Shown here: positions 1 through 32,491 of the stretch, in pieces
How the letters are laid out: each line of letters starts with the position of its first letter
How positions within the stretch are numbered: position 1 is the stretch's first letter
Source of the DNA: a virus
DNA length: 32,491 nucleotides
Reading direction: 5' to 3' (one strand)
IMG/VR virus record: IMGVR_UViG_3300047472_000192
Span: 1-32,491 of that record
Made by a program: the position numbers and the translations under genes
Notes under the pieces: generated by a model
The model's database searches: none
Told to the model about the DNA's origin: nothing
The model's input: only the letters and a program-made list of their open reading frames with translations

Positions 1-1125
1 CGCCCCTGCCGCGCCTGTTGGGCCCGTGTAGAAGGTGATTCCGCCGCCCCCGACAGCAATCATGGACGCTGCGGCGGCGCCTTTCAGCTTCCACGTGCTT
101 GAAGTGTCGTAGTACCAGTTCTGCGCGAGGTAGAGGGCGGCTCCATTGGATGCAACCGCGGTCGTGCCGGTCATGTCCATGGATCGCATGCTTGCGTGCC
201 AGCCGTAGGTGCCCCCGCCTACACCCAGGTGAGCCTCGCCGGACGTAGTTCCGAGCACCCGAAGGCGCTCGCCGCCATTCGTGGCGATGAGAAACGGCAC
301 ATCATCGGTGGTTCCAACGCGAGCATCGATAGAGCTGTTCGCTTGGAGGTACGCCGTGGTGCCGTCCGTATCGGTCGAAATCGATGCGATGACGGTCTGA
401 CTGCTTGGGCCGTAGGCGACCATCTTGTAGGTGCCCGGCACGCTTGTATTGCCGACTACGAAAGCGCCCGCCGCCGTGAACCCGCCGCGCAGCGCGCTGT
501 TGGTGGAGAAGAAGAGCGGATGATTCGTGTTCGTCCCGAGTTGTCCCTGCAGCGCGGCATTGGCCGTCATTTCAACGATCACCCCGCTCGCATCCGTCGA
601 CTGAGCGCGGAAGCGTGCTGACGCTCCCGGTTGAGTAGCGTGGACCGCCACCGCCGGCGTGGTCGTGCCGATGCCGAGACCGGTCGACGTCAAGCGCATC
701 TCCTCGGCGCCGCTCACGGCAAAGCCGATGCTGTTGGTGCCCGGCCGATAGAACCCGCTGTCGAGGTCGGCCGCAAACGTGATTGCTGGGCTTGCCGCGG
801 TACCGTCGTCGAACTTGCCCGCACCCGGGCCGGCCGCGATGCCGCTGAACGTGGAGATCAGCGTCGCAACCTGCTGCGCGAGGGTGCGCAGGTAGTCCAT
901 CGTCGGCGCGATGCTGTAGGTCTGCCCGCTTGCCGTAGAGCCTCGATAGGTCTTCGAGAGGGTCAGGCTCGTGTCGCTGTTGACGCTCTGGATCTCGTAG
1001 ACGCCGTTGTCGGGGCCGACAAAGATGTTGCCGGCGGCGGTGTTGGCGACAAACGCCGTGCCCGTGCCGGTGACCGTGGCGTTTCCGTTGGTGACAGCGA
1101 CCGTGCCTTGCTTGTACCAGCTCAT
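1..1125 (-). CDS. Tail fibre-like protein (C-terminus beyond window edge)
   Basis: The frame is open from ATG at 1125 to the window edge, so 375 residues are visible and the C-terminus is missing. The N-terminus (MSWYKQGTVAVTNGNATVTG) is a short beta-rich head of the kind that opens many phage tail-fibre proteins. The remainder is rich in Gly, Ala, Ser and Thr, with fibre-like phrases such as GLGIGTTTP and SALRGGFTAAGAF. Fibres of this style often end in an intramolecular chaperone (peptidase S74), but that part would lie outside the window. It follows a 151-aa accessory gene by 9 bases and is the last visible gene of the structural operon. A host-recognition role is inferred from composition and position. 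Confidence 0.7.
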   Translation of the reverse strand, partial: MSWYKQGTVAVTNGNATVTGTGTAFVANTAAGNIFVGPDNGVYEIQSVNSDTSLTLSKTYRGSTASGQTYSIAPTMDYLRTLAQQVATLISTFSGIAAGPGAGKFDDGTAASPAITFAADLDSGFYRPGTNSIGFAVSGAEEMRLTSTGLGIGTTTPAVAVHATQPGASARFRAQSTDASGVIVEMTANAALQGQLGTNTNHPLFFSTNSALRGGFTAAGAFVVGNTSVPGTYKMVAYGPSSQTVIASISTDTDGTTAYLQANSSIDARVGTTDDVPFLIATNGGERLRVLGTTSGEAHLGVGGGTYGWHASMRSMDMTGTTAVASNGAALYLAQNWYYDTSSTWKLKGAAAASMIAVGGGGITFYTGPTGAAGA

Positions 1126-1134
1126 GATTGCCCT

Positions 1135-1590
1135 TCAGATGTCCAGCGCGTCGAGCTGCGCGCGAAGCGCGACGTTCGTCGCATCGATGTCCCGGAGGTT
1201 TTGCACGGCGTCAGCCGGCGGCGTAGTGCCGTCGATCAGCGCGAGCAGCACTTCGCGCACCGATCGGTCCTGGTTGTGCGCCGTCTCCGACGTGCGCATC
1301 TCGACCTTCAGGCTGTCCGCCTCCGCTTGGGCGACAGCCTCGTCCGACCGCGCGTCGTACCACTCGCTGTTGTCGCGGTCCCAAGTCATGAAGTCTGGGC
1401 GCGGCGTCGGGTAGGGCACGAAGTCGCCGTCAGGGTCCACGTAGTGGCTGCTGTCGGTGACCTCGCCGGTCGGGTCTTCGAGCACACCCTGCCCGTCGGC
1501 GAGCGCGTCCTCGACCTGCGCGATGTCGTCGGCGCCGGCAATCTGCAGGACCATGCCGGTCGTGGTGTCGTAGATGGCAAATGCCTTCAT
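1135..1590 (-). CDS. Small tail-region accessory protein (151 aa)
   Basis: This acidic 151-aa protein starts at ATG 1590, which overlaps the stop of the upstream fibre gene by 4 nt (ATGA). It opens with a beta-strand pattern (MKAFAIYDTTTGMVLQIAGA) and has a central segment rich in Asp, Pro and Tyr (SHYVDPDGDFVPYPTPRPDF). The C-terminal 70 residues are helical (RSVREVLLALIDG...LRDIDATNVALRAQLDALDI). Small proteins with this beta-then-helix layout beside tail fibres are often fibre-assembly or fibre-associated proteins. The family is not recognised with certainty, so that role rests on position. Confidence 0.65.
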   Translation of the reverse strand: MKAFAIYDTTTGMVLQIAGADDIAQVEDALADGQGVLEDPTGEVTDSSHYVDPDGDFVPYPTPRPDFMTWDRDNSEWYDARSDEAVAQAEADSLKVEMRTSETAHNQDRSVREVLLALIDGTTPPADAVQNLRDIDATNVALRAQLDALDI

Positions 1591-3959
1591 CGGGTGATCC
1601 CCAGGACGGTCATCGTTCGCGTCGAGGTACCGAGCACACCGAACGGGCTGTTGTTCTGCGTCTGCGTCAGGGTGTAGACGGCCGCGCCGCCCGGCGTGTC
1701 CGCAATCGTGTAGCCGGTCAGCCCCCGACCCGAGTACGGCGCCCAGGTGGCGATGGTCGTGCCGTTGCGCTTGATGTGATAAATCGGCACGACGGTGCTC
1801 GAGGATCCGCCGCCGCCGTCGCCGGTGCCATCGGGGACGTCAAGGCCGTAGAAGAGGGCCGTGACGACGACCACGACGGAACCCGTCGCGCCGGGGTTGA
1901 TGGACGGCGCGGTCAGGATGACGCCATCGGTGCCGAACGGCGCGTTGGCCGAGCTTCCAGATGAGGCATAGACCGGGTTAACGATGCTCCGGCCGGCCAG
2001 GACGAGAGAGTTCGCGGTGAGCGTGCCATCGAAGGTTCCGCCTGCCGCCGACAGGTCCCCGGAAAACGTCCCGTCGACACCAGACAGCGTGCCCTTGATC
2101 GTGAACGTCGAGCCGTCCCACGTAATGCCCTTGGCCGAGCTTCCTAGCGAGAACTTCCAGACCCCGCCGACGTTGCCCATCCAGAAACCGGTTCCGGTGG
2201 CGTAGGTGCTCTGCCCGCCGCGGATGAAGCCCGTTGCGTCGAGCGTGATGCTGCCCGAGGTGATGGCGCCCATGTCGGCGTTGATGGCCGAGAGGTCGGC
2301 AACGCTGATCTTTCCGGCCGTGACCGAGCCGGCCGCCAGCATCGTTGCACTCACGTAGCCGGCTGAGATCTGCCCAGCGAGGAGCGTGCCGCGGATGTTC
2401 GCGAAGCCGAACTCGGCGCTGCCGTTACCTTGGATCTTCCATCCGGTGCTGCCGGAGACGAACCCGGTGCTCTGGATGTAGCTGCCGACCGTCAGCGACC
2501 CGGCGTTGATCTTGGCCGCCGAGAGGTTGGCGATCATCGCGTCGTCGATCCACGCGGTGCCCAAGCGGGCAACAGGCGTGGTCAGATCGAGGATGTAGGC
2601 GGCGTCCATGTAGACGCCAGCCGGGTAGGACACGCCGTTGATAGTCCCCGGGGTCGTGCGCACGATGAATGGGACCGCTGGCGTGATGCCGGGACCGCTC
2701 GGGCTCGCCACAGAGAAGCTGTCGGCCCGGACGATGAAGCTCGAGAACGGCGCCGCGCCGACTGCCGTCGATGCCAGGCCAAAGCCAGACACGTAGTCGT
2801 TCGTGTCGATCTTGACCGTGTACTGCGCAAACAGGCTGCCATCGGCATTCGCGCGCGCCGTCGCTTCGGTCGCGATTGCGGTGCTGTTCGTGCCGACCTG
2901 CGCGGACAGGGTCGAGACGGTCGAGGAGATGGCTGAGTCGCCGTTCGCGCGTGCCGTCGCCTCGTTCGCGACCGCTGCTGACAGCGTGGTGTTGTTCGAG
3001 TTGACGGTCGCCGTCAGCACCTCGAGGTCATCGGCGATCGCCTCGTCGTTGGTGGCGCGGGTGACCTGCTCGGACGACAGCGTCGCGTTCGTCGTCGCCA
3101 GCGCGGCCGCCAGGAGCAGGCGCTGCGCCGCCTCGGCGCTCACGTCCTCGTTGATCTTCGTGGTGAGCTCGGTCTGCGCGAATGCAAAGCCCTTGGCCGC
3201 GTCCTGGCTCGCCTGGTACGCCGCGATCATCCCCTGCAGCGTGCTCTGCGCCGTGCTCGAAAGCTGGCCCTGCATCGCCTCGATGAGGTTGATGCGCGTG
3301 CCGAGATCCTTGTAGAGCTGGCTCTCGGTGATTTGCCCGGTGAGGACTTGCAGCAGCGCCGAGACGTCGAGCGCGGTCGTGGCCTGCTGGCCGTTCGTGC
3401 CGCCGGCGGGGCTGACAGACAGCACGCCGTCGACCGACTTCCACTTCAGCCAGCAGCACCAGCGCGTCGCGAGTTCGGTCGGGTAGGCGGCGATCGTGCC
3501 CTGGAACTCCATCAGCTCGACGGCTTCGCTGAAGGTCGGCGCGCTCGGATCGCTCGTCGGCCACTTCGCGCCGTAAAGGATGGAAACCTGGTGTCCGTGC
3601 CCTTGCGTGTAGCTGGGCACGTCGCACTCGATGAACAGCGTGCTGAATCCGGCCGTCAGCACGAAGCCGGTCGGCGTGGGCGGAGGGGTCAGGTCGGGGA
3701 CATAGGTGCTCGAACCTGGCGGCCCTGGGATGCCGACACCAGGCGGGCCCGGCAAGCCGACGCCGATTCCAGGCCGCCCGAACAGATAACCGCCCTCGAG
3801 CGCATCGCGTACCGTCAGGCCGCGGTCGAGGTCGTTGCCGCGGTAGCCGCGGTAGGTCTGCAGCGCCTCGCGGACTGCGTCGGCGAAGGCCTTCAGGTTC
3901 GAGCCCTTCGAGTCAAGGACCGGAATGTCCTTGAGGCGCGGCGGCGGCGCGGTGGTCAC
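1587..3959 (-). CDS. Central tail fibre / J-like host specificity protein (DUF1983-type)
   Basis: A 790-aa protein starting with GTG at 3959; the start overlaps the stop of the preceding gene by 4 nt (GTGA). Residues about 60-85 carry a short collagen-like stretch (GLPGPPGVGIPGPPG). A helical region with repeats of the type NEATARANGDSA / TEATARANADGS follows at about 320-375. Next comes the phrase QYTVKIDTNDYVSGFGLAS, the signature of the DUF1983 domain found at the C-terminal side of lambda J-type tail proteins. The last 250 residues are Gly/Ser/Ala-rich beta repeats (AAGSVTAGKISV, SGSITLDATGFI). The likely role is host-surface recognition or tail-tip structure. Unlike lambda J it lacks the long N-terminal hub region, so it is probably an appendage of a short tail. 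Confidence 0.75.
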   Translation of the reverse strand: MTTAPPPRLKDIPVLDSKGSNLKAFADAVREALQTYRGYRGNDLDRGLTVRDALEGGYLFGRPGIGVGLPGPPGVGIPGPPGSSTYVPDLTPPPTPTGFVLTAGFSTLFIECDVPSYTQGHGHQVSILYGAKWPTSDPSAPTFSEAVELMEFQGTIAAYPTELATRWCCWLKWKSVDGVLSVSPAGGTNGQQATTALDVSALLQVLTGQITESQLYKDLGTRINLIEAMQGQLSSTAQSTLQGMIAAYQASQDAAKGFAFAQTELTTKINEDVSAEAAQRLLLAAALATTNATLSSEQVTRATNDEAIADDLEVLTATVNSNNTTLSAAVANEATARANGDSAISSTVSTLSAQVGTNSTAIATEATARANADGSLFAQYTVKIDTNDYVSGFGLASTAVGAAPFSSFIVRADSFSVASPSGPGITPAVPFIVRTTPGTINGVSYPAGVYMDAAYILDLTTPVARLGTAWIDDAMIANLSAAKINAGSLTVGSYIQSTGFVSGSTGWKIQGNGSAEFGFANIRGTLLAGQISAGYVSATMLAAGSVTAGKISVADLSAINADMGAITSGSITLDATGFIRGGQSTYATGTGFWMGNVGGVWKFSLGSSAKGITWDGSTFTIKGTLSGVDGTFSGDLSAAGGTFDGTLTANSLVLAGRSIVNPVYASSGSSANAPFGTDGVILTAPSINPGATGSVVVVVTALFYGLDVPDGTGDGGGGSSSTVVPIYHIKRNGTTIATWAPYSGRGLTGYTIADTPGGAAVYTLTQTQNNSPFGVLGTSTRTMTVLGITR

Positions 3960-5563
3960 GTCTGCTTGATGTCGTCGACGGTCTCCGCGACGACAACCCC
4001 GGTGATGGCGTCGTCCGAGCTCACTTCGACCTGCAGCGAGTTGGCCAGGTAGCCGCCCGGCAGGTAGAACTCGTCCGGCCCGGCGACGCTCTTCGTGAAC
4101 TTCAGCGCGCCGTCGGCGTAGAGCTTGAAGGTCACTGGATAGCTGTCAGCGATGACCTCGGCGACGCCCGGGTTCGTCGCCTTCGGCTGCCGGAACTCCT
4201 TGCTGCGGAAGGTGGCGGTCATGTTCGACGCGCCAGCGTCCCACTTCTTGATGTCGGTGTTCTGCAGGACGTAGAAGGTCTCTTGCAGCTCGTCGTAGTA
4301 GACCGCGCTGTAGCCCTGGTCGAAGAAGTAGACGCCCGTCGGACTGAGCGGGTCGATCATGAAGCCGCGCCACGCCGAGCCGTCATAGTAGAACGCCATG
4401 TAGCGGCCGCGATACTGGCCGGCGATCATGGTGTCGGGGCTGAGGTCCTGCCAGTCCTCTTTGCCCATGAGACCCTGCGTCAGCAGTGCTGCGCCGGTGT
4501 TGCCCACGTAGGCCAGACCGTCTGCGCTCGCCCAGCACACGCCGTGCTTGAAGGAGACGACGCTCTGCGCCGAGACGCACGCGGCGATCAGCGGGACCGG
4601 CTCGTCATCCATCGCCTCGGGCGCGCTGCCCTGCGCCAGGCGCGGCGCTCCGGTGGTCAGGATCAGCAGGTTCTTGCCGTACGTGCCGAGCGCGACCGGC
4701 GTATCCGTGCACAAGGTCTCGTACGCCGGCGGCCACGCGTAGGGCTTGAACGGCTCGCAGAACCGCACGGCCTTGCCGGTGATGCCGGCCATCATCCCGT
4801 TCCACAGGCCGGTCAGGCCGTGCAGGTCGGATGGCGGGATCGCCCAATCGACCGAGGGCAGCACGTCGACACCAGTCGACAGGCCGGCGTCCGTGGCGGT
4901 CGTCGCGGTAGCGATCTCCATCAGGAAGAAGAAGTCGGCGGTGCCGCTCGTGCCCACCACCGTCCGGTAGATCCGAATCGTCGCGATGCCGTAGCTCCCG
5001 GCCGGCGGCGTGTCGAGGTTGCTGATCGCGATGACCGCGCCAGGTTTGACCGTGATGACCGCACTGACAGGGCTGGGCTGGCTTTCCTCGCCGAAGTCGC
5101 TGACGAACGTGTAGACGTAGTAGCGATCCTCATCGGTGCCGGTGCCGGCCGTGGTCTGCGACAAGATCGGCAGCGTCGTCGGCGCGGGGATCCCGAGCGT
5201 TCGGTAGGCGGTCGGGTACGGCGAGCCTGCCAGCCCGAGAACGTTGTCGGTCACCTTCGGCGCGCCATCGCCGGTGTAGTAGGTGCGCTCGGTCGAATCG
5301 TCGGCGATGAACCCCCGAACCACGTTCACCACGTCCGACCACGTGAACCAGTAGTCGGTATCCGAGGCCACGTCCTTGTTGAACCGGTAGAGCGTCTTTG
5401 TGCCGAAAGGCGCGGTCGCGACGTTGAGCGGCACCTTCCACGGCCGCATGTCGCCCTTCCCGGGCTTCATGTTCGTGGCGGAGACGCCGATGCCGTCAGG
5501 CAGCAGCTTCGGATGCAGCGCGAGGTTCGCGCCGTTGAACCCCGCGAGTCGGATGGGCACCAT
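3956..5563 (-). CDS. Podophage structural protein, probably tail/stopper component (535 aa)
   Basis: A 535-aa protein from ATG 5563 with no signal peptide or membrane segment. The N-terminus (MVPIRLAGFNGANLALHPKL) followed by NMKPGKGDMRPWKVPL is a pattern I associate with large structural proteins of podophages related to the P22-portal/N4-capsid group; this is recall, not a search. The body is rich in aromatic residues and beta strands (DYWFTWSDVVNVVRGF; TERTYYTGDGAPK), as in tail-tube or needle-base proteins. It lies between the connector candidates and the tail fibres, which fits a tail-tube or tail-hub role. The start is 3 bases downstream of the stop at 5567. The exact function is not established. 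Confidence 0.65.
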   Translation of the reverse strand: MVPIRLAGFNGANLALHPKLLPDGIGVSATNMKPGKGDMRPWKVPLNVATAPFGTKTLYRFNKDVASDTDYWFTWSDVVNVVRGFIADDSTERTYYTGDGAPKVTDNVLGLAGSPYPTAYRTLGIPAPTTLPILSQTTAGTGTDEDRYYVYTFVSDFGEESQPSPVSAVITVKPGAVIAISNLDTPPAGSYGIATIRIYRTVVGTSGTADFFFLMEIATATTATDAGLSTGVDVLPSVDWAIPPSDLHGLTGLWNGMMAGITGKAVRFCEPFKPYAWPPAYETLCTDTPVALGTYGKNLLILTTGAPRLAQGSAPEAMDDEPVPLIAACVSAQSVVSFKHGVCWASADGLAYVGNTGAALLTQGLMGKEDWQDLSPDTMIAGQYRGRYMAFYYDGSAWRGFMIDPLSPTGVYFFDQGYSAVYYDELQETFYVLQNTDIKKWDAGASNMTATFRSKEFRQPKATNPGVAEVIADSYPVTFKLYADGALKFTKSVAGPDEFYLPGGYLANSLQVEVSSDDAITGVVVAETVDDIKQT

Positions 5564-5566
5564 GGG

Positions 5567-6172
5567 TCAGAACCACGACGCCCGGGCGCGCGGGTTGGAG
5601 CGCGAGAAGCCGCGGAAGGCTTGCGACGCGGCCGTGCCCACCTCGGCGTCCCACATCCCTTTGTAGCTGGCGGCCATAGCAGCGTCGGTGTAGTCGCGCT
5701 TCGCCGTGCCGAAGAGGCGCCACAGCGCGCCATGGCCGAGCATCTCGGCGTAGCGCTGGAACTCGTCCGGGATGTCGGTCGCCGAGAGCGATGGCGCGAC
5801 CGCGCAGTAGGTGATGATCGGCAGGCCGGCGGCCTGGGCCGGTCGGAGCTCGAAGCCGCCGAACGTGCCATAGGCGTAGGTGCAGGTCTCGCCGCACCGG
5901 TCGTTGTCCTTGCCCGTCTGCGGATCGACGACGCCGACGTCGCAGCCGTTGAACGTGAGCGACAGCAGCTTCGAGATGCGCTGGCCGTCCGCCGGCGTAT
6001 AGGCGTAGGCGGTCTGCCCGTCGATCGTCTCGATCGGATCCTGATACTCGCGCCAGACCAGCGCGCGGTCGCAGAACTCGATCGCGGCCTGGCGGAGCTG
6101 GAAGATCGCCGTCACGTCCGGGCAATGCGAGACGTGCGGCAGGACGAAGGGCAGCAGGTCGTCGAACGTCAC
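5567..6172 (-). CDS. Head-tail connector candidate (201 aa, GTG start)
   Basis: I choose GTG at 6172 as the start because it overlaps the stop of the upstream gene by 4 nt (GTGA), the junction style used throughout this operon; longer versions of this frame would run across the upstream gene. The protein begins VTFDDLLPFVLPHVSHCPDV and continues with helix RQAAIEFCDRALVWREY. The C-terminal part (PDEFQRYAEMLGHGALWRLF) is also helical. Small helical proteins between capsid and tail genes are typically adaptor or connector rings; here that is inferred from position and fold-like pattern. The Cys residues at CGETC are unexplained. Confidence 0.65.
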   Translation of the reverse strand: MTFDDLLPFVLPHVSHCPDVTAIFQLRQAAIEFCDRALVWREYQDPIETIDGQTAYAYTPADGQRISKLLSLTFNGCDVGVVDPQTGKDNDRCGETCTYAYGTFGGFELRPAQAAGLPIITYCAVAPSLSATDIPDEFQRYAEMLGHGALWRLFGTAKRDYTDAAMAASYKGMWDAEVGTAASQAFRGFSRSNPRARASWF

Positions 6173-6957
6173 GATGCCTGGCCGAGGGGCTGCGGAGCGA
6201 GAGGCAGGCGCTGCAGGTTCGGGTTCACACCCGTGGCCGCGGTCACCTTGGCGTTGATCGAGCTCGTGAAGAGGGCCGTGTAGGCCTGCGCGTTCGGGCC
6301 GTTGCCGGCAAAGCTCGCGTTCTTCATGAAGGCGCGCGCGCACACGTAGTTCACGAGGTCGTCGAGGAACTCGTCCGACACGCTGATCTTCGTGGTGCTG
6401 CCGCCGTCGACCTTGTAGAGCTCGGAGCCGGCAGAGCCCGTGTTCGGAATCGCGATCGGCTGCGCGTTGTAGGCGATCTCCGCCCACATGGTCCCCGCCA
6501 CGCCTGGCGAGACGTAGAAGTAGCGCGGCGTGCGCGGGTCGAACATGAACTGCGTGACCACGGCGCCGGTGACGGTGTGCCAATCCGGGTTCTGCGAGTC
6601 CATCACCTCGCGATCGACGAGGCGCGCTGCCTTCCCGGGCGTGGCGCCATCACTGCCCATGTTCCGGATGAAGTCCATGAACAGCGTGCCGAGGATGTTC
6701 GCCGCTGGCGTCGAACCGTCGCCGGGCTTGCACTTCGCGAAGGCGATGTTTTCGATGCTCTGACGCGTGCCGGCCGTCAGTTGCACCGCGTCGATGCGCG
6801 AGGTGGCCGACGGCAAGAACTTCGTCACCGCGAGCTGCGCATCGTTGAGCCAGTTGACGATCTCCGTCTCCGGCCAGCGTGTGAACTGCGGCGAAACGTC
6901 CTGCAGCAGGCCGCTCACGCGCCAGATGGCGTCCTTGACGAGGATCGTGCCCGGCAT
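6169..6957 (-). CDS. Adaptor-like protein (DUF6682-type), 262 aa
   Basis: A 262-aa soluble protein starting at ATG 6957. The N-terminal segment has a helical pattern (ILVKDAIWRVSGLLQDVSPQ) followed by RWPETEIVNWLNDAQLAVTK, which I recognise from the DUF6682 / phage adaptor group that sits next to N4-gp56-type capsid genes. The central part is beta-rich (PRYFYVSPGVAGTMWAEIAYNA) and is followed by a helix DEFLDDLVNYVCARAFMKNA. The likely role is a ring between portal and tail. The stop overlaps the next gene's GTG by 4 nt. The family name is from memory and unchecked. Confidence 0.65.
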   Translation of the reverse strand: MPGTILVKDAIWRVSGLLQDVSPQFTRWPETEIVNWLNDAQLAVTKFLPSATSRIDAVQLTAGTRQSIENIAFAKCKPGDGSTPAANILGTLFMDFIRNMGSDGATPGKAARLVDREVMDSQNPDWHTVTGAVVTQFMFDPRTPRYFYVSPGVAGTMWAEIAYNAQPIAIPNTGSAGSELYKVDGGSTTKISVSDEFLDDLVNYVCARAFMKNASFAGNGPNAQAYTALFTSSINAKVTAATGVNPNLQRLPLAPQPLGQAS

Positions 6958-6960
6958 GGC

Positions 6961-7329
6961 TTACTCCACGCGGAAGAAGTTGACGATCTTGTCGCGCAGG
7001 GTCTCGGCCTTCGCGGACGGGTGATACGAGATCTCGTTCTGCTTGCAGAAGTCCTGCAGTGCGGCCTGGTCCATCGTGCGCAGGTCGACGGTCTCGTCGC
7101 CCGCCGTCAGGATGTAAGGCGACGGGTCGTCCTCGGGATCGCTGTCGTCCGCGGCCGGAGCCGCGTGCAGCCGGTAAGCATCCGAGATCTCGAGCAGGCG
7201 CTTGACTGCCGGGCCGCCCGGCACGTCACAGACATGCTGGCCCTCTGCATTGGCGGTGAACTTGTGCAGCACGCCGTCGAGCTCGACGGTGTGCGGCTTC
7301 GTGCGGCGAAAGGCGTGGATGACGGTCAT
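6961..7329 (-). CDS. Small structural-module protein with SAP/Rho-N-like C-terminus
   Basis: 122 aa from ATG 7329, with a good ribosome-binding site (AAGGGA) a few bases upstream. The N-terminal half is beta-rich (HTVELDGVLHKFTANAEGQH). A low-complexity acidic linker follows (ADDSDPEDDPSPY). The last 40 residues (MDQAALQDFCKQNEISYHPS, then AKAETLRDKIVNFF) match the helix-extended loop-helix pattern of SAP or Rho-N type mini-domains. Proteins like this between decoration and connector genes are often head-completion proteins or minor head components. The function is not known. Confidence 0.6.
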   Translation of the reverse strand: MTVIHAFRRTKPHTVELDGVLHKFTANAEGQHVCDVPGGPAVKRLLEISDAYRLHAAPAADDSDPEDDPSPYILTAGDETVDLRTMDQAALQDFCKQNEISYHPSAKAETLRDKIVNFFRVE

Positions 7330-7399
7330 GTCGTTGTCCCTTCAAAAGAGGGGCAGCACGTTGACCTCGCGCCGCCCCGAACACCCAAGAGGCGGAAGG

Positions 7400-7843
7400 T
7401 CAGGCGGAAAGCTTCAGGACCAGGTCGGCGACCTTGCCGCTGCCGGCGTAGGTCGTCGCGATCGTGGTGCACTTCAGGTCGATCCAGCGGTCGACCGTGG
7501 TGTCGCCCTGCGCGCAGACCGCGAGTGCGTTGCGCGTCGGCACGCCGCCCGCGGCCGCGGCGATCGCGGTGCCCCACACTTCCGTGCCAAGGTCGGTACC
7601 GCCGGCGTTCTCCACGCCCAGCGAGAAGGCCAGGGCCGAGCCGCCGGAATCGATGTCCGACGAGATCAGCGACCAGTCGACGCAGCGCACGCCGGCGGGC
7701 AGCTTGACGCAGCGGATCAGGTCGCCGCTCGCGAGCGCGACCGCGGGCCATTCGATCGGGATGGTGACCTCGAGCAGGTCGGCGCTGTCGGGTTGCGGGA
7801 CATTGCGAATGCCCGAGGCAACTTTGGTGTTGTAAGTCGTCAC
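7400..7843 (-). CDS. Probable capsid decoration/head protein (147 aa)
   Basis: 147 aa starting with GTG at 7843, preceded by a strong AAGGAG about 8 bases upstream. The protein is Gly/Ala/Val-rich and predicted to be mostly beta (LLEVTIPIEWPAVALASGDL; GGSALAFSLGVENAGGTDLG), without charged low-complexity segments, cysteine clusters or signal peptide. It lies directly downstream of the major capsid gene, with only the hairpin at 7880-7899 between them, the usual place for a decoration or head-stabilising protein. The role is inferred from position and composition; no family is recognised. Confidence 0.65.
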   Translation of the reverse strand: MTTYNTKVASGIRNVPQPDSADLLEVTIPIEWPAVALASGDLIRCVKLPAGVRCVDWSLISSDIDSGGSALAFSLGVENAGGTDLGTEVWGTAIAAAAGGVPTRNALAVCAQGDTTVDRWIDLKCTTIATTYAGSGKVADLVLKLSA

Positions 7844-7879
7844 GATGAACTCCTTGATGTGATGCGGTGCGAGCTGAGG

Positions 7880-7899
7880 GAAGCCCCTCCCGGGGCTTC
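7880..7899 (-). terminator. Hairpin directly after the major capsid gene
   Basis: Perfect 8-bp stem (GAAGCCCC / GGGGCTTC) with a 4-base loop, starting 5 bases beyond the capsid stop codon. On the minus strand the bases that follow are CCTCAG-like with no run of T, so it is not a classical intrinsic terminator. It may be a partial terminator or an mRNA 3'-end stabiliser that lets the capsid gene be expressed above its neighbours. Confidence 0.45.
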
Positions 7900-7904
7900 A
7901 CCGA

Positions 7905-9029
7905 TCAGCTATTCGGGTCCTTGGCGTAGGTGTCCTGCGCGATCACGCCGAAGTCGCGTTGGACGGTGGCGTCCTTCGACTTGTAGGTCACCTTCTTGAT
8001 GCCGAAGATCGAGTTCGTACCGATCTTCACGCTGTTGCCGTGGTCCTTCGATTCCTCGGTCCAGTCGAATCGGAGACCCGTGCCCGGCGAGCCGAACGCG
8101 ATCGCGGCAGCCTGGGCGCCCATGAAGAGCGCGCGGCGCGCCGGCAGGTTGGTGCCCGCGCCGTAGTCGGTGAAGCCAACCACGTTGCGGTGCTTGTGGA
8201 TGATCACGTTGGCGTACATGCCTTCGGCGCCGACGAAGATGGGGTTCTTCTGGCCCTGCGCCGCAGCCGCCGCCTTCTGGATGTCCAGCCACTGGCCGGT
8301 CGCGGTGTTCGACTTCATCGCGTCGAACTGGAACGTGTGCATCAGCTCCACGTAGCGCTCTTCGCCGTCGATCACGCACGGCACCATCGAGATGTCGTCC
8401 GAGCCGTCGCCGCCCATCGTCTCCGCCTTCGCGACCGCACGGTCGATCAGGCGCAGGTCGAACCCGTCATCGCTCGCGACGCTGGCCTTGGACGTGGCGT
8501 CGCCGCCGTACATCAGGTGCATCGCGTCCGGCGCGGTCAGGGCGTTGATGTTGAAGATCGCCGAGCCGGGCTTGACGATGAAACCGCTCTGCGCGCCGGC
8601 CGTGCCCGACAGGTAGATGAAGAACAGCTCGTCGTAGAGCCGCTTCCACCAGTCGCTCATGACGCGCTTGGCGTCGGCGCGGATGTCGCGCAGCGTGCGC
8701 TTGCGGGTCATGCGCGAGCCGAGGTCCGCACCGCCGCGCACCTGGTCGATGCGCATCTTGTCGGTGTAGTACTTGAGCGGCTGTTCCTTGCCGTCGAGCG
8801 TTTCGTCGCCGACGACCGGCTCCATGTTCATCGGCATCAGCAGGTCATAGGTGACCTCGTCGCCGGCGTCGGACTGGAGCTCGTCCATCCGCTGGATGGG
8901 CAGGCGCGATTCCTTGCCCATGCCCATCATCTTCTTGGCGAAGTAGCTGGCCTTGTTGACCGCCACACCGAGGGCCGTGGCCCACTTCTTTACTGCCTGG
9001 GGATCATTCACCCCGATCGTGGTACGCAT
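7905..9029 (-). CDS. Major capsid protein, N4-gp56 family
   Basis: 374 aa from ATG 9029, with GGAG about 9 bases upstream. Family-typical segments include the early MGKESRLPIQRMDELQSDAG followed by DEVTYDLLMPMNMEPV, the RKRTLRDIRADAKRVMSDWW helix, and a C-terminal GTNSIFGIKKVTYKSKD beta segment. These match the N4-gp56-type HK97-fold capsid proteins found in many podophages. The length is within the family range. It is flanked by hairpins at 7880 and 9086, with a scaffold gene upstream and a decoration candidate downstream, as expected for a capsid cassette. It forms the icosahedral shell around the packaged DNA. Confidence 0.85.
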   Translation of the reverse strand: MRTTIGVNDPQAVKKWATALGVAVNKASYFAKKMMGMGKESRLPIQRMDELQSDAGDEVTYDLLMPMNMEPVVGDETLDGKEQPLKYYTDKMRIDQVRGGADLGSRMTRKRTLRDIRADAKRVMSDWWKRLYDELFFIYLSGTAGAQSGFIVKPGSAIFNINALTAPDAMHLMYGGDATSKASVASDDGFDLRLIDRAVAKAETMGGDGSDDISMVPCVIDGEERYVELMHTFQFDAMKSNTATGQWLDIQKAAAAAQGQKNPIFVGAEGMYANVIIHKHRNVVGFTDYGAGTNLPARRALFMGAQAAAIAFGSPGTGLRFDWTEESKDHGNSVKIGTNSIFGIKKVTYKSKDATVQRDFGVIAQDTYAKDPNS

Positions 9030-9085
9030 GTGCGCGCTCCTTCAACGTTGGTTGATAGGGCTGCACTACTGCGCGGCCAGTCGGT

Positions 9086-9106
9086 GGCGGGATTTACGGC
9101 CCCGCC
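9086..9106 (-). terminator. Hairpin between the CsrA-like gene and the capsid gene
   Basis: GGCGGG at 9086-9091 pairs with CCCGCC at 9101-9106 across a 9-base loop. It lies about 10 bases after the stop of the small gene at 9117 and upstream of the capsid ribosome-binding site. There is no T tract on the minus strand. It could be an attenuator, an RNA stability element or a binding site for a regulator. Confidence 0.3.
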
Positions 9107-9116
9107 GGGCCTCTTG

Positions 9117-9311
9117 CTACTTGATCCCCTGCCTCGCCATCATGGCGGCGCCGGGGACCACCTTTCGAACTTCAGTCGGCTTTCGGAACTCGAACCTGAG
9201 GCGGGCACGCTGACCGCTTTTCTCTTCCAGCTTCAGCACGATGGCGCCGGCGTCGATCGAAAGCGACTCGCCGGTCCGCACTTCCACTGTCAGCGTTTGC
9301 CCCTCCTTCAT
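9117..9311 (-). CDS. Small CsrA-like protein (64 aa)
   Basis: 64 aa from ATG 9311, which overlaps the scaffold stop by one base (TGATG), suggesting coupled translation. The sequence RTGESLSI, then an alternating hydrophobic run (AIVLKLEEKSGQRARLRFEF), then PTEVRK follows the order of CsrA/RsmA: RxGESLxI, VTVTVLGVKGNQVRIGV-type strands, PKEVxVHRE. CsrA is a dimeric RNA-binding protein that recognises GGA motifs in mRNA leaders. Differences are an N-terminus lengthened by about 5 residues and an altered LxLTR segment. If the match is right, the gene could control translation of phage or host mRNAs. It may instead be a small capsid-associated protein of similar beta pattern. Confidence 0.5.
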   Translation of the reverse strand: MKEGQTLTVEVRTGESLSIDAGAIVLKLEEKSGQRARLRFEFRKPTEVRKVVPGAAMMARQGIK

Positions 9312-10267
9312 CAGGCGCTCAAGTACCGGTCCATTGCGGCATCGTCCAGCTTCGCCACCGCACGCTCGAGGTCCACGCCGCTGAGATTCGCCAGGTGGGA
9401 GAACTCGTCGGCGCCGACCGTCGGATCAGCGGCGGGAGGCACTCGGCTCAGTGTCGGGGGCAAGGTCGACTTGTCAACCCCTCGCGCAGGAGGCGCGGCG
9501 GGCGGAGTCGGGGCAGTGGGCGCCGGCTTGAATCCGAGGTCGTCCTTCGTGCGCTTGTGCGCCTCGTTCAGGAACCACGCTCCATCGCGCGCCTCGTTCG
9601 CCGGATCGTTGCCGAGCGCCTTCAGGTTGTGGTTGAAGGCGGCCAGCAGCGCGGGCTTGCCCCGATAGTCGATCCCCTCGGCCTTGAAAGCGGCCATGCG
9701 ATCGGCCTCGGTGCGCTTCCATTCGTTCGCCGCGGCCTGCTCGGCAGCCTGCTGGTTGGCGTCCTGGAAGATCTTCGCCGTGAGCGACTTCGTCTTCAGG
9801 TCGTCGACAGCAGCTTCGGTGCGCTCCTTGACCTCTTGGTAGGCCTTCGCGTCGATCGTGCCGTCCATGAGCTTTGCAAACGCGTCGGCCTCCTCGCCCT
9901 TCAGCGCCTTGATCTGCTCGGCGGCATCGGCCGGCACCTCGGCCTTGTACTGCGGCACGAACGTGGCGCTTGTCGTGTCGATCTCGTCGGCGGGCTGCTC
10001 GGTCGGCGCGGCGGCGGGCGGCTCCGCCGGTGCAGTGGGAGCAGCCGGCGCCGGCTCATTCGCGGGCGGAGCTGGCGCGGCGGGCGCGGCCGCGACTGGA
10101 TCGCTGCCGTCGCCCTCCTCTTCGACTTCTCCGCGCGCGATCGCCGCCGCGGTCTCCGTGGCCTTCTCGGCCTCGTCCATGACGGGGTTGCCGTCATCGT
10201 CAATGCCGCCCTGCAGCGCCGCGATTTCGTCGGCACTCATGCCTTGGGTGTCAAGCTCTTCGCCCAC
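9311..10267 (-). CDS. Scaffolding protein candidate (318 aa)
   Basis: 318 aa from GTG 10267, with AAGGAG upstream. The first 95 residues are acidic and then Ala/Pro-rich (low complexity). Residues about 105-220 form a long charged helical region (AEQIKALKGEEADAFAKLMD; AYQEVKERTEAAVDDLKTKS). A Pro-rich hinge and a short helical tail ending AVAKLDDAAMDRYLSA complete it. This acidic, helical, low-complexity layout, immediately upstream of the capsid gene, is typical of podophage scaffolding proteins, which direct procapsid assembly and are then expelled. Sequence families of scaffolds are very diverse, so the call rests on composition and position. Confidence 0.7.
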   Translation of the reverse strand: MGEELDTQGMSADEIAALQGGIDDDGNPVMDEAEKATETAAAIARGEVEEEGDGSDPVAAAPAAPAPPANEPAPAAPTAPAEPPAAAPTEQPADEIDTTSATFVPQYKAEVPADAAEQIKALKGEEADAFAKLMDGTIDAKAYQEVKERTEAAVDDLKTKSLTAKIFQDANQQAAEQAAANEWKRTEADRMAAFKAEGIDYRGKPALLAAFNHNLKALGNDPANEARDGAWFLNEAHKRTKDDLGFKPAPTAPTPPAAPPARGVDKSTLPPTLSRVPPAADPTVGADEFSHLANLSGVDLERAVAKLDDAAMDRYLSA

Positions 10268-10299
10268 GATGTGGCTCCTTTTGTTGGGTGAGGTCTACG

Positions 10300-10317
10300 C
10301 GGGCCGCGCTGGGCCCG
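10300..10317 (-). terminator. Hairpin between the 98-aa gene and the scaffold gene
   Basis: CGGGCC at 10300-10305 pairs with GGCCCG at 10312-10317 over a 6-base loop, 7 bases beyond the stop of the 98-aa gene on the minus strand. No T run follows. It is the third such hairpin in the capsid region and may adjust relative expression. Confidence 0.3.
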
Positions 10318-10324
10318 TCTGGTT

Positions 10325-10621
10325 TCAGGTCGCCGCGGCCGCCTTGGCCTGGCCGGTCTGGTACGGCATCCAGGTGGCGTAGCCGACGCCTTCGTGCGGC
10401 ACGGCGTCGTCGTCCTGCAGCAGCGGAACGGACGTGCGCGCGTGCATTGCACCGCAGTGATCGGCAACGGTGAGATTCACCATGCGCTCGTTCCAGACGA
10501 AGCAGACGCCGGCGTCGAGCGGCTGCGGCGGATCTGCGCGGTTGACGGTCATGCCGGAGACGGTGGCGTCGTACTTGCTGGGCCAGAACCAAACACGGCG
10601 GCCGATGGTGGGTGTAATCAC
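10325..10621 (-). CDS. Small protein between portal and scaffold (98 aa)
   Basis: The start is GTG 10621 (VITPTIGRRVWFWPSKYDAT), chosen for the AAGGAGAA ribosome-binding site 6 bases upstream; longer versions of the frame would overlap the portal gene extensively. The protein has aromatic-rich strands (RRVWFWPS, AGVCFVWNERMVNLTVADH) and later HARTSVPLLQDDDAVPHEGV. Short proteins that begin like this and contain HxG plus PLLQDDD-type segments occur widely in phage structural operons, sometimes as proteins of unknown function encoded beside host-range genes. No function can be assigned. Confidence 0.65.
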   Translation of the reverse strand: MITPTIGRRVWFWPSKYDATVSGMTVNRADPPQPLDAGVCFVWNERMVNLTVADHCGAMHARTSVPLLQDDDAVPHEGVGYATWMPYQTGQAKAAAAT

Positions 10622-10646
10622 GATGCTTCTCCTTGGGGGTGGGTGG

Positions 10647-12974
10647 CTACATAGCCGGGCCGTTGTCGGTCGGCCTCGGCGTCTCGATGCCCTGGTGAAC
10701 GCCGGCCAACTGCTGCGGCGCGGCGTCACTCGGGGCGGCGGGTTGCGCGCCTGCCTCGGGCGCGACGTTTTGGATCGGGACCGAGCGCGGCAGCACGTGC
10801 TGCGGCTGGCCCTGTGGGATCGCGGGCTGGGCCGGCTGAGGCGGCGGCTGCAGGCCCGGGTCTTGGCCGTGCTGGTCCTGGAAGCCGGCGCCGGCCATGA
10901 TCTCGTCGCCGACCGGCGCCACCGTCGGCGTGACCGCGACGATCTGAGCGGCTTGCAGGGCGGCGAACATGGCGTCGACGCGCTGCGCGATCGCATCGGC
11001 GTCGAGCTTCTCGACTTCCTTCTGCACCTTCGCGAGCTGCGCCATGACGGTGTCGACCTGGGCCTGCGCGAGCTTCTGCTGCTTGGCCTGGTCTTCCTGC
11101 TGCTGCTGCACCTCCTGCGGCGTCGGCGGCTTCGTCGGGTCGCGCTGCCCGTTGATCTTGCGGATGCGCACCTCGGAGCCTTCGACGGCCAGGTCGAGCA
11201 CCGCCATGACCATCTGCGGGGCGTACTGCGCGATCTGGCCGAGCAGCTCGAACATCTCGGCCGTGGCCGCGCGGATGTAGCTCTCGCGGTAGTCCTGCTC
11301 GGCGACGATGAAATCGCAGTTGATCTGCGTCAGGTCGTTCATGAACTGCCCGGTGTCGGGGTTCCACTCGTTGACCTTCAGGTACTCGGTGGGCATTGCC
11401 TCGCCGGTCACGCGGATCGTCGCCGGCGCGGTCTTGAACTGCTTGATGTGCGAGAGGCGGAGCTCGCCGGCCATCTTCCGGGCCAGCAGCAAGTTGTCGA
11501 AGAGCTCGGATGTCGTCAGCGACCCCTGGTCCTGCTGGCGCTCGACCGAGATGCCGCTCTGCCCGTTGGCGCCGCGGCCGAGGTTGGCGTTCGTCACGCC
11601 GCCGATGTCCCGCATGAACTGGATGTTGCGGTCCATCATCTCGAGGTTGCCGGTCGCCTCGCCGGTGGGCTTCTCGAACTTGAGCGTCCGGCCGGTGTTG
11701 ACCTCGATGATGCCGTCGGGCCGCGCCGCTTCCTCGCGCACCAGTTCGATGTCGTCGACGGCGCCCTTCTCGGTCACGATGCGGTTGCTCGACAAGAGCC
11801 AAAGCGCCTTCGACCCGCGCTTGTTCGTGTCGTCCTGCAGGTCGCGCATGCCGCGCATCACGCCGTAGGTCTGGCCGTCACGGTAGCGGCGGTAGCCCCA
11901 CACCGGGACCATCAAGAATCGGCCGTGCGCGAAGGGGCTGACGCCGTCCCACAGCGGATCCTCGCGGGTCGCGACCATGACGCGCATGCGCATCTTCACG
12001 CAGTCGTATAGGCCGCAGCCGTCGCTCTTGAGCTGCTGGTGCCCTTTGTCGGCGTCGATGTAGACCTTGCCCGCGAGCGGCCCGTCGTTGAAGACCTGCA
12101 CGGCCTCGGGCACGCGATACCAGCATTCGAGCAGTTCGACCGCGGCGCGGCGGCCACCGTCGACGTAGCCCGATCCGATGTAGGCCCGCCGATCGTTCCA
12201 GGTCGCCGGCAAACCGTCGTTGTAGAGATCCGACGCGTTCGTCAGCCGCTCGCCGAGGTACCAGACCGAGTCCTCGTCGAGCGCGTCATCGGTCGACGAC
12301 TGGCTGCGCAGGATGTCGGCGGCCTTCGGGAGCAGCGCGATCGCGTAGTCGAGGTCGAGCTTTTTGCGCCGGAAGAGGTAGCGGCTGTCGACGTTCAGGT
12401 CGAAATTCCGGTTCCGGCTGTCACGGTAGACGTTGCGCCAGTCCTCGGAGCCGGCATAGATGATCTCCTCGCCCGGGTCGGTGTTGACGCCCTCCTCCAG
12501 CCAGGAGATGCCAGACAGCGCGGCTTGCTTGAACGCCTTCGACTTGTGCCACTGGCTGCGGTTGACGTCGTCGGTGTACTTGACGACCTGCGTCGCGATC
12601 TCTGCGCCCTGCTCGTCCTTCGGCTCGCGCCCGAGGATCTTGTAGTCCTTGCGCATGCGCTTCTCGGTGCCGGCGATCCAGTCGATGGTCTGCCTGGCCT
12701 CGTTGTAGACGAGCGGAAGCTGACCGCGCTCGATCAGCACCGCGGCGTCGTCCTGGCGCCATTGCAGGTGGTCGTAGTAGTCCTCGTCGATCGCGGCCTG
12801 CACGCGCTCCTCGCTCTGGCGGTCGGCCTCGTCGTCGAGCGCGTCCATCAGCACGGCGTGGCGCCGGCGCTCCTCGGCCTTCGGGTCGCTCTTCTCGAGT
12901 TGCTCGTCGACGAACGGCGCGTCATCCCCGCCGGTGGTTGGCCTTGTGCCGATCGCGGCGCGCTGCTGGAACAT
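10647..12974 (-). CDS. Portal protein, P22-type
   Basis: 775 aa from ATG 12974, at the upper end of P22-type portals (about 725 in P22). The N-terminal half has the typical helical stem and wing segments: NEARQTIDWIAGTEKRMRKD, EIATQVVKYTDDVNRSQWHK, and ALSGISWLEEGVNTDPGEEI. About residue 340-420 the VPVWGYRRYRDGQTYGVMRG and MRDLQDDTNKRGSKALWLLS segments are highly characteristic of this family. The C-terminus has a Gln-rich coiled-coil (barrel-like) region (EVQQQQEDQAKQQKLAQAQV) and a Pro/Gln-rich tail. The dodecameric portal is the DNA channel at one capsid vertex and the docking site of the terminase. Its start overlaps the upstream stop by one base (TGATG). Confidence 0.88.
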   Translation of the reverse strand: MFQQRAAIGTRPTTGGDDAPFVDEQLEKSDPKAEERRRHAVLMDALDDEADRQSEERVQAAIDEDYYDHLQWRQDDAAVLIERGQLPLVYNEARQTIDWIAGTEKRMRKDYKILGREPKDEQGAEIATQVVKYTDDVNRSQWHKSKAFKQAALSGISWLEEGVNTDPGEEIIYAGSEDWRNVYRDSRNRNFDLNVDSRYLFRRKKLDLDYAIALLPKAADILRSQSSTDDALDEDSVWYLGERLTNASDLYNDGLPATWNDRRAYIGSGYVDGGRRAAVELLECWYRVPEAVQVFNDGPLAGKVYIDADKGHQQLKSDGCGLYDCVKMRMRVMVATREDPLWDGVSPFAHGRFLMVPVWGYRRYRDGQTYGVMRGMRDLQDDTNKRGSKALWLLSSNRIVTEKGAVDDIELVREEAARPDGIIEVNTGRTLKFEKPTGEATGNLEMMDRNIQFMRDIGGVTNANLGRGANGQSGISVERQQDQGSLTTSELFDNLLLARKMAGELRLSHIKQFKTAPATIRVTGEAMPTEYLKVNEWNPDTGQFMNDLTQINCDFIVAEQDYRESYIRAATAEMFELLGQIAQYAPQMVMAVLDLAVEGSEVRIRKINGQRDPTKPPTPQEVQQQQEDQAKQQKLAQAQVDTVMAQLAKVQKEVEKLDADAIAQRVDAMFAALQAAQIVAVTPTVAPVGDEIMAGAGFQDQHGQDPGLQPPPQPAQPAIPQGQPQHVLPRSVPIQNVAPEAGAQPAAPSDAAPQQLAGVHQGIETPRPTDNGPAM

Positions 12975-13435
12975 CAGAGAACCTCTTCGTGGAAGCGTTT
13001 GCCGTTGATCTCGGCCGAAGCCTCGATGCCCAGCAGCGCGCGAGCGACGTGCAGCGACTGCGGCTGCTCGCTGGGCATCTTGACGAGGTCCGGCAGGCCC
13101 TCGACGATGATGTCGATGACCCGCTTGACGGTCATGCGGTCAGGGAACAGGCCCATATGCACGACGGCCTTGAACGCAGCGCCGACAAGGTCGCGGGTCG
13201 GCTCGCCGCGGTTGTCGGCGTAGGCCCACGCGTTGCGTTGCGGGATGACGTAGGCGGCGACGTCCATGTGGCGGTTCGCCGGGAATAGCGCCATGCACGC
13301 GCTCGGCGTCTCCTCTCCGATATCGATCCACTGGAAGGAGCAGACGAAGTCGCCGATGGTGCGTTTCAGCCAGGCGCGATCACCGGCGAGTTCGACCATG
13401 GGTGTGCCGCGCGGGCCGAGGATGCTTGCGCTCAT
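12974..13435 (-). CDS. Conserved-position protein between terminase and portal (153 aa)
   Basis: The start is taken as ATG 13435 because it overlaps the terminase stop by 4 nt (ATGA); the longer frame would overlap the terminase gene. The protein (MSASILGPRGTPMVELAGDR...) has a beta-rich middle (GDFVCSFQWIDIGEETPSAC; MDVAAYVIPQRNAWAYADN) and a helical C-terminus (MTVKRVIDIIVEGLPDLVKM). No catalytic motif, cysteine cluster or signal peptide is visible. I do not recognise the family. Its place between large terminase and portal suggests a packaging or head-assembly accessory. Confidence 0.65.
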   Translation of the reverse strand: MSASILGPRGTPMVELAGDRAWLKRTIGDFVCSFQWIDIGEETPSACMALFPANRHMDVAAYVIPQRNAWAYADNRGEPTRDLVGAAFKAVVHMGLFPDRMTVKRVIDIIVEGLPDLVKMPSEQPQSLHVARALLGIEASAEINGKRFHEEVL

Positions 13436-15009
13436 GCTGTCCTTCCGTTGACTCGATAGGCCTTCTTGGTCGACCTGACCATCGAAGGCGGCGTGTAGCC
13501 CTGGGCGCGCTGGCGCAGCGCGTCGGCGGCCTCGCTGTGTTCGTCGTGGCGGGGGTGGTCCATCCAGATCCCCATCTTTTCGTTCCACGTCTTGCGGTAG
13601 GCGCCAAGGTGGATCAGGCCGGCCTTGCACTTCTCCTCGTCGAACGTCATCGTCGAGAAGCAGGCGCGGGTCATGTTGATCCCGTGGTTGATGTCCTCGA
13701 CGCGCGGCACGATCTCGAAGCGGCCGCCGATGTGCAGCTTCTCGAGCTCGTCGATCGGCGCGCTGATCACGTCCTTGTGCTGGCGCTTGTGGCCGGCGTC
13801 GTGCGGGAGGTGGTGCACACCCCACACGTAGCCGCGCTCCTGCATCTTCCTGGCGAAGTAGCTGTAGGGCTGCTCCCACGCCTCTTCGAAGTCGATGAAC
13901 CGATCCTCGGCGCCGATGCGCTGGTGAAACCAGATCGCGGTGCCGTCGCTGCTGCCGATGTCCCAAAAGGTGTTGACCGGGACGCCCTCGACGTAGGGGA
14001 ACCGGCCGATGCGGCGCTCCTTCCGGGCCTTGCGGAGCTGGATCGCGTAGTAGGTGCCCTCGGTCGAGACCTGGAATGCTTCGAGCGGCGTGCTCGGGTA
14101 CTCCTGCCACATCTTCTCGGGCTCGCCGGAGAAGTCCTCATCGCGCGTCGCGACGTACCAGCGCCGCTGGCCGTCGTCGAGCTCGATGTCCATCGAGGCT
14201 TCGATGCCGGCGAAATACTCGCGGTCCTCATCGGTGATGACGACGTCGCCGTCGTCGATCCGGTAGCTCGGCTCCTGCCACCATGGGAAGAAGTGGAAGC
14301 GGTAGTCGCGCGGCGTGAGCGCCTTGCCCTTCTCGGCGTGCGCCATGGCCCGGCTCGACATCTTCGCGAAGTCGCCGTCCTGGCCCTCGGCCGTGCTCTC
14401 CACCACGCAAATGCCGTCGAGCGGCACGGCCGGAATCGACCCGGTGATGACTTCCTTGGCCTTGTCCGGGTACTTGGCGCAGACCTTGCCGAACTCGCTG
14501 ATGTGCAGCCGGTGGATCGTGCCCGAGCGCATCGACGTGGCGACGCGCACGCTGCTGTTGTTGTGCGCGAACAGCAGCTCGATCGCGCTGTCGCGCTTCA
14601 GCGGGAAGCACGCCCGGATCTCGTCCGGCAGCTTCTCGTAGGCCAGTTTGACCTTGTCGCGGAAGATCACCTCCGCCGCCTCACGGTCGTGCGCGATGAT
14701 CCCGCAACGCTGGTTGGCGTTGAACAGGGCGTGATCGAGCCACATGATGGCGATCAGCGTCGTGAACCCGAGCTGACGCGCCTTCAGGATGATGTTGCGG
14801 TGCCACAAGCGGCCGATCAGCCGGCGCTGCGCGCGGTTCGGCTTGAACTCGACGACCGTGCCCTCGTCGTCGTCCGAACTCTTGACCATGATCCGGTACA
14901 AGAACCCGGAACCCAGGCGCCACATCGGATCGGCCAGGCAGGCCTTGAGCTCCTCCGGCGTCGAGGGCCGGAAGTCGAGGTCGATCGCTGCCTTCGCGAC
15001 CGCGCTCAT
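13432..15009 (-). CDS. terL: Terminase large subunit (ATPase/nuclease)
   Basis: 525 aa from ATG 15009, which overlaps the small-subunit stop by 4 nt (ATGA). Residues 71-84 (RNIILKARQLGFTT) are the terminase-type deviant Walker A. HRLHISEFGK near residue 166-175 has the place of Walker B with a catalytic Glu, and VESTAEG at about 203-209 is the coupling motif. The nuclease half starts at TFWDIGSSDGTAIWF (Asp about 350), with HDEHSEAADALR near the C-terminus providing further acidic residues. The enzyme cuts concatemeric DNA and pumps it through the portal. The length and motif order are normal, so the gene looks intact. Confidence 0.88.
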   Translation of the reverse strand: MSAVAKAAIDLDFRPSTPEELKACLADPMWRLGSGFLYRIMVKSSDDDEGTVVEFKPNRAQRRLIGRLWHRNIILKARQLGFTTLIAIMWLDHALFNANQRCGIIAHDREAAEVIFRDKVKLAYEKLPDEIRACFPLKRDSAIELLFAHNNSSVRVATSMRSGTIHRLHISEFGKVCAKYPDKAKEVITGSIPAVPLDGICVVESTAEGQDGDFAKMSSRAMAHAEKGKALTPRDYRFHFFPWWQEPSYRIDDGDVVITDEDREYFAGIEASMDIELDDGQRRWYVATRDEDFSGEPEKMWQEYPSTPLEAFQVSTEGTYYAIQLRKARKERRIGRFPYVEGVPVNTFWDIGSSDGTAIWFHQRIGAEDRFIDFEEAWEQPYSYFARKMQERGYVWGVHHLPHDAGHKRQHKDVISAPIDELEKLHIGGRFEIVPRVEDINHGINMTRACFSTMTFDEEKCKAGLIHLGAYRKTWNEKMGIWMDHPRHDEHSEAADALRQRAQGYTPPSMVRSTKKAYRVNGRTA

Positions 15010-15848
15010 TCGGGCGCGTCCTTCACGACCGGCAGCGCCGAACGCCCGATGCCCTTCAGCAGCTCGCCAAGCGCATCCGCCTTCTGGCGGTTATCTGCCT
15101 CGTAGGCGCCGATGATCTTGGCGATCTTCTCCGCGGCATCGAGCTTCGAGTGCGTCAGGATCTTGACGCCGTCCTTCGTGGTCTGCACGCCGGCGAAGAG
15201 CGCGCGCGCGTCAGGCGACAGCTTGCGGGTGTCGGCCAGCCAGGTGCGCGGCACGCCGTCGCCGCGGCACTGCGGACAGTCCGGGTTCGGCTCCTGCCAG
15301 TCCCCTTGGCGTCGTGGCTCGGCCGTCCTGGGATCGATCTCGTGCGCCCAGCATGCGCCGCAATCCACCTTGCGCATCTGCGTCAGCTCGTTGGCGTCGG
15401 CGCGCACGATCGCCGCCAGGTGATGGAACAGCTCCTCGCGGCTCATCTCCTCCCGGTTCACGAGGCGATCGACCTCGGCCTTGATGCGGGCCGCGACCTT
15501 AGGCCGCCTTAGGAGATGGTGAGACGAGACGTAGGCCGCGCTCGGGCTGCTCGACTTGTAGACCGACAGGTACGCGGCGGTGCCGTTGCGGCCGTTGCGC
15601 AGGTACTCGGTGATGAACGCCTCGTGTTCGGGCGTCAGGGTCTCGGGATCCTGGGCTGGCTTGGCCGCCAGCAAGGCCGCGGCGGTGTTGGTAGCGGAGG
15701 TGGGAGTCGAACCCACGACCTTCGGGTTATGAGCCCGACGCGCTGCCACGGCTGCGCTACTCCGCTTTTGTTTCTTCGGTGCAGCGGCTTTCGGCTTCGC
15801 GCGCTTCGCCGGGGCCTTGGCCTTAGCGACGGGTTTGCGGGTTGCCAT
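15006..15848 (-). CDS. terS: Terminase small subunit with a tRNA gene embedded in its frame
   Basis: 280 aa from ATG 15848. The part from LTPEHEAFITEYLRNGRNGT to RRPKVAARIKAEVDRLV is the DNA-binding helix bundle of Terminase_2-type small subunits, which recognise the packaging site. Two CxxC pairs follow (CGACW, then NPDCPQCRGDG), probably a zinc knuckle, then C-terminal oligomerisation helices. The N-terminus is Lys/Ala-rich. Residues about 28-53 are encoded by a complete tRNA gene on the same strand (15689-15766); its 3' half gives the phrase VGSTPTSAT. The start is uncertain: no strong ribosome-binding site precedes 15848, and a start after the tRNA (TTG CTG near 15676) is possible. The call as terS is firm; the N-terminal 60 residues are not. 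Confidence 0.8.
   Translation of the reverse strand: MATRKPVAKAKAPAKRAKPKAAAPKKQKRSSAAVAARRAHNPKVVGSTPTSATNTAAALLAAKPAQDPETLTPEHEAFITEYLRNGRNGTAAYLSVYKSSSPSAAYVSSHHLLRRPKVAARIKAEVDRLVNREEMSREELFHHLAAIVRADANELTQMRKVDCGACWAHEIDPRTAEPRRQGDWQEPNPDCPQCRGDGVPRTWLADTRKLSPDARALFAGVQTTKDGVKILTHSKLDAAEKIAKIIGAYEADNRQKADALGELLKGIGRSALPVVKDAPE
15689..15766 (-). tRNA. tRNA-Met (CAT anticodon), initiator-like anticodon arm, CCA encoded
   Basis: Folding by eye gives a complete cloverleaf on the minus strand: acceptor AGCGGAG/CTCCGCT (7 pairs), TA, D stem GCGC/GCGC with a 10-base loop containing GTGG, anticodon stem TCGGG/CCCGA with loop CTCATAA, a 5-base variable loop AGGTC, T stem GTGGG/CCCAC with loop TTCGACT, discriminator A and an encoded CCA. 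The anticodon is CAT. Three consecutive G:C pairs next to the loop and the arm sequence TCGGGCTCATAACCCGA equal those of bacterial initiator tRNA. The 1:72 pair is A:T and the 11:24 pair is C:G, which is not initiator-like. It could therefore serve Met initiation, elongation, or Ile-AUA if lysidine-modified. It lies wholly inside the small terminase reading frame. Confidence 0.85.
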
Positions 15849-15981
15849 GGGTCGTTTGCGCTCGCTGCTCGATTCGTCGGATCTGGTCTTCAGACCACTG
15901 GCCGGAGTTCTGGCGCCTCTCCTGCGCGGCCCGCAGGATGTACTGGTAGAGGTTCTCGCCGGGCTTGCGGTCTGAGGTCAT
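15823..15981 (-). CDS. Short helical ORF before the small terminase (52 aa)
   Basis: ATG at 15981 opens a 52-aa frame ending in TAA at 15823, overlapping the terminase start by 26 nt. The protein begins MTSDRKPGENLYQYILRAAQ and ends RIEQRAQTTHGNPQTRR; it is charged and mainly helical. A TTGACA-type box lies about 31-36 bases upstream, so a transcript could start almost at the ATG. No ribosome-binding site is evident. The composition looks protein-like, unlike a random GC-rich frame, but no family is recognised. An alternative is that this stretch is only the leader of the terminase message. Confidence 0.45.
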   Translation of the reverse strand: MTSDRKPGENLYQYILRAAQERRQNSGQWSEDQIRRIEQRAQTTHGNPQTRR

Positions 15982-15988
15982 GCCGAAG

Positions 15989-16017
15989 CATCGTCATGGA
16001 CGATTTCTCGGTGTCAA
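15989..16017 (-). promoter_or_regulatory. Putative promoter upstream of the packaging genes
   Basis: On the minus strand TTGACA (16017-16012) is followed after 17 bases by ACGATG (15994-15989), a perfect -35 with a weak -10. The -35 context GGGTTGACACCGAG is nearly the same as GGGTTGACATCGAG of the promoter at 16690-16717. A start site about 7 bases past the -10 would fall at the ATG of the 52-aa frame. It probably contributes to late transcription of the structural module. Confidence 0.35.
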
Positions 16018-16047
16018 CCCGTCGCGAAGGCTGGGCCTGAAATGCGG

Positions 16048-16080
16048 CCGGCCCCGGGGCATTGCTGCCTCCGGGGCCGG
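16048..16080 (-). terminator. Strong GC-rich hairpin between the lysis-side genes and the terminase module
   Basis: CCGGCCCCGG (16048-16057) pairs perfectly with CCGGGGCCGG (16071-16080), and GGCA/TGCC adds four inner pairs around a TTGC loop, with one bulged base. It stands about 40 bases beyond the stop at 16122 on the minus strand and before the promoter at 15989-16017. Neither strand has a T run after it, so it may act as a Rho-assisted or partial terminator separating two transcription units. Confidence 0.45.
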
Positions 16081-16121
16081 GCTTGCTCGACTGCCCTTGC
16101 GGGCGCGCTCTCTTCAGGTGT

Positions 16122-16400
16122 TCAGGTCGACGGGCACATGCGCCAACTTGCGGTGAGGACCGGGCGATCGCGCTTCACGAGGCGGGCGACGTAGGCCTGC
16201 GCGCGTGCCTGGCCCACGGCTTGCGGGATCTGCGCGGCTTCGCGGACTTCCTTCGCGATCGCCGGCGGACCGAAGACCACGTCGTAGCCGAACCGGCGGA
16301 CGCGCGCCCACGAGTCGACGGCAACGTCGAAGACGGTGGCGGCGGCGGACAGCATGACCGCGGCGAGCGCGGAGGCGATGGACAGGAGACGACTTCTCAC
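16122..16400 (-). CDS. Small protein with N-terminal signal/membrane segment (92 aa)
   Basis: 92 aa starting with GTG at 16400; AAGGA lies 7-8 bases upstream and supports this start. Residues 2-5 are basic and residues 5-27 are a hydrophobic run (LLSIASALAAVMLSAAATVF), which reads as a signal anchor or an uncleaved signal peptide. The remainder is charged and helical (AIAKEVREAAQIPQAVGQAR), ending with MCPST. Lysis or spanin-type phage proteins have such a layout, but no lipobox or coiled coil is clear, so function stays unknown. The gene precedes the hairpin at 16048. Confidence 0.55.
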   Translation of the reverse strand: MRSRLLSIASALAAVMLSAAATVFDVAVDSWARVRRFGYDVVFGPPAIAKEVREAAQIPQAVGQARAQAYVARLVKRDRPVLTASWRMCPST

Positions 16401-16445
16401 GGTGCTTCCTTTCGGGTGGTTGTGGGCGGGGTGGGAACTCGGGGA

Positions 16446-16637
16446 TCAGGCGGCGGCCGGCGGCGTGATGCCGTAGCCGTTGGCGGTGAGCAGGTCGACC
16501 GCGGCGGCGATCGCGACCTTCTTGGCCTGCACGCCCTCGATCATGTCGAGGAACTCGCGGACGTCGGTCGAGATGGCGCCCTTGACCTTGGCGAACTCGG
16601 TCTCGGCCAGGGTCTTGATGTCGGCAAAGGTGAACAT
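16446..16637 (-). CDS. Small helical protein (63 aa)
   Basis: I take ATG 16637 as the start because GGAG lies 8 bases upstream and the protein from there is coherent: MFTFADIKTLAETEFAKVKG, a helical middle (VREFLDMIEGVQAKKVAIAA), and a tail ending ITPPAAA. The longer version of the frame would contain the promoter at 16690-16717. No motif or membrane segment is evident. It is the first gene after that promoter. The function is unknown. Confidence 0.6.
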   Translation of the reverse strand: MFTFADIKTLAETEFAKVKGAISTDVREFLDMIEGVQAKKVAIAAAVDLLTANGYGITPPAAA

Positions 16638-16689
16638 GGCGGTGCTCCGAAGGGGTTGCGGCTCTGAGACGGCCGGATCTGAAGGCTCC

Positions 16690-16717
16690 ACCGTAGACCC
16701 GGAAAGCTCGATGTCAA
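16690..16717 (-). promoter_or_regulatory. Putative sigma70-type promoter for the late/structural side
   Basis: Minus-strand TTGACA (16717-16712), a 16-base spacer and TACGGT (16695-16690). It lies in the 159-base gap between the zinc-ribbon gene and the 63-aa gene, the only sizeable gap in this part of the leftward transcript. The leader to the ATG at 16637 would be about 45 nt. This is the best candidate for transcription into the late genes; antitermination from the early operon is an alternative. Confidence 0.5.
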
Positions 16718-16796
16718 CCCTTCGGCCACGACAGAGCACGTCGCGGAGGGCGACGAGGACGCGGTAGGTGTGGCTACGAGGTGGCAACGCGCCTTC

Positions 16797-17000
16797 TCAC
16801 CACCCTTGCGGGCGCTGGAACCGGACGGCCGGATAGACCACCGGGAAGCTGTCCTCGTGGCCGCAACTGTTGCAGCGGTGCACGTACTTCGGTGGGTTCG
16901 ACAGGAGCGCCTGGCCGGTGTTCTCCATCACGCCGGCGCCGCATTTGTCGCACGTGTAGTCGACGCCGATCGGGGTTACCTCGTACTCGCGTTCAGGCAT
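16797..17000 (-). CDS. Small zinc-ribbon protein (67 aa)
   Basis: 67 aa from ATG 17000, overlapping the preceding stop by 8 nt. Two CxxC pairs are visible, CDKC at about residues 17-20 and CNSCGH at about 43-48, the spacing of a zinc ribbon of the kind found in small phage proteins. The rest is short strands (YEVTPIGVDYTCDKC; FPVVYPAVRFQRP). It is the last gene of the early leftward operon. DNA, RNA or protein binding are all possible. Confidence 0.65.
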   Translation of the reverse strand: MPEREYEVTPIGVDYTCDKCGAGVMENTGQALLSNPPKYVHRCNSCGHEDSFPVVYPAVRFQRPQGW

Positions 17001-17325
17001 TGCGGCCTCCTTTGCTGGCGACGAACGCGCGCATGGCGGCGATCAGGGGCGTGGGACCGAGGTAGTACACGACGCGGCCGTGGATGGAAACGCCGGCGCG
17101 CCACCCTTCGAAGGCTTCCTCGCTGTAGCTGGGATAGAGCTCGATCCGCTCGCGCTCGATGAGTTGGCCGCCCTGATCCCATCGAGTGCTCGGGCTCCAC
17201 ACCTCCCGGCCCGGCCGCGACCAGCAAGAGCCATCGCCAGGATCGCGCCAATAGTCCGGCAGGTTTTCGCCTTCCGCGAACGCCACGGCGTGGTCGAGCT
17301 CGGCGCCTTCGAGTTCCTTGGTCAC
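16993..17325 (-). CDS. DUF2591/NinX-type phage protein
   Basis: 110 aa from GTG 17325; the start overlaps the previous stop by 4 nt (GTGA). The order LEGAELDHAVAFAEG, WSPSTRWDQGGQLIERERIE, and LGPTPLIAAMRAFVASKGG is the pattern of the DUF2591 family, which includes NinX-type proteins of lambdoid phages. In that family the central PSTxWxQGGxIIxRExI segment is the signature and is complete here. The biochemical role of the family is unknown. Its presence next to NinG and small ORFs marks this stretch as a nin-like region of the early operon. Confidence 0.75.
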   Translation of the reverse strand: MTKELEGAELDHAVAFAEGENLPDYWRDPGDGSCWSRPGREVWSPSTRWDQGGQLIERERIELYPSYSEEAFEGWRAGVSIHGRVVYYLGPTPLIAAMRAFVASKGGRNA

Positions 17326-17672
17326 AGCGCGCCCGCCTTCCGGAGCGCGCCCATCGCGAGCTCGCGCATGTCTTCGAGGTGCTTGCCCTGCACCGCCAGC
17401 ACTTCGCTCGTGTGCCGCGAGTCCGAGGGGCGGACGCCGGCGAGCCACAGTTCGTCCATCAGGCGCTGCGCGGCGGTCGCTTTGAGGCGGAATGACGGTT
17501 CGACGATGAAGTTTGGCGGGATCGGCTCCCACGTCACGCGCGCGATCGATTCCTGCGGCTCCGCGTCGCCGTCGAAGAAATTCGGCCGGCCGACAAGGTA
17601 GAAGCTCAGCCCTCGGAGGCCGTAGCCTTCCGTCGTGACGTTGAGCAAGACGGGATGGATGGTTTCGTTCAC
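17322..17672 (-). CDS. Small early protein, unknown function (116 aa)
   Basis: The start is GTG 17672, with AGGAGG about 10 bases upstream and a 4-nt overlap (GTGA) with the preceding frame; the longer frame runs across the neighbouring gene. The protein has an N-terminal beta region (GLRGLSFYLVGRPNFFDGD, RVTWEPIPPNFIVEPSFRLK) and a C-terminal helical part (KATAAQRLMDELWLAGVRPS). The ATAAQxLMDxLWxxGxRPS phrase is familiar from small phage proteins, but I cannot put a function on it. It is encoded in the nin-like part of the early operon. Confidence 0.65.
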   Translation of the reverse strand: MNETIHPVLLNVTTEGYGLRGLSFYLVGRPNFFDGDAEPQESIARVTWEPIPPNFIVEPSFRLKATAAQRLMDELWLAGVRPSDSRHTSEVLAVQGKHLEDMRELAMGALRKAGAL

Positions 17673-17896
17673 GTCGTCAATTCCTCCTGCTTGGCGCGGA
17701 TCCACGATCCTGGCGCGCCGGTGTTGCCGAGTGCGGCCTGCAGCCGCACGTCCTCGCGGAGGCGCCGCGCCGCTTCCTCGCCGCGGGCCTTCGTCACCTC
17801 GGCGATGTAGTGCTGGAACCACGCGCCGCCGCCGGCGATGCACCAGCGCACCTCGCAGCGGTGGCGCTACTGCTCGAGCTGGTCCTCACGGGTCAC
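17669..17896 (-). pseudogene. Small phage gene interrupted by an in-frame amber codon
   Basis: A frame begins with GTG 17896, overlapping the previous stop as GTGA, reads VTREDQLEQ, meets TAG at 17869-17867, and continues open in the same frame to 17669 (RHRCEVRWCIAGGG, then HYIAEVTKARGEEAARRLRE). Together the two parts look like one recurrent small helical phage protein (TREDQLE-x-RHRCEVRW-...-RGEEAARRL). The second part alone can start at GTG 17851 and give 60 aa, but only GAGG sits directly before that codon. The stop junction with the next gene is again GTGA. Options are a recent nonsense mutation, a sequencing error, or amber readthrough. Confidence 0.6.
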
Positions 17897-18144
17897 GTGT
17901 GCGATTCCTCGTATGCGAACTGCTTGCCGAGCTCGAACAGGCCGAGCTGCTGCGGCAGGTCGCAGCCGAACTGGTAGTGGTTGATCGTCACGTTGCCGTT
18001 CTCGGCGGTGCCGACGTGGACGAGCACGAAGCGCTCGAATTTCTCCGGGTGGACCTGGGCCAGGAGTGCGATCTCGTGCAGGCGGTCGGCCGCGGTGAGG
18101 GTGTCACCCTCCTTCCAGACCGGGATGAGGGAGACGTTGCTCAC
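17893..18144 (-). CDS. Small early protein, unknown function (83 aa)
   Basis: 83 aa from GTG 18144, overlapping the ninG stop by 4 nt. The N-terminus is MSNVSLIPVWKEGDTLTAAD, followed by a helix (RLHEIALLAQVHPEKFERF) and strands (VLVHVGTAENGNVTINHYQF), and a helical end. It has no membrane segment, cysteine cluster or known motif. Its neighbours are ninG and the amber-interrupted gene, so it belongs to the nin-like accessory block. Confidence 0.6.
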   Translation of the reverse strand: MSNVSLIPVWKEGDTLTAADRLHEIALLAQVHPEKFERFVLVHVGTAENGNVTINHYQFGCDLPQQLGLFELGKQFAYEESHT

Positions 18145-18707
18145 GGCGTTCCCTTCTTCATGGCGCGCACCCTGGCGCGGTAGTCGTCCCGGATCTCGCG
18201 CAGCGCTGGGATGTCGTGCTTCTTCGCCTGCTGCGGGCCCTCAAGTCGGTCGACCTCCGCTTGGCCAACCTTGCGGAGCAGCGCCGCGCGGAACAGCACC
18301 AGGTTTCCGTGCAGATGGCGGTTGCACGGGACGCACTGCTTGTGCACGTTGGCCTCGTCGAATCTGAGTTCGGGCTTGGCGCCGGTCGTGAGGTAGTGGC
18401 CGGCGTCGTAACTTCCCTCGTGGTGGCGATCGCAACTGATGCATGGGAGCGCGGCGTCGCGCAGCCGGATGAACTCGTTGAACGCAGCCTGCGCCTCGGC
18501 CACCCATTTGCCGCGGGGCTTGATGCGCTCGCGGGCCTCGCGGTAGGCCTTCGCCTCATCCTTCGCGCGCTTCGCCGCTCCGATGGCGATCGCGCAGTCC
18601 AGCCCGCAGACCTTCTGCATCCGCAGCCGCTTCTCAAACACGCCGCGGCAGTGCGCGCACTTGCGGGTGCGCGGCTTGCGGTCGGCGGCGAGCTGGGCGG
18701 CGAGCAC
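18141..18707 (-). CDS. ninG: NinG-type recombination protein
   Basis: 188 aa from GTG 18707, 2 bases after the stop of the upstream gene. It has the two parts of lambda NinG (Rap): an N-terminal zinc finger (KCAHCRGVFEKRLRMQKVCG and a following Cys), a charged helix rich in Lys, Arg and Glu, and a C-terminal HNH-like unit (LPCISCDRHHEGSYDAGHYL... NVHKQCVPCNRHLHGN). In lambda, Rap is a structure-specific nuclease that promotes recombination between short homologies with the Red system. The RecT/exonuclease genes at 30245-31953 would be its partners. The length matches the family. Confidence 0.85.
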   Translation of the reverse strand: MLAAQLAADRKPRTRKCAHCRGVFEKRLRMQKVCGLDCAIAIGAAKRAKDEAKAYREARERIKPRGKWVAEAQAAFNEFIRLRDAALPCISCDRHHEGSYDAGHYLTTGAKPELRFDEANVHKQCVPCNRHLHGNLVLFRAALLRKVGQAEVDRLEGPQQAKKHDIPALREIRDDYRARVRAMKKGTP

Positions 18708-18709
18708 GA

Positions 18710-19066
18710 TCAGGCCGAGGTCAGCTCGACGGTCTGCAGTTGGAACGCGATGCCGCCGATGAGGTTCTCGACGCTGTACCGGATCGCGCGGATCTTCTCG
18801 CCGAGCGGCGTTCCGGCCGGCGCCTCGGCGTAACCCGTCTCGGCGGAAGAAACCGGCCCCAGCGAACGGACGGAGGCGAGCCGCTCGTTCAGGTCGTTGT
18901 AGAGGCGGTGCGCGTTTCCAACGGCATCGGCGAGTTTGTTGATCTCATACTCGATCTCGGGCACGCGGGGCGCTGAGTCGGGCACCGCGGACAATCCGCG
19001 CGAGTTCTGCTGCTGCGCGTCGGCGTACGCGCGCTGCTTGATCTGCTGTTCGTGGATCGAGTTCAC
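18710..19066 (-). CDS. Small helical early protein (118 aa)
   Basis: 118 aa from GTG 19066, with AAGGAG 5-6 bases upstream. The N-terminus is Gln-rich (HEQQIKQRAYADAQQQNSRG), followed by a long helix (IEYEINKLADAVGNAHRLYN; DLNERLASVRSLG) that could form a coiled coil. The C-terminal half again is helical (GEKIRAIRYSVENLIGGIAF). There are no cysteines or catalytic motifs. Function unknown; a phage regulatory or structural adaptor role would be guesswork. Confidence 0.6.
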   Translation of the reverse strand: MNSIHEQQIKQRAYADAQQQNSRGLSAVPDSAPRVPEIEYEINKLADAVGNAHRLYNDLNERLASVRSLGPVSSAETGYAEAPAGTPLGEKIRAIRYSVENLIGGIAFQLQTVELTSA

Positions 19067-19113
19067 TTCTTCTCCTTGGGTGTGCCGCGTCTCTCAGCGC
19101 CGCGGCTTGGCTG

Positions 19114-19665
19114 TTACTTGTCCCATCCGATCAGCACGCCCTCGACGGTCTCGTCGGTGGCGCGCGGTGTGAGGTGCCGAGACGTGCTGCGGTTGTTGGC
19201 TTGCTCTTTGCGCGTAGCCCAACGACAGTTACCGCGTTCGTAGTCGCCGTCGTTGTCTTCACGCTCGAGCGTCAGGCCGGCCGGCGGCTGGCCCATGTCC
19301 GCGAGGAAGTTTGCGAACTCCTGCCACCGTTCACAGACCTTGATGCCGCGGCCGCCGTAGCGATCCCATCGCTTGTTCTTCGGATTCGTGCAGCGCTGCA
19401 GCATCGACGTCCAGACGCTGTGCGCCGGCGTGTCCGTCGCCCCGTGCTTGGTGAGCGCTGCCGCGGCGCGCCGCTGGCGCTCGCAGCCGCACGACTGCGA
19501 GCGGCCAGATGTCAGGTGGTGGCTGCGAAATTCCTTCTCGACGCCGCAAGCGCAACGCCCCAGCCATCTCACCTTTCGGTCCGGCGTCCGACCGGCCTCG
19601 CGAAGGATCGTGATCAGGCCGAAGGTTCTGCCGCTCAAGTCGAGGGCGTTCTTGTGAAGAGTCAT
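19114..19665 (-). CDS. HNH-like homing-type endonuclease (183 aa)
   Basis: The start at ATG 19665 overlaps the preceding stop by 4 nt (ATGA); longer versions of the frame would cross that gene. The N-terminal part ([46 protein letters not shown]) is the zinc-binding recognition module common in phage HNH proteins. The C-terminal part ([53 protein letters not shown]) is the HNH-like catalytic unit with the conserved Asp-Asn and Asn-Cys-Arg-Trp-Ala. Such genes are usually selfish homing elements. Here it is stitched into the operon by an ATGA junction upstream and a 47-base gap downstream, so it may be a long-term resident. Confidence 0.75.
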
Positions 19666-20135
19666 CGATCGAACTCCGAAAGGATGGCGTCGACGTGCTG
19701 GTCGCCCTGCACGTCGGACATCCAGGGCCAGAGGAAGCGTGTCGCATGCGCCGAACGCAGAAACGTGACGACGGCCTCGTGGTGCTCGTGGAATTCGCTG
19801 TCGTCCATCGCGTGGTAGGCGATGGACTTCGGGATCGCCACCGGTTTGCCGTTCGGGCCCGGCACGAGGTCGCACGCGCCGGCGCCGACTTGGCACCACA
19901 TCCGGAATGCTTCGAGGTCCTGGAACTGCTCTTGAGCTTCGAAGACTGCACTGAGAATCGCGAAATGCAACCTGTGGAAGCGGCTGCTCCGCGGCTCGCG
20001 CCACGAGAACGCCAGCGTCTCGCCCGGCTCGAGCTTCTCGACCTTGCGCTGGAACCGGCCGAACGCGCGCCGGCCCTTCTCGCCCAGGCCTTCGAGCTTG
20101 CCCTGCTCGTTGCGGACCACGACCACGTCGCTCAT
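19662..20135 (-). CDS. DUF1367-type phage protein (157 aa)
   Basis: 157 aa from ATG 20135, joined to both neighbours by ATGA overlaps. The N-terminal phrase [20 protein letters not shown] and the central [20 protein letters not shown] match the DUF1367 pattern, in which HRxxFAxL is the core. Later parts are [20 protein letters not shown] and [14 protein letters not shown]1367 proteins are found in the early or nin-like regions of many siphophages and podophages; their function is unknown. The position between DUF1376 and NinG supports that assignment. Confidence 0.65.
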
Positions 20136-20362
20136 GCCGGCAACCGGAACTGCAGCTCGACGTTCATCGCCTCGCTGCGGATCTTCGAAGGGTTGGTCTT
20201 CGCCATCACGCGCAACGCGATCGCGACGAAAGTCTCGATCTCGGTCAGCGCCGCGTCCTGCGGGCCGTCCTCCTCGAGGTGGGGCAGCATCTCCCGGAGG
20301 GTCTTGAACGCCGCCCTCATGTTGGCGTCGACCGTCGCGATGTCGGTGCGGGCGCGGGTCAT
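20132..20362 (-). CDS. Small early protein (76 aa)
   Basis: 76 aa; the start at ATG 20362 is set by the ATGA overlap with the stop of the DUF1376 gene. It is mainly helical ([39 protein letters not shown]) with a short basic end. There is no motif or signal. It is co-translated with the replication-type gene upstream and the DUF1367 gene downstream. Function not recognised. Confidence 0.6.
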
Positions 20363-21273
20363 GCCGGCGCTCCTTCCGCGGCCTTCGCGGCGAGGCGGCG
20401 TTGCCGGGCGGCCTCGGCCTCCTTGGCGTGCTCGGCCTCCTTCGCCAGGTACGCGGCGGTCTCCTCGGCGGCCTTGCTCGGCACCGTGATCGGCTTGCCG
20501 TGGTCGGCGGCGCGCTCGCCCTTCAGGCGCATGCAGGTCGCCCGGATGTATTCCCGGGCGTCGGCCGGCTGCGCCACGACCGCGGCCTCGATCGCTTCCT
20601 TCACGACGGGGAACGTGTAGTCGACGACCATCTTGCCCATGAAGCTGCGGCACATGTCCTCGCTCTTGCAGCCGCCTTCCTGCAGGACCGCCACCGCCGA
20701 TCGCCAGACGGTGGCCTTCACAACGTCCTCGGGTGATCGCTCGGGCTTTTCCCCTGACCCAGCAGCGGCGGCAGCCGCCGAAGCTTTAGCTTCGGAATCT
20801 GAGCGAAGCGAAGACGGTGTAGGTGGTGGTGTAGGGCATTCCTCATGCATATCCTTGGGCAATGCTTCCGGCATGCTTGGAGCATCACTTGAAGGATCGT
20901 CATGACCCTCGTTGTGCCCTCCTCCCCACCGCGCTTGAGCAGCCTTTTCGGCCTTGTCCTTCGCCTTCTTGGCGCGAGCATCGGCGGCCAGAATCTCCGC
21001 CTCGACGCGCTTGTGCCACCACACGCCGTCGGCGATCCTGAAGAACTGCGCCAGCACCGGCCGGACGCGCTTCCAGTCGGCGCGCTCGAGCTTCGTGATG
21101 CTGCGTAGGCTGTCGTCGTCGTCGACCAGCGGCTTGCGTTTGCGCCAGTAGGCGATGAGCAGCAGCAGGTAGGCGCCGTGCTGCAAGGTCGTCAGCTCCA
21201 TCGTGTCGGCCAAGTACGCGCCGATCCACAGCGGCATCCATGTGTCGGCCTTCTTGTCGACCGCGCCGCTCAC
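20359..21273 (-). CDS. DUF1376/YdaU-type replication-associated protein
   Basis: 304 aa from GTG 21273. Residues about 12-43 (TWMPLWIGAYLADTMELTTLQ, then HGAYLLLLIAYW) and the following KLERADWKRVRPVLAQFFRI are the DUF1376 (YdaU) winged-helix signature. A charged linker with KKAKDKAEKAAQARWGGG and an Ala-rich stretch follows. The C-terminal half (MCRSFMGKMVVDYTFPVVKE; REYIRATCMRLKGERAA) is helical. DUF1376 proteins occupy the place of lambda O in many phages and are thought to act at the origin and recruit a helicase loader. No separate helicase loader is visible, so the host may supply it. It is the first gene of the operon after the plus-strand gene at 21337. Confidence 0.75.
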   Translation of the reverse strand: MSGAVDKKADTWMPLWIGAYLADTMELTTLQHGAYLLLLIAYWRKRKPLVDDDDSLRSITKLERADWKRVRPVLAQFFRIADGVWWHKRVEAEILAADARAKKAKDKAEKAAQARWGGGHNEGHDDPSSDAPSMPEALPKDMHEECPTPPPTPSSLRSDSEAKASAAAAAAGSGEKPERSPEDVVKATVWRSAVAVLQEGGCKSEDMCRSFMGKMVVDYTFPVVKEAIEAAVVAQPADAREYIRATCMRLKGERAADHGKPITVPSKAAEETAAYLAKEAEHAKEAEAARQRRLAAKAAEGAPA

Positions 21274-21336
21274 GCTGGCGCCTCTCCGCGTGCGATGATC
21301 CCCGGTCGCCGGGTTGGCGACTGAAAGGCCAAAGCC

Positions 21337-21546
21337 ATGACCGTTTCAAAGGAGTGTTTGGTTTCCGCAACCGCCGCGGTCGTTGCCGCGCGCATTGGCG
21401 CTCGTGCTGTTGACAAGGGCGATGAGGACCCCGCGCTTGTCAAGGAGTTCTTCGACGTGTATCGAGAGATCGAAAAGGTCCTCGATCGCATCAAGGAGGA
21501 AGACGATGCGGCTGCCAATGCAAAGATGAACATCCGCGTTATCTGA
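21337..21546 (+). CDS. Small acidic plus-strand protein (69 aa)
   Basis: 69 aa from ATG 21337, with AAAGG about 9 bases upstream. The protein is acidic and helical (DPALVKEFFDVYREIEKVLD; RIKEEDDAAANAKMN), unlike the antisense translation, which has the Ser/Arg-rich look of a shadow frame. It is inserted, in opposite direction, between the DUF1376 and adenine methyltransferase genes. A hairpin GTCGCC-GGGTT-GGCGAC (21305-21321) and a possible -10 (GATGAT, 21294-21299) precede it. It looks like an independently expressed moron-type gene. Function unknown. Confidence 0.55.
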   Translation: MTVSKECLVSATAAVVAARIGARAVDKGDEDPALVKEFFDVYREIEKVLDRIKEEDDAAANAKMNIRVI

Positions 21547-21562
21547 GGACTAGCTCGCGAGG

Positions 21563-22435
21563 TCAAGCTGCGACTCCAATGTCAGCGAAGAGACCGCCGC
21601 GCGATTGCTCGAGCGCGGCGCTGCATGCGGGGTTGAGCCAGGCGACCTCGGTGCGCAGGCCAGTGCCGCGACCAGACGAGATGCGCGCCTTGGTCTCGTG
21701 ACGCTCCCATGTGGCGAGGCGCTCGGCGTATAGATCGCTGTCGTAGCCGGACAGAACGACCATGCCATCGAGCCCCACCAGAGCGTCGAGCAGCTTGATA
21801 TGCTGCTCGTCGCTCATCTCGTGGCGGTAGCACCGCCCGTAGCCGCCGCCACCGATCTTCCGGGTCGAGCGGACGTAGGGCGGATCCACAAAATGCAGCG
21901 TGTCAGGGCCGTCGTGCTGCTGCATGACGTCGACCGCGGGCCTGTTCTCCACGAGCACGCCGACGAAGCGCTCGCCGACCATCGCGACGTTCGCCGGATA
22001 GTCCGACCAGACGTGCTGCGCGGTGCCGTGCTTGCGCCGAGTGTCGGTTCGGAAGCCGGTCGAGCTCGAGGTGACGGATGCGCTGCCGAACCCCATTGCG
22101 GACCGAACCGCGGTCCGCCTGGCGCGCTCGAGCGGGTCGTCCGTCGGCTCGTAGGAGCAGTCGAACTCTTCCCGCGCGTACGGCGTCAATTGGCAGGCGC
22201 GCACGAGGTCTGCGCGCAGCGCGGGGTCACGCAGTACGCGAAAGAAGTTCACCACCTCACCGTCCAGGTCGTTGTAGACCTCAGCGTACGTGCGCGGCTT
22301 GCGTAGCAGCACGCCGGCGGCTCCGCCGAACGCTTCGACATAGCAGCCGTGCGGTGGGAAGAACTGCAGGAGCCACGGAGCGAGGCGGAACTTGGCCCCG
22401 TGGTAGCGCAGCGCCGGGCGGGTGACGTCCGTCAT
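21563..22435 (-). CDS. DNA adenine-N6 methyltransferase, D12 class (Dam-like)
   Basis: 290 aa from ATG 22435. Residues 8-16 (ALRYHGAKF) are the family start motif, where Dam has KWAGGK. FGGAAGV at about 36-42 is motif I (SAM binding), NDLDGEVVNFFRVLR at about 55-69 follows, and DPPY at 184-187 is catalytic motif IV. FSG-like segments (MVVLSGYDSDLYAERL) complete the fold. The length is typical of D12 enzymes. It transfers a methyl group from SAM to adenine in a short DNA target, probably masking phage DNA from host restriction or marking replication. There is no restriction gene next to it, so it is an orphan. No target specificity can be read from the sequence. Confidence 0.85.
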   Translation of the reverse strand: MTDVTRPALRYHGAKFRLAPWLLQFFPPHGCYVEAFGGAAGVLLRKPRTYAEVYNDLDGEVVNFFRVLRDPALRADLVRACQLTPYAREEFDCSYEPTDDPLERARRTAVRSAMGFGSASVTSSSTGFRTDTRRKHGTAQHVWSDYPANVAMVGERFVGVLVENRPAVDVMQQHDGPDTLHFVDPPYVRSTRKIGGGGYGRCYRHEMSDEQHIKLLDALVGLDGMVVLSGYDSDLYAERLATWERHETKARISSGRGTGLRTEVAWLNPACSAALEQSRGGLFADIGVAA

Positions 22436-22464
22436 ACTGGCGCTCCGAACCGAACGAGAGCGCC

Positions 22465-22686
22465 ATGGACACGACTTCTGACCACCGAGGGTTCACGATC
22501 GTGGCCCGGGCCCTGGGCGATGGCCCCTACGCCGGGAGCTACGAGGCGCGCCCGCTCGACCTGCAAGCCGCAGGGCCTCACTTCATTGGGGATGCCAACG
22601 GCTCGTTTGTCGATGCGCCAGCAGCCGAGGCGGCCGCGGTGGCCGCTGCGAAAGCGGCGATCGACAGGGCTCTCGCGAAGCCCTGA
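22465..22686 (+). CDS. Small plus-strand protein A of a related set (73 aa)
   Basis: 73 aa from ATG 22465. It begins MDTTSDHRGFTIVARALGDG, contains GPYAGSYEAR, and ends with a helical, Ala-rich segment (AEAAAVAAAKAAIDRALA). The same order HRGxTI - GPYxGxY - Ala-rich helix - IDR recurs in the genes at 22825 and 23155. It diverges from the adenine methyltransferase gene with a 29-base gap holding an ATACTGG box at 22434-22440. The ribosome-binding site is weak (GAGAG). Small proteins of this kind probably have a beta-strand sheet and one helix. Function unknown; a moron or anti-defence role is only a guess. Confidence 0.6.
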   Translation: MDTTSDHRGFTIVARALGDGPYAGSYEARPLDLQAAGPHFIGDANGSFVDAPAAEAAAVAAAKAAIDRALAKP

Positions 22687-22824
22687 TGGTTCCGCGCCCA
22701 AGCGTGTGGCGGGTTCCCACCTGGCCACGTCCACAAACGAGAGGATGCGTCGTCCGCGGAAAGCGCGACGGCGCGGAGATACTGGTGCTCCGCAACGCTC
22801 GATGCCGAGGGGGATGAAGCTTCG

Positions 22825-23052
22825 ATGGAAGAAGCCGACGAGCTGTTCCGCCCCACCAGCGGCATGCACAGGACGATCCGCTTTGCGACGTTCGTGGTCG
22901 GCTATGGCCCGTATCGCGGGGCCTATGCGATTGAGGAAGAGGCCGAGCCGCGCACCGCCGACGGTGTCTTTGCCTACCGCACCGAAGCCAGGATCGCCGC
23001 CGACAATGCAGCGCGCGCGGAGATTGATCGGCGATTCGCCGGCGCCTGGTAG
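22825..23052 (+). CDS. Small plus-strand protein B of the related set (75 aa)
   Basis: 75 aa from ATG 22825, with a purine-rich GAGGGGGA upstream. The core MHRTIRFATFVVGYGPYRGA, then YAIEEEAEP, then TEARIAADNAARAEIDRRFA parallels gene A (GPYxGxY and the helix ending in AxIDR). An internal ATG (MHRTIRF) may also be used. An ATACTGG box lies at 22779-22785, 40 bases before the start, in a context (ATACTGGTGCTCCG) that resembles the box before gene A (ATACTGGCGCTCCG). After both genes A and B a similar GGG-TT-CCA sequence occurs, as if the unit had been duplicated. Function unknown. Confidence 0.6.
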   Translation: MEEADELFRPTSGMHRTIRFATFVVGYGPYRGAYAIEEEAEPRTADGVFAYRTEARIAADNAARAEIDRRFAGAW

Positions 23053-23154
23053 TCCCGCGGCCGGGTTTCCATCCCGCGCCGGCCGAGCGCTCTTCCTTCG
23101 CGGCCGACGCCCTGTCGCATACTGCTGTTCTTGCTCGTCGTCGAGGAGACGTGA

Positions 23155-23409
23155 ATGGCGACCAAAGAGGTCCAGCACCGTGGCTACACGATCACCACGC
23201 ACTCGATCGATACGGGTGGGCGTTGGGCATGGAAATGCATCGTCGCGCCCCCCGATCCGGCCGACACACCCAAGGGCGCGGGGAGCGTGGATGCTCTCTG
23301 CGATAGCGAAGCAGCCGCTCTGAGCGAGGCCGAGCGTGCTGGCGTTTCGATCGTCGACGCCTGGATGCTTGAAAAGCAGCGCGCTAAAGCCTCTCGCGGG
23401 AACGCGTGA
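23155..23409 (+). CDS. Small plus-strand protein C of the related set (84 aa)
   Basis: 84 aa from ATG 23155, with a strong GAGGAG 6 bases upstream, the best ribosome-binding site of the set. The N-terminus VQHRGYTITTHSIDTGGRWA matches gene A (HRGFTI); the middle carries WKCIVAPPDPADTPKG, and the C-terminus is the Ala-rich helix (SEAAALSEAERAGVSIVDAW). ATACTG at 23119-23124 precedes it by 31 bases. It is convergent with the cytosine methyltransferase, whose stop lies 66 bases away. Function unknown; the shared frame order with A and B shows common descent. Confidence 0.65.
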   Translation: MATKEVQHRGYTITTHSIDTGGRWAWKCIVAPPDPADTPKGAGSVDALCDSEAAALSEAERAGVSIVDAWMLEKQRAKASRGNA

Positions 23410-23474
23410 ATGCGCGATCAGGCCACCACCAGGGAAGGCGCGCCCGGCGCAACAGGAGATTGCGGTGTTCTCGC

Positions 23475-25220
23475 TCATGCTGCCTCGCGCAGCGCCTGGC
23501 GCTCGACGAAGTTGGCCGCGACGATCGCCTTGGCAAGCGGCGGGCAAACAGAATTTCCGCACATGCGGACCTGCGCGCTCTTTGGTAGCTCGCGGCCGTC
23601 GTGGCCCTTGTCGATGACGTAGGACTCGGGGAAGCCCTGCGCGCGGTACAACTCGCGCGGCTGCAGCATGCGCATGCCGATATCGGCGATCTCGTATTGC
23701 CCGCCATCGACGGTCACCAGGCCGAACCGGTCCTTCGTCGTGACGGTGTGCAGCGGGTCGAACAGGCTCGGGTCCTGGTCGGTGCCGTAGTACTTCATGA
23801 GCAGCGCGCGGACCTCTGCGTGGTGCTGCCCGCCGGCGCTGATCGTTCCGAGCGGGTCGTCGGTCGCGGCGCTGTTGCTGGTGCCGCGAAGCTTCGCAAG
23901 GTTCGACGTCACGAGGCCGATCGGCGCCGCGCCGCCCGGCCGCTTCTCGAAGCTGTTGCTCGTGACGGTCGCGAGCGGATCGTGCATAGGCGCGCCGGCG
24001 CTCTCGCCATGGAACTTCGTGATGTGGGCCGTCAGCAGAGAATGCTTGTTGCCCTGGGTGGTCACGGTGTGCAGAGGATCGTCGACAGGCTGCGCCGGGT
24101 TGTCGCCGAAGTTCTGCTTGACGATCGACGCGGCCACCATGTGGTGATGGTCCTGCGTCGTGATCGTGCTGACCGGCCCGTCGACCGGCACGCCGGGACC
24201 TTCGTTGCCGCCATAGTGCTTTGCCAGAAATGCGGCGACGAGTCCGTGTTTCTGCCCGTCGACGGCAGTGCCGAGCGGCTTGTCGAGTCCAGGGACTCGC
24301 GGCGCCTGGCCGGGCCGCTCGCCGTAACCGGTTTGCACGAGCGTCGGCGACACCATCAGGTGCTCGGCCTTGCTCGTCACCGTCGACAGCGGCTCGTCGA
24401 CCGGACGGACCTTGCCGGCGTCGCCGTGCCCGGTCTGCCCGATGCGGACGATGTAGGGCTGCGGCGCGTCGATCACGTAGCGCTTGATGCCGTGCGCGAT
24501 GCGGCGCATCGTGGCCTCGGCCAGGGGGCGCTCGCGCTCGAAGATGCTCGGGCACGGCAGTGACCAGTCGATGCAGTCCGCCGCGGTGCGGTACGGCAGC
24601 CGGCCGGGCCCGTGCGTCGGCTGCGGCCAAATGACCGGCATTCCATCGCAGCGCGCGACCAGGAACAGGCGCTTGCGGATCGTCGGCGCGCCGTAGTCGC
24701 AGGCGCGCAGCTCTCGGTGCTCGATGATGTAGCCCTCGCGCTCGAGCTGGCGCTTCCATGTGCGGAAGGTGCGGCCCTTGCGCTCCGGGCACGGCCGGCC
24801 GTCAGCGGCGAGCGGCCCCCAGGTCTGGAACTCTTCGACGTTCTCGAGGCAGATGATCCGCGGGCGCACCATGCGTGCCCACTTGATGACGACCCATGCG
24901 AGGCCGCGGATCTTCTTCGACACCGGCTTGCCGCCCTTGGCTTTGCTGAAGTGCTTGCAGTCCGGCGAGGCCCACAGCAGGCCGACCGGCCGGCCCTCGG
25001 TCACCGCCAACGGGTCGACCTCGAACACGTCGCTCACGAAGTGCTCGGTCTGCGGGTGGTTCGCCTGGTGCAGGCTGACCGCCGCCGGGTCGTGGTTCAC
25101 CGCGATGTCGACGTGGCGGCCGATCGCCTGCTCTATGCCGGTGCTCGCACCGCCGCCGCCGGCGAAGAGGTCGACGACAAGCTCCTCGGCCAGGTCGAGA
25201 AGGAACTGAGGCTTAAGCAT
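23475..25220 (-). CDS. DNA cytosine C5 methyltransferase with an internal repeat region
   Basis: 581 aa from ATG 25220, overlapping the preceding stop by 8 nt. Motif I is DLFAGGGGAS (17-26). The catalytic motif IV is SPDCKHFS (85-92) with Cys 88; it has P-D-C instead of the usual P-P-C. Motif VI is ENVEE (126-130), motif VIII is RKRLFLVA (182-189), and motif X is GNSVCP (555-560). Between VIII and X, where the target-recognition domain sits, residues about 257-501 form seven degenerate repeats with a K-x-x-G...DPLxTVTT...LV pattern. It methylates cytosine in DNA, presumably to escape restriction, and lies in the same operon as the adenine enzyme. The long, repeat-based recognition region could give an unusual or broad specificity. 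Confidence 0.88.
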   Translation of the reverse strand: MLKPQFLLDLAEELVVDLFAGGGGASTGIEQAIGRHVDIAVNHDPAAVSLHQANHPQTEHFVSDVFEVDPLAVTEGRPVGLLWASPDCKHFSKAKGGKPVSKKIRGLAWVVIKWARMVRPRIICLENVEEFQTWGPLAADGRPCPERKGRTFRTWKRQLEREGYIIEHRELRACDYGAPTIRKRLFLVARCDGMPVIWPQPTHGPGRLPYRTAADCIDWSLPCPSIFERERPLAEATMRRIAHGIKRYVIDAPQPYIVRIGQTGHGDAGKVRPVDEPLSTVTSKAEHLMVSPTLVQTGYGERPGQAPRVPGLDKPLGTAVDGQKHGLVAAFLAKHYGGNEGPGVPVDGPVSTITTQDHHHMVAASIVKQNFGDNPAQPVDDPLHTVTTQGNKHSLLTAHITKFHGESAGAPMHDPLATVTSNSFEKRPGGAAPIGLVTSNLAKLRGTSNSAATDDPLGTISAGGQHHAEVRALLMKYYGTDQDPSLFDPLHTVTTKDRFGLVTVDGGQYEIADIGMRMLQPRELYRAQGFPESYVIDKGHDGRELPKSAQVRMCGNSVCPPLAKAIVAANFVERQALREAA

Positions 25221-25680
25221 CGCAACCCTTCCCGATCGACCCGATGTCCTCAGGCGCGGTGAACTTCTCCCAGTGGATCCAGCCTTGCTCGGGGCAGTGG
25301 AAGCCCCATTGGCGGTAGCGCGGCCCGGTGATGAAGAGCGACCAGCATGGTCCGTCTGTCAGTTCGACGCGGTGCGCGATGCGCCCGGTCCAGCGAATGC
25401 GCACGGCGCCGGCTTCGAGTTCCTGGCGGTGGCTGATGCCGCCGGCGGCGATGGTGTGATCGACGTAGCGGCCGCGCAGCAGGATCGAGGCGTTCGCCCA
25501 CGGGTGATCGTGGAGCGCGCGGTCGTCGTCGCTGCGGCGGAAGTTGTGCAGGTAGACGTTGAAGACCTTGTTGCGCGGGATCACGAACCAGCGCAGCAGG
25601 TAGGGCCGGTCGGCGCCGCCGATGATGAAGTCCGGCGCGCGGCGCGTGACGCGCGCGATCAGCCAGTCGGCCCACTTCAT
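25213..25680 (-). CDS. Cupin-like small phage protein (155 aa)
   Basis: The start is ATG 25680, set by the ATGA overlap with the upstream stop. The core ALHDHPWANASILLRGRYVD has an HxHxW pair, followed by strands and IRWTGRIAHRVELTDGPCW, as in cupin-type barrels that bind a metal or a small ligand. The N-terminus MKWADWLIARVTRRAPDFII and the C-terminal FITGPRYRQWGFHCPEQGWI are well-formed segments seen in a recurrent phage protein group. Its stop overlaps the cytosine methyltransferase start by 8 nt, which links them in translation. A role in DNA modification is possible by association but not shown. Confidence 0.65.
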   Translation of the reverse strand: MKWADWLIARVTRRAPDFIIGGADRPYLLRWFVIPRNKVFNVYLHNFRRSDDDRALHDHPWANASILLRGRYVDHTIAAGGISHRQELEAGAVRIRWTGRIAHRVELTDGPCWSLFITGPRYRQWGFHCPEQGWIHWEKFTAPEDIGSIGKGCDA

Positions 25681-25910
25681 GAGCGTGCCTCCCGGATCTC
25701 GAACACCGTCTCGTAGCGCCCCATCGCGAGCGGCGGCGTGGACTGCTGGCTGACCGTCAGCACCAGCCCTCCCCGCTTGAACGCTTCGAGCAGCCGGATG
25801 GTCGTGACGCGGAGGCGCTCCTCGGTCGGGGCGTCGCCTCCGAGCATCACGTCGAGCAGCGCGGCTTTTTCGAGCAACGTGGCGTGCTCGGCCTCGAGGA
25901 TGGTCCTCAT
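25677..25910 (-). CDS. Small early protein (77 aa)
   Basis: 77 aa from ATG 25910, with ATGA overlaps on both sides. It is helical at the N-terminus (MRTILEAEHATLLEKAALLD; TEERLRVTTIRLLEAFKRGG) and ends in a beta segment (GRYETVFEIREARS). No motif is recognised. The tight coupling suggests it is expressed at the same level as its neighbours. Confidence 0.6.
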   Translation of the reverse strand: MRTILEAEHATLLEKAALLDVMLGGDAPTEERLRVTTIRLLEAFKRGGLVLTVSQQSTPPLAMGRYETVFEIREARS

Positions 25911-26206
25911 GCGTGGGCCACTCCTTCAAGGTCGTAGGCCAGCGCGTCGCCGCGGATCGGAACAAGCCATGCGTCCTCGACCGCTTCGAGGTAGACCGGC
26001 TCGCCGATGTAGCGATCGCCATTCGGGCACGTCGCGTTGCCCGTCATGACGAAGTCGATGCGCCGATCGATCGTCCAGCATGGACGACCGTGGGTGCCGC
26101 CGGGAAAACTCGTCACGACGGTGACGAAGCGGTCCCTCAGGTCCGAGCCGGCGGGCGGCGGATAGGCGATGCGAGCAAGATCGCCCGGCTTACACCTCAA
26201 GGTCAT
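25907..26206 (-). CDS. Small early protein with beta-barrel-like pattern (99 aa)
   Basis: 99 aa from ATG 26206, with ATGA overlaps at both ends. The sequence MTLRCKPGDLARIAYPPPAG followed by RFVTVVTSFPGGTHGRPCWT and a final DAWLVPIRGDALAYDLEG is a pattern of short strands with a KPGDLAxI start, seen in small phage proteins with SH3-like or barrel folds. The C-terminal phrase LVPIRG is common in that group. Function unknown. Confidence 0.6.
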   Translation of the reverse strand: MTLRCKPGDLARIAYPPPAGSDLRDRFVTVVTSFPGGTHGRPCWTIDRRIDFVMTGNATCPNGDRYIGEPVYLEAVEDAWLVPIRGDALAYDLEGVAHA

Positions 26207-26466
26207 AGGTCTTGCTCCTTCAGCGCCTCAAGGGCGCGCCGTCGTTCGTTGCGCTGCCGTCGGCGAAGGCCGCCGCCGTCCGACCCGATGTGCCAACCCG
26301 AGCACAAACTGCAGCGGTAGATGTCCGAGTTCTTGTCGTTGCGGCTGCGGCGCTTCGCAACGCGTTGCACCAGCGGCGCCGACTCGAACCGCTTCTTTCC
26401 CTCGCAGCCGATCGCCGCGAAGCCCTGGCGAGCAACGCGGTCCGCGCGCTCGCTGTGTTTGCTCAT
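26203..26466 (-). CDS. Small basic protein with CxxC motif (87 aa)
   Basis: The start is ATG 26466, chosen by the ATGA overlap with the preceding frame. The protein is very basic (LRRRQRNERRRALEALKEQD at the C-terminus) and carries a CSLCSGWHIG motif at about residues 53-62, which resembles the YxCxxCxxWHxG mini zinc motif of small phage proteins. The basic tails suggest nucleic-acid binding. No family name is known to me. Confidence 0.6.
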   Translation of the reverse strand: MSKHSERADRVARQGFAAIGCEGKKRFESAPLVQRVAKRRSRNDKNSDIYRCSLCSGWHIGSDGGGLRRRQRNERRRALEALKEQDL

Positions 26467-26844
26467 GCGCCATCGCCGCGACGGAACAGTGGTTTTGCCG
26501 AGCCGTTCGAACTTGCTGCCGGGGCCGTCCGGTCGGTCTTGACGATGAAGCCGCGGGCGATCGACGCGCGGGTGATGTGGCCCCACACGCGCAGTTCATC
26601 GGGAGGCGAACAGCTCGCGCTCGATGACACCGCGCGCCATCTCGATCGTGAACAGCCCGTGCTGGCCGCGCGCGAACGTGCGCATGCAGGTCAGCGCCTG
26701 GTCGATCCACCCGGCGTTGTCCCTGTCGGTGCGCGCCGCGACGCGCGCAATCGCGGCGTCAGCGACCTCGTGCGCGTTGCGCATGCGCTTGGCGTGCGAC
26801 ATCGGTTCAATCGCCATGCCTTCGAGGGAAAGCTGTGGGGTCAT
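26463..26844 (-). pseudogene. Winged-helix-like phage gene split by a +1 frameshift
   Basis: From ATG 26844 (ATGA overlap with the preceding stop) the frame codes 82 aa and ends at 26596 with ...IERELFASR. In the next frame the sequence continues SPPDELRVWGHITRASIARG... to LFRRGDGA and stops at 26463, which is exactly the ATGA overlap with the next gene. Joined by omitting one T near 26610, the product is 126 aa and resembles a phage protein in which a helical N-terminus (IDQALTCMRTFARGQHGLFT) is followed by a DELRVWGHITR...IVKTDRT wing and an SSNGSAKPLFRRG end. The overlap fits the joined version. Possible explanations are sequencing error, a recent mutation, or ribosomal frameshifting. Confidence 0.6.
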
Positions 26845-27032
26845 GCCGGCGCTCCTTGTGCCAGGCGCGTCGCGTGCGCCACGAGCCACGAGACAGCAAA
26901 GGCGACCGGCCCCTTGCCGCCTTCGAGGTAGGTGCAGGCGGTTTGGCCGTTCTCGACGGCGCGCACCACGACGACCGACCCGCTCGGCAGGCGGAAGCGC
27001 TCGCCGGCAAAGACCTGCGACTGCCTCTTCAT
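26841..27032 (-). CDS. Small early protein (63 aa)
   Basis: 63 aa from ATG 27032, where the ATGA overlap with the preceding stop sets the start. It contains MKRQSQVFAGERFRLPSGSV followed by short strands (VVVVRAVENGQTACTYLEGG) and a helix (AFAVSWLVAHATRLAQG). The pattern of two to three strands then a helix is typical of small phage regulators but no family is recognised. Confidence 0.6.
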   Translation of the reverse strand: MKRQSQVFAGERFRLPSGSVVVVRAVENGQTACTYLEGGKGPVAFAVSWLVAHATRLAQGAPA

Positions 27033-27286
27033 GCGGCCGCCTTCTCTCGATGGGCCGTGCGCACGACCGGCGGATTGCAGCGGCCCTCCCCCAGCATCTG
27101 GCGGCGGTATGCGGGATCGCAGTCCGCGCAGTGGTTGAAGGCCTCGTCGAAGCGGCCGACCTTGAAGGGGCGCACGACACCGTGCTTCACCTCCTGCGCG
27201 CTGACCAGATAGGCGACCCATTGCAGACGATCGGGGAAGCACGCCGGCGTGGGCGGGGCGTGGATCGCGATGAGCTTGGCGTTCAT
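27029..27286 (-). CDS. Small Cys-containing early protein (85 aa)
   Basis: The start is ATG 27286, set by the one-base TGATG junction with the preceding gene. The N-terminus MNAKLIAIHAPPTPACFPDR is followed by a helix and by HCADC...GRC, which could be a zinc site (C-x2-C-x11-C). Basic residues at the end suggest contact with nucleic acid. Function unknown. Confidence 0.6.
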   Translation of the reverse strand: MNAKLIAIHAPPTPACFPDRLQWVAYLVSAQEVKHGVVRPFKVGRFDEAFNHCADCDPAYRRQMLGEGRCNPPVVRTAHREKAAA

Positions 27287-27573
27287 CAGCGGCGCCCTCC
27301 GAGGGTTTCGGCCATGTTCCTGGCCGCGACAGCCGTGCGCTCGGTGTGTACCTTGTCGACCTCTTCCTTCCCGAACATCGCAATGGCCAACAACTCGCGC
27401 AAGCAGTCGCTCCCGCTCGTGTATCCAAGGTCGCGCCAATACACCTCAAACCTCGCGGCCATGTCCTCAGGCAGCAGCGTCGACTGCCGGACCGTGCATT
27501 TGCCCTGCACCGCCGAGGACATCGGCCGCGCGAAGAGCGATGACGAGTGGTTCGCTGAGGTCTTTGCGGCCAT
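27286..27573 (-). CDS. Ribbon-helix-helix-like regulator candidate (95 aa)
   Basis: 95 aa from ATG 27573 (a TTG at 27588 and an inner ATG at about 27522 are alternatives). The segment TVRQSTLLPEDMAARFEVYW then RDLGYTSGSDCLRELLAIAM has the strand-helix-helix order of MetJ/Arc-type DNA-binding proteins (short strand, LPxxMxxRF helix, GYTSxSDxLRELL helix). The first 25 residues are poorly ordered and may not be translated. It is the second gene after cro and would regulate early transcription or partition, if the fold is right. An opposite-strand frame covers its 5' half. Confidence 0.55.
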   Translation of the reverse strand: MAAKTSANHSSSLFARPMSSAVQGKCTVRQSTLLPEDMAARFEVYWRDLGYTSGSDCLRELLAIAMFGKEEVDKVHTERTAVAARNMAETLGGRR

Positions 27574-27663
27574 GCTTGTCCGAGTCAATCGTTTGGTGAT
27601 GCAGGAGTACTTGCGGCGGATCGGCGAGCTCGGGACGAACCCGTGATCACCACGGCCGCTCCA

Positions 27664-27864
27664 CTACGCGCGGGCGGCGTCGGGCTCGGGGACCATCTCC
27701 TCCAACGTCACAATCCCGTCCGTGAAACTGCGGACCTCTTTCATGTGGTCCAGCGGCACGCCGTTCCGCTTCCACTGCGAGACGGCCGCACGGGACACAC
27801 CGAAGTGCGCAGCGAGCGCGGTCAGACGACCGCTTTCGGATTCGAGCCATGTGGTCAGGTCCAT
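27664..27864 (-). CDS. Cro-type (YdaS-like) repressor
   Basis: 66 aa from ATG 27864. LTALAAHFGVSRAAVSQWKR is a classic helix-turn-helix, followed by NGVPLDHMKEVRSFTDG and an acidic end, matching the YdaS/Cro group (normally 60-75 aa). It is the first gene of the leftward early operon and is divergent from the CI-type gene. The -10 box (TAAACT) of its promoter ends 7 bases before the ATG, so transcription is likely to begin at or next to the ATG and the message may be leaderless. By position it is the lytic repressor that competes with the 27940 repressor at the shared operators. Confidence 0.8.
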   Translation of the reverse strand: MDLTTWLESESGRLTALAAHFGVSRAAVSQWKRNGVPLDHMKEVRSFTDGIVTLEEMVPEPDAARA

Positions 27865-27870
27865 GCCGCA

Positions 27871-27900
27871 AGTTTAGATGTCTCTAAACGAAGTGGTCAA
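27871..27900 (-). promoter_or_regulatory. Leftward early promoter of cro, with operator
   Basis: On the minus strand TTGACC (27900-27895), an 18-base spacer and TAAACT (27876-27871). The palindrome GTTTAGATGTCTCTAAAC (27872-27889) covers most of the spacer and five bases of the -10, so a bound repressor would block RNA polymerase. The same architecture recurs at 29517-29559. Confidence 0.65.
27872..27889. promoter_or_regulatory. Operator 1: GTTTAG-N6-CTAAAC palindrome
   Basis: An 18-bp inverted repeat, GTTTAGATGTCTCTAAAC, with perfect 7-base arms (GTTTAGA/TCTAAAC). The length and symmetry are those of a lambdoid operator bound by a dimer. A second 18-bp copy with the same arms (GTTTAG-N6-CTAAAC) is at 29541-29558. 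Confidence 0.7.
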
Positions 27901-27907
27901 GCGATTT

Positions 27908-27926
27908 CTAAACCGATGTTGTTTAG
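27908..27926. promoter_or_regulatory. Additional operator half sites near the repressor start
   Basis: CTAAAC (27908-27913) and GTTTAG (27921-27926) form an inverted pair with a 7-base spacer and opposite arrangement to the main operator (arms point outward). They lie just before the 27940 start, so they may serve autoregulation of the repressor gene. The CTAAAC half, read on the minus strand, is the GTTTAGAAA half site that precedes the -35 of the cro promoter. Confidence 0.45.
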
Positions 27927-27939
27927 GATTCGCTTACCT

Positions 27940-28581
27940 ATGGATGCCGACCGCCGCGCTAGGCTCGTGGAGTTGTTCGACGGCCCCTTGTTCAAGGGGG
28001 ACCGGGCGAAGCTCATTGCCAAGTCCGGCCTGACCAAGGGGCGCATCGCACAGTTTTTCGATCCTGGCCAGCCCTTCGGGGAGCGCGCGGCGCGTGGACT
28101 TGCTCAGCGTCTCGGTTTGCCGGAAAACTATTTCGACTCGGCCGGTAAGTCAGGACTGACGGAAGCGCCGGCGGCCGCGCCCGTTGAACCGGTCTATGAC
28201 ATCTCGCCCAGCGAGTGGGGCACGCTGCAGGATCTGCGTGACATGCACGAGGACGACCGCGCCGCGCTTCTGCGGGAGGCACGCGAGAGGTCCGAGCGCT
28301 TCAAGGCCCATCGCGCGCAGATCCTGAAGGACTACGGCATCACCGGCGAGGCAGACCCCAACAAGGTCAACCGCATCCCGTTTGCTCCACGACGCGGGTC
28401 GGCAACCAAAAAGGTGCGTGTCGTGGAAGAACTCACGGAGACGGCAACCGCCGAGGCTACGGCGGCGCCCGCGCAGGCCGAAACCCCCAAGGTCCAAAAG
28501 ACCAATCCACGACCATCGAGCCGCTACATAGCCCAGGGTCACCACCCATCGCCAGCGGCCAAGAAGTCCGCGAAAGGATGA
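27940..28581 (+). CDS. CI-type repressor without peptidase domain (213 aa)
   Basis: The start is taken as ATG 27940 (MDADRRARLVELFDGPLFKG); an in-frame ATG at 27916 would add 8 residues. Residues about 20-45 (GDRAKLIAKSGLTKGRIAQF) form a helix-turn-helix, followed by GERAARGLAQRLGLPENYF. A helical middle part (SEWGTLQDLRDMHEDDRAAL, LREARERSERF) could mediate dimerisation, and the last 60 residues are low-complexity and basic. No LexA/S24 peptidase or Ala-Gly cleavage site is present, so RecA-driven self-cleavage is unlikely. It faces cro across the 27865-27939 switch, the position of CI in lambda. Confidence 0.7.
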   Translation: MDADRRARLVELFDGPLFKGDRAKLIAKSGLTKGRIAQFFDPGQPFGERAARGLAQRLGLPENYFDSAGKSGLTEAPAAAPVEPVYDISPSEWGTLQDLRDMHEDDRAALLREARERSERFKAHRAQILKDYGITGEADPNKVNRIPFAPRRGSATKKVRVVEELTETATAEATAAPAQAETPKVQKTNPRPSSRYIAQGHHPSPAAKKSAKG

Positions 28582-28841
28582 CGGGCCGCCCGTACACGCT
28601 GATCCCCGATGCCGTCTCTCACGAGACCATCGAGGCCCTCGAGCAGCTCGCCGCGCAAGCTCGAGCTGGCGAGGTCATTGGCGTTGGCTTCGTGGCGCTG
28701 CTCAAGCGGCGCCGCTACATCGCAAACACCGCGGGCGAATGCCGGAACGACCCCACCCTGACGCGCGGCATGGTGCTAGCGCTCGACGATGAATTGCGCT
28801 CGCTCGTTCACGGGAGGTCGTTCGATGACACGCATCTCTAA
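28578..28841 (+). CDS. Conserved small protein cotranscribed with the repressor (87 aa)
   Basis: 87 aa from ATG 28578, which overlaps the repressor stop by 4 nt (ATGA). The core QLAAQARAGEVIGVGFVALL, then KRRRYIANTAGECRNDPTLT, then RGMVLALDDELRSLVHGR is a pattern I recognise from small phage proteins encoded next to repressors and replication genes, all with a GEVIGxxFxxxxKRRRY core. Function unknown. The overlap indicates coexpression with the repressor, hence probably in lysogeny. Confidence 0.65.
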   Translation: MTGRPYTLIPDAVSHETIEALEQLAAQARAGEVIGVGFVALLKRRRYIANTAGECRNDPTLTRGMVLALDDELRSLVHGRSFDDTHL

Positions 28842-29229
28842 GGTGCTGCGGGCGCTCGCTGTTATCGGGCTCTGCGTTGCCACCGTCACACCGACGCAGG
28901 CGCGCTGCTCTGAGCGGCCATGCATCCGTACGCAGGGCACGGAGATGTCCGCGAAAGAGGTCATCGCAATGACCGACTCCTGCGACGACTTCCTCAAGGA
29001 TGGCCTCGGTCGAAGGGTGCTGCGAATGAGTCTGCAGCAGATTGCGGACGAGTCGCGCGGGCGAGCCACGCCGCTCGCACGCGCGTCGTTTGCATTCGAT
29101 CGGCTCTACGACAGTCCTCTGAAATTTGAGCGCAAGACAAGGGCTGAGGACACGAGTTATGCACAGATCGAGCAGGCGTGTCGACAAGCTGAAAGAGACT
29201 TCAATGACGACAGCAAATGGGCGCGTTGA
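28825..29229 (+). CDS. Exported protein in the repressor operon (134 aa)
   Basis: The start is ATG 28825, 7 bases after GGGAGG (28812-28817) and overlapping the preceding gene by 17 nt; earlier in-frame starts lack such a site. Residues 1-26 (RISKVLRALAVIGLCVATVT, ending TQARC) form a signal peptide with probable cleavage near the Ala at 25-26. The mature part has four Cys (CSERPC, SCDDF, QAC) and is mainly helical and charged. It is directly followed by a secreted HNH nuclease gene. The family is not recognised. An immunity or partner role for the nuclease, or an envelope-stress or exclusion role, are both possible. Confidence 0.6.
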   Translation: MTRISKVLRALAVIGLCVATVTPTQARCSERPCIRTQGTEMSAKEVIAMTDSCDDFLKDGLGRRVLRMSLQQIADESRGRATPLARASFAFDRLYDSPLKFERKTRAEDTSYAQIEQACRQAERDFNDDSKWAR

Positions 29230-29516
29230 GAGCGTTGTCGGTGCTGTGCATACTGCTCGCCACATCTCAGTTGGCGGCACCTGTCCCAAGGTCAGCAGCG
29301 GCAAAAGCTGAGTTCAAGCGGCACCACCCTTGTCCGGCCACCGGGCAATCTAGGGGAGCGTGCACAGGCTGGGTCATCGACCACCGCGTAGCACTCTGCG
29401 TCGGCGGACGCGACGAGCCGCAAAACATGCAGTGGCAGACCGTCGATGACGCCAAGGCGAAGGACCGGTGGGAGTGCCGATCAGGCTGGGAACGAAAGCT
29501 CATCGACTCGCGATGA
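29217..29516 (+). CDS. Exported HNH nuclease (99 aa)
   Basis: 99 aa from ATG 29217, overlapping the preceding gene by 13 nt. Residues 1-28 (RALSVLCILLATSQLAAPVP) are a signal peptide. The mature part is an HNH unit with WVIDHRVALCVGGRDEPQNM then QWQTVDDAKAKDRWE: the Asp55-His56 pair, Gly-Gly, Asn70 and the KAKDRWE helix are in the usual order. Cys39, 49, 61 and 87 could bind structural zinc or form disulfides. Small HNH proteins of this kind are widespread, but here the export signal and the repressor operon suggest periplasmic action in lysogens, for instance against incoming DNA. That is an inference. Confidence 0.75.
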   Translation: MGALRALSVLCILLATSQLAAPVPRSAAAKAEFKRHHPCPATGQSRGACTGWVIDHRVALCVGGRDEPQNMQWQTVDDAKAKDRWECRSGWERKLIDSR

Positions 29517-29559
29517 GTTTAGAAAGTGCTTGACCTCTCGGTTTAGCTTGTCCTAAACT
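29517..29559 (+). promoter_or_regulatory. Rightward early promoter (PL-like) with operator
   Basis: Plus strand: half site GTTTAGAAA (29517-29525), TTGACC (29530-29535), an 18-base spacer and TAAACT (29554-29559). The palindrome GTTTAGCTTGTCCTAAAC (29541-29558) spans spacer and -10. Box sequence, spacing and half-site position equal those of the cro promoter on the other strand. It should drive the recombination genes from 29597, with a leader of about 30 nt. Confidence 0.7.
29541..29558. promoter_or_regulatory. Operator 2: GTTTAG-N6-CTAAAC palindrome
   Basis: An 18-bp inverted repeat, GTTTAGCTTGTCCTAAAC, with 6-base arms identical to operator 1 (27872-27889). It overlaps the -10 box of the promoter, which fits repression by the same dimeric protein. 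Confidence 0.7.
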
Positions 29560-29596
29560 GCTCTCCACGCGCCGAAGACGGTGCGATGGAGCGCAG

Positions 29597-29860
29597 ATGG
29601 CCTATTCGCAAGCAGAGCTGATCGCCCAGGACGCGCACCTGGCGCGCGAGATGGCTCTGGCGGACCACAGAGCCCGCCACCCCGAAGACATCGAGATCCC
29701 GGCGCCGGTGTTCCGCGCAGCGCCAGTCGATCGCCGCCGGCCGCGTGACTTGGGCCGCTTCGTCGACCCGGTGTCGCCGGCGTTCGCCGATGGCATCTGG
29801 AAGCGCGTCGAGGCCGCGGGCTTCCCGGTAGATCGTCCTGAAGACCGGAGCGCGGCGTGA
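29597..29860 (+). CDS. First gene of the rightward early operon (87 aa)
   Basis: 87 aa from ATG 29597, with GGAG 6-9 bases upstream. Mostly charged and helical at the start (AYSQAELIAQDAHLAREMAL, ADHRARHPEDIEIPAPVFRA), then PRDLGRFVDPVSPAFADGIW and a short helix. It takes the first place behind the repressed promoter, where lambda has N, but it lacks an arginine-rich N-terminal RNA-binding motif, so an antiterminator role is not supported. Function unknown. Confidence 0.6.
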   Translation: MAYSQAELIAQDAHLAREMALADHRARHPEDIEIPAPVFRAAPVDRRRPRDLGRFVDPVSPAFADGIWKRVEAAGFPVDRPEDRSAA

Positions 29861-30000
29861 TCCGCCGCCGCCTCTACATCGCCGCGCGGCGTATCGCCGG
29901 CCACATGGACCGCTGCTCGCCGCTCGGCCTGCTCATGTACGTGACCGCACTCGTCGGCACGGTCGCCATCTCCGCCCTCATCGACTGGAGCCGCTCATGA
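29857..30000 (+). CDS. Small membrane protein (47 aa)
   Basis: GTG 29857 overlaps the preceding stop by 4 nt (GTGA), and TGA at 29998-30000 overlaps the next ATG by 4 nt (ATGA). The 47-aa product starts with basic residues (MIRRRLYIAARRIAGHMDRC) and has one hydrophobic span (LGLLMYVTALVGTVAISALI), so it is a single-pass inner-membrane protein with the basic end inside. Such short early membrane proteins are often superinfection or lysis regulators, but no family is seen. Confidence 0.6.
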   Translation: MIRRRLYIAARRIAGHMDRCSPLGLLMYVTALVGTVAISALIDWSRS

Positions 30001-30248
30001 GCGCAACGATCACGCCCACCGTTCGCCCGCTGCACGTCCGCGCGCTCGGCCCGCTGAAGCGCATCTACTGGCGCTACCGCGTCCGCTGCGCCCGCGAAGA
30101 CGTGAAGCATGCGCGGCACGAGATCGCGGTGCTCGGCGGATCGCGCCGCCCCATCGACGAGATGTATGTCGACTACGCGCGGCAGCAGATCGCCGTGTTC
30201 GAGCAGGCCATCGTCCACTGGTATCGGCAGATCGAGGCGTCGCGATGA
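29997..30248 (+). CDS. Small basic early protein (83 aa)
   Basis: 83 aa from ATG 29997, with 4-nt overlaps on both sides. It is Arg/His/Tyr-rich and helical (RIYWRYRVRCAREDVKHARH; MYVDYARQQIAVFEQAIVHW). It could bind nucleic acid or contact RecT, which follows directly, but no motif is recognisable. Confidence 0.6.
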   Translation: MSATITPTVRPLHVRALGPLKRIYWRYRVRCAREDVKHARHEIAVLGGSRRPIDEMYVDYARQQIAVFEQAIVHWYRQIEASR

Positions 30249-31198
30249 GCAACGACCTCACACTGATCAGCGGCACCGTCTACGGCGTGCGCGAGACGTT
30301 CGCCGCAGTGCTCTCCGACAAGTCGATCGTCTTCGACCGCGAAGCCGAGTTCGCGCTGCAATTGATCGGCGCCAGCGACTTCGCGGTGAAGACCGCCCGC
30401 AAGAACCCTCAGTCGCTCGCCGACGCAATCACGAACATCGGCGCGATCGGCATCACGCTGAACCCGGCGCGCAAGCTCGCTTACCTGGTGCCGCGCGACC
30501 ACGCGATCAAGCTCGACATCAGCTACATGGGGCTGATGGACATCGCGATCGCGACTGGCTGCATACGCTGGGCGCAGGCGTCGGTCGTCTATCAGAACGA
30601 CTTCTTCGAGCTGCAGGGCTACGACCGCCCGCCCATCCACACGTTCAAGCCCTTCGGCTCGGACCGCGGTGGCGCCGTCGGGGTCTACGTCGTCGTCAAG
30701 ACGCCCGACGGCGACTTCCTCACCGAGACGATGTCCACCGAGGAAGTGCTCGCGATCCGCGACCGCTCGGACGCCTGGAAGGCCTTCATGGCCGAGAAGA
30801 TCAAGAGCTGCCCCTGGTCCACCGACCCGGGCGAGATGTCCAAGAAGACGGTCGTCAAACGCGCCTACAAGTACTGGCCGAAGACCCCACGGCTCGACCA
30901 GGCCATCCACTACCTGAACACCGACGGCGGCGAAGGCCTGGCGCCGCCCGACGCGCCAGCGCCGGCCGCGCCGAAGCCGCCGCCGCCCACCGACCTGCTC
31001 GGCGCAGCGCGCGCGTCCGCTGACAAGGGCCGCGCCTCGTTTGCGGCTTGGTGGGCTGCCGCGACGCCGGCGCAGCGCGAACAGTTGCGCGCCGAGATCC
31101 CCGACCTGAAGCGTCGCACGGAAGTGTTCGAGGCTTCTCGCCAGCAGCAAGACCCGTTCGTCGCCGAGATGGAGGCCGCCGAGCGGCGCGCGGCATGA
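30245..31198 (+). CDS. recT: RecT-family single-strand annealing protein
   Basis: 317 aa from ATG 30245, overlapping the preceding stop by 4 nt. Residues about 50-115 (KNPQSLADAITNIGAIGITL; NPARKLAYLVPRDHAIKLDI; SYMGLMDIAIATG) are the RecT core, and AYKYWPKTPRLDQAIHYLN lies near residue 210. The C-terminal 90 residues hold a Pro/Ala-rich linker (PAPAAPKPPPPTD) and a helical tail. The length exceeds that of typical RecT (about 270) because of this tail. It anneals complementary single strands, working with the exonuclease and SSB encoded next to it; together they form a Red-like recombination module. Confidence 0.85.
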   Translation: MSNDLTLISGTVYGVRETFAAVLSDKSIVFDREAEFALQLIGASDFAVKTARKNPQSLADAITNIGAIGITLNPARKLAYLVPRDHAIKLDISYMGLMDIAIATGCIRWAQASVVYQNDFFELQGYDRPPIHTFKPFGSDRGGAVGVYVVVKTPDGDFLTETMSTEEVLAIRDRSDAWKAFMAEKIKSCPWSTDPGEMSKKTVVKRAYKYWPKTPRLDQAIHYLNTDGGEGLAPPDAPAPAAPKPPPPTDLLGAARASADKGRASFAAWWAAATPAQREQLRAEIPDLKRRTEVFEASRQQQDPFVAEMEAAERRAA

Positions 31199-31953
31199 GG
31201 TACATCTACTGCGAGCAAGGCTCGGCCGAGTGGAAGCGCGCCCGCGCCGGCGTGATCACGGCGTCGAACTTCCACCTCACGCGCTCCTGGAACTTGATGA
31301 AGCGGGCGCCGCGCGTCGGCGACTACAGCGACAAGGCGAAGGACTACGCCTTCCGCCTGGCGATCGAGCGCATCAGCGGCGAGCCGCTCGACGAGGGCTA
31401 CGAGACCTGGGCCATGGAGCGCGGGCACCGCATGGAGCCAAAGGCGCGCGAGGAGCACGAGGTGCAGGCCGGCGTGCTGGTCGACACCGTGGGCTTCGTC
31501 ACGACTGATGACGGCGTGTTCGGCGGATCGCTCGACGGCGAGATCGGCCCGGACGGTGCCAGCGAATACAAGGCATTCGTGGCGCCCGAGAAGCTCCGCG
31601 CGATCATCATCTACAGCGACTGGTCGACCCTGATGGACCAGGCCCAGGGCGGCCTGTGGCTGACCGGCCGCAAGTGGATCGACGCCTGCCTGTACTGCCC
31701 TGCCCTGGCGCCGGCTGGCAAGCAGCTCACGCGCCGCCGAATCCAGCGTGACGACGACTACATCTACGACCTCGAGCAGGACTTGCTCAAGTTCAAGGCG
31801 GTCGTCGACAGCTATGAGGCCGTGCTGCGCGCGCCGACCGGTGAGCAGCCGGTCGAGGTCGCCGCAAAGGTCGTCCGCCCCTCCCCTGTTCTGGCCGCGC
31901 CTGCGGCTTTCACCCCCAAGGCTTCTCCGGTGCTGGCCGGGCTGCCGTTCTGA
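31195..31953 (+). CDS. YqaJ/lambda-exonuclease-type recombinase
   Basis: 252 aa from ATG 31195, with ATGA overlap with recT. The catalytic core has E81 (RGHRMEPKARE), D114 (GSLDGEIG) and E124-x-K126 (SEYKAF), the E..D..ExK pattern of YqaJ/lambda-exo nucleases; the N-terminus GSAEWKRARAGVITASNFH is the equivalent of the usual QGSxEWxxxRxGxITAS motif. It degrades the 5' strand of duplex ends and supplies substrate for RecT. The C-terminal 30 residues are Pro/Ala-rich. The length is normal. Confidence 0.85.
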   Translation: MRYIYCEQGSAEWKRARAGVITASNFHLTRSWNLMKRAPRVGDYSDKAKDYAFRLAIERISGEPLDEGYETWAMERGHRMEPKAREEHEVQAGVLVDTVGFVTTDDGVFGGSLDGEIGPDGASEYKAFVAPEKLRAIIIYSDWSTLMDQAQGGLWLTGRKWIDACLYCPALAPAGKQLTRRRIQRDDDYIYDLEQDLLKFKAVVDSYEAVLRAPTGEQPVEVAAKVVRPSPVLAAPAAFTPKASPVLAGLPF

Positions 31954-31964
31954 TCGGAGATTCC

Positions 31965-32432
31965 ATGGCTCAACTCTTCGGGCTCGCGCGCCTTGGCCGC
32001 GACAGCGAGCTTCGCTACACCGCCGACAACACCCCTGTCTCGAACCTCTCGCTGGCCTTCAGCTACGGGCGGCGCGCCGAGGATGGCAAGCGTCCCACGC
32101 AGTGGGTCGAGGGCGTCCTGTGGGGCGCACTCGCGGAGGCGATCTCGCAGTACCTCGTCAAGGGCACGGCGGTCGCGGTCACGCTCGACGACGTCCATAT
32201 CGAGACGTTCCAAGGCCGCGACGGCACGCCGGGCCACAAGCTGGTCGGCAAGGTGACGCAGATCGAACTGGCGGGATCGCCGCAGCGCAGCGAAGCGCCG
32301 GCGCAGCAGACGCGCCAGGCCGCGCCGCCGACCCGTCAGCAGGCTGCACCGCAGCGCCAGGCGCCGGCGCGCCAACAGTCGCAGTCGACCGGTACCGGCT
32401 TCGACGCGATGGACGACGACATCCCCTTCTGA
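31965..32432 (+). CDS. ssb: Single-stranded DNA-binding protein
   Basis: 155 aa from ATG 31965. An OB-fold pattern (FGLARLGRDSELRYTADNTP, VSNLSLAFSYGRR, TQWVEGVLWGALAEAISQYL, VKGTAVAVTLDDVHIETF) fills the first 100 residues. A Gln/Pro/Arg-rich linker and the acidic tip MDDDIPF follow, as in bacterial SSB, where the tip recruits DNA-processing proteins. It protects single strands during replication and recombination. The gene follows the exonuclease with an 11-base gap. Confidence 0.88.
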   Translation: MAQLFGLARLGRDSELRYTADNTPVSNLSLAFSYGRRAEDGKRPTQWVEGVLWGALAEAISQYLVKGTAVAVTLDDVHIETFQGRDGTPGHKLVGKVTQIELAGSPQRSEAPAQQTRQAAPPTRQQAAPQRQAPARQQSQSTGTGFDAMDDDIPF

Positions 32433-32439
32433 GGTGACC

Positions 32440-32491
32440 ATGGAACTCGAACTGCTCTCACTCGACGAGCCGCCGAAGCCTGTGCGGGTCG
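32440..32491 (+). CDS. Start of another early gene (cut by window edge)
   Basis: ATG 32440 with GAGG 5-8 bases upstream opens MELELLSLDEPPKPVRV and runs off the window. Only 17 residues are visible. The frame follows the ssb stop by 7 bases, so it continues the recombination operon. No identity can be given. Confidence 0.55.
   Translation, partial: MELELLSLDEPPKPVRV

Follow-up and report, generated by a model that had tools for sequence, protein, structure and literature searches.

Since tRNA processing cleaves the transcript, bacteria and phages normally keep complete tRNA genes separate from protein genes. The virus record studied here, a stretch of 32,491 bases analysed at full length (hereafter the window) in which P22-type portal and capsid genes are present, raises the question of whether a phage can keep both kinds of gene on the same nucleotides. 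From the letters alone, a complete Met-type tRNA gene had been predicted at 15689-15766 within the open frame of terS, the gene of the terminase small subunit, together with the proposal that the dual coding may be real. In this work, we examined the tRNA, the frame that crosses it, the protein segment that precedes it and the corresponding loci of related phages.

A tRNA-Met gene in the terS reading frame

The predicted tRNA was recovered by two independent tools. ARAGORN returned a single tRNA call in the whole window, a tRNA-Met(CAU) at exactly the predicted position, and the Rfam covariance model RF00005 scored the same segment as a full cloverleaf with 69.6 bits (E 2e-13; gathering cut-off 29) (Table 1). 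Its fold is more stable than that of shuffled sequences by 3.4 sd, and its lowest-energy fold in isolation is not the cloverleaf. The tRNA itself is far beyond chance. A sigma-70 consensus scan found no promoter or terminator around it. In a survey of possible host origin, an initiator-type match was obtained in 353 of 398 sampled genomes, the best one at 86%, and a pattern for the type of the window tRNA matched none of the genomes sampled.

The 280-aa frame crosses the tRNA without a stop, its translation there reading ...RRAHNPKVVGSTPTSAT..., and it was identified as TerS because it matches PF03592 (Terminase_2; E 5.5e-16, 59.9 bits, cut-off 26.1) and PHROG 51 (E 4.9e-32) and has terL next to it. 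Between the tRNA and the TerS domain, one in-frame start-type codon is found, a TTG (TTG59), with no Shine-Dalgarno-like sequence before it. The 52-aa ORF upstream of terS has no family match in PHROG; as the ATG of terS lies within the end of this ORF, translational coupling of the two is possible.

Table 1. Features of the terS locus in the window and in the second phage contig (L231).
Feature	Position	Strand	Evidence or remark
tRNA-Met(CAU), 78 nt with encoded CCA	15689..15766	(-)	ARAGORN and Rfam RF00005; terS codons 28-54
terS (terminase small subunit; 280 aa), frame open across the tRNA	15006..15848	(-)	translation, PF03592, PHROG 51
terS codons 1-27, Lys/Ala/Pro/Arg-rich disordered tail 5' of the tRNA	15768..15848	(-)	composition, relatives, pLDDT
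Terminase_2 domain of TerS, residues 71-250, 3' of the tRNA	15099..15638	(-)	PF03592
TTG at residue 59, the one start-type codon in frame after the tRNA and before the TerS domain	15672..15674	(-)	
terL, terminase large subunit, directly 3' of terS	13432..15009	(-)	PHROG 2, E 2.4e-28; relatives
Small 52-aa ORF 5' of terS; 26-nt overlap with the start of terS	15823..15981	(-)	ORF call
L231 terS, 351 aa	L231:2495-3550		44% identical to window TerS over 266 residues
L231 tRNA-Met, 75 nt with CCA, inside terS	L231:2556-2630		Rfam, 66 bits

How far chance explains the open frame

An open frame through a tRNA is, by itself, not beyond chance. The window tRNA is free of stops in two of its three frames. 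In a sample of 122 viral initiator-like tRNAs, 5 (~4%) sit within ORFs of comparable geometry, defined as a same-strand ORF with at least 20 codons before the tRNA and at least 60 after it; no PHROG domain was recognisable in these five ORFs. The peptide quoted in the original prediction is likewise a tRNA signature, uninformative alone on protein coding, because this frame typically yields ARRAHNPxVVGSxPxxAT. Among the matches listed for this pattern, the annotated phage ones are tRNA-Met or tRNA-fMet genes, with the exception of one hypothetical protein, and the remaining ones lie in unannotated DNA.

Spurious ORFs of the AntiFam type over tRNA genes are a known class, characterised by a lack of independent gene evidence. 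They yield the same signature as the window ORF; however, they are domainless, whereas the window ORF is a real terS, with gene evidence independent of the tRNA, and its arrangement recurs. A chance ORF over the tRNA is therefore an insufficient explanation, since the PF03592 domain of a real terS 3' of the tRNA, the TerS-type tail 5' of it and the recurrence in a second phage argue against it, and these three are beyond chance. An assembly artefact is unlikely, as two independent contigs share the arrangement.

A basic, disordered tail precedes the tRNA

The 27 codons ahead of the tRNA translate to MATRKPVAKAKAPAKRAKPKAAAPKKQ, a segment that had been described as a protein-like, Lys-rich N-terminus. 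Its composition is unique in the window: its Lys content and its K/R/A/P content are reached by only 10 of 43,438 stop-free 27-codon segments on both strands, and all 10 overlap the site of the tail, as a slightly looser listing shows. Furthermore, relatives share this type of tail. Of 21 scored relatives, 12 have a basic tail at the start codon, as do 44 of 80 in a larger set; F116-like relatives carry a similar one between the ATG and the domain, mostly 18-94 aa in length (e.g., MAKEPAGKKPVPRKTTPAPKP), and in some TerS relatives the tail is short or absent. AlphaFold, run on an alignment of 12 TerS proteins, assigned residues 1-70 pLDDT values of 37-48 and modelled a helical fold beginning at residue ~71. 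Given this predicted disorder and the variation of the tail among relatives, we regard the tRNA site as a permissive, disordered, length-variable tail.

The arrangement recurs in a distant phage

Relatives were collected as 80 loci via TerL and as 80 plus 41 more via TerS profiles, the sets being partly overlapping. Among these TerL and TerS loci (about 200, with overlap), no tRNA was found in terS outside one contig, IMGVR_UViG_3300045836_000128, which appears as L231, L311 and L333 and is hereafter called L231. Its TerS protein reads MTARRSAPKADKPKVPAKKSKRGGAAAARRPHKPEVAGSTPAPATK; the tRNA-Met begins 20 codons after the ATG, at the matching place and in the same reading phase as in the window, the peptides of the two phages there being KRSSAAVAARRAHNPKVVGSTPTSATN and KRGGAAAARRPHKPEVAGSTPAPATK, and this upstream ATG is preceded by a Shine-Dalgarno-like GAGGA. 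With TerL proteins that are ~39-42% identical, the window and L231 phages are only distantly related. In the TerS tree, they appear as sisters with moderate support (84/58), within a clade of five members at 100/100; the other three (L230, L336 and L337) are without the tRNA, and the TerS of L336 begins similarly (MTARKSGP) and carries a basic tail. Homologues lacking the segment and starting after it had been named in the original prediction as counter-evidence; tRNA-less homologues do occur, but many of them start upstream of the tRNA site with a basic tail of this type, and they do not refute dual coding.

Directly after its tRNA-Met, the TerS tail of L231 holds a second tRNA-like cloverleaf (L231:2636-2710), which is the lowest-energy fold of that segment, lacks U8 and CCA and received no ARAGORN call; it may be a decayed tRNA that is now TerS code.

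Comparison of the two nested tRNAs

The tRNAs of the window and L231 are 81% identical, and 21 of 21 base pairs are kept in both, with no broken or single-sided pair. Twelve of the 14 substitutions are paired and make up six double (compensatory) changes, located in the acceptor stem (6:67), the anticodon stem (27:43, 28:42 and 31:39) and the T stem (50:64 and 51:63), the other two being unpaired; when 14 substitutions were placed at random, all pairs were kept in 0.0245% of trials. Owing to one 3-nt indel in the D loop, the window tRNA measures 78 nt and that of L231 75 nt; each length is divisible by three, so that the frame is kept; most of the CAU tRNAs sampled measure 76-77 nt.

The simplest story, and the most likely one from these comparisons, would be a single tRNA capture before the window and L231 phages split. 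Two separate captures are possible, because, over its full length, the window tRNA resembles many other CAU tRNAs more closely than it does that of L231, which ranks 60 by similarity; in that case, the covariation would reflect tRNA variety and not evolution in place. C60 in the T loop, which at first appeared only in the two terS tRNAs, was dropped as a mark of common descent once many other phage tRNA-Met genes proved to carry it in a targeted scan.

Initiator features of the two tRNAs

The base details noted in the original prediction were confirmed, namely an initiator-type anticodon arm combined with non-initiator pairs at 1:72 and 11:24. The window tRNA has the three G:C pairs of the initiator anticodon stem, as well as G2:C71 and C3:G70, but carries A1:U72 and C11:G24. 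The major initiator features are a 1:72 mismatch and the three G:C pairs, with G2:C71, C3:G70 and A11:U24 aiding formylation (PMC7949028), and the missing Watson-Crick pair at 1:72 constitutes a main initiator identity element (PMC8576571). A1:U72 occurs in 3, and C11:G24 in 15, of 98 sampled viral initiator-like tRNAs. In L231, the CAU anticodon, A1:U72 and C11:G24 are kept; position 31:39 is C31:G39 and the three G:C pairs are not present, which weakens an initiator identity. The function common to both would then be that of a methionine-type CAU tRNA. According to one published proposal, phage tRNAs stand in for host tRNAs cleaved by defence nucleases; the same study notes that tRNA-fMet is generally avoided by phages where VapC cuts the anticodon itself (PMC10264068).

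Probable dual coding and its alternatives

We consider it probable that a working tRNA-Met(CAU) lies nested in the disordered tail of terS and shares its strand and frame, a case of dual coding that likely predates the split between the window and L231 phages. This is the best reading because L231 repeats the arrangement, the base pairs are kept and relatives have the tail without the tRNA; at the sequence level, the dual coding first proposed from the window alone thus gains support from the tail, the recurrence and the compensatory changes.

One alternative is that the tRNA is functional and TerS starts after it, for instance at TTG59, the frame and the tail being leftover or chance. Open frames through tRNAs are indeed common, TTG59 stands just before the domain and certain relatives have a short tail or none; nevertheless, the segment 5' of the tRNA follows an ATG, is in the correct frame and shows a TerS-type composition seen nowhere else in the window, TTG59 is without a Shine-Dalgarno-like sequence, and L231 repeats the pattern with such a sequence at its upstream ATG and with the frame kept in both phages, which makes a late start quite improbable. 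We also judge it unlikely that the tRNA is a captured passenger, now tail-coding sequence only and neither processed nor charged. A disordered, variable tail would tolerate any insert, the degenerate second cloverleaf of L231 resembles a decayed capture and the extended mRNA fold loses the cloverleaf, but each of the two tRNAs is intact, has its CCA and retains all of its pairs, and the pairing would have decayed if carried since the common ancestor. A regulatory switch or a modifier of the initiator pool, in which maturation would limit TerS and thereby set the timing of packaging, with the tRNA taking part in initiation, would agree with the fact that processing must destroy the message in cis, and with the three G:C pairs, G2:C71 and C3:G70 of the window tRNA, all listed initiator features (PMC7949028). 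Such a role is very improbable, given that the L231 tRNA is without the three G:C pairs and that both tRNAs have the 1:72 Watson-Crick pair whose absence is a main initiator element (PMC8576571).

Under dual coding, translation of TerS would start at the ATG at 15848 and run through the tRNA, unfolding the cloverleaf and adding ~26 residues to the tail, an insertion that would be tolerated because the tail already varies in length and composition among relatives; AHNPK or VVGSTPTSATNTAAALLAAK in TerS would be the peptides that mark such translation. A ribosome-free transcript could instead adopt the tRNA fold, and RNase P together with 3' processing enzymes would then cleave it into a mature tRNA and a terS fragment with no good start site. 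After excision, the 5' piece would consist of 27 codons, and the 3' piece would hold before the domain only TTG59, so that the processed RNA would be unlikely to yield normal TerS. Each RNA molecule would thus give TerS or tRNA, not both, an exclusion in cis that follows from RNase P chemistry; TerS is presumably needed in small amounts, and the loss of message would therefore be affordable. Against easy processing, the cloverleaf is lost in both phages when the flanking mRNA is folded thermodynamically, although such models ignore tertiary contacts and co-transcriptional folding. More tentatively, the two phages might share a conserved either-or locus whose transcript becomes TerS or tRNA, where maturation would exclude the start of packaging per molecule and ribosome load would set the balance.

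Relation to known systems

Phages such as Stenotrophomonas phage QDWS359 and Xanthomonas phage Elanor have, as the window does, a CAU tRNA with CCA near the terminase genes, and their tRNA-Met/fMet genes are 82-86% identical to the window tRNA; however, theirs are free-standing after terL, whereas that of the window lies inside terS. The TerS of Pseudomonas phage F116 (PF03592) resembles the window TerS in its domain and its basic N-terminal tail, but F116-like TerS contains no tRNA. Certain related, F116-like contigs (L247, L250, L251, L253, L257 and L262) have a free-standing tRNA-Met ~0.6-2 kb upstream of terS, and tRNA-Met and terminase genes are a recurring neighbourhood among them.

Integrase genes of the SSV type, like the window terS, hold tRNA sequence inside a viral protein gene, the attP lying within the ORF; there, only the 3' part of a tRNA is present and serves integration, whereas the tRNA in terS is complete. 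Staphylococcal terS-terL transcripts give rise to cabRNA, a structured functional RNA that triggers CBASS (PMC10686824). The window tRNA would likewise be a structured functional RNA from terminase genes; they differ in that cabRNA is not a tRNA but a CBASS trigger. A complete tRNA within terS was not described in the literature searched, which included few subscription papers; the arrangement is real and, as far as that literature shows, unreported, with two cases found here.

If both layers are kept in phages whose TerS proteins are 44% identical, tRNA evolution is possible within a protein frame; if true, disordered tails would be places where RNA genes can land, and a single message may be contested by ribosomes and RNase P. 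Moreover, annotation pipelines that drop ORFs overlapping tRNAs could truncate real genes.

Other ORFs containing a tRNA-Met were observed during the analysis. At L388:1500-2207, an in-frame tRNA is preceded by a membrane-anchor-like N-terminus and followed by an Amidase_2 (endolysin) domain (E 1.6e-16), possibly a second gene family with a nested tRNA, where translation could in truth begin at a GTG that closely follows the tRNA. At L409:4194-4835 (-), a tRNA-Met lies inside an ORF without a family match whose later part is protein-like. Finally, the window contains an unusual phage cargo, an ORF at 25213-26022 (-) that matches a PHROG named cysteine dioxygenase (E 3.9e-51).
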